64,000 bases of DNA, taken from the NCBI GenBank assembly GCA_028288405.1, contig JAQBNS010000097.1, forward strand, positions 1-64,000, given 5' to 3'. This document shows, in pieces, positions 1 to 64,000 of this stretch. A model generated the notes under the pieces. That model had not been told where the DNA came from. It ran no database searches and saw nothing but the letters and a program-made list of their open reading frames with translations. The stretch comes from Chitinophagaceae bacterium. GTDB lineage: Bacteria; Bacteroidota; Bacteroidia; Cytophagales; Cytophagaceae. Position 1 is the first letter of the stretch, and each line of letters begins with the position of its first letter. The translations under genes and the position numbers were made by a program.

Positions 1-17
1 ACTTATAGTAAAATTCT

Positions 18-25
18 TATCTTTG
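18..25 (+). promoter_or_regulatory. TAnnTTTG -7 element of the LamG gene
   Basis: TATCTTTG matches the Bacteroidota primary-sigma -7 consensus TAnnTTTG and lies 27 bases before the ATG at 53. The matching -33 element would fall at or before the window edge, so only half the promoter can be seen. Confidence 0.5.
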
Positions 26-52
26 TCTTTTCACACTTTTAACCTGACTTTT

Positions 53-1066
53 ATGAATAAAAAATTTTACACTTTTCTAATTTTAGTATCCGGTTTTCTT
101 TCCACCCACTCATCACTTCAAGCGCAAAACAATACGGTGACATTTGACGGTGCAACGGATTTGATTACGGTACCGCATAGTAGCAGTTACGACTTAGGTA
201 CCGGTGATTTTACCGTGGAGGCGATTGTAAATATCAAAACGGGAAATTCAGGTTATATACCTTTGCTTTCCACCAGAACAATAGTCAACGGCCCGATAGA
301 AGGGTTTATCTTCTACATTTATTCGGGCAATGAGCTGTTGTTGCAAATGAATGGTAACTCCAGTGTGTACACAGCAGTATCAAGTCAATCTTTGCAAGAT
401 GATCAGTGCCATCATGTAGCGGCGAGCCGAAGCAGTGCCGGTGTAAAGTTTTACCTGGATGGCGTTTACAAAGGTACAGTGGCTGGTGGCGGAAACACCA
501 TGACATCCCCCGGCCCGCTTTACTTTGGCTACGATTCCTATGATAGTTATTTCCTGGATGGATCAATCAGTGAAGTACGTCTTTGGAATATCGCTCAATC
601 AGATGCCAACATCCTGGCAAATTACAACAGCCAGATCAGTGGCAGCAGTACCGGTTTGATCGGCTTATGGAGATTAGAGGAAGCCAGTGGGCAAGTGGTA
701 GCAGACAATAGCCCGACTGCAAATAGCGGAGTTTTAGGGACGACAATCAATGTGGAAGCGTCCGATCCCACAAGAGTGGCTTTGTGTTCAAACGGTATAG
801 TGACAGGTTTGTTTGATGCAAATACCCCTTCAAGCAAATTGTCTGTAGCGCCTAATCCTTTTCAGGAAGAAACGAAAGTAACGATCGATGCGTCTGCTGC
901 AGATTATCTTGCAGAAGTATATACGCTGGAAGGACAACTGGTGCAAAGCGCACAGATCAGTAATGTCAATGAGTTTCAATTGGGCGGCGAGCTGAGACCG
1001 GGTTTATATGTATTGAAAGTGTCTTCCAATGCGTTGGTACAAACCACTCGTATTCTTAAAAAATAA
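53..1066 (+). CDS. Secreted LamG-like (concanavalin-type lectin) protein with T9SS sorting domain
   Basis: The 337-residue protein begins with a signal peptide ending near SSLQAQ (residue 25). Residues about 27-200 form a LamG/pentraxin-like jelly roll with the typical stretch DDQCHHVAASRS followed by FYLDGVYKG. The last 75 residues (SVAPNPFQEETKV onward, ending TTRILKK) are a type A C-terminal sorting domain, which in this phylum directs export through the type IX system to the cell surface. The ATG at 53 is preferred over an upstream in-frame TTG because the signal peptide starts there and a -7 element precedes it. The ligand is unknown; LamG folds commonly bind glycans. It is a single-gene unit with its own terminator. 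Confidence 0.85.
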   Translation: MNKKFYTFLILVSGFLSTHSSLQAQNNTVTFDGATDLITVPHSSSYDLGTGDFTVEAIVNIKTGNSGYIPLLSTRTIVNGPIEGFIFYIYSGNELLLQMNGNSSVYTAVSSQSLQDDQCHHVAASRSSAGVKFYLDGVYKGTVAGGGNTMTSPGPLYFGYDSYDSYFLDGSISEVRLWNIAQSDANILANYNSQISGSSTGLIGLWRLEEASGQVVADNSPTANSGVLGTTINVEASDPTRVALCSNGIVTGLFDANTPSSKLSVAPNPFQEETKVTIDASAADYLAEVYTLEGQLVQSAQISNVNEFQLGGELRPGLYVLKVSSNALVQTTRILKK

Positions 1067-1081
1067 TTCATACTATTTATA

Positions 1082-1122
1082 AACTTCTCAGCTTTTTTAC
1101 AAAGGCTGAGGAGTTATTTTTT
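1082..1122 (+). terminator. Rho-independent terminator of the LamG gene
   Basis: An 11-bp stem with one G-T wobble (AACTTCTCAGC with GCTGAGGAGTT) is followed by ATTTTTT. It starts 15 bases after the stop codon. Confidence 0.75.
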
Positions 1123-1286
1123 AGAGAAAAGCTGTAGAAAAAACACAACAAAATGAGGTGTTTCTGAAACACTGTATTTTTAAAAATCCTGCTTAAAGGG
1201 TTAATCATGAGATGGTATAATAGTTGAGCCATGATACACCCAGCGTATGCTACAGGTTTATACGTTTCAACAATAAAGACAAGGCT

Positions 1287-1397
1287 ATGTTTTCTTCTTT
1301 CCCTACTTCCTATAGAACGAATCCGAGACCGCCGTTTGGATTTTATGCGTTCATCCTGACAATTGCCACTGCCATTGGTTATGCAGTGTTCTCCTAA
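1287..1397 (+). CDS. Possible 36-residue single-pass membrane peptide
   Basis: The frame opens with MFSSFPTSYRTNPRPP, has a hydrophobic segment at about residues 17-36 (FGFYAFILTIATAIGYAVFS), and then a stop. The arrangement (short basic/proline-rich head, one membrane span) is sensible, and the frame lies in an otherwise gene-free 470-base gap. A weak TGGTAT-N5-TTG site lies at 1213-1226, but 58 bases upstream, farther than the four good sites of that type in the window. No family is recognised. It could be a chance frame. Confidence 0.35.
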   Translation: MFSSFPTSYRTNPRPPFGFYAFILTIATAIGYAVFS

Positions 1398-1490
1398 TAA
1401 TTGGGTAGTAATTCTCTAAAGAATGAGGATTTTTTTACCTGATTAAAAAAGGCATACTGTGTATTTGATGAAATAAAAAGGTTTTAGCCA

Positions 1491-1506
1491 TGGCACTCAC
1501 TTTGTC
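1491..1506 (+). promoter_or_regulatory. TGGCAC-N5-TTGTC promoter-like site
   Basis: TGGCAC (1491-1496), five bases, then TTGTC (1502-1506). The GG-to-G spacing is that of a sigma-54 -24/-12 promoter, but -12 reads GT instead of GC. It lies 32 bases before the ATG at 1539, leaving room for a short leader. Nearly the same site precedes the paralogue at 4786. Confidence 0.5.
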
Positions 1507-1538
1507 TTTGGATTGCTACAACCTTAATCGATACAACC

Positions 1539-1886
1539 ATGGAAAAAACTGTAAACGCAACGCTTCACAACTTGGTGGACTTTGCAACTGACAAACTATT
1601 TTCAAACCCAACGGTAGAACATGCGAAAGAAAAGTTCTACGATACGAAAGATAGATTTTACGATGCGAAAGACAAGTACACGTCTAAGTTCAGTAAAAAA
1701 TCGAACAACACAAATAATGCCTTGTTGTACACCGGTCTTGCCATTGCAGCGGCTGGTGCAGCTTACCTGATTTACAAAAATCGTGAAGCGATCAAAGAAC
1801 AAATTTTGAGTGCAGTCGATAAAATAAAAGATGTGCAGGAGCAATACATGAACCAACAACAACCAGAAGACAATTCTCGCGCTTAA
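1539..1886 (+). CDS. Small YtxH-like membrane protein, paralogue of the 4786 gene
   Basis: The 115-residue protein has a charged N-terminal half with three seven-residue repeats (KFYDTKD, RFYDAKD, KYTSKFS), one membrane span near residues 65-82 (LYTGLAIAAAGAAYLIY), then a coiled, charged tail. The opening ME-K-x-x-N-x-T-L-H and the span-plus-HREA/NREA junction are shared with the 92-residue protein at 4786, so the two are paralogues. The layout recalls YtxH-type general stress proteins; that is an inference. It is monocistronic, preceded by a TGGCAC-N5-TTG site and closed by a strong terminator. Confidence 0.75.
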   Translation: MEKTVNATLHNLVDFATDKLFSNPTVEHAKEKFYDTKDRFYDAKDKYTSKFSKKSNNTNNALLYTGLAIAAAGAAYLIYKNREAIKEQILSAVDKIKDVQEQYMNQQQPEDNSRA

Positions 1887-1913
1887 CCAAGCCGAGCAAA
1901 ATTGTCTGACATA

Positions 1914-1943
1914 AAAAAGACCTTCGGAAGAAGGTCTTTTTTT
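1914..1943. terminator. Bidirectional terminator between convergent genes
   Basis: A perfect 12-bp stem (AAAAAGACCTTC with GAAGGTCTTTTT) around a GGAA tetraloop has an A-run on the left and a T-run on the right, so it can serve both the 1539 gene and the convergent SDR gene. Confidence 0.85.
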
Positions 1944-1963
1944 GTTAGATGAAGAAATGTGAG

Positions 1964-2776
1964 TTACAAGGCTCTGTTGCTTGGTGTGACCGGCTCCTGC
2001 TTCTTCCCCATTTTTTCTGCTGTCTTTTCATCCGATGTTACAGCGGCCATAGCAACATGTAGTTTGTTCCCGATACCGGAAATCACCATGTCTTTACCTG
2101 CCATCAAAGCTTCGTAACCGTCTTTCGCTACATCAGCGGGATCAGATAATTTACTTTTATCCTGAATGCCTTTGGAAGCTTCCATGTCAGCCTTGTTGAA
2201 GAAATCGGTATCCGTTGCACCTGGCAATAGCGCAGTGATTGTTACTCCTTTGTCTTTCACTTCATAGCGAATGGCTTCCGTGAAAGATTGTACAAATGAT
2301 TTGGTAGCGTGATATACAGAATTCCATGGTCCCGGACTTTTGCTGGCAACAGAAGATACGTTCAGGATTTTTCCTTCAGCGCGACTGACCATTTCTTTCA
2401 GGTATAATTTTGTCAATACAACTACACTGGAAATGTTCAATTGAATAATGTCCAGGTCTTTTTGAAGGTCGGAATCAACAAAGAGTCCATAATGCCCGTG
2501 TCCTGCATTGTTCACGAGTATATCAATACGAATATTTTTATCTTTGATTTCTTCGTACAATTCATTCGCACTTTCAGGAAGGAATAAATCTTTGGCAATG
2601 GTTGTAACATGTGTACCATAGGAACTGTTCAGCACCGTCGCTGTCTTGTCCAGTTCCTCTTGGCTGCGTGCGACGATAACGAGATTGTATAAATCTTTTG
2701 CGAAGAGCTTGGCGAGCTCCAGGCCGATACCGCTGGTTGCACCGGTAATCAGCACATGTTGTTTTGTAGTTTCCAT
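1964..2776 (-). CDS. Short-chain dehydrogenase/reductase (classical SDR)
   Basis: The 270-residue protein is a one-domain Rossmann-fold oxidoreductase. The cofactor motif TGATSGIG is at residues 11-18, NNAG at 89-92, and the catalytic serine-tyrosine-lysine set is seen as SS at 141-142 and YHATK at 155-159. The arginine in VIVARS (about 37) favours NADPH, as is usual in this family. The C-terminal extension after residue 225 is short and polar. The substrate cannot be read from sequence. It is transcribed alone, divergent from the sterol-desaturase-like gene across a 285-base gap. Confidence 0.88.
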   Translation of the reverse strand: METTKQHVLITGATSGIGLELAKLFAKDLYNLVIVARSQEELDKTATVLNSSYGTHVTTIAKDLFLPESANELYEEIKDKNIRIDILVNNAGHGHYGLFVDSDLQKDLDIIQLNISSVVVLTKLYLKEMVSRAEGKILNVSSVASKSPGPWNSVYHATKSFVQSFTEAIRYEVKDKGVTITALLPGATDTDFFNKADMEASKGIQDKSKLSDPADVAKDGYEALMAGKDMVISGIGNKLHVAMAAVTSDEKTAEKMGKKQEPVTPSNRAL

Positions 2777-3002
2777 AGTGGGTTATGTTTGTTCCAGCAA
2801 TAGAATATACAATTTGATGCCAATCAAATAAGCATATTATACTTGCGCCACGCATTAATAGGAGAAGAGAGTTGCGGAACAACTTCTCTTCTGTCGGGAA
2901 TAAAATCAGCACAACCCTGCAGAGTACCAAAGAATAGACAAGGGCTTAAGAATCGTGACCTATCATTACCTTTCTTATGTTTAGTGTTTCCTGAAAAAGA
3001 CA

Positions 3003-3033
3003 TTGTATAATTTTCGGGATAATCGTATCTTCA
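3003..3033 (+). promoter_or_regulatory. Possible -33/-7 promoter of the 3062 gene
   Basis: TTG (3003-3005), 20 bases, then TATCTTC (3026-3032). The -7 element deviates from TAnnTTTG in its last two positions, but the spacing and the 29-base leader fit. Confidence 0.3.
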
Positions 3034-3061
3034 TCACGTAAGCCTTACCTAAGATACATGT

Positions 3062-3859
3062 ATGAATAAAATCACAGAAACCTTTATACACATGATGAGC
3101 GTTTCGATACTCCGGTACTTTGTGTTGGCAGGTATACCTTTTATTTTGTTTTACCTTTTATTTCCTAAAACCTTCAGCCGGTTCAAGATTCAGGAGCGTT
3201 ATGCATCGCATAAAGATTTTCTTCGTGAAATCTGGTATTCCATGCAAAGCACCTTGATGTTCATCGTGATTACTTTACTCATCTGGTTTACACCGGTCAA
3301 AGGCATTACCCGCATTTACGATCACATTCAGGATTATCCGGTATGGTATTTATTCCTGAGCGTTTTTCTTTCCCTGATCATTCACGACACCTATTTCTAT
3401 TGGCTGCACCGTGTCTTGCATACTAAATTTTTTTACAGGCAAACACATCTGGTTCATCACCAAAGTATGAATCCATCGCCCTGGACGGCCTACTCGTTCC
3501 ATTTATTGGAAGCTGTAGGTGAAGGCATGGTGCTGTTGGTCATCGTCATGATTTTGCCGATGCATCAGTATAATATTTTATTGTTTACCATTGCCGCCTT
3601 TACCATCAATGTATATGGTCACCTGGGTTATGAGATTGCACCGAAATGGTTTCGCCGTACTTGGTTGTTCGAAATCCTCAATACCTCTGTACATCACAAT
3701 TTGCATCATAGCAAGTTTGTCGGCAATTACGGATTGTACTTTCGATTTTGGAATCGGCTGATGAAAACAGAAAATCCTCATTATGTAAAGGCGTACGATG
3801 CTGTGATGGAAAAGCGTGCAGAGAAAAGAACAACAGAAAAAGTCTTTAAGGCTGCCTGA
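3062..3859 (+). CDS. Sterol desaturase / fatty acid hydroxylase superfamily membrane enzyme
   Basis: The 265-residue protein has about four membrane spans and the histidine boxes of the di-iron hydroxylase/desaturase superfamily: H108 and H116 (HDTYFYWLH), H129-x-x-H132-H133 (HLVHH), and H211-H212-x-x-H215-H216 (HHNLHH). These ligands bind two irons that activate oxygen for C-H hydroxylation or desaturation of a lipid in the membrane. Bacteroidota use such enzymes on fatty acid, sphingoid or carotenoid substrates; which one applies here is unknown. Its stop is two bases before the start of the exonuclease III gene, so the two are co-transcribed although functionally unrelated. Confidence 0.88.
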   Translation: MNKITETFIHMMSVSILRYFVLAGIPFILFYLLFPKTFSRFKIQERYASHKDFLREIWYSMQSTLMFIVITLLIWFTPVKGITRIYDHIQDYPVWYLFLSVFLSLIIHDTYFYWLHRVLHTKFFYRQTHLVHHQSMNPSPWTAYSFHLLEAVGEGMVLLVIVMILPMHQYNILLFTIAAFTINVYGHLGYEIAPKWFRRTWLFEILNTSVHHNLHHSKFVGNYGLYFRFWNRLMKTENPHYVKAYDAVMEKRAEKRTTEKVFKAA

Positions 3860-3861
3860 TC

Positions 3862-4635
3862 ATGAAAATCGCCACTTACAATGTCAATGGCATCAATGGT
3901 AGATTACCGGTCTTACTGCGCTGGCTTGAAGAAGCCAGGCCGGATATTGTGTGTTTGCAGGAACTGAAAGCACAGCATGATAAATTTCCAAAGCAAGCCT
4001 TGCTGGATGCCGGTTACCATGCCGTATGGCACGGACAGAAAAGCTGGAACGGCGTGGCGATCCTTTCACGGAGCGAACATATAAAAGAATACAGCCGCGG
4101 TTTGCCCGGCGACGATGAAGATACCCATAGCCGCTACATAGAAGCCACCGTAAACGGCATGCTCATTTGCTGTTTGTATTTACCCAACGGTAATCCGGCA
4201 CCTGGCCCTAAGTTCGATTACAAGATGGAATGGTTTAAACGCCTGCAAAAACATGCAGCGGAATTGTTGAAACTGGAACTGCCTGTCCTCCTGATCGGAG
4301 ACTTCAACGTGATGCCAACGGATCTGGATGTATATAAACCGGAGCGCTGGGTCGATGACGCCTTGTTTCGTCCCGAAGTGCGCAAAGCTTTTAAGACGCT
4401 GGTGGATCAAGGTTGGGTAGATGCCATCAGAAAACTGCATCCGAACGAAATCATTTATACCTTTTGGGATTACTTCCGCAATGCGTATGGCCGCAATGCC
4501 GGTTTACGTATCGATCATTTTTTATTGAGTCCTGAGGTGGCGAAACGCTTGAAGAGAGCGGGAGTGGACAAAGAAGTCAGAGGATGGGAAAAGTCCAGCG
4601 ACCATGCGCCGGTGTGGATTGAATTGAAGAAATAG
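3862..4635 (+). CDS. xth: Exodeoxyribonuclease III (AP endonuclease)
   Basis: The 257-residue protein covers the whole ExoIII family length. Landmarks are N8 in MKIATYNVNGI, metal ligand E34 in LQELKAQ, the catalytic D-x-N in GDFNVMPTD near residues 146-150, and the terminal SSDHAPVW with the catalytic histidine. It cleaves DNA 5' of abasic sites and degrades 3' ends in base excision repair. It follows the sterol-desaturase-like gene by two bases. A short seven-base-period element starts four bases after its stop. Confidence 0.93.
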   Translation: MKIATYNVNGINGRLPVLLRWLEEARPDIVCLQELKAQHDKFPKQALLDAGYHAVWHGQKSWNGVAILSRSEHIKEYSRGLPGDDEDTHSRYIEATVNGMLICCLYLPNGNPAPGPKFDYKMEWFKRLQKHAAELLKLELPVLLIGDFNVMPTDLDVYKPERWVDDALFRPEVRKAFKTLVDQGWVDAIRKLHPNEIIYTFWDYFRNAYGRNAGLRIDHFLLSPEVAKRLKRAGVDKEVRGWEKSSDHAPVWIELKK

Positions 4636-4639
4636 AAGA

Positions 4640-4666
4640 CAGTGGTCAGTTGTCAGTGATCAGGAT
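4640..4666. repeat. Degenerate 7-bp-period element after xth
   Basis: CAG recurs at 4640, 4647, 4654 and 4661, exactly seven bases apart, in heptamers of the type GTCAGTK. It is a short, degenerate member of the seven-base-period class described in the findings. Confidence 0.5.
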
Positions 4667-4739
4667 AGATCTGGGTATAAAATTACCAGCTGTATTTTTA
4701 TAAATGCACGTTTTTCGGTTTGCACTGCTATTTGTGTAC

Positions 4740-4755
4740 TGGCACAGGCTTTGTC
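4740..4755 (+). promoter_or_regulatory. TGGCAC-N5-TTGTC promoter-like site
   Basis: TGGCAC (4740-4745), AGGCT, TTGTC (4751-4755), 30 bases before the ATG at 4786. It shares TGGCAC-N3-CTTTGTCTTT with the site upstream of the paralogue at 1539. Confidence 0.5.
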
Positions 4756-4785
4756 TTTTATTACCTGTAACAAATACTTACAACT

Positions 4786-5064
4786 ATGGAAAAGTCAATC
4801 AATAATACGCTGCATAGCATCGTTGATTACGCGACCGATAAGTTTGTATCCGGCTACTGTTCTGCAAAGAAAGGTGCCGAGAAGATGACCTCTAAGTTTA
4901 TGTCCAGAAATTCTAACTCAAACGTAGTACTATACTCCGGTTTAGCCTTGGCAGCAGCGGGTGCTGTGTACCTTTTGGTGAAACACCGTGAAGCAGTAGT
5001 CGCGGTGATGAAGGATTTCATCGAGGAACAAACTAACAGGTTTACTGCTCCGCAACAAGCATAG
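4786..5064 (+). CDS. Small YtxH-like membrane protein, paralogue of the 1539 gene
   Basis: The 92-residue protein opens MEKSINNTLHSIVDYATDKF, close to MEKTVNATLHNLVDFATDKL of the 1539 product, and keeps the span LYSGLALAAAGAVYLLV followed by KHREA. It lacks the heptad repeats and has a shorter tail. One membrane span and a basic amphipathic head are visible. Function is unknown; a stress or envelope role is a guess from its relatives. It is alone, with the TGGCAC-type site in front and a strong hairpin behind. Confidence 0.75.
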   Translation: MEKSINNTLHSIVDYATDKFVSGYCSAKKGAEKMTSKFMSRNSNSNVVLYSGLALAAAGAVYLLVKHREAVVAVMKDFIEEQTNRFTAPQQA

Positions 5065-5122
5065 CGGTAAAAGTATGAGTTCAAATTATGCTGCAACTCC
5101 CGTTGCTATACAGGGCATAATG

Positions 5123-5158
5123 AAAATAGTCACGCCAGCGGCGTGACTATTTTATTTT
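5123..5158 (+). terminator. Terminator of the 4786 gene
   Basis: A perfect 14-bp stem (AAAATAGTCACGCC with GGCGTGACTATTTT) and a three-base AGC loop are followed by ATTTT. The A-run at the left end could also work in the opposite direction. Confidence 0.85.
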
Positions 5159-5185
5159 AAAAGAAAGCATATAAAAACAGTTTAA

Positions 5186-5389
5186 ATGACAGCGATAAAA
5201 ATAGTATGTGGCATAGCTCTGATGTTTAGTTTGGCTTCTTGCACTACAGAAGAAAAAGAAATGACAGAAAACGATGTGCCTGCTGATACTGCGAAGAAAG
5301 GCGTTCAGCCGGTAGATTATATGCCTATGGGTACTAATGAATCATCAGCGGGCACGAGTAAACGGGAAAGAAAATTTCACATCCGATAA
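5186..5389 (+). CDS. Small lipoprotein of unknown function
   Basis: This 67-residue protein has a lipoprotein signal peptide: hydrophobic IVCGIALMFSLASC with the acylated cysteine at about residue 19, then an acidic linker (TTEEKEMTEND). The mature part is only about 49 residues, hydrophilic and without recognisable domain, ending in a basic KRERKFHIR. It is therefore predicted to sit in a membrane facing the periplasm. The start is 27 bases behind the hairpin of the preceding gene, and no clear promoter was found. Confidence 0.65.
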   Translation: MTAIKIVCGIALMFSLASCTTEEKEMTENDVPADTAKKGVQPVDYMPMGTNESSAGTSKRERKFHIR

Positions 5390-5423
5390 AAAGGCCGCCT
5401 GGTAAGCTCTTATAAGACCCATA

Positions 5424-5597
5424 TTATTTTTTCCCAATTCGGATCAGAAAGAAAACAATCAGGGCAATGACAAGAAGTACAAGGAAAATACCGAAGCCCA
5501 TTCCCAGTTTGAAGATACCACCTATTACACTGCAAGAACTTAAATAGACAGTGAGCATGATTAGGATAGCTACGATCGAAGCAGTTGTCTTTTTCAT
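5424..5597 (-). CDS. Small lipoprotein/membrane peptide (57 aa)
   Basis: The peptide has a lipoprotein-type signal (ILIMLTVYLSSC, cysteine at residue 22), a short GGIFKLGMG segment, and a second hydrophobic stretch IFLVLLVIALIVFFLI ending RIGKK. Very similar 50-60-residue peptides are common in Bacteroidota and are sometimes labelled phosphatidate cytidylyltransferase, which their length makes implausible. The ATG at 5597 overlaps the upstream gene's TGA as ATGA, indicating translational coupling. A longer in-frame start at 5846 would run through the upstream gene and is rejected. Confidence 0.7.
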   Translation of the reverse strand: MKKTTASIVAILIMLTVYLSSCSVIGGIFKLGMGFGIFLVLLVIALIVFFLIRIGKK

Positions 5598-6079
5598 AGG
5601 AGTGATTTTAGTTTGGTGGAAAATTTGGGTTTGTCTTTGCTCATCATTTTGTAACCCACTGCAGCGCCCATGCCAAAGACGATATGAGCGGCCATTAGTT
5701 GCGCGTAATATTGTTTGCGGTAAGCGGCAGTTGTGGGATGATGTAAATGAAACAATTGTGTCCAACCCAAAACACCCATCAATCCGCTTAGAGCACCTAA
5801 AGCAGCACCACTGGCCAGAGAAGGCTTGAGGGGTGTATGTTCCCATACCTGAGAATAAACTCCGGTGAAAGCTAAGCCAATACCATAGTGAGTACCCCAG
5901 CCGATGGGTTTGGATTCTTCTTTAGAAAGAGAAGAATTATTTTCAGCAACGATTTCACTGAGTACATCGGGTTCCGTGAAATTTCTTTTCTGATTGCGGG
6001 ACATCAGGTAACTGAATAAAGTCATGACCGATGTGCCGACAACTGTAGCGGCGATAATTTTTTTGGTTTCCATACTCAT
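5594..6079 (-). CDS. Small integral membrane protein of unknown function
   Basis: The 161-residue form starts MSMETKKIIAATVV, with a membrane span at once, then a polar linker (residues about 30-65) and two to three further spans (GIGLAFTGVYSQVW, GAALGALSGLMGVLGW, AHIVFGMGAAVGYKMM) with a HLHHP loop. The last part resembles YagU/DUF1440-type small membrane proteins, which is weak evidence. Starts at 6073, 6079 and 6115 are all in frame; the inner ones put the hydrophobic segment at the N-terminus. It overlaps the 57-residue gene by four bases. Divergent from the GH9 gene. Confidence 0.65.
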   Translation of the reverse strand: MSMETKKIIAATVVGTSVMTLFSYLMSRNQKRNFTEPDVLSEIVAENNSSLSKEESKPIGWGTHYGIGLAFTGVYSQVWEHTPLKPSLASGAALGALSGLMGVLGWTQLFHLHHPTTAAYRKQYYAQLMAAHIVFGMGAAVGYKMMSKDKPKFSTKLKSLL

Positions 6080-6247
6080 GATTAGCCTAAAGTGTGCCAT
6101 GGAAGGAAACCACACAAAACATATAAAAACGAGGTAAAAGAAAATCGCGCTGTTGTAAAAAATACCCTTTATGAGCAGATCTGTTCTATACTCGATTCTT
6201 GCAGGATCTGAGAATAAGAATTATATTGTCTTACGTTCCTCCTCTTT

Positions 6248-8431
6248 ATGCAAAGACTCCTACTCTCCCTTTCTGCATGCTTATTGACTCTTACAATTTA
6301 TGCGCAGACCATCAGTCCGTATATTGTAACCGATCAATTGGGTTATCGTCCATCAGCTAAAAAAATAGCAATCTTGCGTGATCCTGTGCAAGGATATGAT
6401 GCTGCGTCTAGTTACACGCCCGGAATATCCTACGCGTTGATTGATGCGACAAACAGCAATCCTGTATTTACAGGCAGTGCAGCGGCCTGGAATGGAGGGG
6501 TGACAGATGCCACGTCCGGAGATAATGTCTGGCGCTTTGATTTTTCATCGTATACGACAACGGGGAGTTATTATGTGTTGGATGTAACGAATAATGTTCG
6601 TTCGTATGAATTTGAAATTAAAGAGGATGTATATAACACGGCTTTGAAACATGCTGTGCGCAGTTTCTTTTACCAGCGTTCCGGTTTTGCCAAGCAGGCA
6701 CCCTATGCAGAAACAGGCTGGGTAGATGGAGCGAGTCACGTGGGTCCCTTACAAGATAAACAATGCCGCATCTTCAGCGCACCAAGCGATGCCTCGACGC
6801 AGCGTGATGTGCATGGCGGCTGGTACGATGCCGGTGATTACAATAAGTACACCCTTTGGACAGGCAATTACATCATCGAGTTATTGAAAGCCTACGAAGA
6901 AAATCCTACTGCCTGGACCGATGATTATAATCTTCCCGAATCCGCGAATGGCATACCAGACGTATTGGATGAAGTCAAATGGGGGATGGATTATTTGTTG
7001 CGTTTGCAAAATACGGACGGCAGCCTGATCAGCATAGTAGGCGTGGCTCATGCGAGTCCTCCCTCTTCGGCTACAGGAAGAAGTTTATATGGTAACGTCA
7101 ACACTTCCGGTACGTTAAAAGCCGCTGCTGCTTATGCTTATGGTTCGAAAATATTTGCCAATGCCGGATTGGGATGTTATGCCGATAGCCTTCAGGCGGC
7201 TGCACAGAAAGCCTGGGACTGGTGCGTGGCTAATCCTTCGGTGGTATGGTCGAATAATACACCTGCTTATGTTACTGCTGTGGGCGGCGTGGGTGGTGGA
7301 GACATGGAAGTGAATGATTATGACCGAACGATGTTTAAGCTCGAAGCCGCTGTACATTTGTATGATCTCACCGGTAATACGACATATAAAACATTTTTCG
7401 ATAACAACTATACGACCTCACATTTGGTGCAATGGTATTATACTTATCCTTTTGAGCAGGCGCACCAGGAAACATTGCTCTATTACACGAAACTCAGCGG
7501 TGCTACAACATCTGTAGTCAATACCATCAAGGGACGTTACAATGCCGGTATAGAAGGAGACAATTCGTTTAAAGCCTACGATCAGGATACCGATGCCTAT
7601 AAGAGTTACCTGCAGGCGTATGTCTGGGGAAGTAATGGAAACAAATGCAGTCAGGGGATTATGTTGTATGATGTGTTGAGTTACAGCCTGAATAGTGCAC
7701 GAAATACAGATGCAACAAACGCAGCGGAACAATACATCCATTACATCCACGGATTGAATCCGGTACAGAAATTTTATTTGTCTAATTTCAATGCACACGA
7801 GGCTGACAATTCAGTGGCGGCTTTTTACCATTCCTGGTATGCACACGGCAGTGCGCTTTGGGACAAGGTAGGTGTATCTACTTACGGACCGGCGCCTGGT
7901 TACCTGGTAGGCGGACCGAATCCTGCTTACGATTGGAACTCTTGTTGTCCCTCCGGATGTGGCAGTCCGGGCAACAATGCATTGTGCAACAGCATAGACA
8001 TTAGTAAAGTAAAAGGTCAACCGGACTCCAAAGCGTACATGGATTTCAATGAAAGCTGGCCGATTGATTCCTGGGAAGTAACAGAAAACAGTTGCGGTTA
8101 TCAGGCTCCATACATTCGTTTACTTTCCAAATTTGTGAAGCAAAACGGCAGCAGCCCTACGGGGCCTTCACCTTGTACGATCACGGCTTCAACAAATCAA
8201 CAGGAATCCAATCCATCCATCAATCTTTATCCTAATCCATCCGGCGATGCTTTTCAATTGGAAATCAAGGGATCCTTTCATGTCAATGTGTACACCTCAG
8301 AAGGTAAGCTGTTAGAATCTGTGGACGGACAAGACAAAATTAATTTTGGCACAACACTTCTACCCGGCCTCTACCAGATAGAGTGTATTGCGGGAGAACG
8401 TACGAAGGTGTTAAAAGCGGTGAAATATTAA
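6248..8431 (+). CDS. Secreted GH9 endoglucanase with T9SS sorting domain
   Basis: The 727-residue enzyme has a signal peptide (to about LTIYAQ, residue 20), an N-terminal Ig-like cellulase domain (about 22-125, opening YIVTDQLGYRP), a GH9 (alpha/alpha)6-barrel (about 130-620), and a C-terminal sorting domain (INLYPNPSGDAF to the end). GH9 hydrolyses beta-1,4-glucan with inversion. The catalytic DAGDY is in HGGWYDAGDYNKYT near residues 188-200, and the acid glutamate is in the C-terminal SWEVTENS near 610. No carbohydrate-binding module or linker is seen. The cysteine-rich insert CCPSGCGSPGNNALC is unusual for the loop before the last motif. Single gene, directly upstream of the epimerase. Confidence 0.93.
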   Translation: MQRLLLSLSACLLTLTIYAQTISPYIVTDQLGYRPSAKKIAILRDPVQGYDAASSYTPGISYALIDATNSNPVFTGSAAAWNGGVTDATSGDNVWRFDFSSYTTTGSYYVLDVTNNVRSYEFEIKEDVYNTALKHAVRSFFYQRSGFAKQAPYAETGWVDGASHVGPLQDKQCRIFSAPSDASTQRDVHGGWYDAGDYNKYTLWTGNYIIELLKAYEENPTAWTDDYNLPESANGIPDVLDEVKWGMDYLLRLQNTDGSLISIVGVAHASPPSSATGRSLYGNVNTSGTLKAAAAYAYGSKIFANAGLGCYADSLQAAAQKAWDWCVANPSVVWSNNTPAYVTAVGGVGGGDMEVNDYDRTMFKLEAAVHLYDLTGNTTYKTFFDNNYTTSHLVQWYYTYPFEQAHQETLLYYTKLSGATTSVVNTIKGRYNAGIEGDNSFKAYDQDTDAYKSYLQAYVWGSNGNKCSQGIMLYDVLSYSLNSARNTDATNAAEQYIHYIHGLNPVQKFYLSNFNAHEADNSVAAFYHSWYAHGSALWDKVGVSTYGPAPGYLVGGPNPAYDWNSCCPSGCGSPGNNALCNSIDISKVKGQPDSKAYMDFNESWPIDSWEVTENSCGYQAPYIRLLSKFVKQNGSSPTGPSPCTITASTNQQESNPSINLYPNPSGDAFQLEIKGSFHVNVYTSEGKLLESVDGQDKINFGTTLLPGLYQIECIAGERTKVLKAVKY

Positions 8432-8472
8432 CCATTCTGGTAAGACAGCGTATAGTCATTAAAAGAATTGGA

Positions 8473-9582
8473 ATGTCAGTTATAATTGATCAAATAGAAA
8501 TATACGCTTCACCCATAAAACTCAAAGAACCTTTTGTTATTTCTTTGGGACCGATAACGCATGCAGAGAATGTAGTCATTGTCATTCGTACGCGCCAAGG
8601 AATAACGGGCTATGGAGAATGCAGTCCTTTTCTCACTATCAATGGAGAAAACATGGGCACCGCAGTAGTTGTGGCTCAAGTGCTGGCCAGGACATTGAAA
8701 GGTAAGAATGCCTTGGATATAGAAGACTGTGTCTTATCCATGGATAAAATCATTTATGGCAACTCCAGTATCAAGAGCGCTTTTGACATGGCACTGTATG
8801 ACATTGCTTCACAACAGGCACAATTGCCCTTGTATGTTTTTTTAGGCGGCAAAAAAGATAAACCGATTCAAACTGATTATACCATCAGTCTTGGTCCTTT
8901 AGAAAAAATGGTCGGCGATGCACAACGCATCAAGGACAGAGGATTTCAAATCATCAAAATAAAATTAGGTGGTACGAAGCAAGATGACATTCAGCGCATC
9001 AAAAGTATCCGTGAACAAATTGGAATGGACATCACATTGCGCATCGATGCCAACCAGGGCTGGACGCCTCTTGATGCGCTGGAGATCTTAAAAACAATAG
9101 CGCCTTATGATATTCAGCATTGTGAAGAACCCATTCCACGCTGGCAGTTTATGAAACTTCCTTTTCTTCGGGAGCAAAGTCCTATTCTCATCATGGCGGA
9201 TGAATCCTGTTGCGACGAACACGATGCCGAACGACTCATTGACCTGAAGGCTTGCGATGGATTGAATGTTAAACTGGGTAAGTCATCAGGAATTTTTAAA
9301 GCATTGAAAATAATTCGTTTGGCCGAACAGGCTAAACTCAGCATTCAGATTGGAGGATTTTTAGAATCCAGATTGGCCTTTACCGCCTCTGCACACCTGG
9401 CTTTATGTAGCGACCGGGTCATGTTTTATGATTTCGATACGCCCATGATGTTTGAAGAAGATCCGGTGATCGGCGGAATTAAATATGGTGAACACGGAAT
9501 GGTTCAGGTACCCGATGTTCCGGGATTGGGGGCGGTTATGGATGTTGATTATTTGAAGCGATTGGATAAAATAATGGTATAA
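8473..9582 (+). CDS. Dipeptide epimerase (enolase superfamily)
   Basis: The 369-residue protein belongs to the muconate-lactonizing subgroup. Catalytic lysines are in IIKIKLGG (K162, K164) and NVKLGKS (K267). Metal ligands are D192 (RIDANQGW), E218 (HCEEP) and D243 (MADES). The dipeptide-binding D-x-D is at 320-322 (FYDFDTP). Such enzymes epimerise L-Ala-D/L-Glu or other dipeptides, linked to murein peptide recycling. From memory it resembles the crystallised Cytophaga hutchinsonii enzyme, so its exact dipeptide need not be Ala-Glu. The ATG at 8473 is chosen because upstream in-frame sequence overlaps the GH9 gene and lacks family similarity. Only 41 bases separate it from GH9. Confidence 0.9.
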   Translation: MSVIIDQIEIYASPIKLKEPFVISLGPITHAENVVIVIRTRQGITGYGECSPFLTINGENMGTAVVVAQVLARTLKGKNALDIEDCVLSMDKIIYGNSSIKSAFDMALYDIASQQAQLPLYVFLGGKKDKPIQTDYTISLGPLEKMVGDAQRIKDRGFQIIKIKLGGTKQDDIQRIKSIREQIGMDITLRIDANQGWTPLDALEILKTIAPYDIQHCEEPIPRWQFMKLPFLREQSPILIMADESCCDEHDAERLIDLKACDGLNVKLGKSSGIFKALKIIRLAEQAKLSIQIGGFLESRLAFTASAHLALCSDRVMFYDFDTPMMFEEDPVIGGIKYGEHGMVQVPDVPGLGAVMDVDYLKRLDKIMV

Positions 9583-9611
9583 AAAAAGCGGAAGTTTATT
9601 TCCGTTTTTTA
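9581..9611 (+). terminator. Terminator of the dipeptide epimerase gene
   Basis: An A-run and GCGGAA pair with TTCCG and TTTTTT around a short AT loop immediately after the stop. The mirror A/T runs could also serve the convergent small gene. Confidence 0.6.
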
Positions 9612-9614
9612 AAT

Positions 9615-9761
9615 TTACTCTTGCGAGAAAGGATTTTCATTCTTCTTTTTATTCGGCGTATTTTCTTTGCGCTCACGGCTGTCCAGGTTGTCTCTGATTT
9701 CGGGACTTGTTTTATGCGATGGAGCTTGTTTTGTTTTACCAGGTTTGGTTGTGTTTTTCAT
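9615..9761 (-). CDS. Tiny basic hydrophilic protein (48 aa)
   Basis: The frame starts MKNTTKPGKTKQAPSHKTSP and ends NPFSQE. It is lysine/asparagine-rich, has no hydrophobic segment and looks disordered. It resembles in style the two tiny proteins at 10620 and 10786 (lysine-rich, proline and threonine near the start), though no alignment is claimed. It sits 36 bases downstream of the acetolactate decarboxylase gene on the same strand, so it may be co-transcribed. No family recognised. Confidence 0.5.
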   Translation of the reverse strand: MKNTTKPGKTKQAPSHKTSPEIRDNLDSRERKENTPNKKKNENPFSQE

Positions 9762-9797
9762 AGTGGTAATTTTTAAGTGAATAAATGTAAAGGCTTA

Positions 9798-10523
9798 TTA
9801 TTTGAGAGGTTGCTGCAAATCAATATCAGTCAAAGATGCAGGATCAGGTAAAGCGATGATAAGCTGATCGGCATAATCAATTTCGATGCGTACTTTTCTT
9901 AATTGGCAATCCTGCACATGACCACCACTGTTTCGTTGCGCAGTAAGAAAGTGAAAATGATATTCCGGGGAATTGATAACCTCTGCAGAGCGGGGACTAT
10001 GAAAGCCAACCATGGTACCGGCAGTGTTTGAATTTACAATTACTTTTTTCCCCGCTTGCTCAATCGGGCGGTAAGGTTTTTGTTGGGGTTGGTAACAAAA
10101 ATATTCGATGGTATTGAATTGGCCTGTAATACGTACCGCTGCAAAAGAATTTTTATATAATACCGAATCTAAAAAAGACTGTAATTCTTTTAATGTATAA
10201 GGCTTATCTAGTTCATAGATCTTTTCTGCTTTAAAAAACTTTACGGCGGCAAAAGGAAGCGTCGTTTGCGGATCCATTACTTTGGCTTTGCCATCAGCGG
10301 AAAACTGATAAGCCGTATCGTTGACCATTACTAATTCTCCAGCGATATGATCAATACTTCCTAAACCGAAGTTACCGTGTTGTTTTATTTCTTTTAATGT
10401 TTTCACACCGTCGTAATGTCCAAGTCTGACAGTGCGATTCAGTGAGGCATAATAAATGGCATCTTGTGCAATAGCTATACTATAACAATATAAGAAAATG
10501 AATAAGATTAAAAGGCGAGTCAT
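9798..10523 (-). CDS. budA: Alpha-acetolactate decarboxylase with signal peptide
   Basis: The 241-residue protein opens with a signal peptide (RLLILFIFLYCYSIAIAQ, residues 3-20). The rest matches acetolactate decarboxylase: NFGLGSIDHIAGELV near 51-65 with the catalytic glutamate, TMVGFHSP near 170-177, and zinc ligands H189, H191 (YHFHF) and H202 (GGHVQD). The enzyme converts acetolactate to acetoin. A signal peptide puts it in the periplasm or outside, which is unusual but known for some secreted homologues. No acetolactate synthase is nearby. The start lies 30 bases from a TGGCAC-N5-TTG site, divergent from a second such site. Confidence 0.88.
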   Translation of the reverse strand: MTRLLILFIFLYCYSIAIAQDAIYYASLNRTVRLGHYDGVKTLKEIKQHGNFGLGSIDHIAGELVMVNDTAYQFSADGKAKVMDPQTTLPFAAVKFFKAEKIYELDKPYTLKELQSFLDSVLYKNSFAAVRITGQFNTIEYFCYQPQQKPYRPIEQAGKKVIVNSNTAGTMVGFHSPRSAEVINSPEYHFHFLTAQRNSGGHVQDCQLRKVRIEIDYADQLIIALPDPASLTDIDLQQPLK

Positions 10524-10551
10524 ATAACAGTTTATTAGGTTCTACTGACTA

Positions 10552-10567
10552 CCCAAATAAAGTGCCA
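10552..10567 (-). promoter_or_regulatory. TGGCAC-N5-TTGGG promoter-like site for budA
   Basis: On the minus strand TGGCAC (10567-10562), TTTAT, then TTGGG (10556-10552). It ends about 30 bases before the budA ATG. Together with the plus-strand site at 10575 it forms an inverted TGGCAC pair separated by seven bases. Confidence 0.5.
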
Positions 10568-10574
10568 GTTCAAA

Positions 10575-10590
10575 TGGCACAAGCTTTGAA
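10575..10590 (+). promoter_or_regulatory. TGGCAC-N5-TTGAA promoter-like site
   Basis: TGGCAC (10575-10580), AAGCT, TTGAA (10586-10590), ending 29 bases before the ATG at 10620. It has the same TGGCAC-N3-CTTTG core as the sites at 1491 and 4740. Confidence 0.5.
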
Positions 10591-10619
10591 CAACTATAAG
10601 TGAACCAAACCCTACCACT

Positions 10620-10775
10620 ATGAAAAAGAACACATCGGCGGGTATCCTGATTGAATCAGAATCGCTGAAAAAGGCTGGTACATCAAGAGAAGGCGATCTT
10701 GTAGCTTCTCCTCCACATCACGCACATGCCAAACCATTGGGTAAAGACTTGCTGAAAAAAGGGAAAAAAAGTTAA
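10620..10775 (+). CDS. Tiny basic protein (51 aa)
   Basis: MKKNTSAGILIESESLKKAG opens the frame; the tail is lysine-rich (GKDLLKKGKKS) after a histidine patch (PPHHAHA). There is no signal or membrane segment. The frame is too short for most gene finders but has a good promoter-like site 30 bases upstream and is followed after 10 bases by another small gene on the same strand. No family is recognised; a small stress-induced protein is a reasonable guess. Confidence 0.55.
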   Translation: MKKNTSAGILIESESLKKAGTSREGDLVASPPHHAHAKPLGKDLLKKGKKS

Positions 10776-10785
10776 CATAAAAGAT

Positions 10786-10980
10786 ATGAGTAAACTACAA
10801 CGAAACAGCCCTACACCTTTGAACGTTCCAAAGAAAAAGGGCAACGGTGACGAAGGAACGGAGGCCACCAAAGGGAATTCTACTATTGTTGGTCAACCCG
10901 AATTAACCGGAAGAAAAGATGTTAAGCATGAACACCAATTGAATGAAAGAGAAAATGGATCTCATGCTTATACTGATTAA
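10786..10980 (+). CDS. Small hydrophilic disordered protein (64 aa)
   Basis: This 64-residue product is lysine/asparagine/glutamate-rich with an N-terminal PTPLNVPKKKGNG and an acidic-basic tail (LNERENGSHAYTD). It has no hydrophobic core, so it is predicted to be disordered. It lies 10 bases after the 51-residue gene and is closed by a hairpin, so the two form a short operon under the site at 10575. The function is unknown. Confidence 0.55.
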   Translation: MSKLQRNSPTPLNVPKKKGNGDEGTEATKGNSTIVGQPELTGRKDVKHEHQLNERENGSHAYTD

Positions 10981-10986
10981 TGATGA

Positions 10987-11017
10987 AGGAGGCTGTTTAG
11001 ATACGGCCTCTTTTTTT
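10987..11017 (+). terminator. Terminator of the 10620-10980 operon
   Basis: GAGGC (10989-10993) pairs with GCCTC (11006-11010), followed by seven T. It starts within ten bases of the stop. Confidence 0.7.
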
Positions 11018-11053
11018 ATAAAGTAATGCACAAGTAGAGCAGGTGTGGGCATA

Positions 11054-11212
11054 ATAATCCACAGCAGTCTTATTTTTAATTTATAAAAGCATTTTAATAA
11101 ATACATATTAAAATCGCCACCGGCCCTTTTGGACGTGGTTTTAAAGGCGCCCTTGTTTTTTATGCGTATAAAATTTAGTAAGCGGCATACAGTTTGAATA
11201 ATCCACAGCAGT
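11054..11212. repeat. 15-bp direct repeat pair ATAATCCACAGCAGT
   Basis: The identical 15-mer occurs at 11054-11068 and 11198-11212, 144 bases apart, in the gap before the beta-barrel gene. Its core TAATCCACA is one base off a DnaA box. A regulator site or a remnant of duplication are both possible. The second copy lies about 25 bases before the ATG at 11237, in the leader or promoter region. Confidence 0.5.
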
Positions 11213-11236
11213 ATTCAACCAGAAAAATTATCAGCC

Positions 11237-11863
11237 ATGAAAAAAATTTTATTTGCATTAGCCATCGCATGGTGTGTCATTACCGGGGCAATGGCACAAG
11301 AAGTAGCTGTAGGAGTTACAGCAGGCATCGGACATTCCTGGTTATCAGATCAAGCAGGCAGGACATTGGGACATCCGGCCTGGAATGTAGGCGGTACTTT
11401 TATTTATAGTACAGCGAGACATTGGGGCTTTGGATTTGACATTAAATATTCCAGAGAAGGAAGAACGACACGCTATGAACCAGATGATCACAGAGAGCGT
11501 GCTAATTTAGATTATGTGCGTGTCCCGCTTCGTGTGACTTATTTCTTCAATGAATTGGACAAGGATGTGCGATTGAAAGTTTCATTGGCACCAACTATGG
11601 GATTTCTTGCAGCAGCACGTTATATGATCAGAGACAGTGATGGACATGAAGTATCCAACAACAGTTTTAAAGATCAGGTCAACGGGTTCGACTTCGGTTT
11701 GACCTTCGGTGCAGGTGTTAACTTTCGCGTCAGTGAAAGAGCTTGGTTGACAACAGAGTTGGCTTACTACAATGGATTTACCAACGTGGCTAAAACCGGT
11801 GGCACGACTTTAAACAGAAACCTTGCGCTCAATGTCGGTGTGATGTTTGGAATCAATAAGTAA
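11237..11863 (+). CDS. Outer-membrane beta-barrel protein
   Basis: The 208-residue protein has a signal peptide (MKKILFALAIAWCVITGAMAQ) and an eight-strand-type barrel: alternating hydrophobic strands such as WGFGFDIKYSREG, LDYVRVPLRVTYFF and GFDFGLTFGAGVNF, ending NLALNVGVMFGINK. It fits the porin-family/PorT-like barrels abundant in Bacteroidota. There is no OmpA-like peptidoglycan domain. The exact role is unknown. Single gene with a strong terminator. Confidence 0.8.
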   Translation: MKKILFALAIAWCVITGAMAQEVAVGVTAGIGHSWLSDQAGRTLGHPAWNVGGTFIYSTARHWGFGFDIKYSREGRTTRYEPDDHRERANLDYVRVPLRVTYFFNELDKDVRLKVSLAPTMGFLAAARYMIRDSDGHEVSNNSFKDQVNGFDFGLTFGAGVNFRVSERAWLTTELAYYNGFTNVAKTGGTTLNRNLALNVGVMFGINK

Positions 11864-11884
11864 TAGCTGAGATACAGCTGGAAG

Positions 11885-11917
11885 AAAGGAGTGACCGTTT
11901 AAGTCACTCCTTTTTTG
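11885..11917 (+). terminator. Terminator of the beta-barrel gene
   Basis: An 11-bp perfect stem (AAAGGAGTGAC with GTCACTCCTTT), seven-base loop and T-run follow the stop at 11863. Confidence 0.85.
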
Positions 11918-11948
11918 TTTTGATACATGAAATGCAGATGTTTGCAAC

Positions 11949-12617
11949 ATGAATATCAATGAATTCCTGATCAAACGCTTTCGCCTTTCGCAAGAAGAGA
12001 GCATTGCATTTTTACAGGAACACGAAGTCTTGATCAATGGACACAAAGCCAGCCAGCGTGAAGCGCTGACTAAAGAAGACGGCTTAATGATCGATGGAGA
12101 ACAGATCAGAGAAGAGCAGACCTTTAGCTATTACGCTTATTACAAACCACGCGGCATTGAGTGCACACTGAATCCGGAAATAGAAAATAATTTATTCGCC
12201 ATTCTTCCTTTTAAGGAAAAGGTATATCCTATCGGACGGCTTGATAAAGAATCTGAAGGGTTACTCATTCTCACCAATGACGGGCGTTTATACAAAGACA
12301 TTGCCTTAGCCAATAATTTCAAAGAGAAAGAATACGAAGTCACCGTCGATGCACTGCTTACAGAACAAGCATTAAAACAATTGGAGGAAGGTGTTTTCAT
12401 AAAAGGCCGTATGACCAGACCGGCAACCGTCCAAACGACGGGTCCACAAAGTTTTCGGATCGTACTGACCCAAGGCATCAACCGTCAGATTCGGCGGATG
12501 TGTTATAAGTTAGGTTATGAAGTGACGGCGCTAAAACGAATACGCATAGCAGGCGTTAAACTAGAGGACTTGAACAGTGGCGCCTACAGAAGATTAACGA
12601 AAGAAGAGATTTTTTAA
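11949..12617 (+). CDS. rluF: 23S rRNA pseudouridine synthase, RluF/RluE type
   Basis: The 222-residue protein has an S4 RNA-binding domain (about 1-58) followed by the RsuA-type catalytic domain. The nucleophile D99 is in PIGRLDKESEGLL, and the C-terminal GINRQIRRMCYKLGYEV motif is characteristic of RluB/E/F. RluF isomerises uridine in helix 80 of 23S rRNA; RluE or RsuA specificity cannot be fully excluded. The length is close to the catalytic core, without the basic C-terminal tail of the E. coli protein. The start follows the preceding terminator by 31 bases. Confidence 0.87.
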   Translation: MNINEFLIKRFRLSQEESIAFLQEHEVLINGHKASQREALTKEDGLMIDGEQIREEQTFSYYAYYKPRGIECTLNPEIENNLFAILPFKEKVYPIGRLDKESEGLLILTNDGRLYKDIALANNFKEKEYEVTVDALLTEQALKQLEEGVFIKGRMTRPATVQTTGPQSFRIVLTQGINRQIRRMCYKLGYEVTALKRIRIAGVKLEDLNSGAYRRLTKEEIF

Positions 12618-12758
12618 GTCTTCATGACGAAAATTGGGCATTTGGTAGATCTATCCAAAGAAATTGAAATTGTGGCTTGTTTATTGTTTTGTGTGAAAAA
12701 GATAAGCGTTCAAACGACTTATTAAATCAATAAGCTTTTCACTTTTAACTCATTAGCC

Positions 12759-13475
12759 ATGAGAAGCATCATTTTTCATCTTCTATTTTTACTACCCTGT
12801 ATGGTGAAAGCTCAAAACTTTACCATACAACCATTGGCTTGCGGTGTATGGGGGAAAGAAAACTGGTCCACTTATACAGAAACAGACTTGCAAAGAAAAA
12901 GCTATCCAGGTCCTGTGGATCTGGAGCAATACAATAGATACAAGCCTTCCAACGATGTATCCTTTTTAGCAGAAGATCAATACGGCTACATCAACAATCT
13001 GCAATGCATCCGCTGGAGTCTTGAACAAGATGCGGTCCCTTACAAAGTCACCGTGAAAGAAAATGGCAAAAGAGTAATTCTCTCTCAGGCGGTAACTACA
13101 GGCTGCGGTTTGATACTTTTTCCCGACAGTCTCATGAAATTCAAAACTTCCACGTTGGAAGTGACCGTAGAACAGGAAGGTTATTATCCGATGCATTATT
13201 CCTTCAAAGCCATTCATAAGAAAGAACGCAGTGAGTTGATGGATCAATTGCTTACTTGCGCGGATATTCATAGTCAGGTCGGTATCTTATTGAAAAATGA
13301 AAAATACCGGGAGGCTTTGTCTTTATTGGAAATAGAAAAATTAAGAAATCCAGGCGATCCGGATTTGGATAACTTATATTGGAGAACAGCAAGCAGAATC
13401 CGTTTTTGTCCGTTGGTATTTAGAGATGAAAATCCTTTTAGCTTAAGCATTAATAACGTACCGTTAATCTACTGA
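12759..13475 (+). CDS. Exported protein of unknown function
   Basis: The 238-residue protein starts with a signal peptide (MRSIIFHLLFLLPCMVKAQ). The mature part has no family recognised: a beta-rich segment around residues 60-145 (YKVTVKENGKRVILSQAV, STLEVTVEQEGYYPMHY) could be an Ig-like or carboxypeptidase-regulatory-like fold, followed by a helical part (LMDQLLTCADIHSQVGILL, KYREALSLLEIEKLRNPGD) that looks TPR-like. It is followed after nine bases by a small membrane protein gene and is probably co-transcribed with it. Confidence 0.65.
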   Translation: MRSIIFHLLFLLPCMVKAQNFTIQPLACGVWGKENWSTYTETDLQRKSYPGPVDLEQYNRYKPSNDVSFLAEDQYGYINNLQCIRWSLEQDAVPYKVTVKENGKRVILSQAVTTGCGLILFPDSLMKFKTSTLEVTVEQEGYYPMHYSFKAIHKKERSELMDQLLTCADIHSQVGILLKNEKYREALSLLEIEKLRNPGDPDLDNLYWRTASRIRFCPLVFRDENPFSLSINNVPLIY

Positions 13476-13484
13476 TGAGTTCAC

Positions 13485-13682
13485 ATGAATAATTCTAATC
13501 CTAAGATGAACACGATCAAAAAAATTCTTTTCTACGCATTCATTTTTGTTGCCTGGTTAATCAGTACTTTTTTAATGGTCTCCTCAAATTTCTTCGAGTT
13601 CAATTTTCCGATGAGTTTAATGCTGCTTCCTTTGCCTTTTATAGCGGCGATGTTTCTTTTGTTTTATTTAAGAAGAAAATAG
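13485..13682 (+). CDS. Small two-span membrane protein
   Basis: The 65-residue protein has two hydrophobic segments (ILFYAFIFVAWLISTFLMV and MSLMLLPLPFIAAMFLLFYL) ending in LRRK. An alternative start at 13506 (MNTIKKILF) would remove seven polar residues. No family is recognised. It follows the exported protein by nine bases, so the two are probably one transcript. Confidence 0.6.
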   Translation: MNNSNPKMNTIKKILFYAFIFVAWLISTFLMVSSNFFEFNFPMSLMLLPLPFIAAMFLLFYLRRK

Positions 13683-14018
13683 AAATTTACTGTTCATCCT
13701 ATGAAACCAGTTTTTAATATCAATTTCCACTTATTACTTCCTTAAAAAGAAGACAAAACGGTAGGTCGAAGACTTGCGCTAAGGATCATTATCCGCAAAA
13801 GAACTTGCGCACTAGAAATTTTTTTGAATTTTCTTTCATCGACAAAAAAGCCTGATTTTTAACAACAGCTTCTTTTTAAACAAGGACAATTGCGATCTGT
13901 TTGTTCACATTCGGAAACCATGATTGTCTTTTATATATTGGTCGTGTGCACATGCATATAAAGAACTAAGCACTAGCCCTTTTTGCTTATTCTGACCAGC
14001 TATTAAAAATTCGACTCC
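13683..14018. other. 336-base gap upstream of the beta-helix gene
   Basis: No convincing frame is seen. The octamer ACTTGCGC occurs twice (13772-13779 and 13803-13810), 31 bases apart, followed by AT-rich sequence. The promoter of the 14019 gene presumably lies in the last 100 bases, but no clear TAnnTTTG element was found. Confidence 0.4.
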
Positions 14019-16553
14019 ATGAAGTATTTGACCAGCCTGCATTGCGGGATGTTGTTTTTTCTATTTAGTCTTACCACTCAAGCCGCAACGCGTATTGTAA
14101 CCACTACTGCAGATAATGGAGCGGGAAGTTTCAGAAACACGCTTTCTGCTTCCGGAAACGGTGACGTCATCCAATTTGCGATTCCGGGTAGTGGTGTTCA
14201 TCTAATTACTCTTACTTCTATTATAGGAGTTACTCAAAATAATCTGACCATCGATGCTACGACACAAACAGGTTATACCTGCGGCAACCCCACCATTATC
14301 ATCGAATTGGGTGGTGCCTGGCCTTGTACATTCAATGTGCAGGGAACAGGAAACACGATCAAAGGAATCTCCTTCCGCAATGTCTTGTTTACATTCAATG
14401 GTGGCGGTTCTCATACGTTGCAAGGTTGCTGGTTTAACTTAAACGACACGGGTACCGGAGTGTCCGGCAATAACATGGGCAACAGTCTCATGACATTTAC
14501 CAACTCAACAGGCAATACAATCGGAGGCACAGCTTGCGGTACTCGAAATGTGTTTTCCATGGGCGGAGCAACCTATACGTCTTCGGGTGCCATACGCCTG
14601 AACACGGGCTGCAACAACAACAGCTTTACCGGTAACTATTTCGGAACAGATAAAACCGGAATGACCACAGTGCTCAATCAAAACAGCGACCATATTTTCT
14701 GGGTTACCAATTCCACGGGTATCACCTTTGATCAGAATGTCATTTGCGGCGCAAGACCTGTAGGGGCTATCGGAGGATTCGGTATTTATACGGATGGTGC
14801 CAGTGCCAATGGATTAACGATTACCAATAATAAAATAGGCGTTCGTTCCGATGGAACGGATGGAGGTACCACCTGGGGTAACGCCTATGGCGGAGTAGCG
14901 GTCGAGTCGTCAACCTGTAACAGTTTTACTTTCAATGGAAATATCGTTTGTCAAAATGGATTGGTAGCCGGTGCGGACATTCAGAAGTGTGGCTTGTATG
15001 TGTTGTCGGCTTGTGCCACGGTAAACATTAAAAATAATTTTGTAGGTGTTACACCGAGCTTTCAATTGGCCGGTAACTACTTCACCGGTATCTTCATCAA
15101 CGGTGTATGCAGTGCAGTCACGATCAGTAACAATGTGATTGGTGGCAATGGTTATACTTTATCAACGGGTGATGAATCACACGGCCTTTCTCTGGAACAG
15201 GCTTGTACAAACGTTAGCATCACGAATAACTACATCGGCACGAATGCCGCTGGCGCAGATTTAGGCAATTACTGTTCAGGCATTACAATTTCGGGTGGCA
15301 GCACTTATACACTTACTGGTAATGTCATCGGCTTTAATAAAGGCAAACGCACCAATATTCCCAATGCTTGTTTGGTCTTGACTAATACTACAGATGTGGT
15401 GATACAAGGCAATACACTGGGTGGTTTTACTTCCGCAGGTCCGGCCGGACAAAAGAACCAAGGCTTAAACATTGATGGAGGCGGAGGTATTTTTATTTCA
15501 GGTGCGTCGTCGCAACGCATTCGCATTGGTGGTATGAGTGCCGGACAACAAAATGTCATTTCTTACAATCGCTCCAGTGCCATAGAAGTACAAAACGGTG
15601 ATTACGTGGAGATGCGTTGGAACAGTATGTTTTGCAACGGATTGAAAGGAATAGATTTGAATTATGGGACAGCGTTAGCAGCGAATAATAATTTTGGAAG
15701 AAATACGGTATCCATTAATTCACCGGTCAGTACAACCTTTTCCAGTTTGACCGGCACTCGTCCGGCAAATAGTATCATGGACATCTATGGTACAGGATCC
15801 TGTGCGGGTAGCACGAACTGTATAGCTCAGTCAGAATATCGCTACACAGGAACTTATACACCCTCGGCTTCTAATGTGACCGGTACAAACTGGTCTTTTG
15901 TGTATGGATCTACTATGTTCAATGACATCAGTGGATTGGCGACAGGAGGAGGTGCTGATTGTAACAGTGGATATTGCAGAACATCAGAATTCTCTCCTTG
16001 TATAGACAATGTCTTACCGGTAACACTGGTGAGTTTCGATGCCAAATGGAACGGACAATACACCGAACTGCAATGGCGCACGGCACAAGAAATTCATGCA
16101 TATCGTTTTGTTATTGAAAGAAGTCAGGACGGAGAACATTTCGTGACCATAGGCACTTCAGCAGCAGAAGGCACAGAGACTGCCGGTCATGCTTACCTCT
16201 TCGAAGATGATGAAGTACCAGAAGGTACATCCTATTATCGTTTGCGAGAAGAAGATGTGGATGGCAAATTTGGCTATAGTGAAATCAAAGCGGTGTTTAG
16301 AGGTACCAAAGCAGCGCTGGTCATCAGTCCAAATCCCAATAATGGAACATTTACTATTCTTCTAACCGGGCAAACATCAGCCGTGCATATTCAGGTGCAT
16401 AATGCTTTAGGAGCGTTGTTGTATGAAGCCAATCATGCTGCTGCACCCACTATAAGTTTACCGGTTTCCCTTACCGGCCAGCATCCCGGTATGTACATTG
16501 TCAGCATAACCGATGAACATTCCACACAGTCTGCAAAAATAGTGGTGGAATAA
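14019..16553 (+). CDS. Secreted right-handed parallel beta-helix protein with T9SS sorting domain
   Basis: The 844-residue protein has a signal peptide (LFFLFSLTTQAATRIV), a long beta-helix region (about 30-560) of short strands rich in asparagine and glycine (for example SVTISNNVIGGNG, NVSITNNYIGTNAAG), a domain from about 660 (LPVTLVSFDAKWNGQYTELQWRT) of the kind that precedes sorting domains, and a C-terminal sorting domain (LVISPNPNNGTFTILL to KIVVE). Beta-helices of this kind often act on or bind polysaccharides, but no lyase active site was identified. It is a smaller relative of the 1449-residue protein at 55768. Confidence 0.85.
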   Translation: MKYLTSLHCGMLFFLFSLTTQAATRIVTTTADNGAGSFRNTLSASGNGDVIQFAIPGSGVHLITLTSIIGVTQNNLTIDATTQTGYTCGNPTIIIELGGAWPCTFNVQGTGNTIKGISFRNVLFTFNGGGSHTLQGCWFNLNDTGTGVSGNNMGNSLMTFTNSTGNTIGGTACGTRNVFSMGGATYTSSGAIRLNTGCNNNSFTGNYFGTDKTGMTTVLNQNSDHIFWVTNSTGITFDQNVICGARPVGAIGGFGIYTDGASANGLTITNNKIGVRSDGTDGGTTWGNAYGGVAVESSTCNSFTFNGNIVCQNGLVAGADIQKCGLYVLSACATVNIKNNFVGVTPSFQLAGNYFTGIFINGVCSAVTISNNVIGGNGYTLSTGDESHGLSLEQACTNVSITNNYIGTNAAGADLGNYCSGITISGGSTYTLTGNVIGFNKGKRTNIPNACLVLTNTTDVVIQGNTLGGFTSAGPAGQKNQGLNIDGGGGIFISGASSQRIRIGGMSAGQQNVISYNRSSAIEVQNGDYVEMRWNSMFCNGLKGIDLNYGTALAANNNFGRNTVSINSPVSTTFSSLTGTRPANSIMDIYGTGSCAGSTNCIAQSEYRYTGTYTPSASNVTGTNWSFVYGSTMFNDISGLATGGGADCNSGYCRTSEFSPCIDNVLPVTLVSFDAKWNGQYTELQWRTAQEIHAYRFVIERSQDGEHFVTIGTSAAEGTETAGHAYLFEDDEVPEGTSYYRLREEDVDGKFGYSEIKAVFRGTKAALVISPNPNNGTFTILLTGQTSAVHIQVHNALGALLYEANHAAAPTISLPVSLTGQHPGMYIVSITDEHSTQSAKIVVE

Positions 16554-16579
16554 TCGTTTCGCATATTAATTGCTTTTCG

Positions 16580-16587
16580 TAGATTTG
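16580..16587 (+). promoter_or_regulatory. TAnnTTTG -7 element for ywbE
   Basis: TAGATTTG lies 22 bases before the ATG at 16610. A TTTC at 16556-16559, 20 bases upstream, may serve as -33; it lies just past the end of the preceding gene. Confidence 0.35.
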
Positions 16588-16609
16588 TCAATCTATTTAA
16601 ACGCATTGC

Positions 16610-16804
16610 ATGAACGGTACTATCAGAGCCAATATTCAACCAGGAGCTCGTGTTAAAATTGTATTGAAGAAAGATCAGAAAACAGGTACTCTTACAGAAG
16701 GGATTGTCAAAGACCTGTTAACCAGCGTGCCTAAACATCATCGTGGCATCAAAGTGCGTCTGCAGGACGGACAGATCGGAAGGGTACAGGAAATTTTAGA
16801 GTAA
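16610..16804 (+). CDS. ywbE: YwbE family protein
   Basis: The 64-residue protein matches the YwbE/DUF2196 family over its whole length: MNGTIRANIQPGARVKIVLK, then GTLTEGIVKDLLTSVPKHHRGIKVRL and DGQIGRVQEIL. These are small beta-rich proteins of unknown function, probably nucleic-acid or ribosome associated in view of their SH3-like sequence pattern (an inference). It is a single gene between the beta-helix protein and DUF6526. Confidence 0.88.
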   Translation: MNGTIRANIQPGARVKIVLKKDQKTGTLTEGIVKDLLTSVPKHHRGIKVRLQDGQIGRVQEILE

Positions 16805-16832
16805 AGACAGAACTTCAAGTGCAACACATTTA

Positions 16833-16885
16833 TTTTTTGTAAAGTAAATAGCATAGCTTGTTTTTTTCTTTTTCTTTACAAAAAA
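16833..16885. repeat. 12-bp inverted repeat between ywbE and the DUF6526 gene
   Basis: TTTTTTGTAAAG (16833-16844) is perfectly repeated inverted as CTTTACAAAAAA (16874-16885), with 29 bases between. The right arm ends nine bases before the ATG at 16895, where it could mask the ribosome entry region in an RNA hairpin. Confidence 0.55.
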
Positions 16886-16894
16886 TCCAAACTA

Positions 16895-17335
16895 ATGGCG
16901 GTTCAAAATTACAAGCACCACGTCCGATACTATACCACACATCATTTTATCTTTTACCCGGTTGTATTAGCAGGGGCGAGTGTATGCGGTTACTTCGCTT
17001 TGATGACAGAAAGCAGACACCGTTTGATTTGGATGGCTATCACCGGAACGCTATTGGTGATTGCCTGGCTGTCTTATATCTTGAGACAACATTATGCACT
17101 GAATAATCAGAATCGAATCGTGAGGTTAGAAATGCGTTTCCGTTATTATGTATTGACGCAGAAAAGATTTGAACTCCTGGAATCACAGCTTTCTTTTGGG
17201 CAAATAGCCGCATTGCGTTTTGCCTGTGATGAAGAATTACCAGACTTGATACAGCGTACGTTAAAAGAAAACCTATCTCCGGACGACATTAAAAAAAGCA
17301 TTCGTGTATGGTTGCCTGATCACATGCGCGTTTAA
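16895..17335 (+). CDS. DUF6526 membrane protein
   Basis: The 146-residue protein has two membrane spans (HFIFYPVVLAGASVCGYFAL and LIWMAITGTLLVIAWLSYIL) and the family signature: RIVRLEMRFRYY, then QIAALRFACDEELPDL, and KKSIRVWLPDHMRV at the very end. The role is unknown. The opening MAVQNYKHHVRYY is also typical. A long inverted repeat occupies its leader. Confidence 0.8.
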   Translation: MAVQNYKHHVRYYTTHHFIFYPVVLAGASVCGYFALMTESRHRLIWMAITGTLLVIAWLSYILRQHYALNNQNRIVRLEMRFRYYVLTQKRFELLESQLSFGQIAALRFACDEELPDLIQRTLKENLSPDDIKKSIRVWLPDHMRV

Positions 17336-17391
17336 GTTATTATATGTCCTCAACCTGGTTTTAATATCCCGAAAATTCCATATCTTATACT

Positions 17392-17778
17392 ATGGAAACG
17401 ATTATTCTGAAACGATTTGACAGTCCGGTAGAAGCCAATATCGTAAGGGGTTTATTGGAGTCGAATGATATTTTTTGTTTTTTGCAGGATGAGCATTCTA
17501 TCGGTATGAATCCTCTTTACTCCAATGCGTTGGGTGGAATCAAGCTGATGGTTAGAACAGAGGATGCGGCAAGAGCTCATGCTTTGCTGCTTACCAATTC
17601 CGCAGAGCATAAATTACAATGTCCACAATGTGGCTTTCACGATGTACATTTTGTAACAGAGAAGCAAAACAAGCTCAACTGGTTTGCTATTTTTATTTCT
17701 TTGCTTTCGAGATCGCCGATGTATGTAAAAAAGAAGTACGAATGCAATACTTGCAAACACGTGTTTGAATTCGAATAA
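17392..17778 (+). CDS. DUF2007 (signal-transducing-type) protein with zinc ribbon
   Basis: Residues 1-66 form the DUF2007 alpha/beta domain (IILKRFDSPVEANIVRGLLESNDI through GGIKLMVRTEDAARAHALL), which resembles PII-like folds. Residues about 76-128 carry two CxxC pairs (CPQCG and CNTCKH), probably a zinc ribbon, with an intervening hydrophobic part. Ligand and partner are unknown. TATCTTAT at 17381-17388 is so close to the ATG that the message may be leaderless. Its stop codon directly abuts that of the convergent malQ gene. Confidence 0.8.
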   Translation: METIILKRFDSPVEANIVRGLLESNDIFCFLQDEHSIGMNPLYSNALGGIKLMVRTEDAARAHALLLTNSAEHKLQCPQCGFHDVHFVTEKQNKLNWFAIFISLLSRSPMYVKKKYECNTCKHVFEFE

Positions 17779-19293
17779 TTATTCTTCTTCTTTAGGTACT
17801 AAGCGGTTGTACATAGCCAATTGTTGTGTAATGATTTTAGATAAGTCAGAATTCAATGGGTCATTGGAATGCAAACGCCAGATCCAGTTTCCGTGCATCG
17901 TGCCGGGTCTGTTCATGATCGCTTCCTGTCCTAAACCGAGCATGTCCTGCACAGGCCATATCGCCACTTGAGAAACAGAGGAAATGGCCATGCGTATAAA
18001 ATCTCTATGACAAGTTTCTGCGGTAACTGTTTTGTCAAAATAGAGAGAAATATTTTCCTTCTTCTCTTCGTTTACTTCGTGATCATACCAACCTCGCACC
18101 GTATTGTTATCATGTGTACCCGTATAGACTATACCATGCGGTACATGATGATGCGGACTGTGGATGCTGTCAGGTGTATATTCCGTAAAGGCAAATTGTA
18201 AAATTTTCATTCCCGGAAGGTGAAATTCATCCATGATGTTCCACACCGGTTGATCGATGTCTCCCAAATCTTCTGCGATGAATGGTAAATCTTCATAATG
18301 CGTTTTCAACGTTTTGAAGAAATCTCTTCCCGGACCTTTCATCCATTTCCCATTTTGAGCGGTATGTTCAGAAGCATCCACTTCCCAAAAGGCAGAGAAT
18401 GCACGGAAGTGATCCAGTCTTACAATGTCGCACATATTCAGCGTTTGTTTGATGCGATTCACCCACCAGATGTACTGGTCTTTTTTTAATTCAGACCAGC
18501 GGAAAATCGGCATGCCCCAGAGTTGACCGGTTTCGGAAAACAAGTCCGGAGGTACACCGCATACTTTAGCCGGTCGTTTATCGAAATGTAACTTGAAATA
18601 ATTGGGGTGCATCCACACGTCACTGCTGTCATGACTTACATAGAAAGGCATATCACCGATGAGGCGAATGTTTTTTGTTTTACAATAAGCCCGTAATTCA
18701 TCGAGTTGGCGAAAGAATAAGTATTGTAGAAATTTTTCTCTGTAAATTTCCACGTCCAGTGTTCGGGTTATTTTTCTCAATGCATCGGGCTCACGATCCC
18801 TTATACCTGTCGGCCAATCGAGCCACCAGCAATCGTTATAATGTTTCTTCAGTGCTAAAAACAAGGCAAAATCATTGAGCCAGTGTTTGTTTTTTTTACA
18901 AAAGAGCAGATAGTCTTGTTGGTTTTGTTGTTGAAAGGCCTGAAAGGCTTTTTCATACAAAGCTGTTTTATAAGGGTGCACTTTGTCAAACTCTACTTTG
19001 TGTTCTTCAAAGGAAGGCGGTTGCAGATCAGATGCCTCCAGTAATTTTTCTTTCACCAATCCATCTAAACTGATGTACAAGGGATTTCCGGCAAAAGCCG
19101 ACAAACAACTGTAAGGAGAATATCCTCTGCCTGCATCGGTATAGTTTAGGGGAAGAGTTTGCCAGAAATGAATTCCAGTGCGTTCGAGAAAATCGGCAAA
19201 GGCATAAGCAGATGGTCCGAAATCACCGATTCCATGCGGAGTATATAAAGAAGAAATGTGGAGGATGACACCACTGCTTCGGGGTAGTTCCAT
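17779..19293 (-). CDS. malQ: 4-alpha-glucanotransferase (amylomaltase, GH77)
   Basis: The 504-residue protein has the usual length of bacterial amylomaltase. It opens ELPRSSGVILHISSLYTPHGIG. The nucleophile aspartate is in IVRLDHFRAF (about 293), the acid/base glutamate in FIAEDLGDI (about 340), and the transition-state aspartate in YTGTHDNNTVRGWY (about 395). It transfers alpha-1,4-glucan segments in maltodextrin and glycogen metabolism. It is alone on its strand and converges on the DUF2007 gene with no gap, so the two transcripts must overlap. Confidence 0.95.
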   Translation of the reverse strand: MELPRSSGVILHISSLYTPHGIGDFGPSAYAFADFLERTGIHFWQTLPLNYTDAGRGYSPYSCLSAFAGNPLYISLDGLVKEKLLEASDLQPPSFEEHKVEFDKVHPYKTALYEKAFQAFQQQNQQDYLLFCKKNKHWLNDFALFLALKKHYNDCWWLDWPTGIRDREPDALRKITRTLDVEIYREKFLQYLFFRQLDELRAYCKTKNIRLIGDMPFYVSHDSSDVWMHPNYFKLHFDKRPAKVCGVPPDLFSETGQLWGMPIFRWSELKKDQYIWWVNRIKQTLNMCDIVRLDHFRAFSAFWEVDASEHTAQNGKWMKGPGRDFFKTLKTHYEDLPFIAEDLGDIDQPVWNIMDEFHLPGMKILQFAFTEYTPDSIHSPHHHVPHGIVYTGTHDNNTVRGWYDHEVNEEKKENISLYFDKTVTAETCHRDFIRMAISSVSQVAIWPVQDMLGLGQEAIMNRPGTMHGNWIWRLHSNDPLNSDLSKIITQQLAMYNRLVPKEEE

Positions 19294-19540
19294 GAATATA
19301 GGGTATTGAATAAGGCATATGCCCTCTTTAATTCTTCAAGAACCATGCAAAGAATATTTAAAGCATCGCTACTGTCCTAAGACCATAAGGGAGAGAAGGA
19401 AAGTGTTTGATGCATTGATTGGATTAAAAATAGCACCCACACAGTGGGCATTTAATTACTCATACTTCTCATCAGGTATTGAGGTTATTATTTTCCTTGA
19501 TTCAAAAATTTGTTACTTTGGTTCTAAGAGAAGAAAACAC

Positions 19541-20428
19541 ATGGAGTTCATCGATTATTACAAAACACTGGAACTGAACAAAAATGCTACGGATGCCGAC
19601 ATTAAGAAAGCATACCGTAAGCTGGCCAGAAAATACCACCCGGATTTGAATCCTAATGATGCCGCAGCTAAAGCGACGTTTCAGCGGATCAATGAAGCCA
19701 ATGAAGTGCTGAGTGATCCGGAGAAAAGAAAAAAATACGACAAGTACGGGAAGGATTGGCAGCACGGTGAACAATATGAGCAAGCGCGCCAACAGCAGCA
19801 AAGACAGCACAACACGAGCGGAGGGCAAGGCTTTTCAGGTTCGATGGGAGGAGAAGATTTTTCCGATTATTTCGAATCGTTGTTCGGTAGTGGCGGAGGA
19901 AGACGAGCACAGGCAAAATTTCGCGGACAAGATATACAAGCAGAATTGCAAATGAATTTGCGTGACGCATACACCACGCACCAGCAAACTATTAAAGTCG
20001 ATAAAAACATTCGCATTACAATTGCTGCCGGGGTAGAAAACGGACAAACCATCAAGGTCCCTAATCACGGTGGTCCTGGAGCGAATGGTGGCCCAAGCGG
20101 TGACTTGTACATTACCTTTACCATTACCAACGACACCAAATTCAAACGCGATGGAAATGATCTTTACACTACGGTTGATATAGATCTGTATACGGCGTTA
20201 CTGGGAGGAGAAATCATGGTAGACACGTTTGATGGTGGAAAGGTAAAACTTACCGTAAAACCGGAAACACAGAACGGCACCAAAGTAAAATTGAAAGGCA
20301 AAGGTTTTCCTGTATATAAGAAAGACGGACAGTTCGGTGATTTGTACCTCACCTATCAAGTGAAACTACCAACCAACCTGACGGAAAAAGAAAAAGAATT
20401 ATTCAAAGAGCTGGCAAACAAAAAGTAA
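19541..20428 (+). CDS. cbpA: DnaJ-class co-chaperone, CbpA type
   Basis: The 295-residue protein has a J domain (1-70) with HPD at 33-35, a Gly/Gln-rich linker (about 85-130, [14 protein letters not shown] and [14 protein letters not shown]), and the DnaJ C-terminal peptide-binding domains without the zinc-finger region, as in CbpA. It stimulates DnaK ATPase and delivers substrates. The ATG at 19541 begins the J domain; upstream in-frame sequence is not J-domain-like. One base separates it from cbpM. Confidence 0.92.
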
Positions 20429-20429
20429 T

Positions 20430-20726
20430 ATGGAAAAAGAACCCTTGATCTCCATCCAACAAGTTTGTACGCATTATAACATTGCGGTTTCATTCTTCGA
20501 CTCTTTGCAGGAATATGGCTTGATTGAAATCGTTACGATTGAAGAGACACAATTTATTCCGGTTGAAAAAATCAAAGACGTAGAGCGCATCTGGCATTTA
20601 CACGACGAACTGGACATTAACTTACCCGGTATCGAAGCCATCACTCACCTGTTGCAACAAATTGAAAGTATGCAGGGAGAATTGACAACACTAAAAAACA
20701 GACTCCAACGCTTTCAGGAAGAATAG
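20430..20726 (+). CDS. cbpM: Chaperone modulator CbpM
   Basis: The 98-residue protein is MerR-HTH-like: ISIQQVCTHYNIAVSFFDSLQEYGLI, then IEETQFIPVEKIKDVERIWHLHDELDINLPGIEAI and a C-terminal coiled coil (QQIESMQGELTTLKNRLQRF). CbpM binds the J domain of CbpA and inhibits its action. It sits one base behind cbpA and three bases ahead of the SET-domain gene, indicating tight co-translation. Confidence 0.88.
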   Translation: MEKEPLISIQQVCTHYNIAVSFFDSLQEYGLIEIVTIEETQFIPVEKIKDVERIWHLHDELDINLPGIEAITHLLQQIESMQGELTTLKNRLQRFQEE

Positions 20727-20729
20727 TAC

Positions 20730-21173
20730 ATGCAGCATAGTAATTTGTCGTATGAACAGGAAGCGGAATTTCTACAAGTAAAGGAATCGCAAATCCCGAA
20801 TGCCGGTAAAGGCTTATTTCTTTACGTAGAGAAAAAGAAAGGTGAAGTCGTGGCTTTATTCAGAGGGGAAGTTTTGTCTTATGAAAAAGCGGAACAAAGG
20901 GCGCTAAAAAACGAAGAGGGTTATTTTATCAATATGTCTAATGGTACCATCTTAGATTCCATGCATGTAGAATGCTTTGCCAAATACGCAAACGATGCCC
21001 ATGGCCTGGGAAAATCAAAATTCAAAAGTAACGCAGAAATTCAATTGAGCGGCAATCCTGATATCGTTTATCTGGTCGCTATGAGGGACATTAAAGCGGG
21101 AGAAGAAATTTTCACCAGTTACGGAAGGAAATACTGGAATAATTTTAAATCAAAAATGAAAGCGGTAGAGTAA
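20730..21173 (+). CDS. SET-domain protein (putative protein lysine methyltransferase)
   Basis: The 147-residue protein is essentially one SET domain: IPNAGKGLFLYVEKKKGEVV (SAM-binding start), a YINMSNGTILDS segment, FAKYANDAHG and SNAEIQL in place of the NHS-x-x-PN of eukaryotes, and the end motif GEEIFTSYGRKYW. Such proteins transfer methyl groups from SAM to lysine. Here it starts three bases after cbpM, so a substrate within the DnaK/CbpA chaperone system or something that binds it is the obvious hypothesis. Genuine methyltransferase activity is not certain. Confidence 0.8.
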   Translation: MQHSNLSYEQEAEFLQVKESQIPNAGKGLFLYVEKKKGEVVALFRGEVLSYEKAEQRALKNEEGYFINMSNGTILDSMHVECFAKYANDAHGLGKSKFKSNAEIQLSGNPDIVYLVAMRDIKAGEEIFTSYGRKYWNNFKSKMKAVE

Positions 21174-21214
21174 TACTTTAGAATTGAAACAGAATTTGCT
21201 GCTATCTTCTCTAT

Positions 21215-21889
21215 ATGAAAAGAAACAGAAGATTACTCACCAAGAAAAAGGTGCTATTCGTTTATCTGGGATTAATAATTTTGTTATTATCCTCTTGTGC
21301 ACCGACTGCTATTTCCTCAGACTATAATCGCTCGCTCAATTTTAAGGAGTACAAAACATTTGCCTGGTTACCCAAAACACATGATCCGAAGAACGACGGT
21401 CCTTTCGACAATCAAATTGTAGAGACTAACATCAAGAACCTCGGAAGTGGAGAATTGAAATCACGCGGTTACAAAGTCGATACGGATGAACCGGATTTAT
21501 TGATCGATTTTTATATTGATGTTGCCAATAAAGTAGATCATGTGACCACTCCTGTGTATGGTTATGCCTATAACTATAATGGTAATTTCACCGGACCGTA
21601 CAACAACAACATGTACTCTTATCGCAATTCATATTACAACAACAACTCTTACATCAATACGATGCCGGTAGTAGTTGGATATAGCAACCAGGATATTCCT
21701 TATGAAGAAGGAACGCTGACCATTCTAATTATCGATCGTAAAACAAATACTCTTATCTGGAAAGGCTGGTCTGTAGGCAGTGTAACAGATGAATCGAGTT
21801 TTGAGTACGAATTGCCCTCTGATATGAGAAGACTATTCAAGGAGTTTCCGGTACCGGTAATTGTGCAACCAAAACAGAAATCGAAATAA
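21215..21889 (+). CDS. DUF4136 lipoprotein
   Basis: The 224-residue protein has a lipoprotein signal (FVYLGLIILLLSSC, cysteine at about 28) and the DUF4136 domain: DYNRSLNFKEYKTFAWLP, LKSRGYKVDTDEPDLLIDFYI, then an asparagine/tyrosine-rich insert (about 112-150) and GTLTILIIDRKTNTLIWKGW with a terminal helix. The function is unknown; family members are envelope lipoproteins. A -7-like TATCTTC ends only five bases before the ATG, which suggests a leaderless or very short leader. It follows the cbpA-cbpM-SET set by 41 bases and may or may not belong to it. Confidence 0.85.
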   Translation: MKRNRRLLTKKKVLFVYLGLIILLLSSCAPTAISSDYNRSLNFKEYKTFAWLPKTHDPKNDGPFDNQIVETNIKNLGSGELKSRGYKVDTDEPDLLIDFYIDVANKVDHVTTPVYGYAYNYNGNFTGPYNNNMYSYRNSYYNNNSYINTMPVVVGYSNQDIPYEEGTLTILIIDRKTNTLIWKGWSVGSVTDESSFEYELPSDMRRLFKEFPVPVIVQPKQKSK

Positions 21890-21899
21890 CACAAATAAG

Positions 21900-21926
21900 A
21901 AAGCCAGTTTTAAGTAGGCTTTTTTA
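21900..21926 (+). terminator. Terminator of the DUF4136 gene
   Basis: AAGCC (21901-21905) pairs with GGCTT (21917-21921), followed by a T-run. The stem is short. Confidence 0.5.
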
Positions 21927-22120
21927 TTTGCTTCTTCTTTAATACAAAGGCTCCCAATAAGTTTGTATTTGGAGAAACCTGTGTCTGAACCTGATAAAAG
22001 ATAAAGGTGACACCAATGATAGAAAGAAGTGTTTGTGAATGACAAGTGATCAGCTTTTTTAATACACAAACTAAGTGATTCGGAAAAGATGATTATATTT
22101 AGACATAAAATCTCATCGAC

Positions 22121-22504
22121 ATGTACAGTACGCCTTTAACAAACCTGCTTTTATTTTACGGATTGTTTTTAATTGTCAGCGGTATTGTCTCCGTCATTTT
22201 TATTGGAATGAAAGCAAAAACGGCTTTGATTTCCGGAGGCACAGCAGGTGGGTTGGTTTTAGCGACAGCATTTTTGATTTCCGGAGGAGTAACCGCGGCA
22301 GCTTATGCAGGATTGCTTTTGTCTTTTGCTTTATTCGTCGTTTTTTCATGGAGAGCAACAAAAACGTTATTTCGTTTATTTGAAATTATTCCTACGGGTC
22401 ATGAAGAATTGAAAGGCAAAGGAATTGCTTTTCTAATCATTGCTTTAATGGCCGTAGTATCATTAATTGTTTTATTAATCCAGGTCGTTTTTTGGCACGC
22501 GTAG
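22121..22504 (+). CDS. TMEM14-like small membrane protein
   Basis: The 127-residue protein has four hydrophobic segments with glycine-rich turns (LFLIVSGIVSVIFIGM, ALISGGTAGGLVLATAFLISGG, AAYAGLLLSFALFVVF, FLIIALMAVVSLIVLLIQVVFW), the pattern of the TMEM14/UPF0136 family. The bacterial role is unknown. TATATTTA at 22093-22100 is a near-consensus -7 element 20 bases before the ATG. Confidence 0.65.
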   Translation: MYSTPLTNLLLFYGLFLIVSGIVSVIFIGMKAKTALISGGTAGGLVLATAFLISGGVTAAAYAGLLLSFALFVVFSWRATKTLFRLFEIIPTGHEELKGKGIAFLIIALMAVVSLIVLLIQVVFWHA

Positions 22505-22787
22505 ACAAAAATTTTAGATTAAAATAAGCTTACTATAAGGCAATTATAAAAGTTGGGAAAAAGGGAATAAACCTTCGTTACCTTTTGTCGTCTAATCTTC
22601 ACAAATGCAGCGCTACTAAAGATAACCGCGCTGCAAAAAAGAATTTTAACCCACAAGATGTAACACCTTTTAAGGCCTTTTGCCACAACGACTTTTAATA
22701 TGCTTAACTGCTGCAGTTAAGTTTCCAGGGCCTTGTCGTTTCGTTTTCTTTTCAAATTCGTATTTCAAACAATTAACCTATAATTCT
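22505..22787. other. Gap with two hairpins upstream of the SPFH operon
   Basis: TGCAGCGC (22606-22613) and GCGCTGCA (22628-22635) form one dyad, and CTTAACTG-CTG-CAGTTAAG (22703-22721) a second. They could be leader hairpins or operators of the 22788-24163 operon. No coding frame is convincing. Confidence 0.4.
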
Positions 22788-22907
22788 ATGATTAGACTTG
22801 CGTTAGCCATTGGCTTCATGGCCGTATTCGGCTTTGTTGCTTATGCTTTGGTTCTATTGCTTACCAAAGCCATGAAAGATAAAGACAATAACAAAGACAA
22901 CAACTAA
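22788..22907 (+). CDS. 39-residue single-span membrane peptide
   Basis: MIRLALAIGFMAVFGFVAYALVLLL is followed by a short charged tail rich in lysine, aspartate and asparagine. The start at 22788 is taken because upstream in-frame codons add a non-matching polar/hydrophobic mixture and overlap the hairpin region. It lies 20 bases ahead of the SPFH gene, so it is likely a small membrane partner in the same transcript. Confidence 0.55.
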   Translation: MIRLALAIGFMAVFGFVAYALVLLLTKAMKDKDNNKDNN

Positions 22908-22927
22908 TTTAAACCGACAAACAAACG

Positions 22928-24163
22928 ATGATACAGAACTACAAAAAAACCATCATAGTAGGTATCGCATTGATATTTGCTTTCATATTATTTTCCATCG
23001 TCAATCCTTTTAGCTGGAATGATGCGGGTAACAGAACAGTCGTAGAACGTGCCGATGGTACACAGATCGTACAGTTTGCACCGGGAGTTTTCTACGCAGG
23101 CTTTTTCTCTAAAGAAAAAGAATGGCCGAATCAAATTTCAGTCATGTATCAGGACTCTACTCCTAACTATGAATTGACGGACAACGGCATTGAGATCGGA
23201 CAAATCTCCGTACGATTCAATGACGCGACTACTTCTTCCATCAAAGGAATTACACAGTACATTTTGCCGCAAGACGAAAAGGAAATGATTGCGCTTCATA
23301 ACGCACACCGTGCTCCTTTGTCTTTGGTAACAAAACGTCTGGCTCCTTATACGAAAGAATGTTTGCAATCTTCGGCACAGTTGATGAGTTCAGAAATGCA
23401 CTACGGAGGTGGACGTGCTCAAATGGCGCAGGATTTCGGAGATCAGTTGAAAGAAGGTGTATACTTGTTAAGTGTTCAGGAAAAAATTGTATATGATAGT
23501 TTGGAAAAAGAAAACAAACGCATCTACGAAACAAAAATCCAATACGATCCGATAACTAAAGCACCTAAACGCAAAGTGTCTTCGATCAAAGAATATGGAA
23601 TCACAGTAGCAGATGCTGCGATTACTGATGTGGACTATGAAGAAAAAGTAGACATGATGTTGTCTAAGAAAATTGATGCGGCAACTAAAGCTTCTGTTTC
23701 TAAGCAAGAATTGATGACTGCACAGCAACAAGCCTTGACGGCGAAAGCAAAAGGTGAACAAGCCTTGGTAGAGATTGAGTACACGCAGAAACAAGAACAG
23801 ACCCGTCAAGTGGTAGAAGCACAAACGAAAGTTATGATTGCGGAACAAGACAAGATCCAGCAAAAGATTGCTTACGAAGGTGCGGTGTTGGAGGCTAAAA
23901 AAATCAAAGAGCTTGCCGATGCAGAAGCCTACTCAAAAGCTCGCGTCATGCAAGCCGACGGTGCCCTGGATAAAAAATTGAACGCATATATTGAAGTTCA
24001 AAAATCATGGGCCAGTGCCTTCGCCCAATACCAGGGGCAAGTTGCTCCTACCTATATGATGGGTGGCGGAACAGGTGGCGGTTACAATGCTGCACATAAT
24101 TTCATGGAGATCATGACCATGAAAGCGGCAAAGGATTTGAATTTGCAGATGCAGAATAAGTAA
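22928..24163 (+). CDS. SPFH/band 7 domain membrane protein
   Basis: The 411-residue protein has an N-terminal membrane anchor (IIVGIALIFAFILFSIV, about 8-25), a band 7/prohibitin-like domain (about 35-215), a long coiled coil (about 230-345, rich in Ala/Gln/Glu/Lys), and a glycine-rich stretch (MMGGGTGGGYN) near the C-terminus. SPFH proteins oligomerise into membrane microdomain scaffolds and often hold proteases or other partners; the partner here is unknown. It is preceded by the 39-residue membrane peptide. Confidence 0.85.
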   Translation: MIQNYKKTIIVGIALIFAFILFSIVNPFSWNDAGNRTVVERADGTQIVQFAPGVFYAGFFSKEKEWPNQISVMYQDSTPNYELTDNGIEIGQISVRFNDATTSSIKGITQYILPQDEKEMIALHNAHRAPLSLVTKRLAPYTKECLQSSAQLMSSEMHYGGGRAQMAQDFGDQLKEGVYLLSVQEKIVYDSLEKENKRIYETKIQYDPITKAPKRKVSSIKEYGITVADAAITDVDYEEKVDMMLSKKIDAATKASVSKQELMTAQQQALTAKAKGEQALVEIEYTQKQEQTRQVVEAQTKVMIAEQDKIQQKIAYEGAVLEAKKIKELADAEAYSKARVMQADGALDKKLNAYIEVQKSWASAFAQYQGQVAPTYMMGGGTGGGYNAAHNFMEIMTMKAAKDLNLQMQNK

Positions 24164-24181
24164 TCATAGTCTAATAAAAGT

Positions 24182-24216
24182 AAAGAGCTCTCGTAATATT
24201 ACGAGAGCTCTTTTTA
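24182..24216. terminator. Perfect 32-bp palindrome terminator
   Basis: AAAGAGCTCTCGTAAT (24182-24197) is followed at once by its exact reverse complement (24198-24213), then TTT. It starts 18 bases after the SPFH stop. Confidence 0.85.
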
Positions 24217-24244
24217 TTTAAACCAAGTTTTTCATGCGAACCTC

Positions 24245-24278
24245 TTACTTTTCTTTTGATCACCCAAAAGAAAAGTAA
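24245..24278. repeat. 14-bp inverted repeat TTACTTTTCTTTTG...CAAAAGAAAAGTAA
   Basis: The perfect inverted repeat has a six-base loop (atcacc). From memory, near-identical sequence is scattered in many bacterial genomes as an intergenic repeat; this copy stands in a 308-base gap between convergent genes. Confidence 0.6.
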
Positions 24279-24304
24279 CAAAAGAAAAGGGTGCCCTCAA
24301 AAGC

Positions 24305-24372
24305 AATGTCTGTAGCCATTGTGGTTCTTTACAGCGCACGTAGTTAATTGATAAGAATGTCTACAGACATTC
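24305..24372. repeat. Nested dyads around AATGTCTGTAG / CTACAGACATT
   Basis: GAATGTCTACAGACATTC (24355-24372) is a perfect palindrome with a two-base centre, and its right half also pairs with AATGTCTGTAG at 24305-24315. Alternative pairings are possible. The role is unknown. Confidence 0.45.
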
Positions 24373-24442
24373 GCTCGTTTCCTGGAAGCCTGCCGTACCA
24401 TACTTTAGTGCAAGATTATAATAAAATCAAAAGAATTATTAT

Positions 24443-24470
24443 AACTAACAACTAACAACTAACAACTAAC
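24443..24470. repeat. Four tandem AACTAAC heptamers
   Basis: Four exact seven-base copies, preceded by AATTATTAT, end one base before the stop codon of the minus-strand gene at 24472. The same word and the same flank recur at 39353, also just behind a minus-strand gene. Confidence 0.9.
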
Positions 24471-24471
24471 A

Positions 24472-25356
24472 TTATGCATTATATGCACCAGCAAACTCCT
24501 TCGCAAAATCTTCCAATTTAGTTTTGGAAAGTGTGACAGGATGCTTGCGGTAGTCTTCAAACATTTTTCCGTTTCTTACAGATTGCCCCATTTCCACATA
24601 ATTTTTCGCGACCTCTTCCGGTAAACCTGCTCCCAGTAGACCACCTAAACTCTCTTCGTCTTTGAAATCGATCCAAGGTAATTCCGGTTTGCCAATGGCT
24701 GTTCCTAACACTTTCGCAATTTCCACTGTGCTGCGTTCATCACTGACTACATAGCGAATGCTTTTACCTTTAAAAGAAAGGCTCAACAATTCTTCCGCTG
24801 CAGCTGTTGCAATATCTGTTGGATGAACCAATACGATTTTTGTACCGTCACCATAATTTCCTCCGATGATACCTGCATTTTTGATCATACCGATGTTCGC
24901 GTAGAAGTTGGTGTAGAAATTACCCGGACGTAAATGCTTGATATCTACTCCTTCCAATTTATCCAGGGCTTGTTCAGAACGGTAAATGCCACTTACCGGA
25001 CCGCAACCTTCTGCCAGGTGAGCACCGATGCTGCTCAGGTGTACGATTTTCTTTACACCTGCTGCTTGTATAGCTTTCGCATAATTTTGTCCGATCTGAC
25101 CGATATAAGCTTTCCAATCAGCGGCAGCGAATGTTGGAGGAACCATGGCGTACACCGCATCAGCTCCTTTGAAAGTCTCTGTTAAAAAAGCCACATCTTC
25201 CACAGAACCAATAGCTGCCTTTGCGCCTAGCGCTTCGATCGCGGCTTTTTTATCTGTTTTGGTAGTAATGACCGTAACGTCATGTCCGGCAGCTACTAAT
25301 TTCTGAGTCAGTGGCTTGCTGATATTTCCGAGTGATCCTGTAACAACGTATTTCAT
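24472..25356 (-). CDS. NmrA-like NAD(P)-binding reductase
   Basis: The 294-residue protein is an atypical SDR: the Rossmann motif VVTGSLGNISKPL is at residues 4-16, then VTVITTKTDKK at about 29-39, and IVHLSSIGAH with RPGNFYTNFY in the substrate half. Relatives such as QorB and NmrA-like proteins reduce quinones or sense NADP(H). The ATG at 25356 begins the Rossmann strand; the longer frame lacks one. It is divergent from an HxlR regulator over 89 bases that contain both promoters and an operator-like dyad, so it is very likely the regulator's target. Confidence 0.85.
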   Translation of the reverse strand: MKYVVTGSLGNISKPLTQKLVAAGHDVTVITTKTDKKAAIEALGAKAAIGSVEDVAFLTETFKGADAVYAMVPPTFAAADWKAYIGQIGQNYAKAIQAAGVKKIVHLSSIGAHLAEGCGPVSGIYRSEQALDKLEGVDIKHLRPGNFYTNFYANIGMIKNAGIIGGNYGDGTKIVLVHPTDIATAAAEELLSLSFKGKSIRYVVSDERSTVEIAKVLGTAIGKPELPWIDFKDEESLGGLLGAGLPEEVAKNYVEMGQSVRNGKMFEDYRKHPVTLSKTKLEDFAKEFAGAYNA

Positions 25357-25371
25357 AATTTTAAAAAGGGT

Positions 25372-25402
25372 TTTGGTTGAATGATGAACAAATGTATATT
25401 TG
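25372..25402 (+). promoter_or_regulatory. -33/-7 promoter of the HxlR gene
   Basis: TTTG (25372-25375), 19 bases, then TATATTTG (25395-25402), an exact match to the Bacteroidota consensus. It lies 43 bases before the ATG at 25446. Confidence 0.7.
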
Positions 25403-25419
25403 TACTTACTTTTAAACAA
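25389..25419 (-). promoter_or_regulatory. -33/-7 promoter of the NmrA-like gene
   Basis: On the minus strand TTG (25419-25417), 20 bases, then TACATTTG (25396-25389). It overlaps the divergent -7 element by two bases, so the two promoters compete for the same DNA. Confidence 0.65.
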
Positions 25420-25423
25420 GTAC
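25402..25423. promoter_or_regulatory. Operator-like dyad GTACTT-N10-AAGTAC
   Basis: The inverted repeat GTACTT (25402-25407) and AAGTAC (25418-25423) overlaps the -7 element of hxlR and the -33 of the divergent gene. HxlR-family dimers are known to bind GTAC/TACT-type dyads between divergent genes, so this is the likely binding site. Confidence 0.6.
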
Positions 25424-25445
25424 TCACCCTAAAGTAGGTATAGAT

Positions 25446-25796
25446 ATGACGGCTATAAAACTTTCATCTACCAATCAACTCAATAAAGAACAGGCTCTTA
25501 CCTCTTGCCCTGTAACCTTTACGTTGAGCAGAATAGGAGGCCGATGGAAGCCATTGATCATTTTTCAATTGATGAGTGGCACCAAACGTTATGGTGAATT
25601 GAAGAAAGCCATCCCTAATATCAGTGAAAAAATGCTGATTCAGCATTTGAAAGAATTGGAAGCGGACAAGCTGATTCTTCGCAAAGCCATGCCTGTTGTA
25701 CCGCCTCATGTGGAGTACAGTCTGACCGATCAGGGAAAAGAATTGACACCAATTTTGGGCGCCATGGTTGGATGGGCCGAAAAATATAATATATAG
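25446..25796 (+). CDS. HxlR-family transcriptional regulator
   Basis: The 116-residue protein is a winged helix: SCPVTFTLSRIGGRWKPLII, then LKKAIPNISEKMLIQHLKELEADKLI and VPPHVEYSLTDQGKEL. C21 occupies the position of the conserved N-terminal redox or electrophile-sensing cysteine of YodB- and HypR-type members, so it may sense quinones or thiol-reactive compounds (inference). It is divergent from the NmrA-like reductase and probably represses it and itself. Confidence 0.9.
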   Translation: MTAIKLSSTNQLNKEQALTSCPVTFTLSRIGGRWKPLIIFQLMSGTKRYGELKKAIPNISEKMLIQHLKELEADKLILRKAMPVVPPHVEYSLTDQGKELTPILGAMVGWAEKYNI

Positions 25797-25835
25797 CAGT
25801 ACCGAAATAAGTTTTCATTTTAACCCTCAAAAATC

Positions 25836-26162
25836 ATGTTCAAAGCACCCTTCTCCTTCAACGGCCGCATCGAGCGCGCAGAGTACATTCTTTCTTTTGT
25901 CATTTATATTGTCATCCTAGTGACCGTATCTTCATTTAATGAAGAAAATCCTATTCTGGGTTTGATCATTATTCCTTTCATTTGGTTTTTATGGGCTCAA
26001 GGCGCCAAACGTTGCCATGACATTGACAGAAGTGGATGGTATCAAATTATACCTTTTTATTTCTTTGTATTGGCCTTCACCAAAGGACACCCTGGTAGAA
26101 ACAGGTTTGACAAAGATGCCAGTTCAGAAACTATCCCTGATGTTTTAGATACCCACGAATAA
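25836..26162 (+). CDS. DUF805 membrane protein
   Basis: The 108-residue protein matches DUF805: FSFNGRIERAEYILSFVIY at the start, three hydrophobic segments, and the signature AKRCHDIDRSGWYQIIP, with PGRNRFD near the C-terminus. The function is unknown. It is 39 bases behind the HxlR gene and may be read through from it. Confidence 0.87.
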   Translation: MFKAPFSFNGRIERAEYILSFVIYIVILVTVSSFNEENPILGLIIIPFIWFLWAQGAKRCHDIDRSGWYQIIPFYFFVLAFTKGHPGRNRFDKDASSETIPDVLDTHE

Positions 26163-26232
26163 TAGTTCTTGCCCATTGGAAACAAAATGAGCAAGAAGTC
26201 TGTTAAGTCCATACATCATCATAAATCAGCAT

Positions 26233-27327
26233 ATGGTAGGCTACCGTTTTACCGAATACATTCCTCCTAAGACCAAAGAGGAAAACAAGTTTGATGACTT
26301 ACTGAAAATATTTTTGGAACTCGTGACCATGAGCGGTGGTGATGTAGCAGAGTCATTAAGCTGGTTGACTAATCTGGACAAGCAATACAATCTTACGGAT
26401 AAGGATTATGGAATCGGTAATTTCATTGAGGACCTGAAGAGCAAGGGATATATTTCCGAAGGAGGCGAAAAAGGAGAAATTACCATTACGCCAAAAAGCG
26501 AGCAGAAAATCAGAACCAGTGCGCTGGATGAAATTTTCGGCAAACTAAAAAAATCAGGTAAGGGTAGTCACTCCACAAACTACACCGGCGTAGGCGATGA
26601 ACAAGGCTCTGATCATCGTGCCTTTGAATTTGGCGACGGCATCGATCAGATTTCCATTACCGATTCGTTGCGCAATGCGCAAATCAATAATGGCATGGGC
26701 GGTTTTATGTTGACGGAAAATGATTTGGAAGTCATCGAAAACGAATACAAAACACAAACATCCACGGTGTTGATGATCGACATCAGTCACTCCATGATTC
26801 TTTACGGCGAAGACCGCATCACGCCGGCGAAGAAAGTAGCCATGGCGTTGGCAGAGCTGATCACGAAAAATTATAAGAAAGACACACTGGATATTATTGT
26901 CTTTGGTAACGATGCCTGGCAGATTGAAATCAAAGACCTGCCTTATCTGCAAGTTGGTCCTTACCACACGAATACCATTGCCGGACTTGAACTGGCAATG
27001 GACTTGCTGCGCAGGAGGAAGAATAAAAACAAGCAGATCTTCATGATCACAGACGGCAAGCCGACTTGTATGAAGCAAGGGATTAATTATTATAAAAACA
27101 GTTTTGGCCTTGATCCACAAATCCTGAATAAAACATTGAACCTCGGCGCACAATGCCGTCGTCTAAAAATTCCGGTGACGACATTCATGATTGCATCAGA
27201 TCCTTACCTGAAAGAATTTGTGAGAGAATTTACTGAAGTCAATAATGGTCGTGCTTACTATAGTGACCTTAATGGATTGGGCGACCTTATTTTCGAAGAT
27301 TATAAAAAGAACAGGAAAAAAAGATAA
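26233..27327 (+). CDS. VWA-domain protein (MoxR/chelatase partner type)
   Basis: The 364-residue protein has an N-terminal helical part (about 1-175) and a von Willebrand A domain (about 175-355). The metal-ion-dependent adhesion site reads DISHS at about 183-187, with FMITDGKPT near 272. Such VWA proteins usually work with a MoxR/BchI-type AAA+ ATPase, here encoded at 27549. The pair may remodel protein complexes or insert a metal; the substrate is unknown. A structured repeat lies in the 221-base space between the two genes. Confidence 0.85.
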   Translation: MVGYRFTEYIPPKTKEENKFDDLLKIFLELVTMSGGDVAESLSWLTNLDKQYNLTDKDYGIGNFIEDLKSKGYISEGGEKGEITITPKSEQKIRTSALDEIFGKLKKSGKGSHSTNYTGVGDEQGSDHRAFEFGDGIDQISITDSLRNAQINNGMGGFMLTENDLEVIENEYKTQTSTVLMIDISHSMILYGEDRITPAKKVAMALAELITKNYKKDTLDIIVFGNDAWQIEIKDLPYLQVGPYHTNTIAGLELAMDLLRRRKNKNKQIFMITDGKPTCMKQGINYYKNSFGLDPQILNKTLNLGAQCRRLKIPVTTFMIASDPYLKEFVREFTEVNNGRAYYSDLNGLGDLIFEDYKKNRKKR

Positions 27328-27335
27328 AATAATTT

Positions 27336-27457
27336 GCGTGAGGGATAGGAGCGGAAAGCCCACAGCGAGCAACTTGGAAATAGTAACCATAAGAAAATTT
27401 CCTAGCGTCCCGAGGCTTCGGGATGTCGCGGATAGCCCGACCCGAAGGGACACGCCC
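27336..27457. repeat. Structured intergenic repeat (GCGGAAAGCCC ... GCGGATAGCCC)
   Basis: The element runs from GCGTGAGGGATAGG to GGGACACGCCC. It has two direct copies of GCGGAWAGCCC (27351-27361 and 27428-27438) around a variable middle that itself forms hairpins (GGAAAT/ATTTCC, CCCGA/TCGGG), and its ends pair GCGTG with CACGC. From memory, closely related elements with conserved arms and variable middle are common in Bacteroidota intergenic regions. Confidence 0.7.
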
Positions 27458-27548
27458 AACAACACCTTATTTTTCTCATAAAGATTAGTCTATACTACCG
27501 ATAAATTTTAACCTACTATCATCGATTTACTGCATAATATAATCCTAT

Positions 27549-29072
27549 ATGAATTACCAAGATATCCCCGGCAATAAACTCACACAACTCACAACACTTG
27601 GCGAACTGAAGGCAGCAGGCTATGAACCCATCGGAATCAAGGAAGAACTTCGCAACAACCTGATTGCCCAACTGCAACAAAAAAAATCGGTGTTTGCCGG
27701 TATTTGGGGATACGAAGATACGGTTATACCGGAAGTGGAACGCGCTATACTTTCCCGACACAACATCAACTTCCTAGGCTTAAGAGGTCAGGCAAAAACT
27801 CGTCTGGCTCGTATGATGGTGAAGTTGTTGAATGAATATGTACCGGTCATCAAAGGTTCTGAACTGAACGATGATCCCTTGAATCCTATTTCTAGTTTTG
27901 GTTTTCAACAGATAGCCGAGCACGGTGATAAAACGCCCATCGCCTGGCTACATCGCGACGAACGTTATACAGAGAAGTTGGCTACACCTGATGTATCCAT
28001 TGCAGATTTGATCGGTGATGTAGATCCTATCAAGGCGGCCACATTGAAATTGCCTTATTCGGATGAACGAGTGATTCACTATGGTTTGATTCCGCGTGCA
28101 CACAGAGGATTGTTTGTGATCAATGAATTGCCGGATTTGCAGGCAAGGATACAAGTAGCACTGTTCAACATTTTGCAGGAAGGAGACATACAAATCAGAG
28201 GATTCAAATTGAGATTGCCTTTGGACATACAATTTGTATTCACTGCCAATCCGGAAGATTATACGAACCGAGGAAGCATCGTCACGCCATTGAAAGACCG
28301 TATCGACAGCCAGATCATTACACATTATCCGAAGTCCATAGAAATAGGAAGAAAGATTACCGGACAGGAAGCAGATTTCAAAAAAGAACAATTGGACAGA
28401 GTCGGGCAATTTGAATTGGCAAAAGACCTTATCGAACAAATAGCCATGGAAGCCAGAACCAGCGAATTTGTGGATGCCAAGAGTGGGGTGTCCGCGCGTC
28501 TTACGATTTCTGCGTATGAAAATCTGATCAGCACGGCAGAGCGTCGTGCCTTGATCAATGGCGAAGAAAAAACGGTATTAAGAATATCAGATTTAGCCGG
28601 AGCGATTCCTAGTATAACGGGTAAAATTGAATTGGTCTACGAAGGCGAACAGGAAGGCAGCAATAACATTGCGCACAACCTGATCAGCAAAGCCATTCGT
28701 ACGCAATTCGTCCATTACTTCCCGAATCCTTTAGAAATTAAAAAACTAAAAAATAAACCAAACCCTTATAAAGCCATTACCAATTGGTTTGAAAAAGGCA
28801 ACATGGTGGACTTGTTACATGATTTGAAAGGTGCAGAGTATGCTAAAACATTGGTGTCTATCCCAGGACTAAAAGAGTTGGTGGAATTTTATCAAAAGGA
28901 TAAATCTGAAGAAGAGAAACTGTTCCTAATGGAGTTTGCACTATACGGCTTAGCAGAATACAGCATGCTCAGCAAGCATGAGCTGGAAACAGGCGCTCAA
29001 TTTAAAGATTTATTGAGTTCTATGTTCTCTATGCCAACGATGGAAGACGAAGAGCTGGATGATGAGAAGTAG
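27549..29072 (+). CDS. MoxR/BchI-type AAA+ ATPase
   Basis: The 507-residue protein has an AAA+ domain of the magnesium-chelatase/MoxR clade: the Walker A variant FLGLRGQAKTRLARM near 75-89, a hydrophobic stretch LFVINELPDL near 190 with the Walker B acid, and FTANPEDYTNRGSIVTPLKDRI near 232-253. The C-terminal 200 residues are helical with no recognised catalytic domain. It presumably forms a hexamer and acts with the VWA protein upstream. It is longer than typical MoxR (about 330 residues) and closer to chelatase-type fusions. Confidence 0.85.
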   Translation: MNYQDIPGNKLTQLTTLGELKAAGYEPIGIKEELRNNLIAQLQQKKSVFAGIWGYEDTVIPEVERAILSRHNINFLGLRGQAKTRLARMMVKLLNEYVPVIKGSELNDDPLNPISSFGFQQIAEHGDKTPIAWLHRDERYTEKLATPDVSIADLIGDVDPIKAATLKLPYSDERVIHYGLIPRAHRGLFVINELPDLQARIQVALFNILQEGDIQIRGFKLRLPLDIQFVFTANPEDYTNRGSIVTPLKDRIDSQIITHYPKSIEIGRKITGQEADFKKEQLDRVGQFELAKDLIEQIAMEARTSEFVDAKSGVSARLTISAYENLISTAERRALINGEEKTVLRISDLAGAIPSITGKIELVYEGEQEGSNNIAHNLISKAIRTQFVHYFPNPLEIKKLKNKPNPYKAITNWFEKGNMVDLLHDLKGAEYAKTLVSIPGLKELVEFYQKDKSEEEKLFLMEFALYGLAEYSMLSKHELETGAQFKDLLSSMFSMPTMEDEELDDEK

Positions 29073-29092
29073 AATGTTTAAACTGTAAATAG

Positions 29093-29126
29093 AAAGGTTA
29101 GCTTGTCAACGAGCTAACCTTTTTTA
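29093..29126 (+). terminator. Terminator of the AAA+ gene
   Basis: An 11-bp stem (AAAGGTTAGCT with AGCTAACCTTT) with an eight-base loop is followed by T-rich sequence. Confidence 0.8.
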
Positions 29127-29204
29127 GTTAAGAAATAATTATGTGTTTCAATTCAAACATCTCCAATCCTTTTTCTATTTTGATAGTTCAATAGAATAGG
29201 AGTT

Positions 29205-29936
29205 ATGAAAGCCATTGAAATTTTATACAACCTCAGTCCATATCAAAACCTGTTGGATGAGCTTTGTGAAAAAGCGAGAAAAGAAAATGCCGATTTAGTT
29301 TGGACTAAAAGCATAAAGAGTCAATACAGTTTCATCACGCTTGAACTTCAAAAGGCATTCAGAGACGAGGAGGAAGAGGAAAGAGGAGAGCTCGCTATAC
29401 AGATTACTTTTCAAATCGAAGGGAATAAAGTCGTTTTAACGAATGTTTATTGCGAAGAAGAATCAAAAAAAGAAGAGCTGGAAAAACAAATCAAAGCGAA
29501 CAAAGCTATACACGATGTGCATTGGCACAAGGAACCCAATAACACGTGGTACCATGACGAAGTCATAACGGCTTATCTTAACGTGGCAGATGAAATCGCC
29601 AGTGTAGTCCATTATTGCGCTTCAGGAGACGATTATTACCCAGGGGTTTTCAGCGAAATAAAAGTAAGTGAAACGGATATCGTATTGCTTCAGACCAATT
29701 GGCATAATGCTAAATCGAGCGCTCATAAGGACAATTACCTCATGCGAAAACTGCGGTTTCAAATACCGTTGACTACTACCAATGAAAGCAAGAATCGTGA
29801 ATTGGAAGACAACTACCAGATTGGAAACATGTTGATCGCCTTTTCTGATCGTTCTTCTGCACAAAATAAAGAATGCGGGAAAAAAATTGTAGAACAAATT
29901 CTACAGCAACAAGCAGGCTTTCAAAATAAAAAGTAA
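29205..29936 (+). CDS. Hypothetical cytoplasmic protein (243 aa)
   Basis: The protein has no signal or membrane segment and no family I recognise. It is acidic and lysine-rich with an alpha/beta pattern: LVWTKSIKSQYSFITLEL, then a glutamate run (EEEERGELA), and a second region NTWYHDEVITAYLNVADEIASVVHY. It starts ATGAAAGCCATTG with a purine-rich GGAG three bases upstream. It could be a companion of the VWA/AAA+ pair, but a terminator separates them. Confidence 0.6.
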   Translation: MKAIEILYNLSPYQNLLDELCEKARKENADLVWTKSIKSQYSFITLELQKAFRDEEEEERGELAIQITFQIEGNKVVLTNVYCEEESKKEELEKQIKANKAIHDVHWHKEPNNTWYHDEVITAYLNVADEIASVVHYCASGDDYYPGVFSEIKVSETDIVLLQTNWHNAKSSAHKDNYLMRKLRFQIPLTTTNESKNRELEDNYQIGNMLIAFSDRSSAQNKECGKKIVEQILQQQAGFQNKK

Positions 29937-30029
29937 GCCTTTGACCTGCGCTCATGGTCGAACTATAGATTTTTATACTATATTGATATACACTGTCCGA
30001 AGACGAGATCGGACAACAGCATTTATACC

Positions 30030-31259
30030 GTGCAAACAAAAAGCAAAAATAACGTGGAACGCTTAGTCCTTGCTGTGCAGGAACTGTCGATGGCACGTGA
30101 CCTCAATACGGTCATGGCCATTGTTAGATCTGCTGCAAGAGAATTAACCGGAGCGGATGGTGCAACATTTATTTTGCGCGAAGGAGATCAATGTTTTTAT
30201 GCAGACGAAGAAGCCATCGGTCCTTTATGGAAAGGCCTTCGTTTTCCAATAGAAGATTGCATCAGTGGCTGGTCCATGATTCATCGTGAACAAGTCGTCA
30301 TTGAAGACATTACGCTTGATGCACGTATTCCGCAGGAAGCATACAAACCCACTTTTGTTAAAAGTTTGGTGATGGTTCCGATAAGAACAATAGATCCCAT
30401 CGGAGCTATAGGTAATTACTGGGGGCATCATCATAAGGCTACCGCTGAAGAAGTCATGCTTTTACAATCTTTAGCGGATATCACGGCAGTGTCATTGGAA
30501 AACATAAAGCTTTATAATGAGCTGGAACAACGTGTTGCCGCACGTACTCAACAATTAGAAGAAGCCAACAAAGAGATGGACGCATTCTCCTATTCTATTT
30601 CTCATGATTTACGTGCACCTCTGCGTTCTATTCAATTGTATACGGATATGCTGGAGACGGATTACGCCGATCAATTGGATGAAGGAGGAAAAAAATTACT
30701 GAGCAAATTATTGAGCAAAACCCAAAATATGGAAAAGCTCATTAAAGAGCTACTGGAATTTTTTCGCATGGGTAAGAAAGAATTGATTTACCAAAAAGTG
30801 TCCATGTCAAAAATGGTAAAGGATTTATTAGCGACGATAAAAGAAGAGGAAAAAACAAGAGAGATAGAATTCATTGTTCATCCTTTACCGGATGCCGCGG
30901 CAGACAGCATGCTCATCAAACAAGTATGGATCAATTTGATTTCCAATGCAGTCAAGTACACAAAGTACAAAGAGAAAACCATCATTGAAATCAGCGCAGA
31001 AGAAAGAGCGAAGACTATCGTATATTGTGTCAAAGACAATGGAGTAGGATTTGATATGCATTATGCAGACAAATTATTCAAGATTTTTCAACGCCTGCAT
31101 TCACAGGAAAAATTCGAAGGAACGGGTATAGGATTGTCTTTTGTGCAGCGCATCATTAAAAAGCACAGAGGAAAAGTTTGGGCTGAAGCAAAAGAAGAAC
31201 AAGGCGCCTCGTTCTTCTTTGAACTGTCGAAAGAAGAATCCGTTCAAGCCGTTGATTAA
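30030..31259 (+). CDS. GAF-domain sensor histidine kinase
   Basis: The 409-residue protein starts at GTG (or a later methionine). Residues about 20-165 are a GAF domain (DGATFILREGDQCFYADE, PIEDCISGWSMIH), followed by a coiled link and a HisKA/HATPase pair: SYSISHDLRAPLRSI (phospho-accepting H near 192), NLISNAVKYTK (about 303), DNGVGFD and GTGIGLSFVQRII. It has no membrane span, so it senses a cytoplasmic signal through GAF. The architecture is like phytochrome-type kinases but the chromophore cysteine was not sought. No response regulator is adjacent. Confidence 0.9.
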   Translation: MQTKSKNNVERLVLAVQELSMARDLNTVMAIVRSAARELTGADGATFILREGDQCFYADEEAIGPLWKGLRFPIEDCISGWSMIHREQVVIEDITLDARIPQEAYKPTFVKSLVMVPIRTIDPIGAIGNYWGHHHKATAEEVMLLQSLADITAVSLENIKLYNELEQRVAARTQQLEEANKEMDAFSYSISHDLRAPLRSIQLYTDMLETDYADQLDEGGKKLLSKLLSKTQNMEKLIKELLEFFRMGKKELIYQKVSMSKMVKDLLATIKEEEKTREIEFIVHPLPDAAADSMLIKQVWINLISNAVKYTKYKEKTIIEISAEERAKTIVYCVKDNGVGFDMHYADKLFKIFQRLHSQEKFEGTGIGLSFVQRIIKKHRGKVWAEAKEEQGASFFFELSKEESVQAVD

Positions 31260-31276
31260 ACAATCTGTTCATTGAA

Positions 31277-31306
31277 TTGGAAATATCCGTCCAATCTCTA
31301 TTTTTG
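31277..31306 (+). promoter_or_regulatory. -33/-7 promoter of the 31328 gene
   Basis: TTG (31277-31279), 19 bases, then TATTTTTG (31299-31306), 21 bases before the ATG. Confidence 0.65.
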
Positions 31307-31327
31307 TAAAAACCTTAACCCTTATCC

Positions 31328-31582
31328 ATGAAACGTTTTTACTACGTTCTCTTTTTCAGTTTTTTATTTCATTGTACGGCCAATGCACAAAATTCTACAA
31401 AGTCAGAGGTCAAGAAAACGGGCAAAGAAATTGGGCATACCGGTAAGAAAGTAGGCAAAGAAATCGGTAAGACAGGAAAAGATATAGGGCATGCTTTCAA
31501 AAAACCCGCAAAGCAAGTCGGTAGAGAAGCAAAAAGAACAGGCAAGGAAGTGGGTAGAGAAACTAAAAAGATAGTCAAGTAG
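31328..31582 (+). CDS. Exported lysine/glycine-rich 11-mer repeat protein
   Basis: The 84-residue protein has a signal peptide (FYYVLFFSFLFHCTANAQ) and a mature part made of 11-residue units: TGKEIGHTGKK, VGKEIGKTGKD, IGHAFKKPAKQ, VGREAKRTGKE and VGRETKKIVK. The period and composition recall LEA group 3 proteins, which fold to amphipathic helices on drying or membranes. A periplasmic or secreted LEA-like role is an inference. It has a good promoter and no partner genes. Confidence 0.65.
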   Translation: MKRFYYVLFFSFLFHCTANAQNSTKSEVKKTGKEIGHTGKKVGKEIGKTGKDIGHAFKKPAKQVGREAKRTGKEVGRETKKIVK

Positions 31583-31742
31583 GAACAACACGATATTTTT
31601 CACTGATCACCTACAAGATTACTACAGAAGCCCTCTTTATTTTTGAAAGGCATCTTATGTAAACAAACAGAATAGGAATAAACACCTCCTGTTCCAGCTT
31701 ATAATTTGTCTATATTGCTTCGCTATTTTAACTAATAACACC

Positions 31743-33002
31743 ATGAGAGTTCCAGCTATTTTTGTGCTGTGTATGTTGTGTGGCCTTTCGATTGCTCAAA
31801 AGTCGGTGGCGCAGAATACGCTTAGTTTGCAAAAAGCTTTGCAACAGGCTAGGTCTTCCAATCCTGTACTCAAAGCAGAGCAATACAACATGAACATTGC
31901 GGAGAGTGATATCATCACAGCCAAGCTTCGACCAAACCTGACATTGAATAACCAGACCCTTCAGTTGGTCAATCAGGATCATTTTGCACAGAATACCAAT
32001 TGGGGCAATTCTAAAAACCAACAAGTATGGTGGCAATTGACTAAAACGTTTCAACTGCCTTCCCAACGTCATTACAAAGTAGGGTATGCACAACAAAGCT
32101 ATTTGCTTTCGCAAAAAAACTATACGGAAACGGAACGTAACCTTTTTCATGGAGTAGCCAATAAATGGCTGGAAGTGTGGATTGCTCAAAAACAATTGGA
32201 CATTTTGCTATTGGCTAACAAAAACATCGACTCTCTGGCGCATATCAACAAACTGCGTTACGAAAAGCAGGTCATCACACAATCAGATTTATTACGTACC
32301 CAATTGCTGGCCGATCAATATGAAATTCAAATTGAAACGGCGGAACGCAATTACAATAATGAACTCAAAAGACTCAAACTACAATTAGGTGTAGCGGACA
32401 GTATCACTATCGATACCTCCAGCAACGTCATTTTATCATTGCCCGCTCAGTTAGATAGTTTACTCAAAGAGGCATATGCCAAAAGAGCAGACTTACAGGT
32501 AGCACAAGGCAACATTGAGCTGGCCAATACCAACATGAAGCTGCAGAAGTCACTCGCCTTGCCGCAACCGGAATTAGGTATGATTTATAACCCGCAAAAT
32601 ACCATTCCTTATGTGGGATTTTATGGTACCATAGATCTTCCATTTTTTGCTAGAAATCAAGGAGAGATTAAAAAATCGTTGTACCTGAAAGCACAAACAC
32701 AACAAAACCTGACATTGGTTGAAAAGACCATTGAAACGGAAGTGTCAAATGCTTACAACAGTTACCTCACACAACAGAAAAACATCGAACATTATAAAAA
32801 AATATTGGTTCAGTCGGAGCGCATCCTAAGCAGTGTCCGTTATGCTTACCTCAAAGGAGGCACCACCATCATTGACTTACTGGAAGCACAACGCAGCTGG
32901 CTGGATACCAGACAGCAGTATTACGACACCGAAATGGAATACCGCAAAGCCACCATCGAATTATTATTTGTCACCGGATTGATTAATCAGTTAGCTCAAT
33001 AA
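31743..33002 (+). CDS. czcC: TolC-family outer membrane protein of a metal efflux system (CzcC-like)
   Basis: The 419-residue protein has a signal peptide (VLCMLCGLSIAQKSVAQ) and the two-repeat helical TolC fold: LSLQKALQQARSSNPVLKAE in the first half and a second set ending YAYLKGGTTIIDLLEAQRSWLDTRQQYYD. It forms the outer-membrane channel. It heads a three-gene operon (two bases to czcB, which is 30 bases from czcA). Confidence 0.88.
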   Translation: MRVPAIFVLCMLCGLSIAQKSVAQNTLSLQKALQQARSSNPVLKAEQYNMNIAESDIITAKLRPNLTLNNQTLQLVNQDHFAQNTNWGNSKNQQVWWQLTKTFQLPSQRHYKVGYAQQSYLLSQKNYTETERNLFHGVANKWLEVWIAQKQLDILLLANKNIDSLAHINKLRYEKQVITQSDLLRTQLLADQYEIQIETAERNYNNELKRLKLQLGVADSITIDTSSNVILSLPAQLDSLLKEAYAKRADLQVAQGNIELANTNMKLQKSLALPQPELGMIYNPQNTIPYVGFYGTIDLPFFARNQGEIKKSLYLKAQTQQNLTLVEKTIETEVSNAYNSYLTQQKNIEHYKKILVQSERILSSVRYAYLKGGTTIIDLLEAQRSWLDTRQQYYDTEMEYRKATIELLFVTGLINQLAQ

Positions 33003-33004
33003 AA

Positions 33005-34018
33005 ATGAAGCAGCCTCTATATTTTATCGTCTTAGCCCTCGTCTTAGCCAGCAGTTGCAAAGAGAAGGCGAGCACTACAGAAAAACCGGTTAATCACAAA
33101 GCCGAAATCAAAGAACAAGGTCGTGTGATTGAATTTCCAAACGATACGGCAACACTTCATTTCTTTCAAACAGAAGAAATCAAAGTAGAAAACTTATCGG
33201 CAGAATTTACGGCACCGGCAAAAGTAGCAGCTACAATTATTAAATCAGAAGAAAATACATCTCGTAACCTGGTGCTGTTTGACAATCCTGATTTGACGGG
33301 TAATTATACCACTTTTATTCAGCATCAGATCAACATCAACCAGATTGCCAATGTCAACATCAAGCAGAAAAGAATAAACCTGGAGCGCTACAAAGACCTG
33401 GAGCGTAATGGCGCGGCGACAGGAAAAGACGTACTCGAAGCCCAAACAGACTTGGCGGCTGAAGAAACGAATTTACAAAACGAGAAAGCTGCCATCATCG
33501 AGCAGGAAGCCAAATTAAAACTGGCAGGTTTTGATCCACAGATCTTATTGAAAGCGAAAGCCGGAAACATCTGGATGATTTGCGACATACCGGAAAGTCA
33601 AATCAACAAAATGAAAATCGGAAGCACCTGCAAAGTACAGTTCTCCTCTCTTCCCGATGAAAGCTTTTCGGGTAAAATTGAAGATTTTGGAAACGTAGTC
33701 GACAACCTGACGCGGATGGTGAAGATGAGAATCAGCTTGCCCAATAGCAACAACCGTTTCAAAGCGGGTATGTTTGCTGTGGTGTCTTTTGGTGTCAGTG
33801 AAGGAGATTTGTTATCTGTACCGAATACTTCAATTGTTACGGTACAAGGAAAAAATTATGTCTTTGTTCAAACTTCCACTACTCAATTTGAACGGAGAGA
33901 AATCATCAGCGGCCAGCAGATCAATAACCGCATCATTATTTTCTCAGGATTGCATGTCGGCGACAAAGTCATTACAAAAGGCGCGATGCAATTGAAAGGC
34001 TTATCGTTTGGTTATTAA
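33005..34018 (+). CDS. czcB: RND efflux periplasmic adaptor lipoprotein (CzcB-like)
   Basis: The 337-residue protein is a lipoprotein (VLASSCKEK, cysteine near 19) of the membrane-fusion-protein family. A helical hairpin is visible at about 130-170 (RINLERYKDLERNGAATGKDV with NLQNEKAAIIEQEAKLK), then a beta-barrel region (IWMICDIPESQINKMKIG) and a membrane-proximal domain (GLHVGDKVITKGAMQL). It bridges the inner membrane pump and the outer channel. The start is two bases after the czcC stop. Confidence 0.87.
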   Translation: MKQPLYFIVLALVLASSCKEKASTTEKPVNHKAEIKEQGRVIEFPNDTATLHFFQTEEIKVENLSAEFTAPAKVAATIIKSEENTSRNLVLFDNPDLTGNYTTFIQHQININQIANVNIKQKRINLERYKDLERNGAATGKDVLEAQTDLAAEETNLQNEKAAIIEQEAKLKLAGFDPQILLKAKAGNIWMICDIPESQINKMKIGSTCKVQFSSLPDESFSGKIEDFGNVVDNLTRMVKMRISLPNSNNRFKAGMFAVVSFGVSEGDLLSVPNTSIVTVQGKNYVFVQTSTTQFERREIISGQQINNRIIIFSGLHVGDKVITKGAMQLKGLSFGY

Positions 34019-34048
34019 TTTCTGTACATCAGATAAATCGTTTAACAA

Positions 34049-37000
34049 GTGATTGGAACAATAATAACACTAGCCCTGAAAAACAGATGGATCGTCATCA
34101 GCGCCTCCGCAGCATTGATGATCATAGGATTCATTTGTTTTAAACTGATCAAAATAGAAGCATATCCTGATATTGCAGATACCAATGTGATTGTTATTGC
34201 CAATTACGAAGGACGTGCGGCGGAAGAAGTTGAACAACAAGTCACGGTGCCTTTGGAGCGCGCACTGAACAATGTACCGAATGTCATCTCCAGGAGGAGT
34301 CGTACTATTTTTGGATTGAGTGTCGTACAACTGAACTTTAAAGACGGTACGGATGACTACTTCGCCAGACAGCAAGTGAACGAACGGTTGGCGACCGCAG
34401 AATTGCCGGACGGCGTGACGCCGGAGATGGGTCCTCTCACAACTGCCGTAGGAGAAATTTTCCGTTATGTAGTGGTTGCTCCTCCTACCTATACACCGAT
34501 GCAATTGCGCGACTTACAAGATTGGGTGATTCGTCCTTATTTATTGCAAACACCAGGAGTAGCAGATATCATTACGTTTGGCGGACCGGTAAAACAATAC
34601 CACATTTTAACTTCTCCTGATAAGCTAAGAAAATATGGATTGACGTTACAGCAAGTCATTGCCTCTGTACAATCCAACAATTTAAATACCGGAGGAAATA
34701 TCATCGAACGAGGCGGACAGGGTTTTGCTGTACGCGGATTGGGAGCCATTAAAACCTCAGAAGATATACAGAATATCGTGTTGAGCAATGTACACGGATC
34801 ACCGATATACTTAAAGGATGTAGCCAGTGTGGAGGTTAATCCACCACAACCACAAGGAATTTTAGGTTATGCCATTCCGGCTGAAGACATTGATGTGAGT
34901 TCAGGTGTAGAAGGTGTAATTTCCATACGCAGAGGAGAAAATCCTACGGAAGTACTGAAGGCGATGGCACAGAAAATCACCGACCTGCAAACCAACGAAT
35001 TGCCTAAGGATGTCAAGTTACGCGTGATTTATGATCGTGGTACTTTGGTGAATTATACGTTGACTACTGTTTCACATACACTCTTCGAAGGCGTAAGCAT
35101 TGTGTTGATCATCCTCATTTTGTTTTTGGGAAATGTACGCAGTGCAATGGTGGTTGCTCTTACCATTCCATTCGCCTTACTATTTGCCTTTCTTCTCATG
35201 AAAATCAGCGGTATTCCGGCAAACCTTTTGTCATTGGGAGCCATTGATTTTGGTATCATTGTAGACGGCGCTTGTGTCATGGCGGCTCACTTGATTCATA
35301 AATTTAAACACCTTACGCCTTCTGAAAGACAAGAAGGTATTTTAACAGTAACAATGAATGCAGCAAGAGAAGTGGGTCGTGAAATATTTTTCTCTGTACT
35401 CATCATCATCCTTGCTTACCTTCCTATTCTTACCATGCAACGGGTAGAAGGTAAACTCTTTTCTCCAATGGCCCTTACATTGGCCTTTGCGGTGATTGGC
35501 TCCTTGATTTGTGCGTTGACATTAATTCCCGTATTGATTGCCATTATCTACCACAAAAAATTTGACAACCCACACGAAGCACAAGTTCCGGAAAGTAAGA
35601 AAACAGAATTGGTCCGCAAGTATTCACCACTCTTATGGATCGAGAGAAAATATGAAATATTGATTGCTAAAATCATTGCACATTATAAAGCCATTGTCCT
35701 ATCAGCCTTTGCGATTGTTTTTATCATGATGGCTTTTGGCGCAAAAATAGGAACAGAATTTTTACCAACGCTGGATGAAGGTTCTATTTTCATGCGTTCA
35801 TTCTTACCGGCAGGAACCAACATTACAGAGAACCAGAAAATAGCACCGAAGATACGTGAGATAGCAGCCCGCCATCCACAGATTGAAAGCATCATTACAC
35901 AAAGCGGCAGAAACGACGACGGTACAGATCCTTTTCCCTCAAACCGTACGGAAATCCTGATGATTCTTAAGGATTACAAAGGATGGGTAGAGGATACCTC
36001 GAAAGAAGAATTGATTCAGGTTTTACGCACAGAGTTTCAACGGGAATTACCAGGCGCTTATTTATCTTTCGGTCAACCCATCATTGATCAGGTAACGGAA
36101 ATTGTAAACGGTTCTGCTGCGGACCTTGCCATCAATATTGTGGGAGATGACTTGGTGTATATGCGCACCAAAGCAGACAGCATTGTCAATATTGTAAAGC
36201 AAATAGAAGGTTCGACTGCTACCGGTATGGAACAAGAAGGGCAACAAGACCAGTTGACCATTCAGATCAATCGTAAACAGGCGGCCCGTTATGGCATCAA
36301 TGTGGCCGATATACAAACCATGATTGAAGTGGCTATCGGTGGTAAGTACATTTCTACTTTATACAACCAGGCAAAACGGTACAATATTGTCGTACGGTTT
36401 TTCCCTGAAAACAGAAACAACATTGATGTTATTCGTTCTCTGCAGGTGCCGGCTCCAAACGGTGCGCTCATTCCGATGAGTCAGTTGGCGGATATAGAAT
36501 TTACTCCTGGCCAAACAAACATCTACAGAGCAGACGGAAAGAGACTACTCACGATACGTACCAACATCCGCGGCAGAGATCAAGGTAGTTTTGTGAAAGA
36601 AGCACAGAATAAAATTACCGCTCAGATCAAATTACCTCAAGGCTATACCATCAATTATGGTGGCCAGTTTGAAAACCTCGAACGCGCCAGTAAACAACTC
36701 ATGTTCGCTATTCCGCTGACTGTTTTGATCGTATTGTTTGTCTTGTTCTTATTATTTAAAAATGTGCGGTACGCACTCATGACATTTGCTTGTGTGTTCT
36801 TTGCCTTAGCCGGAGGTATCTCGTCTTTGTTGATGCGTGGTTATAATTTCAACGTGTCTGCCGGAGTGGGTTTTGTGTCTTTGTTCGGACTATCCGTAAT
36901 GGCAGGTGTGTTGCTCGTTAGCGCGATCAACCGGGAAAGAGAATTGTATCCTGAAGTTGATTTGTCTTTACTCATTACGAAAGCATCTTCTTCGCAATTG

Positions 37001-37213
37001 AGAGCCATCATGATGATGCTGATTGTCGCTATCATTGGATTGGTGCCTGCTGCTAAATCTTCTGGTATCGGTTCGGATGTACAAAGACCTTTAGCTACCG
37101 TTATTATAGGAGGTTTAACAACGACCTTATTATTTACACCACTCGTATTGCCTCCTTTGTATTTTTGGATAGAGAAGAAAAGAAAATTGAAAAAGGTGAA
37201 CAGTGAACAGTAA
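34049..37213 (+). CDS. czcA: Heavy-metal RND efflux pump (CzcA-like)
   Basis: The 1054-residue inner-membrane transporter starts at GTG with MIGTIITLALKNRW. It has the HME-RND layout with periplasmic loops between TM1-2 and TM7-8. The TM4 motif is GAIDFGIIVDGACVMAAHL: aspartates D400 and D406 match CzcA D402 and D408, which favours divalent Co/Zn/Cd or Ni over monovalent Cu/Ag. However, the glutamate equivalent to E415 is alanine (A413). The last codons and the stop lie inside a seven-base-period element. It is co-transcribed with czcC and czcB. Confidence 0.92.
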   Translation: MIGTIITLALKNRWIVISASAALMIIGFICFKLIKIEAYPDIADTNVIVIANYEGRAAEEVEQQVTVPLERALNNVPNVISRRSRTIFGLSVVQLNFKDGTDDYFARQQVNERLATAELPDGVTPEMGPLTTAVGEIFRYVVVAPPTYTPMQLRDLQDWVIRPYLLQTPGVADIITFGGPVKQYHILTSPDKLRKYGLTLQQVIASVQSNNLNTGGNIIERGGQGFAVRGLGAIKTSEDIQNIVLSNVHGSPIYLKDVASVEVNPPQPQGILGYAIPAEDIDVSSGVEGVISIRRGENPTEVLKAMAQKITDLQTNELPKDVKLRVIYDRGTLVNYTLTTVSHTLFEGVSIVLIILILFLGNVRSAMVVALTIPFALLFAFLLMKISGIPANLLSLGAIDFGIIVDGACVMAAHLIHKFKHLTPSERQEGILTVTMNAAREVGREIFFSVLIIILAYLPILTMQRVEGKLFSPMALTLAFAVIGSLICALTLIPVLIAIIYHKKFDNPHEAQVPESKKTELVRKYSPLLWIERKYEILIAKIIAHYKAIVLSAFAIVFIMMAFGAKIGTEFLPTLDEGSIFMRSFLPAGTNITENQKIAPKIREIAARHPQIESIITQSGRNDDGTDPFPSNRTEILMILKDYKGWVEDTSKEELIQVLRTEFQRELPGAYLSFGQPIIDQVTEIVNGSAADLAINIVGDDLVYMRTKADSIVNIVKQIEGSTATGMEQEGQQDQLTIQINRKQAARYGINVADIQTMIEVAIGGKYISTLYNQAKRYNIVVRFFPENRNNIDVIRSLQVPAPNGALIPMSQLADIEFTPGQTNIYRADGKRLLTIRTNIRGRDQGSFVKEAQNKITAQIKLPQGYTINYGGQFENLERASKQLMFAIPLTVLIVLFVLFLLFKNVRYALMTFACVFFALAGGISSLLMRGYNFNVSAGVGFVSLFGLSVMAGVLLVSAINRERELYPEVDLSLLITKASSSQLRAIMMMLIVAIIGLVPAAKSSGIGSDVQRPLATVIIGGLTTTLLFTPLVLPPLYFWIEKKRKLKKVNSEQ

Positions 37214-37315
37214 ACGGAGAACTGCTTACTGCTCACACAAACCATAATACCTCCGCAGGCGTATATACAATGCAGGTAAGACATACTTACTACTGTTCAC
37301 CGTTAACTGCTCACC
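37196..37315. repeat. 7-bp-period inverted element at the czcA 3' end
   Basis: Six heptamers from 37196 (GTGAACA, GTGAACA, GTAAACG, GAGAACT, GCTTACT, GCTCACA) are followed after about 48 bases by CTTACTA, CTGTTCA, CCGTTAA, CTGCTCA at 37286-37313, roughly the reverse complement. The left arm codes the last residues and stop of czcA; the right arm ends five bases before the next ATG. Confidence 0.75.
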
Positions 37316-37319
37316 ATCC

Positions 37320-37814
37320 ATGCGCACAAGACTGTCTAACTCAAACCTGTTCCAGAAAATGTCCGACCGTCTGTTGGCATTTCTGCAACAAGGCATAAGC
37401 CCTGAAAAGATGGCTTTAGCCCTGGCCATTGGCATCGCGATCGGTATCATGCCTTTACTGGGAGCGACAACTTTGCTTTGTACCTTGCTTGCTTTTTGGT
37501 TAAGATTGAACATGGCTTTTTTGCAATTGGTCAACTATATCGTTTATCCCATACAATTGTTATTATACATTCCTTTTCTAAGAATCGGTGCCGGGCTTTT
37601 TTCGCAAGAGAGATTTAATTATTCACTGGAAGACATTACAAATATGCTGGCGAATGATCCAATGGGTACGATCGGCAAATTTTTTATTGTTAATCTATGC
37701 GGATTGCTCTTATGGCTGATCCTTGCTCCTGTTTTATTTGGGCTGAGTTATTTTATTGGACGTATAGTGTTCCGGTCCATGGCAAAACAGTTTTCAACCG
37801 AACAGAAAGATTAA
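37320..37814 (+). CDS. DUF2062 membrane protein
   Basis: The 164-residue protein has about three membrane segments (ALALAIGIAIGIMPLLGATTLLC, VNYIVYPIQLLLYIPFLRIGA, FFIVNLCGLLLWLILAPVLF) and the DUF2062 pattern GISPEKMALALAIGIAIGI with NxxxxPxQ. The role is unknown; similar proteins are sometimes fused to glycosyltransferases. The ATG lies directly behind the seven-base-period element. Confidence 0.83.
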   Translation: MRTRLSNSNLFQKMSDRLLAFLQQGISPEKMALALAIGIAIGIMPLLGATTLLCTLLAFWLRLNMAFLQLVNYIVYPIQLLLYIPFLRIGAGLFSQERFNYSLEDITNMLANDPMGTIGKFFIVNLCGLLLWLILAPVLFGLSYFIGRIVFRSMAKQFSTEQKD

Positions 37815-37887
37815 GAAGTCAATTTTTTTTAGCAACTTGTTTTCTGAATCATCTTTTAATATTATCCTTTTAAAGGGGTACTGATTT

Positions 37888-39336
37888 ATGAATCGTTTGA
37901 AAAAATACCTTCCTTATATTTTTGCTGCGTTCTTGTTATTGGACGTTGTCTATTCTTTTCATCAACACACACAAGTAGAGTTAGACGGAGACATGGCCAG
38001 CGTAGCGTTGCCTTCACCGAGTTACCGTAAAGTACTGGAAGATCCTTTTGGGTTAAGCGTCATCTTCAACCATGAAAATTATGCGGCCCCCAATCGTTTT
38101 TTCGCACATTTTTCCATGTCTGCTTATTTCAAAACGACCCCAACACTTTTCAGATCCATCAGTACACCGATAGACAGTGTTTACCTGGCGGCGGCAGCCG
38201 CTAAAACAATGATTCAAGTAGCACTGATTTACTTGCTCGCTTTATATATTTCAAGACAAGTCAACATCGCAAATAAGAAATGGTTACTCGCTGCTGTGTT
38301 GATGACGCCTTTATTTCAAACAGCAGGGTACAATGGCTTGATGGGTATCATCGACAAATCGGTGGACTATACTTTTTTCTATGCCTTGTCCATGATTCCT
38401 TTGTTGTTATTCTTTTATCCTTTCTATACTTCATTGTACGAGGAGAAACCGTTTGACAAATCCTGGTCGGATAAACTGGGCCTCATCTTTTTATCGGTGC
38501 TTCTTGCCTTCAATGGTCCCTTGGTGCCAGGTGTGGTGATCATTGCATGCACGATGATTACCGTAGGGCTTTTTATAAAGTATTATAAAAAAGAATCTAC
38601 CGGAACACGGATTCAAAAAACGATAGCGTCTATTATTCAATTGAAAGGTCCTGTGTTAGCCTTTTTGTTTTTCGTAGGTATCCTGTGTTTGTACTCTTTA
38701 TATTTGGGCACACACAATTTGGAAAACGATGGATCAATACCAATTCTACAGCGTTATGCCAGAGTGCCTTTTGGATTGCTGGAAGTGTTTACACAAAAAA
38801 TTGGCATGCCGCTCATTCTGATAACACTTGCTGTCAATTTATTCCTCATTAAAAAATACCATCCACAAGAAGCGGAAGCGAAGAAGATGATCCAATTGTT
38901 CAAAGGATTGTTGTTGTTCTGCATTCTATATTTACTGATTCTTCCGCTGGGAGGCTACCGCGCCTACAGGCCGGACATCGTAAGACGGGATACAATTCTT
39001 CCCGTGACCTTGTGCTTATTTTTCATGTTTGGCTATTCCTCTTATTACATCATTCAACACATTCTGTTTACTCAGAAGAAATTCTATTACGGATTTATAA
39101 CCGCCATCTTGCTCATCTTCACTATCGCAGATGCCCCAATCCATGCAGACAATGCGTGTGAGAAAACTGCGTTGCAAGCCATTGCCGATTCACCGGAAGA
39201 AGTGGTAGAGCTCCATACAGACTGCAAAGTCATGGCTTGGGACAAGATGACTGATCCTGAACAGTCAAGAGCAAACGGAGAGATGTTATACCTTTGGGGA
39301 ATTACAGACAAGCCCAAGCTGTATTATCAAAAATAG
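37888..39336 (+). CDS. Polytopic membrane protein of unknown function
   Basis: The 482-residue protein has about ten membrane spans. An initial span (YLPYIFAAFLLLDVVYSF) is followed by a periplasmic segment with HTQVELDGDMASVALP and NRFFAHFSM, an arrangement like GT-C glycosyltransferases with an acidic residue soon after TM1, but no family motif is certain. The C-terminal 60 residues are soluble with two cysteines (NACEKT, HTDCKVM). It converges on a GT39-type gene. Confidence 0.6.
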   Translation: MNRLKKYLPYIFAAFLLLDVVYSFHQHTQVELDGDMASVALPSPSYRKVLEDPFGLSVIFNHENYAAPNRFFAHFSMSAYFKTTPTLFRSISTPIDSVYLAAAAAKTMIQVALIYLLALYISRQVNIANKKWLLAAVLMTPLFQTAGYNGLMGIIDKSVDYTFFYALSMIPLLLFFYPFYTSLYEEKPFDKSWSDKLGLIFLSVLLAFNGPLVPGVVIIACTMITVGLFIKYYKKESTGTRIQKTIASIIQLKGPVLAFLFFVGILCLYSLYLGTHNLENDGSIPILQRYARVPFGLLEVFTQKIGMPLILITLAVNLFLIKKYHPQEAEAKKMIQLFKGLLLFCILYLLILPLGGYRAYRPDIVRRDTILPVTLCLFFMFGYSSYYIIQHILFTQKKFYYGFITAILLIFTIADAPIHADNACEKTALQAIADSPEEVVELHTDCKVMAWDKMTDPEQSRANGEMLYLWGITDKPKLYYQK

Positions 39337-39352
39337 TAGTTGTAATTATTAT

Positions 39353-39411
39353 AACTAACAACTAACAACTAACAACTAACAACTAACAACTAACAACTAA
39401 CAACTAACAAC
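39353..39411. repeat. 8.4 tandem copies of AACTAAC
   Basis: Eight exact heptamers plus three bases, preceded by AATTATTAT as at 24434, fill the whole space between two convergent genes; the array ends two bases before the stop of the minus-strand gene. Confidence 0.95.
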
Positions 39412-39413
39412 GG

Positions 39414-40898
39414 TTACTTTTTCAGCTTATATATTTCAAGATCTGTCCCTTCGTACTTAAGGCGTTCCGCAAGATAAGGCTTAGCAAATTCAGGCATAGG
39501 ATTTCTTTTGTCCCAAATCAGGTAGGTAGAATTTTTACGGATTTTCTTTTTCAACCATCGTTCAGAAAATTCACGCGGCCATCTGAATGTAGATCCTTTC
39601 GTGTGGGTGAAATAATGGTAAATGGTCCAAGAGTAATCCGGTCCTACAATGCACAAGGCATCGTCCGGAATTAAATCATCAATGGCCTGCCTTTGTTCTT
39701 TGTTGTAAAAATCTTTAGGCAGCGATTTGTTTTCGTTTACAAAATTATGAAATGTTCCTGCGAAAGCGACGATGGGCAAACTGATAAGAATAAGTAATAT
39801 GAGTAGCCGTTTTCCTTTATTCAACAGCAATTCATAACCTTTAGCCGCTACAATAAACAATGCAGGTAAATAAGGAAACATGTAATACATGTGTTCTTCC
39901 ATTTGATGCAGTTCGATGATGTGATAAGCAAAGAGCCCTGCGGCCCAGACGCCAAACATCCATCCGATTTCTTTGTTGGTTAAATTTCCCCTTACAAGCC
40001 AATAGAGCGCCACAAAAAAAGGAATAAGATTGGGAATACTGATGAGCTGTTCTGTAAAGTGCGTGTAAATATTTTTAGATAAAATGTCCAGTGCTTTGGC
40101 AAAGCTTTTGGCCGGTTTGAAAGATATTCCAAAATCTTTTAGGCCGGAGACATCAATCATATAAAGGGCGTAGTCATACCAGGCCAGAGACAAGCCTGTC
40201 ACAAGTAATCCGAACAAGACCAACAACGTCAAATCCAAAAGCGAATATTTTTTCTGGAGAAAGGAAGAAACAACAACTACTGCGATGGGGAAACCAATCG
40301 CCAGGTATTGCAGTTTCGTCATACCTGCCAACGTGAGGAAAAGTAAACTGAATAAAAGTAAGTGATACTTTTTATGCTCGTTCCATACCAAAAAATAATA
40401 GAAGCCTGCGATAGAAGTGGAAAGTGCAACCACATCAGGTAATGCGGTGATGGAATGGTAATATAAAATCGGACTAAAGGTAAAGGCCCATGTTCCACAA
40501 AAGGCAACCGTGTTATTTTTAAACAAAAAGAATAAGAGCGCATAGAAATACCATATACCTAAGGCGAAGTATAAAAAAGCGACCACGCGATTAAAGCCTT
40601 CGTGATACCCGAATACTTTACTGATCAATGCAACGGTATATTCAAAAGAGGGAAAAGGCATACCCGTTACGCCATCACTTTTACCCCGGTTGTCTATACG
40701 AGGTCTCAGAATGTTCATGCTTTCTTCCGCAAAATTACGTGCTACGGTAGAAGTATGACATTGTCTCCACACATGATTTCCCTTAGGAGGAAGATTCAAA
40801 AAGAAAATATGGGTAAAGGTGTAGAATAAGAAAACTACGAGAAGGCCTTTTCGTTTATTAGCAAAGATCCCGAATAAGTAGTCCATTGATGTAGGCAA
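39414..40898 (-). CDS. GT39-family (ArnT/PMT-like) glycosyltransferase
   Basis: The 494-residue protein has about ten membrane spans and the opening of dolichyl-phosphate-mannose-type GT-C enzymes: after TM1, a loop with GNHVWRQCHTSTVARNF, acidic and arginine-bearing, then TM segments and a C-terminal soluble domain (about 400-494, DALCIVGPDYSWTIYHYF). It probably transfers a sugar from a lipid carrier to an envelope acceptor. The start at 40886 (MDYLF) is equally possible. It converges with the 37888 gene. Confidence 0.75.
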   Translation of the reverse strand: MPTSMDYLFGIFANKRKGLLVVFLFYTFTHIFFLNLPPKGNHVWRQCHTSTVARNFAEESMNILRPRIDNRGKSDGVTGMPFPSFEYTVALISKVFGYHEGFNRVVAFLYFALGIWYFYALLFFLFKNNTVAFCGTWAFTFSPILYYHSITALPDVVALSTSIAGFYYFLVWNEHKKYHLLLFSLLFLTLAGMTKLQYLAIGFPIAVVVVSSFLQKKYSLLDLTLLVLFGLLVTGLSLAWYDYALYMIDVSGLKDFGISFKPAKSFAKALDILSKNIYTHFTEQLISIPNLIPFFVALYWLVRGNLTNKEIGWMFGVWAAGLFAYHIIELHQMEEHMYYMFPYLPALFIVAAKGYELLLNKGKRLLILLILISLPIVAFAGTFHNFVNENKSLPKDFYNKEQRQAIDDLIPDDALCIVGPDYSWTIYHYFTHTKGSTFRWPREFSERWLKKKIRKNSTYLIWDKRNPMPEFAKPYLAERLKYEGTDLEIYKLKK

Positions 40899-40957
40899 AA
40901 TAAAATGTTACAAGTTATAAACTTAACACCATTCGGCTGATTAATAAACTTTTTCAA

Positions 40958-41596
40958 TCAAAACTTGAAAGCTATGCCGGTGGAAATTTCTACTCCTGTG
41001 GCATTGAAACGTAGCTTACCGTCTTCCAGGTTTACTGTTCCGTTAGGACTCTTGTATTCACCGGCCGAGAAACCATAAGCACTGAAAGCAAGGTCTGCAA
41101 ATAAACCAACGTGTGTACTGATGTAGGTACGCATACCAAAAGAAGGTTTTATGTAAGCTCCACCGAGTCTCCAACTGTATTCACCGTCTGGTTTTTCTTC
41201 GCGGTGCTGCAAAGAAGCAAATCCAAATCCAAGTCTGCCGTATAGTTCGATGCGATCTCTTGTAAAGAAATGGTAGGCACCGAACACCCCTAAGGAAAAG
41301 GAACTGGTTTTTTTATTCGTAGAATCGTTAGCATAAAAAGCAGGTGCCATCTGAAGACCGGCGCCCCATTTATTACTGATGGCGTATTCCGCTGTAATGG
41401 GCACAATCAAAGAAGCGGCTCCTCCGTCGTCGTTGGTGCGTTCTCCTGTGGAAGTATTTACATATTCTGAGTGTGTGCCGTAAAGACCGAGGCCTATTCC
41501 TGCATTGATAATGATGTCATTTTTTTGAAAGGCTTGCGCATAAAGGCTTGATGCAGGCAGGCAGAGTGCAAAAAGTAGTAAACCGATGTTTTTCAT
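40958..41596 (-). CDS. Outer-membrane beta-barrel protein
   Basis: The 212-residue protein has a signal peptide (LLLFALCLPASSLYAQ) and a barrel of about eight strands (WGAGLQMAPAFYAND, SSFSLGVFGAYHFF, IELYGRLGFGFASLQH, GLFADLAFSAYGFSAGEY) ending in GIAFKF, a C-terminal phenylalanine as recognised by the BAM complex. It shares strand order and the RxxIELYxRL segment with the 41695 product, so they are paralogues. The function is unknown. Confidence 0.8.
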   Translation of the reverse strand: MKNIGLLLFALCLPASSLYAQAFQKNDIIINAGIGLGLYGTHSEYVNTSTGERTNDDGGAASLIVPITAEYAISNKWGAGLQMAPAFYANDSTNKKTSSFSLGVFGAYHFFTRDRIELYGRLGFGFASLQHREEKPDGEYSWRLGGAYIKPSFGMRTYISTHVGLFADLAFSAYGFSAGEYKSPNGTVNLEDGKLRFNATGVEISTGIAFKF

Positions 41597-41643
41597 AAGA
41601 GATCAATAACAATGAAGATAATTAATTCTTAAGAACAAGCAAT

Positions 41644-41675
41644 AAAAAAGCCACACCCTATGAGGCATGGCTTTA
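41644..41675 (-). terminator. Terminator of the 41695 gene (minus strand)
   Basis: AAAGCCA and TGGCTTT pair around a 14-base loop; on the minus strand the stem is followed by a T-run. Confidence 0.6.
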
Positions 41676-41694
41676 TAATCGGTAAAGAGTTGAT

Positions 41695-42405
41695 TTAGAA
41701 TTTTACAGCAAGCCCAGCAGTGAGTTCTCCGTTAAAGAGCACATAATGAAATCTTTTATTAATATCATAAGTGCCCTTATCGGTTTCTACCTGACTGGTG
41801 TTATAAGAATATACTCCGATGCCGAAATCTGCAAACATTCCAAGGTGTTTCGTAAAGTACAATCTCATACCGAAAGAGGGTTTAGCATAACCACCTGTGG
41901 GTTTAAAGGTAAATGAATTGTTAGTATTAGGTACATAGGAGTCTGTAGCATCATAACCCTGACTTTCATCTTCTCCTTCCGTATAACTTAGTTGACTGTA
42001 ACCGACAATTAAACGGGTGTATAATTCTATCTTCTCGCGTCTGGCAAAGTGAAACGCACCGAAAATTCCGAAGTTGTTATTGGTGGATTTATTCGAGTAA
42101 GAATTTACATAACTACCGTGTTGGTAGGCTACACCTAGTCCAAATTTATTGCTGATGGCATATTCAGCTGTTACTGGAAATATGCCGGCAACAGAGTAGT
42201 GAACTCTGAAATCAAGCGAATAGTCATTTCCATAACTATAGAAATTGTTCACCGTATAGTTTTGATAACTGTAGCCAAAGCCTACTCCAAATCCACCGTT
42301 AATAATAAAATTGTTTCTTTTGAATGCAGTTTCCGATTGAGCAAAACTGGTGGAATAATTGAAAAACAAGAGCAAAAGGCTCAGGACCAAAATAATTTTT
42401 TTCAT
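41695..42405 (-). CDS. Outer-membrane beta-barrel protein, paralogue of the 40958 gene
   Basis: The 236-residue protein has a signal peptide (ILVLSLLLLFFNYSTSFAQ), then strands such as NNFIINGGFGVGFGYSYQNY, FPVTAEYAISNKFGLGVAY, FGIFGAFHFARREKIELYTRL and GMFADFGIGVYSYN, and ends GLAVKF. The shared AEYAISNK and IELY segments show it is a duplicate of the neighbouring gene. There is a terminator between the two, so they are transcribed separately. Confidence 0.8.
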   Translation of the reverse strand: MKKIILVLSLLLLFFNYSTSFAQSETAFKRNNFIINGGFGVGFGYSYQNYTVNNFYSYGNDYSLDFRVHYSVAGIFPVTAEYAISNKFGLGVAYQHGSYVNSYSNKSTNNNFGIFGAFHFARREKIELYTRLIVGYSQLSYTEGEDESQGYDATDSYVPNTNNSFTFKPTGGYAKPSFGMRLYFTKHLGMFADFGIGVYSYNTSQVETDKGTYDINKRFHYVLFNGELTAGLAVKF

Positions 42406-42435
42406 GAGTAAATGGGAAATTGAAAAGTGAGGAAT

Positions 42436-42477
42436 AAAAAAAAAGAAAAAACCCCATCCGACTATGGCGGATGGGAT
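42436..42477 (-). terminator. Terminator of slyD (minus strand)
   Basis: CCCATCCG (42453-42460) and CGGATGGG (42468-42475) form an eight-bp GC-rich stem; on the minus strand it is followed by a run of thymines interrupted once. Confidence 0.8.
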
Positions 42478-42485
42478 AGATACTA

Positions 42486-42992
42486 TTAATGATGATGTCC
42501 GTGAGGACCGTGAACGTGGCCGTGATCAAGCTCTTCTTCAGTAGCTTCTCTGACGCTGGCAATAGTACCCGAAAAGAATAAATCTTTGCCTGCCAACGGA
42601 TGATTGAAATCCATCACGATTACATCAGATTTTACTTCTACCACTGTACCATTCATCGCATGACCGTCCTGATCGCGCATAGGAAGTACATTGCCGGCTT
42701 TCACCATGTTCTCATCCAATTTACCATCTACTTCGAAAATGTTTTTTGGCAATTCAACGATCGCTTCTTCGTCATATTCCCCGTAACCATCTTCTGATTT
42801 GATGGAGAATGAAAATTTATCTCCAGCTTTTAAGCCGTTTAAATGAGTTTCAAAATCAGGCAGTACATTGTTTGCACCAAACAAGAATACGAAAGGATTC
42901 TCAGGTGTTGTTGTTTCAAAGGCTTCGCTGGTTGCGCTGTCGAGACGAAGTTCGTATAGCAGCTCCACCACTTTGTTGTTAGCTATTTGCAT
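42486..42992 (-). CDS. slyD: FKBP-type peptidyl-prolyl isomerase, SlyD family
   Basis: The 168-residue protein has the FKBP core split by an IF insert: VVELLYELRLDS, FVFLFGANNVLPDFETHLNGLKAGD, EDGYGEYDE, MNGTVVEVKSDVIVMDFNHPLAGKDL. The His-rich tail (HGHVHGPHGHHH) fits SlyD metal binding. It catalyses prolyl isomerisation and acts as a chaperone, and in other bacteria supplies nickel to hydrogenase. It is transcribed alone. Confidence 0.92.
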   Translation of the reverse strand: MQIANNKVVELLYELRLDSATSEAFETTTPENPFVFLFGANNVLPDFETHLNGLKAGDKFSFSIKSEDGYGEYDEEAIVELPKNIFEVDGKLDENMVKAGNVLPMRDQDGHAMNGTVVEVKSDVIVMDFNHPLAGKDLFFSGTIASVREATEEELDHGHVHGPHGHHH

Positions 42993-43130
42993 GTTATAAG
43001 GCTTTTTTTGGAAAGAGCGTAAAGGTAGATTTATTTGGTTTCAAATCCTCTTTTTCCTGCTAAAATTGAATTGGGGTATGAAAAAAATTAAAAACTGGAA
43101 TTATAAGGGATGAGGAGGTGTTTCAAGAAC

Positions 43131-43742
43131 ATGGAAAAATCAGTAGAAGGGCTTACTATCTCTGTAAGTGAACTTTCAGGTACTTATACCTATAATCAGT
43201 ACCGTCAGCTTATAGATCAGTTACTGTCAAAAAACAATACCACCGGCACCAATCAATCTGCCTTTTATATAGACTACACCCGTCAAAACGTAGAACGGAT
43301 GAAACGTGCGGAAGAACTATTGACAATACCGTCCGATGTGTCACAACACATTACGAAGCCCTATCAGTTTTTATTGATTTCAGAGGCCTGGTGTGGGGAT
43401 GCGTCATACACTGTTCCGGTTGTTGCAAAACTTGCTAAGGCCCTACCTGCGGTTGATTTCACTATCATTTTACGGGATGAACACTTAGAAATCATGGATA
43501 AATTTCTCACCAACGGCGGGAGATCTATTGCTAAACTGATCATCATAGATCCCACGACACATCAGGTATTGGGAGATTGGGGTCCTCGCCCCGAAAAGGC
43601 GCAAGAGATTGTTGTGGAAATGAAAAACAGACCTGATTTCAATCAGAAAGAAATGGCAGCCGCGCTATTTAACTGGTACGAGGCGGATAAGGGCGAGAGC
43701 ACGTTGGATGAGATTCTTGTTGTATTGAAATCATTAGAGTAA
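43131..43742 (+). CDS. Thioredoxin-family protein with WCGDA motif
   Basis: The 203-residue protein has a thioredoxin fold: YQFLLISEAWCGDASYTVPVVAKLAKAL, VDFTIILRDEHLEIMDKFL and SIAKLIIIDPTTHQVLGDWGPRP. The active site reads WCGDA, with only the first cysteine present, as in the known WCGD(A/C) subfamily. One-cysteine proteins cannot form the normal disulfide, so a reductase role is doubtful. The ATG at 43131 is preferred; AGGAGG lies 12 bases upstream. Its 3' end carries a hairpin shared with the convergent MEKHLA gene. Confidence 0.82.
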   Translation: MEKSVEGLTISVSELSGTYTYNQYRQLIDQLLSKNNTTGTNQSAFYIDYTRQNVERMKRAEELLTIPSDVSQHITKPYQFLLISEAWCGDASYTVPVVAKLAKALPAVDFTIILRDEHLEIMDKFLTNGGRSIAKLIIIDPTTHQVLGDWGPRPEKAQEIVVEMKNRPDFNQKEMAAALFNWYEADKGESTLDEILVVLKSLE

Positions 43743-43746
43743 TGAG

Positions 43747-43808
43747 AAAGGACGAGCTAGGAGCTAGGAGGGACGAATACTACGTTCCTCCTAGCTCCTG
43801 GCTCGTCC
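43747..43808. repeat. 7-bp-period hairpin element (GAGCTAG words)
   Basis: Heptamers AAAGGAC, GAGCTAG, GAGCTAG, GAGGGAC, then the reverse set TCCTAGC, TCCTGGC, TCGTCCC. The arms 43750-43771 and 43787-43808 pair over 22 bases with one mismatch around a 15-base loop. It fills the gap between convergent genes and probably acts as a bidirectional terminator. Confidence 0.85.
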
Positions 43809-44276
43809 CTACAAATATTCCCAAGTATCAAATATCGCCGCTTGCCCACGTGGTGTGCCTTCTGCATCGATCAGGTTCCATAAAGTCACGTTGCGGATGT
43901 AGAATTCTTTTCCATGTGTATCAATTCTAATTCCTTCGTATTTTTCTATATAACCCTTCGCGAAAGCCTCTTTTAAAGCGGTCTCCCGCTTCTCTACCTT
44001 ATCTTCCCGAGCCGATAAACGAGAAGGAAGTCCGGTAAAATTTTCCCAATCCATTCCCCAAAGTGCCTGAGCAGAGCGATTCGCATAATTGAAAACAGGA
44101 TCTTTTTCTGTTCCATGTGATACAATAATCCAATCAGTAGTGTACAAAGCCTCTGCTAACGGGAGCTTTGTGAGGTCTATCGGAAAAGGTTTTCCACATA
44201 CCTTTTCATAACTTTCTCTTAACAAAACAGAGTGTTTTTGTATTTCAATACTATCGAGAATGCTGATTAGGTTCAT
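43809..44276 (-). CDS. MEKHLA-domain (PAS-like) protein
   Basis: The 155-residue protein is a stand-alone MEKHLA domain: LYTTDWIIVSHGTEKDPVFNYANRSAQALWGMDWENFTGLPSRLSA in two blocks, then ALKEAFAKGYIEKYEGIRI and FYIRNVTLWNLIDAEG. The fold is PAS-like and may bind a small ligand. In plants it is found in transcription factors; the bacterial role is unknown. Its stop codon directly follows the hairpin element. Confidence 0.8.
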   Translation of the reverse strand: MNLISILDSIEIQKHSVLLRESYEKVCGKPFPIDLTKLPLAEALYTTDWIIVSHGTEKDPVFNYANRSAQALWGMDWENFTGLPSRLSAREDKVEKRETALKEAFAKGYIEKYEGIRIDTHGKEFYIRNVTLWNLIDAEGTPRGQAAIFDTWEYL

Positions 44277-44442
44277 TTTTTAACTGATCGTATCGAACTA
44301 TGCAACAAAATTAACTAAAAGTACTTATTAAGGTAATGCTAACTCCTTGAAAACAAGGCTTGAACTTATCCACAACAGGCACCAAATGGCATGGTTTAGC
44401 GTATATAGAGGAGTGAATCAAACCCTTAGAAAGGAGGCTATT

Positions 44443-44853
44443 ATGGCAATGAAGATTCGTACCTCGCTATTGCAATTTCTTAATCCGATTGCAAAAAAGC
44501 CAATGCAGCAATTGCACCGTCAATACTGCAGAATAAAAGGAAAATTATATTTCCCTTCCACTTCCATCCCTTTAATGAAAGCCAAAGTCTGGATCGAGAC
44601 AGCCAATGGCGTGAAGTTTCCCATCGCGTATTCAGAGGAAGATGGAGCTTTCATCATGGACATGCTCACAGGAAGGGGAACCTCTACACTAAGAGTAAGT
44701 TATTTCGGTAAAGAGTATACGTTCGAGAACATTGCAGGATCGCTGGGCTCCGTATTTCATCCGGGTTTTATGACCACAGATGATTTGGCGCTGGTGTTGG
44801 ATGTAGAGAAAAACGTCGTACCGTTTATTCGTTTGACAGAAGAGAAAAATTAA
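44443..44853 (+). CDS. Hypothetical protein (136 aa)
   Basis: The start at 44443 is chosen because GGAGG lies eight bases upstream; an in-frame TTG at 44347 is less likely. The protein has a basic head (KIRTSLLQFLNPIAKKPMQ), then an all-beta part (CRIKGKLYFPSTSIPLMKAKVWIET, FIMDMLTGRGTSTLRVSYFGKEYTF) resembling a carboxypeptidase-regulatory or Ig-like fold, without signal peptide. No family recognised. Confidence 0.55.
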   Translation: MAMKIRTSLLQFLNPIAKKPMQQLHRQYCRIKGKLYFPSTSIPLMKAKVWIETANGVKFPIAYSEEDGAFIMDMLTGRGTSTLRVSYFGKEYTFENIAGSLGSVFHPGFMTTDDLALVLDVEKNVVPFIRLTEEKN

Positions 44854-44865
44854 AATAAGAAAATA

Positions 44866-44923
44866 GAAATGAGAGATGAGAAATGAAACAGTATCTCATC
44901 TCTCATCTCACTTTTCTCATCTC
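44866..44923. repeat. 7-bp-period hairpin element (GARATGA / TCTCATC words)
   Basis: Heptamers GAAATGA, GAGATGA, GAAATGA, AACAGTA, TCTCATC, TCTCATC, TCACTTT, TCTCATC in exact register from 44866. The two halves are reverse complements in kind, giving a hairpin between convergent genes; its last bases touch the stop codon of the DUF3127 gene. Confidence 0.85.
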
Positions 44924-45303
44924 TAAAATGGAAGGTCATTCAATTCATCCGCATTACCGGCAGTGAAGGTTTGACCGGCAGGAAAATCGTCTCCGCCACT
45001 GTTGTTATTATTTCTAGCGGCAGCAGAAGATGGAATACCGTTGTCGGCCTCTACTTTCCATGCTTTAGCATCCGTATACCATTTACCGTTGTACTCGCGG
45101 CTTTCCACATCGAAAGACACTTTCACCGCAGTACCTTCTGACAAAGGACTTTGATCTATTTTATCTCCCCATAAACTAAAGCATACCTTTTTCGGGTAAT
45201 TGCCTGAAGTTTCAATCACAAATTCCTGTTTTTTCCAACCGCCGTTTTTTCCGTCGCCTTTTTGCAGCGCAAGCAACTGCACTATTTTTCCTGATAGTTC
45301 CAT
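44923..45303 (-). CDS. DUF3127 protein (OB-fold-like)
   Basis: The 126-residue protein opens MELSGKIVQLLALQKGDGKNG and continues WKKQEFVIETSGNYPKKVCFSLWGDK, then GTAVKVSFDVESREYNGKWYTDAKAWKVE, which is the DUF3127 pattern, an OB-like fold resembling SSB. The C-terminal tail is Asn/Gly/Ser-rich and acidic, ending DELNDLPF, as in single-stranded-DNA-binding proteins. It probably binds nucleic acid (inference). Confidence 0.82.
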   Translation of the reverse strand: MELSGKIVQLLALQKGDGKNGGWKKQEFVIETSGNYPKKVCFSLWGDKIDQSPLSEGTAVKVSFDVESREYNGKWYTDAKAWKVEADNGIPSSAAARNNNNSGGDDFPAGQTFTAGNADELNDLPF

Positions 45304-45372
45304 TCTTAATCGTTTGCTAACAAATTATTTTTTAATATTATTCGCTGTCTGAGCGGCTTCAAAAATACAAAA

Positions 45373-46413
45373 ATGACGGTTAGAAAACTATTAAATACCC
45401 CCCTTCAATTCTGGACGTTTGTCTTACTCAGCAGCTTTGCGGCATTTCTCATTTATGAGCTTAGGGATTATGCCAATGCCTTCCTGGGAACCATTATTTT
45501 CTATGTTCTTTTCAAACCCATCATGCAGCGCTGGCATGTGCAAAAAGGATATAACAAACACCTTATCGCGTCTTTAATTGTCTTTGTCATCTTAAGCATT
45601 ATGGTCGTGCCTTGCGTGATGATGGCAGCGTTTTTTGTACCTAAACTCAGTTTGTTTCTCAGTGATTCCTCTTTTTTGATTCAGTTCTTTTATGAATTGG
45701 AAGGTAAAATCGTGAAACTGACCGGCTATAAAATCATTACCCCGGAAAATTTGGCAAATCTTAGATTATACCTTGCCGAGTGGGCCAATATAGTAGTTGG
45801 TGAAACACTGAATTTGATGGCCAATCTGCTCTTGATGTTTTTTATGGTATACTTCGCATTGCTCAACATTGGTAAGTTAGAAAACTACCTCGAAGAAGTG
45901 CTGCCCTTTAAGCCACAGACCTTGAACCGCTTCGCTGCTGAACTACGCACGATGACCTATACTAATGTGATCCTGTCTCCTTTACTGGCTCTCATACAGG
46001 GCTTCTGCTCCTTTCTTGCCTATTGGTACTTGGGTCTGGATCAACCACTTTTCTGGGGAATCATGACGGCTGTCTTTTCCTTTTTGCCGGTTGTAGGTTC
46101 GGCCATCATTTGGATACCCGCCGCTGTTTATCTTTATACATCGGGTATGCATTGGCAATCCTATGTCATGATCGGTTATGGAATCCTGATCATAGGCGTT
46201 TCAGACAATCTTTTCAGATTTATTTTTGCGCGTAAAATAGGTGATGTTCACCCGATGATTACTATATTGGGCATATTGTTGGGGGTTAATTTGTTTGGAG
46301 TAGCGGGATTTATTTTTGGTCCACTATTGTTGTCTTACTTCTTTTTGATGCTGGACATTTATAAGCAAACCTATTTAAGCGAGCAACAAGAGATCATCGA
46401 TAGCAAGAACTAA
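45373..46413 (+). CDS. AI-2E family (PerM-like) membrane transporter
   Basis: The 346-residue protein has about seven membrane spans. The N-terminal pair (FWTFVLLSSFAAFLIYELRDY, FLGTIIFYVLFKPIMQRW), the amphipathic middle, and the C-terminal QGFCSFLAYWYLGLDQPLFWGIM, FLPVVGSAIIWIPA and GDVHPMITILGILLGVNLFGVAGFIFGPLLL match the AI-2E/PerM family. Members export or exchange small solutes; the substrate is unknown. Transcribed alone. Confidence 0.88.
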   Translation: MTVRKLLNTPLQFWTFVLLSSFAAFLIYELRDYANAFLGTIIFYVLFKPIMQRWHVQKGYNKHLIASLIVFVILSIMVVPCVMMAAFFVPKLSLFLSDSSFLIQFFYELEGKIVKLTGYKIITPENLANLRLYLAEWANIVVGETLNLMANLLLMFFMVYFALLNIGKLENYLEEVLPFKPQTLNRFAAELRTMTYTNVILSPLLALIQGFCSFLAYWYLGLDQPLFWGIMTAVFSFLPVVGSAIIWIPAAVYLYTSGMHWQSYVMIGYGILIIGVSDNLFRFIFARKIGDVHPMITILGILLGVNLFGVAGFIFGPLLLSYFFLMLDIYKQTYLSEQQEIIDSKN

Positions 46414-46484
46414 TTAGTAATAGAATTTAAAGAGCGCAAACTTGTATAACATTTTGCATGCACGCATCGTTTAATTAGATAAAG

Positions 46485-46925
46485 ATGAAACCAAGAGACA
46501 CCGTTGACTTTCATATTAAGTCGGCATGGCATCACATTTCGAAGGTATACAATGAACAAGGTGCTCCTTATGGAGCCACAGCAGCCACAGGATTTGTGCT
46601 GTTGAACATTGATGCAACGGAGGGTTCCCCGGTAACGACCATAGGTCCGGCTTTGGGAATGGAACCGGGAAGTTTGTCCCGGATTTTAAAAAAGTTAGAA
46701 AAAGAAGGCATTATACAACGGATTCAAGACCCTAGCGACAAAAGGTTGGTTAGGGTTTTTTTGACAGAAAAGGGAAAGCTATTCAGGGAAGTGGCTCGGA
46801 AAACAGTCAAGACATTCAATGTCAAGGTAAAAGAAGAAATTCCGGAAGCTAAACTGGCGGTGTTTTTTGAAGTCATGGACAAGATCCATGAGATCATTCA
46901 CAAGAAGAATATTTATAATCAATAA
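46485..46925 (+). CDS. MarR-family transcriptional regulator
   Basis: The 146-residue protein has the MarR winged helix: TTIGPALGMEPGSLSRILKKL is the recognition region, and IIQRIQDPSDKRLVRVFLTEKG the wing. MarR dimers usually release DNA on binding an aromatic or acyl ligand. It lies 20 bases ahead of fadN on the same strand, so it probably controls the beta-oxidation genes and may respond to acyl-CoA (inference). Confidence 0.9.
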   Translation: MKPRDTVDFHIKSAWHHISKVYNEQGAPYGATAATGFVLLNIDATEGSPVTTIGPALGMEPGSLSRILKKLEKEGIIQRIQDPSDKRLVRVFLTEKGKLFREVARKTVKTFNVKVKEEIPEAKLAVFFEVMDKIHEIIHKKNIYNQ

Positions 46926-46945
46926 TTCAATCCGCTGTATTTATT

Positions 46946-49345
46946 ATGAAGAGGAGAATAGCAAAGGTTGTTGTCTTGGGATCAGGTGTTATGGGTTCAC
47001 GCATCGCCTGTCATTTTGCCAACATTGGTGTTCAGGTTCTGCTACTGGACATCGTACCTAGAGAACCCAATGATCAGGAAAAGGCGAAAGGCCTCACACT
47101 GGAAAGTAAGCCGGTAAGAAACCGCATCGTTAACGACGCACTGCTCGCAGCAGTGAAATCAAATCCCTCTCCCCTTTATGATCCTGCTTTTGCTCAACGC
47201 ATAGAGACCGGTAACTTTGACGATGACATGTCACGCATCGTTGAGTACGACTGGGTGTTGGAAGCGGTAGTAGAAAACCTCGACATCAAGAAAAAGGTTT
47301 TTGAACAAGTAGAAAAATACAGAAAAGCAGGTACGCTCATTACGTCCAATACATCAGGTATTCCGATGCATGACATGAGCGAAGGACGCAGTGAAGATTT
47401 CCGCAAGCATTTTTGCGGCACACACTTTTTCAATCCTCCGCGTTATTTACAACTCCTTGAAATCATTCCTAATTCCGCTACAGATCCGGCAGTCATTGAC
47501 TTCCTGATGCATTATGGCGATCGCTTCTTAGGCAAAACCACTGTATTGTGTAAAGATACTCCGGCGTTCATTGCTAACCGTGTCGGCATCTACAGCATGA
47601 TGGAAGGCCTGAGCGTGATGACACAACTGGGATTGACCGTAGAAGAAATTGATAAGCTCACAGGTCCGGTGATCGGCAGACCGAAGTCAGCCACCTTCCG
47701 TACCATTGACGTGGTAGGTTTGGATACACTGACCAAAGTAGCGCGAAACTTATCTAACCTTCCGAACGACGAGAAGAAAGATTTGTTTATCGTTCCTGAG
47801 ATCCTGAATAAAATGGAAGCCAACAAATGGCTGGGAGACAAGACGGGACAAGGCTTCTATAAAAAGACAAAAGATGCTTCCGGTAAAACAGAAATCTTAG
47901 CATTAGATCTTCAGACATTAGAATACAAACAACAAGGCAGACCGAAATTTGCTACGCTTGAAGCAACCAAAACCATTGATGGGTTGAAAGACCGTTTCAA
48001 AGTATTGCTTTCCGGTTCTGATAAAGCAGCGGACTTTTACCGCAAAACATTCTTAGGATTGTTCGAATACGTTTCCAAACGCATTCCTGAAATCTCTGAC
48101 GAGTTGTATCGTATTGATGACGCCATGAAAACCGGCTTCGGCTGGGAACTTGGTCCTTTCGAAACGTGGGATGCTCTGGGTTTGGAGCGTTCAATGAAAT
48201 TATTCGAGAAAGAAGGCAAAAAGCCTGCAGCCTGGGTAGAGGAAATGATCGCTGCCGGTCATAAGTCATTCTATAAAGTAGAGAACGGCCTGTCGAGTTA
48301 TTACGACGTCGCTTCCAAATCTTATAAAGTCATTCCGGGTACGGAATCATTCATCATCCTGGACAATTACAGAGAGCGCAAACCGGTATTTAAAAACTCC
48401 GGCGTTACACTCCATGACATTGGCGATGGCATTTTGTGTTTGGAATTCCATACCAAGATGAATACACTCGGTGGTGAAGTCATCGAAGGTATCAATAGAG
48501 CGATCTCTATTGCAGAAAAAGATTACAGAGGATTGGTGATCGGAAATCAGGGACCTAATTTCTCTGCCGGCGCAAACCTTGCCTTAGTATTGATGTATGC
48601 GGTAGAACAAGAGTACGACGAAATCGATTTCATGATCCGCTCTTTCCAGAACACGATGATGAGAGCACGTTACTCTTCTATTCCTGTTGTTGTTGCACCG
48701 CATCATTTAACCTTAGGCGGAGGTTGCGAAATCACTTTGCATGCGGATCATGTGCAGGCATTATCTGAAACATACATCGGATTAGTGGAGTTCGGCGTAG
48801 GTTTGATCCCTGCCGGTGGCGGAACGAAAGAATTGACCTTGCGTGTTTCGGATTCGTTTGAAGACGGCGACATTCAGCAGAACAATTTGAAAAATGCTTA
48901 CATGAACATTGCCATGGCCAAAGTCGCGACTTCCGCACACGAAGCCAAAGCAATGAATATATTAAGAAGAGGTGATGGTATTTCAATCGGTCCCCGCATG
49001 CAGCTTACCGATGCGAAGAACGCTGCGATTGCCTTGGCTGATGCGGGTTACACGCAACCCAAACAACGCAAAGACATCAAAGTATTGGGTCGCCAGGCCC
49101 TGGGTATGTTCCATGCCGGTGCACACACCATGGTATCGGGAAAATACATCAGCGAGCACGATCGTAAGATCTCTGAAAAGTTAGCGTACATCATGTGCGG
49201 AGGAGACTTGTCTTCACCGACATTAGTTTCGGAACAGTATCTATTGGATCTCGAAAGAGAAGCCTTCTTATCCTTAACCGGTGAGAAGAAAACATTAGAA
49301 CGTATTCAGAGTATATTAACCAGTGGCAAACCTTTACGCAATTAA
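46946..49345 (+). CDS. fadN: 3-hydroxyacyl-CoA dehydrogenase / enoyl-CoA hydratase (FadN type)
   Basis: The 799-residue bifunctional enzyme has the dehydrogenase first: Rossmann motif VVVLGSGVMGSRIA at 7-20, then HFFNPPRYLQLLEII with the catalytic histidine near 160, and the C-terminal 3HCDH half. The crotonase domain lies at about 500-660 (GPNFSAGANLALV, LGGGCEITLHADHV). This order and length match FadN of Bacillus rather than FadB. It hydrates enoyl-CoA and oxidises 3-hydroxyacyl-CoA with NAD. Its stop is 12 bases before fadA. Confidence 0.93.
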   Translation: MKRRIAKVVVLGSGVMGSRIACHFANIGVQVLLLDIVPREPNDQEKAKGLTLESKPVRNRIVNDALLAAVKSNPSPLYDPAFAQRIETGNFDDDMSRIVEYDWVLEAVVENLDIKKKVFEQVEKYRKAGTLITSNTSGIPMHDMSEGRSEDFRKHFCGTHFFNPPRYLQLLEIIPNSATDPAVIDFLMHYGDRFLGKTTVLCKDTPAFIANRVGIYSMMEGLSVMTQLGLTVEEIDKLTGPVIGRPKSATFRTIDVVGLDTLTKVARNLSNLPNDEKKDLFIVPEILNKMEANKWLGDKTGQGFYKKTKDASGKTEILALDLQTLEYKQQGRPKFATLEATKTIDGLKDRFKVLLSGSDKAADFYRKTFLGLFEYVSKRIPEISDELYRIDDAMKTGFGWELGPFETWDALGLERSMKLFEKEGKKPAAWVEEMIAAGHKSFYKVENGLSSYYDVASKSYKVIPGTESFIILDNYRERKPVFKNSGVTLHDIGDGILCLEFHTKMNTLGGEVIEGINRAISIAEKDYRGLVIGNQGPNFSAGANLALVLMYAVEQEYDEIDFMIRSFQNTMMRARYSSIPVVVAPHHLTLGGGCEITLHADHVQALSETYIGLVEFGVGLIPAGGGTKELTLRVSDSFEDGDIQQNNLKNAYMNIAMAKVATSAHEAKAMNILRRGDGISIGPRMQLTDAKNAAIALADAGYTQPKQRKDIKVLGRQALGMFHAGAHTMVSGKYISEHDRKISEKLAYIMCGGDLSSPTLVSEQYLLDLEREAFLSLTGEKKTLERIQSILTSGKPLRN

Positions 49346-49357
49346 TTTTTGACGATC

Positions 49358-50542
49358 ATGGCAAATAGAGAAGTATATATTGTAGCAGGATACAGATCAG
49401 CTGTGGGCAAAGCGCCAAGAGGAGCTTTCCGTTTCACAAGACCCGATGATTTGGGCGCAGCAGTCATAAAACATTTGGTAGCTTCTGTTCCTCAACTGGA
49501 CAAAGAGCAAATAGACGATGTCATTGTAGGTAATGCTACACCCGAAGCAGAACAAGGCCTGAACATCGGTCGTATGATTGCGTTAATGGGATTGGATACG
49601 GTAAAAGTTCCGGGAATGACCGTCAACCGTTATTGTTCTTCCGGATTGGAAACGATCGCCATTGCCGATGCAAAAATTCGTGCAGGCATGGCAGAATGCA
49701 TCATTGCAGGCGGTGTAGAAAGTATGTCCCCGATTCCTTTCGGAGGCTGGAAGATTGTTCCGAATTTTGAAGTGACTAAATCAAACGCTGATTACTACTG
49801 GGGTATGGGCTTAACAGCCGAAGCTGTAGCGAATGATTTTAAAATTTCCAGAGAAGATCAGGATGCCTTTTCTTACAAGTCACACCTGAAAGCAGCGAAG
49901 GCGATCAAAGAAGGAAAATTCAAGGATGACATCGTGCCGATCAAGGTTACGGAAGTTTACCTGGACGAAAAGGAAAAAAGAAAAACACGCGAATATACTG
50001 TAGATACAGACGAAGGGCCAAGAGCAGATACGTCTGTCGAAGCATTGGCTAAACTAAAACCGGTATTCGCCAATGGTGGTTCTGTGACTGCGGGTAACTC
50101 TTCACAAACTTCTGACGGAGCCGCTTTTGTTTTGCTGATGTCTGCCGACATGGTAAAGAAATTAAACGTGAAACCTATCGCCCGCCTGGTCTCGTATGCA
50201 GTAGCAGGAGTAGAACCCCGCATCATGGGTATTGGTCCGATCGAAGCGATTCCGAAAGCATTAAAGCAAGCCAACATGACGTTGGATCAGATTGACTTGA
50301 TCGAATTAAATGAAGCCTTTGCTTCACAATCTTTAGCAATCATTCGCACATTAGGTTTGAACGAAGAAAAATTGAATGTCAACGGAGGAGCGATTTCATT
50401 GGGTCACCCGCTGGGATGTACCGGAGCAAAATTGTCAGTGCAACTATTCAATGAGTTACGTCGTCGCGGAGGCAAATACGGCATGGTCACCATGTGTGTA
50501 GGAACAGGCCAGGGCGCAGCGGGTATCTTTGAATTACTATAA
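49358..50542 (+). CDS. fadA: Acetyl-CoA C-acyltransferase (thiolase)
   Basis: The 394-residue enzyme starts at the ATG of MANREVYIVAGYRSAVGK. The nucleophile cysteine is in NRYCSSGLETIA (about 89), GHPLGCTGAK with the catalytic histidine is near 352, and the second cysteine is in MCVGTGQG near 382. It performs the last step of beta-oxidation, cleaving 3-ketoacyl-CoA. It belongs to the marR-fadN-fadA-fadE set. Confidence 0.94.
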   Translation: MANREVYIVAGYRSAVGKAPRGAFRFTRPDDLGAAVIKHLVASVPQLDKEQIDDVIVGNATPEAEQGLNIGRMIALMGLDTVKVPGMTVNRYCSSGLETIAIADAKIRAGMAECIIAGGVESMSPIPFGGWKIVPNFEVTKSNADYYWGMGLTAEAVANDFKISREDQDAFSYKSHLKAAKAIKEGKFKDDIVPIKVTEVYLDEKEKRKTREYTVDTDEGPRADTSVEALAKLKPVFANGGSVTAGNSSQTSDGAAFVLLMSADMVKKLNVKPIARLVSYAVAGVEPRIMGIGPIEAIPKALKQANMTLDQIDLIELNEAFASQSLAIIRTLGLNEEKLNVNGGAISLGHPLGCTGAKLSVQLFNELRRRGGKYGMVTMCVGTGQGAAGIFELL

Positions 50543-50547
50543 AAAAA

Positions 50548-50612
50548 CTCACTCTTCACTTTCACACTTCACTTAAAAATGGAGTAAAGTGTGAAGAGTG
50601 AGTGGTGAAGAG
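50548..50612. repeat. Near-7-bp-period inverted element between fadA and fadE
   Basis: TCAC recurs at 50549, 50556, 50562 and 50569 (7, 6, 7 apart) and, on the right, GTGA at 50591, 50598 and 50605 (7, 7). The halves are largely reverse complementary around AAAAATGG, so a hairpin forms in the space between two co-directional genes. Confidence 0.7.
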
Positions 50613-50654
50613 AAGAAATACTATTCTAAAACAACACTTATAACAATTACCACT

Positions 50655-52442
50655 ATGGCAGCTACTGATACAACCAAAAGAACAAGAGGCGGTGAATTCG
50701 CCATCAAGCAATTGGGTTTTAATGACGTGTTCATTCCGGAACAATTTGACGAAGAGCAAAAGATGATTGCCGGTATGGCGAAGGATTTTTTGAACGCAGA
50801 AGTAATTCCTCATTTGGATCGTATCGATAAGCAAGAGCCGGGGTTGATGGAATCCTTGATTGAAAAATCAGGTGAACTGGGTTTGTTGGGTACTTCTATT
50901 CCTGAAGCCTACGGCGGATTTGGTAAAGACTTCAATACGTCTTTGCTGATGACAGAAACAGTAGGAGCAGGACATTCATTTGCTGTGGCGTTGGCTGCAC
51001 ATACAGGGATCGGTACCTTGCCGATTTTGTATTTTGGAAATGACGCACAAAAACAAAAATATTTGCCAAAGCTTGCTACCGGTGAATGGAAGGCCAGTTA
51101 TTGTTTGACAGAACCGGGTTCAGGATCTGATGCTTTGGCGGCTAAAACAAAAGCAGTGTTGTCTGCAGACGGTAGCCATTATATTTTGAACGGACAAAAG
51201 ATGTGGATCACCAATGCGGGTTTTGCCAACGTCTTTATCGTCTTTGCACAAATCGATGGTGACAAGTTTACAGGATTCATCGTTGAAAAAGGAGAAGGTC
51301 TTACGCTAGGAAACGAAGAACATAAAATGGGGATCAAAGGATCTTCTACTCGTCAGGTGTTCTTGAGTGATTGCAAAGTGCCGAAAGAAAACTTGTTGGG
51401 AGAAATTGGAAAAGGACATTTAATCGCCTTCAACATTTTGAACATTGGTCGTATCAAGCTGGCTGCTGCTGCGATTGGCGCGAGTAAGCAGACTTCCACC
51501 TTTTCTATTCGATACGCAAAAGAAAGAATTCAATTCAAGCAACCGATTGCAAACTTCGGTGCGATACAATATAAACTAGCAGAACAAGCCATTCGTATTT
51601 ACGCTTCTGAATCGGCCATGTACCGCGCAGGTATGGACATTCACCACGAAGAAGAACGATTGATGTCAGAAGGCAAAACAGCAGAACAGGCCTTGCTTGG
51701 AGCGGCACAGGAATTTGCTATCGAATGCGCGATCCTGAAAGTGGCCGGTTCTGAAACCTTAGATTATGTGGCGGATGAAGGTGTTCAGATTTTGGGAGGT
51801 TACGGATTCTCTGCGGATTATCCGATGGATAGAGCATACCGTGATTCTCGTATCAACAGGATCTTCGAAGGAACCAATGAAATTAACCGCATGCTGATCA
51901 TGGACATGTTCCTGAAGAAAGCCATGAAAGGCGAGTTGGACCTGATGACACCGGCTATGGCCATTCAAAAAGAACTGATGGCGATTCCGGATTTCGGAGA
52001 AGAAACCGAAGGCTTATTTGCCGAAGAACACAAAGCGTTGAAGAATTTCAAAAAAGCTTTGTTGATGATTGCCGGTTCTGCTGCGCAGAAGTTCATGGAT
52101 AAATTGGCAACAGAGCAAGAGATACTCATGAACCTGGCAGACATTGCTATCAACATCTACATGGCAGAATCTGCTATCTTGCGCGCAGAAAAAGTCGCAA
52201 GTCTTAAAGGGGAAGAAGCGGCGAAGATTCAGATCCTGATGGCGAAAGTTTACACTTTTGACATGGCAGATCAAATCAACATTGCCGGTAAGAATGCGAT
52301 CAACTCGATGTCTGACGGTGACATGCAACGCATGTTGTTGATGGGCTTGAAACGTTTCACTAAAATTGCTCCACTGAATACAAGAGATGTAAGAAGAGCG
52401 ATTGCGGCGAAGTTGATTGAAGCGGATCAATACACTGCTTAA
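50655..52442 (+). CDS. fadE: Acyl-CoA dehydrogenase (FadE type)
   Basis: The 595-residue enzyme begins MAATDTTKRTRGGEFAIKQL. The ACAD fold is complete: SYCLTEPGSGSDALAAKTKAV, MWITNAGFANVFIVFAQI, YAKERIQFKQPIANFGAIQYKLA and YRDSRINRIFEGTNEINRM with the usual flavin contacts. A C-terminal helical extension of about 170 residues is typical of the long bacterial class. It oxidises acyl-CoA with FAD. It is the last gene of the set and ends in a strong terminator. Confidence 0.93.
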   Translation: MAATDTTKRTRGGEFAIKQLGFNDVFIPEQFDEEQKMIAGMAKDFLNAEVIPHLDRIDKQEPGLMESLIEKSGELGLLGTSIPEAYGGFGKDFNTSLLMTETVGAGHSFAVALAAHTGIGTLPILYFGNDAQKQKYLPKLATGEWKASYCLTEPGSGSDALAAKTKAVLSADGSHYILNGQKMWITNAGFANVFIVFAQIDGDKFTGFIVEKGEGLTLGNEEHKMGIKGSSTRQVFLSDCKVPKENLLGEIGKGHLIAFNILNIGRIKLAAAAIGASKQTSTFSIRYAKERIQFKQPIANFGAIQYKLAEQAIRIYASESAMYRAGMDIHHEEERLMSEGKTAEQALLGAAQEFAIECAILKVAGSETLDYVADEGVQILGGYGFSADYPMDRAYRDSRINRIFEGTNEINRMLIMDMFLKKAMKGELDLMTPAMAIQKELMAIPDFGEETEGLFAEEHKALKNFKKALLMIAGSAAQKFMDKLATEQEILMNLADIAINIYMAESAILRAEKVASLKGEEAAKIQILMAKVYTFDMADQINIAGKNAINSMSDGDMQRMLLMGLKRFTKIAPLNTRDVRRAIAAKLIEADQYTA

Positions 52443-52467
52443 TTTATGTAATTTCTTATTTATTAAA

Positions 52468-52501
52468 TTAAAGAAGCCCTGTCTTAACAGGGCTTCTTTA
52501 A
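52468..52501. terminator. Bidirectional terminator between fadE and the SnoaL-like gene
   Basis: A 14-bp stem (TTAAAGAAGCCCTG with CAGGGCTTCTTTAA) and a six-base loop, with A/T tails on both sides. Confidence 0.85.
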
Positions 52502-52517
52502 TAATAGTAAGGATCAA

Positions 52518-53054
52518 TTATTTTTTAGGGACTGCACCTGGTATGATATCCGGAGATAGCACTCCTGTTTGGATAAGAAATCCTAAGCGGTCCGATTGCA
52601 TGGATACTGAAACTACTTTATTATTTTTAAATTGGTAAATAGCAATGGCTTCATTCTTTACAGCTTTGTTAGTGGCGGAAATACCTTGAAAGGAGTTTTG
52701 ATGAGTACCTTGCCACACCCAGCGCACAACTACTTTGTCACTGTCTTCTAATAGGTCTTCGATTTTCCATTGTATGTCAGGAAAGGCTTCAATCAAGGGT
52801 TTAACGGTATTCTCTAGGCCTACCGGACCTTTTTCTCCTCTAACACCTGTATAATCGGCCGATACAATGTCGTTTAATAAATTGTAATTTCTTTTGTTGA
52901 GGCATTCTTCATAAAGTTTCCGAATGGTTTCTTTGTTTGAAAGTGTTTTCATAGGCCGGGTTGAAGGAGTTTTTTGAAGTGTGGGATCATTTTGAGCGGT
53001 TGCTTGAAAGCAAATTAAGCCGAGGACAATTCCTGCGATGGATCGTAGCATCAT
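52518..53054 (-). CDS. Exported SnoaL-like (NTF2-fold) polyketide-cyclase family protein
   Basis: The 178-residue protein has a signal peptide (AGIVLGLICFQATAQ) and an NTF2-like domain from about 40: NKETIRKLYEECLNKRNYNLLNDIVSADYTG, LIEAFPDIQWKIEDLLEDSDKVVVRWVWQGTHQ, NNKVVSVSMQSDRLGF. SnoaL-like proteins have cyclase or hydrolase roles or only bind ligands; the residues needed for a role cannot be assigned. Its promoter lies next to an AraC gene on the same strand. Confidence 0.82.
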   Translation of the reverse strand: MMLRSIAGIVLGLICFQATAQNDPTLQKTPSTRPMKTLSNKETIRKLYEECLNKRNYNLLNDIVSADYTGVRGEKGPVGLENTVKPLIEAFPDIQWKIEDLLEDSDKVVVRWVWQGTHQNSFQGISATNKAVKNEAIAIYQFKNNKVVSVSMQSDRLGFLIQTGVLSPDIIPGAVPKK

Positions 53055-53126
53055 GTTTTTAAGATTTAGAGTACAGTGTAAAACTACCTGCGATCGAGAG
53101 AAAAGGATAGTAAAAAATCAGTGATT

Positions 53127-53900
53127 TTACCAGGTGGCTTCCTGACGAAAAAAAGCGGAAGGTGTAAGCCCTGTAAAAGATTTAAAATCTTTGTTGAAAT
53201 GAGTTTGGTCGAAATACCCCGCATCGTAAGCAGTTTCAGCGAGTGTGCCTGATGTTGAATGAGTAGCAATAATATGTTTTAATCGGACGATAGATGCAAA
53301 GTGCTTTGGACTCGTGCCAATTGATTTTCTAAACCGCTTTTCAAAAGCATCCTGACTTATACATAATAGAGAGGCCAGTGAATATATGCTAAGGATACCC
53401 TGATGTTTTTTTATAGTTTGAATGGCTTGCAAAACAAGTGGGTCAAGCACATGACGTTTGAGTTGTGCAGTTAGAAAATATTCCATGCACTTGAATCGTT
53501 CGTTGTTTGTCTTTGATTGGTAAATTTTTTCTTCGATTTCTTCGATTTCTTTTTTACAAAAAAACTCTTCCATGGAAATACTTTGCCCAAACAAATGATG
53601 CATAGGAGCTTTGAAAAAAGCAGATGGACCTGCTTCCGTAAATAATACCAACAGAGTAGCAGAGCCTGCGGCATAGTTCATAATCCGGGAAGATTTTCTG
53701 ATTCCGGTAATGACTTGCGAAGGCAGGGTAAATTCTCCACTTGAATCTGTAAAGGTTACCATACCACGCAAGCGGAAAGCCATGACCAAAGCCGTATCTG
53801 GCAGGATTCTGTTATTCATGCCTTGTTCACTTTCAATCAGAAGAAAAGCTTTGATGAAAGGTTTTAATGCGTCGCAGGGAATATAACGGTCGATTTTCAT
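53127..53900 (-). CDS. AraC-family transcriptional regulator
   Basis: The 257-residue protein has an N-terminal sensing domain (about 1-150) and an AraC double helix-turn-helix: LSIYSLASLLCISQDAFEKRF near 175-195 and LAETAYDAGYFDQTHFNKDFKSFTGLTPSAF near the C-terminus. The ATG at 53900 gives MKIDRYIPCDALK; an in-frame ATG at 53915 adds five residues. It sits upstream of the SnoaL-like gene on the same strand, which it may control. Confidence 0.9.
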   Translation of the reverse strand: MKIDRYIPCDALKPFIKAFLLIESEQGMNNRILPDTALVMAFRLRGMVTFTDSSGEFTLPSQVITGIRKSSRIMNYAAGSATLLVLFTEAGPSAFFKAPMHHLFGQSISMEEFFCKKEIEEIEEKIYQSKTNNERFKCMEYFLTAQLKRHVLDPLVLQAIQTIKKHQGILSIYSLASLLCISQDAFEKRFRKSIGTSPKHFASIVRLKHIIATHSTSGTLAETAYDAGYFDQTHFNKDFKSFTGLTPSAFFRQEATW

Positions 53901-54216
53901 ACGCAGTAAAATCATTTTCCAGACTAAGATAAAAAAACTTCAACTATATATTTACTGCGTGACGGGTAAAATAACAGGATCTTCGGAAGGATAAGCAGGC
54001 AATATGTTTAGTAGAATTAATGGAGAAAAGCTGTCTGCTATAACCTGCATTATCACTTGAGCAAAAGTAGGGCAATAATTTCTTTCATAAGTAGTTAAGT
54101 GGCTAAAATGGTACATATCATGTGAAAAAAGAGACATGATTATACCTTTTTACTGACAATAACGTTAACTTTGTACTCTCGAATGCGCAAGCATCATCCG
54201 AATTTAAATCCGCAAC
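53901..54216. other. Gap before the desaturase gene
   Basis: Apart from the promoter element noted separately, the 316 bases hold only a minus-strand frame of 61 codons (53952-54137), which has no family and no promoter and is not called. Confidence 0.4.
54166..54173 (+). promoter_or_regulatory. TAnnTTTG -7 element of the desaturase gene
   Basis: TAACTTTG lies 43 bases before the ATG at 54217. The -33 region is a weak T-run. Confidence 0.45.
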
Positions 54217-55329
54217 ATGTCTTTCGTTAAATTAAGATTCATCGACAAAAACAAGTCTCAGTTTTTCGCTACGGTAAGAAGTAGAGTCGATCAGTATTTT
54301 GAAGAAAAAGGTATTTCGAAAAAAGCCAACGGACTGATGGTTTTCAAATCAGTTTTCTACCTGGGTACATTCTTTATCTTTTATGGTTTGATTTTATCAA
54401 ATCAGTTTGAGCCCTGGACAATGTTCTATATGGCTCTTGGTATGGGAGCCTTTGCTGCCTTTATTGGTTTTAACGTCGCACACGACGCTATTCACGGAGC
54501 TTACAGCTCAAACGACAATGTGAACGAAGCCATTGCTATGTTCTTTAATTTACTGGGAGCAAATGTGTATGTATGGAAAGTGACACACAATGTTGTACAC
54601 CATACTTACACCAACATTCCTGGCCATGACGAAGACATTGAAATTGCTCCGGGTTTATTAAGAGTTACCGACCACGACAAATTAAAACCACACTATAAGT
54701 ACCAACACTTTTATGGTTTCTTCTTGTACTGCCTGGCAAGTTTGTCCTGGGTATTCAGAAAAGATTATGTGAAGTTCTTTAAGGAACGCATCGGTCAAAC
54801 CGATAACTCTATGCCTCCGAAAGCAGAGATCTATAAATTGTTCTTCTTTAAAATTCTATACTACATCATGTTCATCATCATTCCATTGATTGTATTGGAT
54901 GTTACCTGGTGGCAATTTGTAATCGGCTTTGTGTGCATGCACTTTGTAGAAGGTGCTGTATTGGGTTTAGTATTTCAATTGGCTCATTTGGTAGAGAGCA
55001 CAGAATTGATCGATGCCAATGAAGAGGGAAACATTGAAGAAGCCTGGGCAATCCATCAAATGCAAACTACGGCTAATTTCGGTTCACGCAGTTTCATTAC
55101 TACCTGGTTATGCGGTGGTCTGAATATGCAGGTAGAACATCACCTCTTCCCGAAGATTTGTCACATTCACTATCCAAAGATCTCTTCTATCGTGCGTGAA
55201 ACAGCGATAGAGTTTGGCGTACCGTACCATGACAACACCAGTTTTTTCACTGCATTGAAGTCGCATTATAAGGTATTGAAACATTATGGAGCAGATGCTT
55301 TGGCTCAAAGCAAGTTCGCACAGGCTTAA
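54217..55329 (+). CDS. Membrane fatty acid desaturase
   Basis: The 370-residue protein has the three histidine boxes of front-end/acyl-lipid desaturases: H89-D-A-I-H93, H124-N-V-V-H128-H129 and QVEHH near 305-309. Several membrane spans lie between (FYLGTFFIFYGLILSN, YYIMFIIIPLIVLDV). The last box QxxHH is typical of front-end desaturases and of the linoleoyl-CoA desaturase group. It introduces a cis double bond using a di-iron centre and an electron donor that is not encoded nearby. It is single and followed by a very long palindrome. Confidence 0.9.
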   Translation: MSFVKLRFIDKNKSQFFATVRSRVDQYFEEKGISKKANGLMVFKSVFYLGTFFIFYGLILSNQFEPWTMFYMALGMGAFAAFIGFNVAHDAIHGAYSSNDNVNEAIAMFFNLLGANVYVWKVTHNVVHHTYTNIPGHDEDIEIAPGLLRVTDHDKLKPHYKYQHFYGFFLYCLASLSWVFRKDYVKFFKERIGQTDNSMPPKAEIYKLFFFKILYYIMFIIIPLIVLDVTWWQFVIGFVCMHFVEGAVLGLVFQLAHLVESTELIDANEEGNIEEAWAIHQMQTTANFGSRSFITTWLCGGLNMQVEHHLFPKICHIHYPKISSIVRETAIEFGVPYHDNTSFFTALKSHYKVLKHYGADALAQSKFAQA

Positions 55330-55343
55330 AACGGCTTGAAGCA

Positions 55344-55409
55344 CATTTTCATACCAAAAAAAGAAGGCTTTCTGGTACCAGAAAGCCTTCTTTTTTTGGT
55401 ATGAAAATG
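55344..55409. terminator. 66-bp perfect palindrome terminator
   Basis: The 33-base arm 55344-55376 (starting CATTTTCATACC) is followed at once by its exact reverse complement (55377-55409). In RNA it makes a very stable hairpin with a central T-run; it starts 15 bases after the desaturase stop. Confidence 0.9.
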
Positions 55410-55767
55410 CAAATCGGGTATGTATGATTAGTCGGAAAAACAGAAAAAAAGTAAGATGTTATTTAAAACAGTAATCTGTTTTATAGCATTTTAAATCTGT
55501 CTACGTTGCCACTTTTTTTGGTTACTAAGTGTAACATTTGACTTTTTTAGCGCTAAAAAAGGTTTTTAAACAACACGAATGCAGATGTGCGACATTCTCC
55601 AACAAATGTTCTTTTACTTCGATCAGCGCCATATTTTATTCGATTAGCCTTTAGGTTTTACATAAACACACTGATTTTAAGATAAAGCAGGAACAAACAT
55701 AAAGAACACACCTTCGTAGAATTCCAAGCTTTAATTTTTAGAATTATTCTTTTAAAACCAGATTGGA
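55410..55767. other. Gap with short dyads before the long beta-helix gene
   Basis: No coding frame is convincing. TAAAACAG-taat-CTGTTTTA (55464-55483) is a hairpin, and CTTTTTTAGC followed by GCTAAAAAAG (55542-55561) is a perfect 20-bp palindrome. No clear TAnnTTTG element was found for the 55768 gene. Confidence 0.4.
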
Positions 55768-58700
55768 ATGAGAACAACGTTTTTTTATGCGATGAGCATA
55801 GTGTTTTTGCTATGTACGAATGAGCTTAGAGCAGCCATCTATACAGTAGACAATATTGCTGATACGGACAATGCGGCTGCTTATACGGCAGGTGACGGAA
55901 CCAATACGTTAAGGAAGTGTATGCGTTTGGCAAATGCAGGAGCAGTGTCGACCGATAACATCAATTTTAACTTGCCCAGTCCCTTTACCATCACCCTTAC
56001 TACGACCTCCCTTATCTTTACGCAGCCGGTCATCATTGATGGTTATACCCAACCGGGAGCTTCAGCGGGCAACCTGATTGTACAAGTGAAAAGTACGGTC
56101 ACCGGAATTCCAATCTTTCGTTTTAATACCGGTTCATCGGGCAGTACAGTAAAGGGTATTGTCCTATATACTAACAACGGAAACAATACAGGTATATATG
56201 CGACCAGCGGAACAACCAACCATGTCTTTTCAGGAAACTATATCGGAACAAATGCAGGGGGTACCGCTATGGGTGGAACAACCGCCATGCAATATGGTAT
56301 TGACCTGGATGGCTCTACCGACTGCGTCATCGGAGGAACGTCCGGTGCGTTGACACGCAATGTTATTTCGGCTTGTTCTAATTTTGCTATCCGTGTGAGG
56401 AATACATCAGACAGAACAACGATACAAGGCAATTACATTGGTACGACCGCTTCCGGAAATGCCGTACTGGCGAATAGTAACAACGGTATTGACATCAGCA
56501 GTTCCAATGTACAAGTGATCGGTGGGAGTGTCTATGGCGCAAGAAATATTATTTGCGGCAACACGGTAGGTCTCAATGTTTCCACTTGTGCAACATTGAC
56601 CATTAAAGGAAATTTCATCGGACTGGGAGCTGACGGCCTCACCGCTATAGCGAATACAGGTCAAGGTATCAGAATACAAAACATAACTTCTGCTATTACG
56701 ATCGGTGGTCCATTAAAGCAAGAGCGCAATGTGATCGGATCCAATGGAAACGATGGCATCAATGTTACCGGTACAATCACAGGTATTACGATCCAGAACA
56801 ATTACATTGGTTTTGACTCCACAGGACTCGTTTCAAAACCCAATGCCAACGAGGGCATTGACATTACTAATGCCAGCACAGTGCTTATCGGAGGATCTGC
56901 TTATAACCTGCGTAACGTCATTGGAAACAACGTGGGTGTCGGCGTAAAGCTTTCAACCTGTACCGTTTCCTCAGTCATCAAAGGCAACTTCATTGGTCTG
57001 GCTGCAAACGGCACAACAGCTGCCGGCAATACCAGTCAGGGTATTAATATTGCAACAGCAGTGGCTGTAACGGTTGGAGGGTCATTGACTCCTGAAAGAA
57101 ACATTATTTCTTCCAACGGAAACGACGGTATTAACATGAGTGGAACAATCACTGGTGTTACCATTCAAAATAATTACATAGGCTTTGATTCATTAGGTAC
57201 GACCGCAAGGGGCAATAATGCAGACGGTATCGATCTTACGAATGCCAGCACGATAGTAATAGGCGGATCTAGTTACAATCTCCGCAACGTGATCGGCAAT
57301 TGCACTCAGGTGGGACTTAGAATGTCCAACAGCACAGTGTCTGCCGTTATCAAAGGCAACTTTATCGGCTTAGCGAGAAACGGCGCAACAGCTCCCAATG
57401 GCGGCAATGGTGTGCAGAGTAGTACAGCGGTCGCAATGACCATTGGAGGGCCCTTGTTGGCAGAAAGAAATGTAGTAGGATCGAATACCGGTGATGGCTT
57501 TAACCTGAGTGCTACAACGGGCTTAACCATTCAGAACAATTACATAGGCTTTGATACCACAGGTTTAGTAGCAAGGAATAATACCAGTGACGGCATAAGA
57601 ATAACCGGAGCAACCAGCACGGTGTTGGTCGGAGGCTCTGCTTACAACCTTCGTAATGTCATAGGGAATAACGGGAATGACGGCTTGCGCATCAGTAATG
57701 CGACTGTTTCCACTATTGTCAAAGGAAACTTTATCGGCTTAGCCGTAAACGGCAGTACAGCCGCACCAAACAACAACAGTGGAATGGAGATCAATAACAC
57801 GACAAACGTTACGATCGGAGGCCCTCTTCTGCCGGAACGCAATCTCGTTTCATCCAATGCACAACGGGGAATCACGCTGAACACCTCTACTCCTGTCGTG
57901 ATTCAAAACAATTATGTAGGACTGGATTCTACCGGACTTGTAGCCAAAGGTAATTTGCAAAGAGGGATCAGTGTTTCCGTAGCGGCGAGTTTGACGATAG
58001 GCGGAACCTCTTTCAATCTTAGAAATGTGGTGGCCAACAACGGGCAAGTGGGAATTGCTTTTGATAATTCTCCCAATGCGATTGTCAAAGGAAACTTCAT
58101 CGGTCTGGCAAAGAATGGAACGACGGCCATGGGCAATGGCAATCAGGGCTTGCTTGTTTCCAACAGCAATACCACGACGATTGGAGGATCAACATTGGCC
58201 GAACGAAATGTGATCTCTTCCAATTTACAACGAGGGGTAGAAATCAATAACTCAAACAATGTGACCTTTGTCAATAACTATGTGGGTGTTGACTCTACCG
58301 GTTCTTTGATACGGGGAAACATTCAGGCAGGTGTGGCCTTTTCCGCTTGTACGAGCGCAGTAGTAGGAGGTACGTCGGTCAACTTACGCAACATTATTTC
58401 CAACAATGGGTTTGATGGTTTACGGATAGACAATTCACCTACTCCTATTGTACAAGGAAATTATATAGGAGTGGATGTAACAGGCTTGCTTGATTTTGGA
58501 AATGGAGAAAACGGTGTTAACGTTTTCAATGCAGGCGTCGCTACCATTGGCGGTAGTACGTACAGCGCAAGAAATATCATAAGCGGCAACGGTCAGGATG
58601 GAATTATTTTACACGACAACTGCGGCGGTTCTATCATTAAAGCCAACTTCTGTGGCGTTGGAAAAGACGGAGTCACCGTGATCGGTAACCACGACAGCGG

Positions 58701-60117
58701 GATTCGAATTTATGGGAACACCACTTCTAATGGTATCTTCATTGGCGGTTCTTTGTATGCAGAAAGAAATATTGCTACGGGAAATGGTTTTCCTTCTACC
58801 AATTTGTCGAGAGACGGGATTCGTATTGAAGGCAACGCCAGCAACCACATCATCAAAGGGAATTATTGCGGTACAGATTCTACCGGTACCATTGCCATTG
58901 GAAATGAATGGGCGGGTCTTTCTTTGAACGAAGTGAGTAACGCCATCGTAGGAGGCACGGGCACTTACGAGGGTAACATCTGTGCAGCCAATACACACGA
59001 AGGCATGTATTTGAGGAACGCAGTGAACCTGACCATTACCGGAAACTTTGTAGGGACAGATAAAACGGGAACCCTGGATATGGGGAACGGAGAATTTGGT
59101 ATCAACGTGAGACAAATCAGTTTGAACAATACCATAGGTGGCAATACACCGGCCCTGCAAAACATTGTCGCGTATACGAAAGCCGATGCTGTAGACAGTT
59201 CCGGTACCGGAGTGTATGTGGAGTACAGATCGCAATACAACAGGATTGTGCGCAATAAAATTTATTGCAACGCGGGCTTAGGTATTGCAGTGGCGACTTT
59301 AGGAAACGAAGGCATACTTGCTCCAATGGTGACAACAGCTACTGCCAATTCCGTAAGTGGTACGGGAAGTATAGACGGAGATTCGATTCATGTATACCAC
59401 ACCAATGTTTCCGGTGGAGGGTGCGATTGTGAAGGAGAAACATTCATTGGAGCGACCATTGTATCCGGCGGTACCTGGTCGATTACACACGGCTTGAATT
59501 ATTCCATACCGACAGCCTACGATGTGACGGCGACAGAAACAACAGCGAACAAAAGCACGTCTCAGTTTTCTGTTTGTAATGCGGCCCTGCCGGTAGAATT
59601 TATATCCTTTACCGTTAAGAAATTTTCTGATCGTAACATTGCCATTCAATGGTCCACCGGATGGGAACAGAACAGCAGTTATTTTTTAGTAGAAAGAAAA
59701 AATGAAAAAGGCGAATTTGAATCCATCGCGAGAGTAAGCGGCAGAGGAAATGTTCAGGGCTTATCCAATTATGCGGCAGAAGATCAAAATCCTTTAATCG
59801 GCATGAACTATTACCGCATCCGGCAAGTGGATGTGGACGGACATTCTACCACTACCGCCATCCGGGCGATACAAGTGGACGGAGACGGCTTGCAAATTTT
59901 GTTGACGGCGGAAGGAGTAGGAATTACTTCACCGGTATCAACAACAGCAACGTTAGGCATCTATTCCGAACTGGGACAGGAACTGGTACAAAAACAAATT
60001 CAATTGAATGCTAACACCTACTACCCTGTTTCTATTGGTTTGCAGAACGGCATCTATTTGTTCTACGTGTCTACGCTGGAAAAAAGTGTTTGGAAGAAGG
60101 TGCCGGTGAGGCAGTAG
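55768..60117 (+). CDS. Very long secreted parallel beta-helix protein with T9SS-type C-terminus
   Basis: The 1449-residue protein has a signal peptide (AMSIVFLLCTNELRAA), then a beta-helix of about 1150 residues, built of alternating units. One kind reads NNYIGFDSTGL...GGSAYNLRNVIGNN, the other KGNFIGLAANGTTA...GGPLLPERNVISSNG. From about 1270 (LPVEFISFTVKK) comes the domain before the sorting region, and the last 80 residues are sorting-domain-like but lack a clear PNP motif. The function is probably adhesion or polysaccharide binding. It is a longer relative of the protein at 14019. Confidence 0.88.
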   Translation: MRTTFFYAMSIVFLLCTNELRAAIYTVDNIADTDNAAAYTAGDGTNTLRKCMRLANAGAVSTDNINFNLPSPFTITLTTTSLIFTQPVIIDGYTQPGASAGNLIVQVKSTVTGIPIFRFNTGSSGSTVKGIVLYTNNGNNTGIYATSGTTNHVFSGNYIGTNAGGTAMGGTTAMQYGIDLDGSTDCVIGGTSGALTRNVISACSNFAIRVRNTSDRTTIQGNYIGTTASGNAVLANSNNGIDISSSNVQVIGGSVYGARNIICGNTVGLNVSTCATLTIKGNFIGLGADGLTAIANTGQGIRIQNITSAITIGGPLKQERNVIGSNGNDGINVTGTITGITIQNNYIGFDSTGLVSKPNANEGIDITNASTVLIGGSAYNLRNVIGNNVGVGVKLSTCTVSSVIKGNFIGLAANGTTAAGNTSQGINIATAVAVTVGGSLTPERNIISSNGNDGINMSGTITGVTIQNNYIGFDSLGTTARGNNADGIDLTNASTIVIGGSSYNLRNVIGNCTQVGLRMSNSTVSAVIKGNFIGLARNGATAPNGGNGVQSSTAVAMTIGGPLLAERNVVGSNTGDGFNLSATTGLTIQNNYIGFDTTGLVARNNTSDGIRITGATSTVLVGGSAYNLRNVIGNNGNDGLRISNATVSTIVKGNFIGLAVNGSTAAPNNNSGMEINNTTNVTIGGPLLPERNLVSSNAQRGITLNTSTPVVIQNNYVGLDSTGLVAKGNLQRGISVSVAASLTIGGTSFNLRNVVANNGQVGIAFDNSPNAIVKGNFIGLAKNGTTAMGNGNQGLLVSNSNTTTIGGSTLAERNVISSNLQRGVEINNSNNVTFVNNYVGVDSTGSLIRGNIQAGVAFSACTSAVVGGTSVNLRNIISNNGFDGLRIDNSPTPIVQGNYIGVDVTGLLDFGNGENGVNVFNAGVATIGGSTYSARNIISGNGQDGIILHDNCGGSIIKANFCGVGKDGVTVIGNHDSGIRIYGNTTSNGIFIGGSLYAERNIATGNGFPSTNLSRDGIRIEGNASNHIIKGNYCGTDSTGTIAIGNEWAGLSLNEVSNAIVGGTGTYEGNICAANTHEGMYLRNAVNLTITGNFVGTDKTGTLDMGNGEFGINVRQISLNNTIGGNTPALQNIVAYTKADAVDSSGTGVYVEYRSQYNRIVRNKIYCNAGLGIAVATLGNEGILAPMVTTATANSVSGTGSIDGDSIHVYHTNVSGGGCDCEGETFIGATIVSGGTWSITHGLNYSIPTAYDVTATETTANKSTSQFSVCNAALPVEFISFTVKKFSDRNIAIQWSTGWEQNSSYFLVERKNEKGEFESIARVSGRGNVQGLSNYAAEDQNPLIGMNYYRIRQVDVDGHSTTTAIRAIQVDGDGLQILLTAEGVGITSPVSTTATLGIYSELGQELVQKQIQLNANTYYPVSIGLQNGIYLFYVSTLEKSVWKKVPVRQ
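56791..58450 (+). repeat. Internal tandem repeats of 366-372 bp
   Basis: The segment coding IQNNY (or FVNNY) recurs at 56791, 57163, 57529, 57901 and 58267, spaced 372, 366, 372 and 366. Each unit is two beta-helix modules of about 61-62 residues. Confidence 0.85.
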
Positions 60118-60260
60118 AGTGATCGGATAGGTTTTTTGTTAATAAAGGAATAACACAGCAGCAATCAGACAAAAAAGAAGTTTAGTATTCAGATTTTAAC
60201 CTTTAGCTCAATAAGGTGGATTTTTTATTTTTATACGACTTACTTTTTAATGGATCAATA

Positions 60261-60753
60261 ATGCACATTCAACAAAAAATTTACGAAGTCAGAGGAATGA
60301 AAGTCATGCTAGACTTTGACTTAGCGGAATTATATGAGGTAAACACCAAAGCACTCAATCAGGCCGTAAAAGGAATGTAGAACGTTTTCCAGTCCGATTC
60401 ATGTTCCGCGTCTAAATCAGAATGGATGGATATGCGGTCACAATTTGTGACCGCATCCCAAGTGAAAAGAAATATAGAAATAACCCCTTTGCTTTTACGG
60501 AACATGGTGTTACAATGGTGGCGAGTGTGCTTCGTAGCAAAAAAGCAATAGCGGTAACATTGCTATTATAGAGGCCTTCATTGCGTTGAAGGAATTCGCT
60601 TTTACTTATCGGGAATTATCGGAAAAGTTGGATGTGCTTGAAAAGCAATACAACAAAAAGTTTGAAGATGTATACGAAGCGATTCGCTACCTGCTCAAGA
60701 AAGAAGAAGAGCCGGAAGAACGGAAACGGGTTGGTTTTAAGCAAAAAGTATAG
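60261..60753 (+). pseudogene. Broken ORF6N-domain DNA-binding protein gene
   Basis: The intact family (Bacteroidota ORF6N proteins) would read MHIQQKIYEVRGMKVMLDFD, then LAELYEVNTKALNQAVKRNVERFP, SKSEWMDMRSQFVTAS, PFAFTEHGVTMVASVLRSKKAI, IAIIEAFIALKEFAFTYREL and YEAIRYLLKKEEEPEERKRV. To read them all, the frame must shift at four points: near 60372 (an A missing from an A-run), near 60411 (between FR and SKSE), near 60490 (a T missing from a T-run) and near 60560 (an A missing). An ordinary relict of a phage-type regulator is likely. Confidence 0.85.
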
Positions 60754-60770
60754 TGTTTAAAAACAGAGAT

Positions 60771-60816
60771 ACAGCTGAACTCATTAGATGTTTCAACGTC
60801 TAATGAGTTCAGCTGT
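60771..60816. terminator. Long hairpin after the ORF6N pseudogene
   Basis: An 18-bp perfect stem (ACAGCTGAACTCATTAGA with its reverse complement) extended by further pairs with one wobble, with a two-base loop. There is no T-run after it, so termination is uncertain. Confidence 0.5.
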
Positions 60817-60918
60817 GAATAAAGCATAAGTAATAGGATTGTCTCTATATTTTTTAAAACAAGCACCAACGTTTCAGACAAAAAGTTAGTCTGATGACTG
60901 AGGTTGATTTACAACTTC

Positions 60919-60926
60919 TATATTTG
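60919..60926 (+). promoter_or_regulatory. TAnnTTTG -7 element of the 61000 gene
   Basis: TATATTTG lies 73 bases before the ATG at 61000. The nearest TTG is only 12 bases upstream, too close for a normal -33. Confidence 0.4.
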
Positions 60927-60999
60927 TACGCTTTTTATTCTTTCAACAGTTGGACAATATTTTTGTCTGTTTTCCAATAAATACTTAACAATATCTATT

Positions 61000-63900
61000 A
61001 TGAAAAAAATCTTTAAGTCTAGAGTAAGAATTATTTTTCTTTCAGCATTATTGCTTGCGAGTAGCTTTACTGCAAAGAATAGTATAGCTCAGCAGTGGAT
61101 TCAGGCAAGCTCAAGTACGATTCAAGATCTTCGCTCTGTTCATTTCATTTCTTCCACCCAAGGTTGGGCTGTAGGTAATAATGGAATAATTCTCACAACC
61201 AGTAATGGAGGTTTAACCTGGACAACTCAGACCTCTGGTACTACAGAATATCTTAACACTGTTCATTTCATTTCTTCCACCCAAGGTTGGATTGTAGGTA
61301 CTAATGGAACAATTCTGGTAACTAATAATGGAGGTATAACCTGGACAGCTCAGACTTCAAATACAGTAGAAATTCTTTATTCTGTTTATTTCGTTTCTTC
61401 CACCCAAGGTTGGGCTGTAGGTAATAATGGAATAATTCTCACAACCAGTAATGGCGGTTTAACCTGGACAACTCAGACATCAGGTACAATGCAATTTCTT
61501 TCCTCTGTTTATTTTATTTCTTCCACCCAAGGTTGGATTGTAGGATCTAATGGAACGATTCTTGTAACTAATAATGGAGGCGTAACCTGGATAGCTCAGA
61601 CCTCAGGTACAACAACATATTTTCGCTCTATTTATTTTATTTCTTCCACCCAAGGTTGGGCTGTAGGTACTAATGGAATAATTCTCACAACCAGTAATGG
61701 AGGTATAACCTGGACAGCTCAGACGTCAGGCTCAACACAAATTTTTTATTCTGTTCATTTCATTTCTTCCACCCAAGGTTGGATTGTAGGTACTAATGGA
61801 ACGATTCTGGTAACGAACAATGGAGGTTTAACCTGGACTGTTCAGACTTCAGGCACGACCCAAATTCTTTACTCAGTATATTTTACTTCTTCCACCCAAG
61901 GTTGGGCTGTAGGAGCTTCGGGAACTATTTTATTTAATTGTATATCGCCGAGCATTGTCACACAACCTATTTCACAAACGACATGTAATGCTAGTCAAGC
62001 TTCTTTTACAATAACTGCTACAGGTGAAGGCCTTACCTACCAATGGAAAAAAGAAACTATAAACATTTCTGGAGCTACTGCCTCTAGTCTAGTACTCAAT
62101 AATGTTTCTGCGGCAGACGCCGCCAATTATTCCTGCGTTATTACCGGTACTTGCGGCACAGTAACTTCGAATGCGGTAAGTTTAACCGTACAGACTACCA
62201 CTGCTCCTACAACAACTGCACAATCGTTTTGCGCAAGTCAAACGCCAACCGTTGCTTTATTGACAGCCAGCGGTACCGCAATCAAATGGTATAGCGCCTC
62301 CAGCGGAGGGACTGCTTTAGTGAGCAACACTATTTTGACAACAGCTACTTATTATGCTTCACAAACCGTAAATGCTTGCGAAGGCCCAAGAGCTTCGGCA
62401 AGTATAACGATACAGAGCACTACTGCGCCTACTACCACAGCACAAACATTTTGCCTGAGTCAAAATCCCAGCGTTGCTCAATTGACAGCAACCGGTACAG
62501 CTATCAAATGGTACACGAGTGCTAGCGGAGGCACAGCTTTATCGGGCCTGGTAGCTTTGTCAACAGGCACCTATTATGCTTCACAAACAGTGAATGGTTG
62601 TGAGGGCCCAAGAGCTTCTACAAGTATTACTGTGCAAACTACTGCAATACCTTCTGCCACGACACAATCATTTTGCGGCAGCCAAAATCCAACCGTTGCT
62701 CAATTGACTGCGACGGGTACGGCCATTAAATGGTATACGGTCTCTAATGGAGGTACTGCCTTATCAGCGAGTACCGCTTTGGCAACAGGCACCTATTATG
62801 CTTCGCAAACAATCAACGGATGTGAAAGCAATACGATACCGGTCAGTGTAAGTCTTACCTCTGCAACTTATGCACTGAGCAATGTAGATGCGGTATGCAG
62901 TTCTTCTTTTAGTGTTCCCTTGCAAACTGTTGGTGCTATTAAAAGTGGTTTGATCGGGCTTGACTTTACGCTCAATTACGATCAGACTCTGGTGACGCCA
63001 AGCGGCACGGCCTCTCTTGGAGCGGTTGCTGCATCTTACGGCGATTATAGTTTGAACACGTCGACCCCTGGCAAAGTGGTAGTGAGCGTATACATTAAAA
63101 ATGCACCATCGAATACCTTTTTCAACGGTACAGGAAACGTGATTGGTATCAACTTCACGGTCAATGCTGGTGTTGCGATCAATACGTCAGGAGCGTTGAC
63201 AACCAGTCTGATCGAAGAAAGTACAGTGATAGGGGCAGCCACCAGTTGCAATGCGTCTTCCAGTACCTTAAAAGTCGTTGGTGTAGTCGGAGGTAAAATC
63301 ATTTACCGTGACGATGTCAATAACGATCTCGGGTATGATGCTTCGTCTCCAGCACTTTATGCGCCCACTGTTATTACAGGTTATGGTTCTACTTGTTCCG
63401 CACAAGTGGGTGCTTCCGTCATGCCGAACAATGTCGGTATCTTTGGTTATTACCCGGGCAATGGTTCTCAGTTAAAAATAGAGCGGGATGTCAAAGGGAA
63501 TTTTAATCTGCCTCCTTTGGAATGTACCAATGTACAAGCGGTGATCAACAGCGCCGATTACCAACTGGCTTTGACGATTGCCAATTCATCCTATGCTACA
63601 CCATCCTTGTATGAGTTGATGACTGCGGACGTAAACCAGGACGGTAAAGTAACGGCGGGTGATGTCTCCTTGATTTCTTCCAGAAGCATCAATCAATACA
63701 ATTGCGAATTTCCACAAGCCTGGAATTACGAATGGAACGGAACAAGCTATGTTCCAAAACCGACGTATGCAAAATCCAAAGACTGGATATTTGTACCGGA
63801 TGTGTATGCTACCAGTCCATCTTTCGTTTTGAATATGGGAAGAAATAAAGTACCGCAGCTTCCGGCATGCCTTCCACTTCCTCCGGGCGTAGCCACTTGT

Positions 63901-64000
63901 ACGGCGAATGCTAATACCATTTATCATGCCCTGTTACTGGGAGATGTGAATGCCAATTGGACAAAAGCGGCAAACGGCAGTCAATTGAGAGAAATTGTTT
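61000..64000 (+). CDS. Large secreted multidomain protein (YCF48-like repeats, Ig-like, cohesin-like and dockerin-like parts), 3' end outside
   Basis: The frame is open for 1000 codons to the window edge. It has a signal peptide (IFLSALLLASSFTAKNSIAQ), seven 41-residue YCF48/BNR-like repeats (about 44-315, SSTQGWAVGNNGIILTTSNG type), an Ig-like domain (about 322-405), three 76-residue Ig-like modules (GTAIKWY...YYASQTV, to about 620), a cohesin-like domain (about 623-755, GLIGLDFTLNYDQTLVTPSG), and a dockerin-type calcium motif (DVNQDGKVTAGDVSLI near 876). It probably ends in a T9SS sorting domain beyond the window. An adhesive surface role is inferred. Confidence 0.85.
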   Translation, partial: MKKIFKSRVRIIFLSALLLASSFTAKNSIAQQWIQASSSTIQDLRSVHFISSTQGWAVGNNGIILTTSNGGLTWTTQTSGTTEYLNTVHFISSTQGWIVGTNGTILVTNNGGITWTAQTSNTVEILYSVYFVSSTQGWAVGNNGIILTTSNGGLTWTTQTSGTMQFLSSVYFISSTQGWIVGSNGTILVTNNGGVTWIAQTSGTTTYFRSIYFISSTQGWAVGTNGIILTTSNGGITWTAQTSGSTQIFYSVHFISSTQGWIVGTNGTILVTNNGGLTWTVQTSGTTQILYSVYFTSSTQGWAVGASGTILFNCISPSIVTQPISQTTCNASQASFTITATGEGLTYQWKKETINISGATASSLVLNNVSAADAANYSCVITGTCGTVTSNAVSLTVQTTTAPTTTAQSFCASQTPTVALLTASGTAIKWYSASSGGTALVSNTILTTATYYASQTVNACEGPRASASITIQSTTAPTTTAQTFCLSQNPSVAQLTATGTAIKWYTSASGGTALSGLVALSTGTYYASQTVNGCEGPRASTSITVQTTAIPSATTQSFCGSQNPTVAQLTATGTAIKWYTVSNGGTALSASTALATGTYYASQTINGCESNTIPVSVSLTSATYALSNVDAVCSSSFSVPLQTVGAIKSGLIGLDFTLNYDQTLVTPSGTASLGAVAASYGDYSLNTSTPGKVVVSVYIKNAPSNTFFNGTGNVIGINFTVNAGVAINTSGALTTSLIEESTVIGAATSCNASSSTLKVVGVVGGKIIYRDDVNNDLGYDASSPALYAPTVITGYGSTCSAQVGASVMPNNVGIFGYYPGNGSQLKIERDVKGNFNLPPLECTNVQAVINSADYQLALTIANSSYATPSLYELMTADVNQDGKVTAGDVSLISSRSINQYNCEFPQAWNYEWNGTSYVPKPTYAKSKDWIFVPDVYATSPSFVLNMGRNKVPQLPACLPLPPGVATCTANANTIYHALLLGDVNANWTKAANGSQLREIV
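61136..61940 (+). repeat. Seven exact 123-bp repeats
   Basis: TCTTCCACCCAAGG starts at 61150, 61273, 61396, 61519, 61642, 61765 and 61888: an exact 123-base period with no indel. Two types alternate (GWAVG...GIILTTSNGG and GWIVG...GTILVTNNGG), pointing to a 246-base duplicating unit. Confidence 0.93.

Follow-up and report, generated by a model that had tools for sequence, protein, structure and literature searches.

Flavo-1 (RF01705) was described in 2010 as a candidate structured RNA of Bacteroidetes that is probably an RNA and probably not cis-regulatory, according to the part of the report devoted to it (Weinberg 2010, PMC2864571). Rfam gives it the type 'Gene; sRNA'. Flavo-1 matches in F. 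psychrophilum are said, in the relevant passage, to lie sense or antisense to transcripts indistinctly, many of them outside transcripts (PMC9723704), and the entry in a review lists the family without a function (PMC9029176). Indeed, none of these literature passages on Flavo-1 names a function. An excerpt of another study reports palindromic candidates in Bacteroidetes (PMC8040213). The better known dispersed repeats, REPs, are palindromes of 20-40 bp with a GTAG or CGTC tag at one end (PMC3733652), and they are reported to facilitate Rho-dependent termination (passage in PMC2817692, citing Espeli 2001). Excerpts on Rho itself describe its binding sites as stretches of RNA, at least 70-80 nt long, that are free of structure, rich in C and poor in G (PMC6407284), and Rho-terminated RNAs as being trimmed back to a stem-loop (PMC9927376).

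The window, by which we mean the whole stretch of 64,000 nucleotides that was analysed, contains at about 27333-27460 a folded element of about 120 bases. A previous sequence-only reading had pointed out two conserved arms around a variable middle at this place, and both arm sequences that it cited are found in the window, with a VWA gene on one side and an AAA+ gene on the other (Table 1). The element is real and belongs to a multi-copy family. Covariance model R1 was built from alignment A1 of 26 copies from the same genome (A1 took in 26 of 30 loci, the script having dropped copies with altered or missing ends), and it finds 132 copies in this genome at E<=0.001, the window copy among them at 92.0 bits. 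An exact search of the genome gives 22 hits for the 16-base 3' core and none for its reversed control; when up to one mismatch is allowed, there are 69 hits for the 12-base core, and once more none for the control. Nine pairs of copies are close and inverted (G000 C94, C123 (two), C143, C98, C109, C56, C31 and C162), arranged start-to-start or end-to-end with 1 to 120 bp between them, and L235:1371-1691 consists of three tandem copies with a period of 130 bp.

Table 1. Parts of the element and neighbouring genes in the window
Feature	Position	Strand	Basis or remark
VWA-domain gene, upstream	26233..27327	+	8 nt from stop codon to outer stem
Outer stem, 5' strand GCGTG	27336..27340	+	partner 27451-27455; compensatory variants in 98 copies of this genome
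5' arm	27342..27358	+	GGG, A.G, TA, GNA/GGA 3x3 loop, GC, GGA/GNA 3x3 loop, AAG
5' arm pairings	GGG with 27436-27438, TA with 27433-27434, GC with 27428-27429	+	RNAalifold and covariation
Inner 5' arm CCCACAGCGAG	27359..27369	+	pairs with GCGAGGACTT in most copies; alignment
Variable middle	27370..27407	+	alignment of copies
Hairpin TCCCGAGGCTTCGGGA replacing the usual inner 3' arm	27408..27423	+	sequence, 26-copy alignment
3' arm GCGGATAGCCC	27428..27438	+	sequence, genome counts, alignment
Junction hairpin CCC-GAA-GGG	27441..27449	+	far longer in some relatives
Outer stem, 3' strand CACGC	27451..27455	+	compensatory variants in 98 copies of this genome
Conserved 3' end, CC then A-rich	27456..27460	+	CCAAC here, CCAAA in most copies
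G-poor, C-containing unstructured rut-like tail	27461..27538	+	5 G and 16 C in 78 nt
AAA+ (Mg-chelatase-like) gene, downstream	27549..29072	+	

The statement in the sequence-only reading that such sequences occur in many Bacteroidota genomes, together with its expectation of further copies, is borne out. The broader model R2, built from R1 matches with Flavo-1-type copies included, finds the element in 149 of 296 genomes of the class, counting our own; no more than 12 candidates were scored in each. Model R1 finds copies in 19 of 39 neighbourhood genomes, again with our own included and with 93 candidates scored per genome; there are 84-90 matches in three genomes of the same genus, 90 and 57 in two further genera and 0-13 elsewhere. 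The named stretches listed as bearing the element (80 of at least 106) are, going by their genus names, from Bacteroidota. The element is also found on mobile replicons. Blastn gives partial matches, none covering 80% of the query, in 63 plasmid records (42 Bacteroides, 10 Phocaeicola, 9 Parabacteroides, 1 Butyricimonas and 1 Moraxella); two phage records matched in the same way and two viral contigs by exact pattern. R2 matches each of the six that were scanned with it, which are three stretches from plasmids, one from a phage and the two viral contigs. One viral contig of 9.2 kb (L397) has three copies and genes that are phage-like as judged by eye, and a near-minimal element with almost no middle stands at the 3' end of a recombinase gene of a Bacteroides plasmid (L398:2999-3081). 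The element is at the 3' end of a recombinase gene in two annotated plasmid stretches, which represent one Bacteroides plasmid backbone, and at least 80% of this recombinase stretch is present in 30 of the 32 records that have it. As no record with an empty site turned up, we take what looked like an association with recombinases to be one inherited locus.

The Flavo-1 model (cmscan) matches the window copy over its full length, with 19.2 bits versus a gathering score of 42, and neither the window nor the 4 loci of this genome that were scanned contain a match at the gathering score. That score is reached at the element position by 9 of 40 loci, all from other genomes (7 of 20 and 2 of 20), and a further locus (L240) exceeds it at a second copy. 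R1, although a model of our own genome, finds five loci (L075, L076, L078, L092 and L085) at 38 to 78 bits, and these are the same places that lie above the Flavo-1 gathering score. According to the cmscan alignment Flavo-1 and the element share a consensus structure with GA-rich internal loops, and there are compensatory differences between the copies of this genome and Flavo-1-type copies. Since diverged R1 matches score above the Flavo-1 threshold and the scanned copies of our own genome below it, we assign the element to a superfamily of interspersed, structured repeats, found across the class, to which Flavo-1 also belongs, and not to RF01705 as currently defined. Neither this relationship nor the tail described below was noticed in the sequence-only reading.

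The two arms fold with each other, giving one long imperfect hairpin with a three-way junction. From the outside inwards it consists of GCGTG/CACGC, the junction with its CCC-GAA-GGG hairpin, GGG/CCC, A.G, TA/TA and GNA.GGA, followed by GC/GC, GGA.GNA, AAG/CTT, CC/GG, a tandem GA step (GCGAGC/GCGAGC) and the variable middle. RNAalifold on the 26 copies independently recovered 22 of the 24 pairs that we had drawn by hand, and no others. These copies tell little about covariation, because their arms hardly vary, save for hairpin replacements in three of them. More diverged copies are informative. Among 22 of them, 18 of 24 pairs changed on both sides and 98.1% of the cells remained paired, compared with at most 46% in slid controls; among 38 class-wide matches the values are 20 of 23 pairs and 98.5% (slid controls at most 50%), and among 98 copies of our own genome, subtypes included, 17 of 24 pairs and 97.6%. 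All three alignments were fitted to the model and are thus biased towards it. RNAalifold on alignment A2 kept 22 of 24 pairs, 16 of them with changes on both sides. The outer stem alone reads GCGTG/CACGC in 54 of the 98 copies, GCGTT/AACGC in 32, GCATT/AATGC in four and GCATG/CATGC in two. The folding energy of the whole element is no better than that of shuffled sequences, so the case for the structure rests on covariation.

The covariation that the sequence-only reading suggested to look for is thus strong in the arms, and none of it concerns hairpins of the middle. Indeed, the view that the middle has hairpins of its own cannot be generalised: in 42 clean copies the folding of the middles is on a par with that of shuffled sequences (mean z +0.16, with 2 of 42 below -2). 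The description "conserved arms, variable middle" is itself accurate, given the near-invariant arms; the inter-arm stretch, as cut by the script, is 35-39 nt long in 41 of the 42 clean copies and has a weak consensus. In our own genome G-U pairs exceed A-C mismatches by 38 to 4 among 2244 cells of 98 copies on the modelled strand, which would speak for a fold in a single strand. The cross-genome alignments have 15 G-U and 10 A-C in 1337 cells. This last ratio looked like parity and led us to consider strictly Watson-Crick pairing as a sign of a function in DNA, an idea that was dropped on the count from our own genome.

The window copy is atypical. Most copies have GAGGACTTG as the inner 3' arm, and in its place the window copy has the hairpin listed in Table 1, as does one other (L011) among the 26 aligned; these two copies are without the usual partner of the inner 5' arm. 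The GNA partner of the 5' arm reads GTC in the window (27425-27427). Hairpins of the same type replace part of an arm, on either side, in three copies altogether (L018, L011 and the window copy). At the 3' end, the profile of 94 copies has C and C at 95%, followed by A at 59, 80 and 67%. As to the genes around it, VWA and AAA+ are 12-100 bp apart between aligned ends in seven relatives that have no element between them and about 200 bp apart in two further relatives; in three relatives compared at this site no VWA match was found. Because the two genes are adjacent in element-free relatives, to say that the element splits a gene pair is fair, and it may divide what was formerly a VWA/AAA+ operon.

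The unit is longer than was first thought. The interval quoted in the sequence-only reading has both arms, but it leaves out a G-poor and unstructured tail of about 78 nt on the 3' side, which the element has in this genus. In 95 copies the 78 nt past the 3' arm average 7.8% in G against 20.5% in C; there is more C than G in 94% of the tails, and at least twice as much (and at least 10 of 78) in 72%. Two sets of element-free intergenic regions serve as controls. The 155 regions after stop codons have 19.0% G, with C above G in 44% and at least twice G in 5%, and the 187 regions before start codons have 15.2% G, with corresponding values of 59% and 19%; the difference in G gives p values of 1e-32 and 1e-23, respectively. 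Mean RNA folding energies are -4.6 kcal/mol for tails, -16.8 after stops and -10.4 before starts. The tail is G-poor irrespective of gene context (7.6% in tandem copies of the same direction, 5.8% in tandem-opposite, 7.8% in convergent and 8.7% in divergent ones), even where it faces the stop codon of an opposite gene, and it is therefore a property of the element rather than of promoters.

The same holds for the same-genus genome G003, where 55 copies have 6-11% G out to about 100 nt. At five G003 sites without the element the whole gap has 18-34% G, although two of the five, being long, may include coding sequence. Where the tail could be read in both species, at 18 occupied sites, neither has more than 13% G. 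Low G is retained although the flanks can no longer be aligned, which suggests that the composition of the tail may be under selection. The tail is not a class-wide feature: read in steps of 20 nt across the first 80 nt, G amounts to 12-21% in the other genera and to 15-21% in the A3 tails. In seven copies from plasmids and phages the tail has 7-15% G, and very G-poor tails also occur on some named contigs of other genera. Within the tails, cytosines are not regularly spaced (the longest C-free run averages 14.1 nt in 98 tails versus 14.4 in shuffles). No T-run follows the hairpin in 94 copies, where CC-AAA gives way to mixed A/T, and no terminator-like site was found at the window's element.

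The location of the copies relative to genes was studied for 99 of the 132 copies in our own genome, with neighbours identified by a crude search for open reading frames (80 aa, ATG starts). Of the 95 that could be classified (three of them overlapping an open frame), the flanking genes are tandem in 60, divergent in 23 and convergent in 12. Tandem copies prefer the direction of the genes, 44 versus 16 (p 0.0004); the split is 22:8 in G003 and 20:13, not significant, in other genomes. The claim that the element must be transcribed, made for the window copy on account of the probable operon, does not extend to the family, since 16 of the 95 copies are antisense to both neighbours. The two sides of the element are quite different. 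A called gene comes within 45 nt on the 5' side of 37 of 93 copies, and on the 3' side of none of the 93; the corresponding values for other genera are 18 and 12 of 57. Moreover, a 5' neighbour comes to within 20 bp of the element in 26 of 54 cases where it is co-directional, and in 1 of 39 where it is opposite. Going by the proximity to stop codons and the empty 3' side, the element prefers the spot right after a sense stop codon and needs free sequence behind it. This preference and the excess of G-U pairs (38:4, and 15:10 across genomes) fit the single-stranded, RNA-like role that the sequence-only reading had suggested.

Some of the history of the sites can be reconstructed. In 642 kb of G003 we could bracket 25 of our sites, of which 19 are occupied, a proportion inflated by the choice of stretches around G003's own copies. 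With occupancy and subtype read by a motif script, all 19 occupied sites of this biased sample keep the orientation of the element; one is a divergent pair in both genomes. The subtype differs at six of them and is swapped within the pair at one, the C109 pair, whose two subtypes are exchanged in G003; at three the script left our own copy unclassified. The window's site has a type A copy in G002, another subtype with the same outer parts in G003 and, by eye only and without a model score, a partial and diverged relative in G001. Seven clean ortholog pairs, with one aberrant site (68) left out, have arms that are 92.6% identical, which equals the value for non-orthologous copies. The middles are 67% identical in orthologs and 63% in non-orthologous copies (p 0.14, not significant; 56% when shuffled), and the 3' flanks 0.607 and 0.577. 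The arms are thus held constant at orthologous sites, as far as seven pairs tell. Since they are kept while middle and flanks are near saturation, this points to constraint acting site by site, with some exchange between copies.

We also looked for a relationship with Y1 transposases (PF01797), as the sequence-only reading had recommended, and the link to a REP-associated transposase (RAYT) was not found. In our own genome none of 8 Y1_Tnp loci has a copy within 1.5 kb, and in element-positive genomes the element occurs in 1 of 60 Y1 neighbourhoods (60 of 80 drawn up; these are mostly the best-scoring Y1 genes, and subclass 2.6 may be under-sampled). Across 296 genomes, counted regardless of phylogeny, 113 have both, 36 the element only, 88 Y1 only and 59 neither, a weak co-occurrence (odds ratio 2.1, p 0.004). 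Some genomes, such as G175 and G316, have no Y1 match and are yet rich in the element, with 12 of 12 scored candidates. Given the lack of linkage and the existence of such genomes, mobilisation by RAYT/IS200 was set aside. Our genome does contain RAYT-like genes of about 190 aa between inverted repeats of 51-60 nt with GCTGGCGC or similar hairpins (L255, L256 and L258), and L253 has repeats on one side; these repeats are a separate family. Elsewhere, a Y1 transposase gene (L074:513-1450) lies between its own, different GAAGTCCTTCGGACTTC hairpins, and a Flavo-like element is some 180 bp away.

What could such an element do? We infer that it may work in one direction as a Rho-dependent terminator or insulator, with its hairpin left as the protected 3' end of the mRNA. 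RNA polymerase leaving a gene would transcribe the hairpin and then the tail; Rho would load on the ribosome-free tail, where C exceeds G, and free the polymerase further downstream; 3'-to-5' exonucleases would then cut the tail back to the GA-rich hairpin, so that the mRNA has a stable end there. A copy that is antisense to genes, or that stands between divergent ones, would act in this same direction and stop antisense or read-through transcription, and the window copy would separate the VWA from the AAA+ transcription unit. In the past, copies would have spread as mobile or recombining DNA, by means of some enzyme. Our reasons for proposing a terminator are that the tail resembles the RNA described for Rho loading, that trimming to a stem-loop is described as well, that REPs are reported to help such termination, and that a single rho gene is present in this genome (664 bits); the spacing relative to genes on either side and the low G of the tail in every gene context count for it too. 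We give this reading a probability of roughly 0.42, as the cytosines are irregularly spaced and the idea is derived from sequence. Certain observations are against it: 16 of the 95 copies run antisense to the genes on both sides, another 23 stand between divergent genes, and the Flavo-1 matches of F. psychrophilum are described in the passage cited above as sense and antisense alike, with many outside transcripts (PMC9723704). A rut site alone would not explain the strong conservation of the non-Watson-Crick modules of the core, and the absence of the tail across the class means that termination may not be the general role of that core.

A cis-acting stabiliser of mRNA 3' ends would share much of this evidence. 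Here the hairpin would block 3' exonucleases without any involvement of Rho, and the tail would merely be free of structure so that the hairpin can fold. The covariation of the arms, the 38:4 excess of G-U in our own genome and the placement after co-directional stop codons all agree with this; nevertheless, a tail of about 80 nt with some 2.6 times as much C as G exceeds what foldability needs, and the 23 of 95 copies between divergent genes have no co-directional mRNA upstream. In our opinion it is rather unlikely. The Rfam type and the conserved structure would be in line with independent small RNA genes, an option that more than 100 copies, a 3' end lacking a T-run and a placement tied to stop codons make very improbable. 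If the element were instead a DNA site for a chromosome-organising or replication protein, its occurrence in both orientations and in all intergenic contexts would be understandable, and so would the scarcity of G-U pairs (53 of 3581 cells in total), which are rarer than in control tRNA stems (19 of 254, no A-C) or TPP riboswitches (24 of about 470, with 12 A-C, by our own count). We regard this scarcity as weak evidence. An excess of wobble pairs on one strand is not expected of a double-stranded site, and in one closed genome, whose origin was not mapped, the 26 copies are split 13+/13- with no replichore bias evident by eye, so we consider such a site improbable.

It is also conceivable that the element is non-autonomous mobile DNA of the REP or MITE kind, folded as single-stranded DNA for some transposase and devoid of any host function, with its conservation reflecting past spread. 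Several findings speak for this: 132 copies with nine close inverted pairs, copies on plasmids, phage and viral contigs, a patchy copy number, some sites that are element-free in the sister species, and the weak co-occurrence with Y1_Tnp. Further, a TnpA-REP subclass, 2.6, which is mostly from Bacteroidetes, is flanked by atypical secondary structures copied elsewhere in the genome, as stated in an excerpt of PMC6006769. On the contrary, no clear target-site duplication is present, direct repeats of 3-8 bp at the ends being within the range of 200 shuffles (3-bp repeats in 43 of 94 copies versus a shuffled mean of 33.4 and maximum of 44, and those of at least 4 bp at or near the mean). The Y1 neighbourhoods hold next to no copies (0 of 8 and 1 of 60, with the reservation on subclass 2.6), and conserved orientation at 19 of 19 sites, biased as this sample is, and 93% identical arms amid saturated flanks make the copies look old and constrained. 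We therefore find it unlikely that the element is mobile DNA and nothing else.

Returning to the one-way stop, it can be extended to the whole superfamily: Flavo-1 and its relatives could be a portable one-way stop, with a nuclease-proof 3' end made of GA modules and a rut-like tail acquired where the element multiplied, at about 100 sites per genome. This wider proposal is rather doubtful. Several points are testable now, namely the fold extending through the outer stem and the three-way junction, the strand-specific G-poor tail and the one-sided rule of gene spacing, and cultured Bacteroidota lend themselves to ordinary 3'-end sequencing. If the tail does load Rho, these bacteria would rely on a dispersed repeat for a good share of their 3'-end formation.

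How, then, does the element relate to the known systems? Like Flavo-1, it has a 3-bp stem, A.G, 2 bp, the GNA.GGA loop, 2 bp and the GGA.GNA loop; unlike it, the Rfam model has 76 positions, leaves the outer stem and the junction hairpin unmodelled and has no tail. With REP and BIME sequences it shares many structured intergenic copies, inverted pairs and a frequent position 3' of genes. It differs from them in its much larger size (a core of about 90-125 nt), in its three-way junction, in ends (TT-GCGTG and CACGC-CCAAA conserved) where inspection found no GTAG/CGTC tag, and in that no linkage with RAYT was found. Intrinsic terminators are likewise hairpins 3' of genes, but here the hairpin is followed by a strand-specific G-poor tail instead of a T-run. 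Finally, the tail is like a Rho-dependent terminator, as defined in the excerpt of PMC6407284, in being about 78 nt of unstructured, G-poor RNA with C above G and without ribosomes; apart from the irregular spacing of its cytosines, it differs in being joined to a conserved, repeated and structured core.
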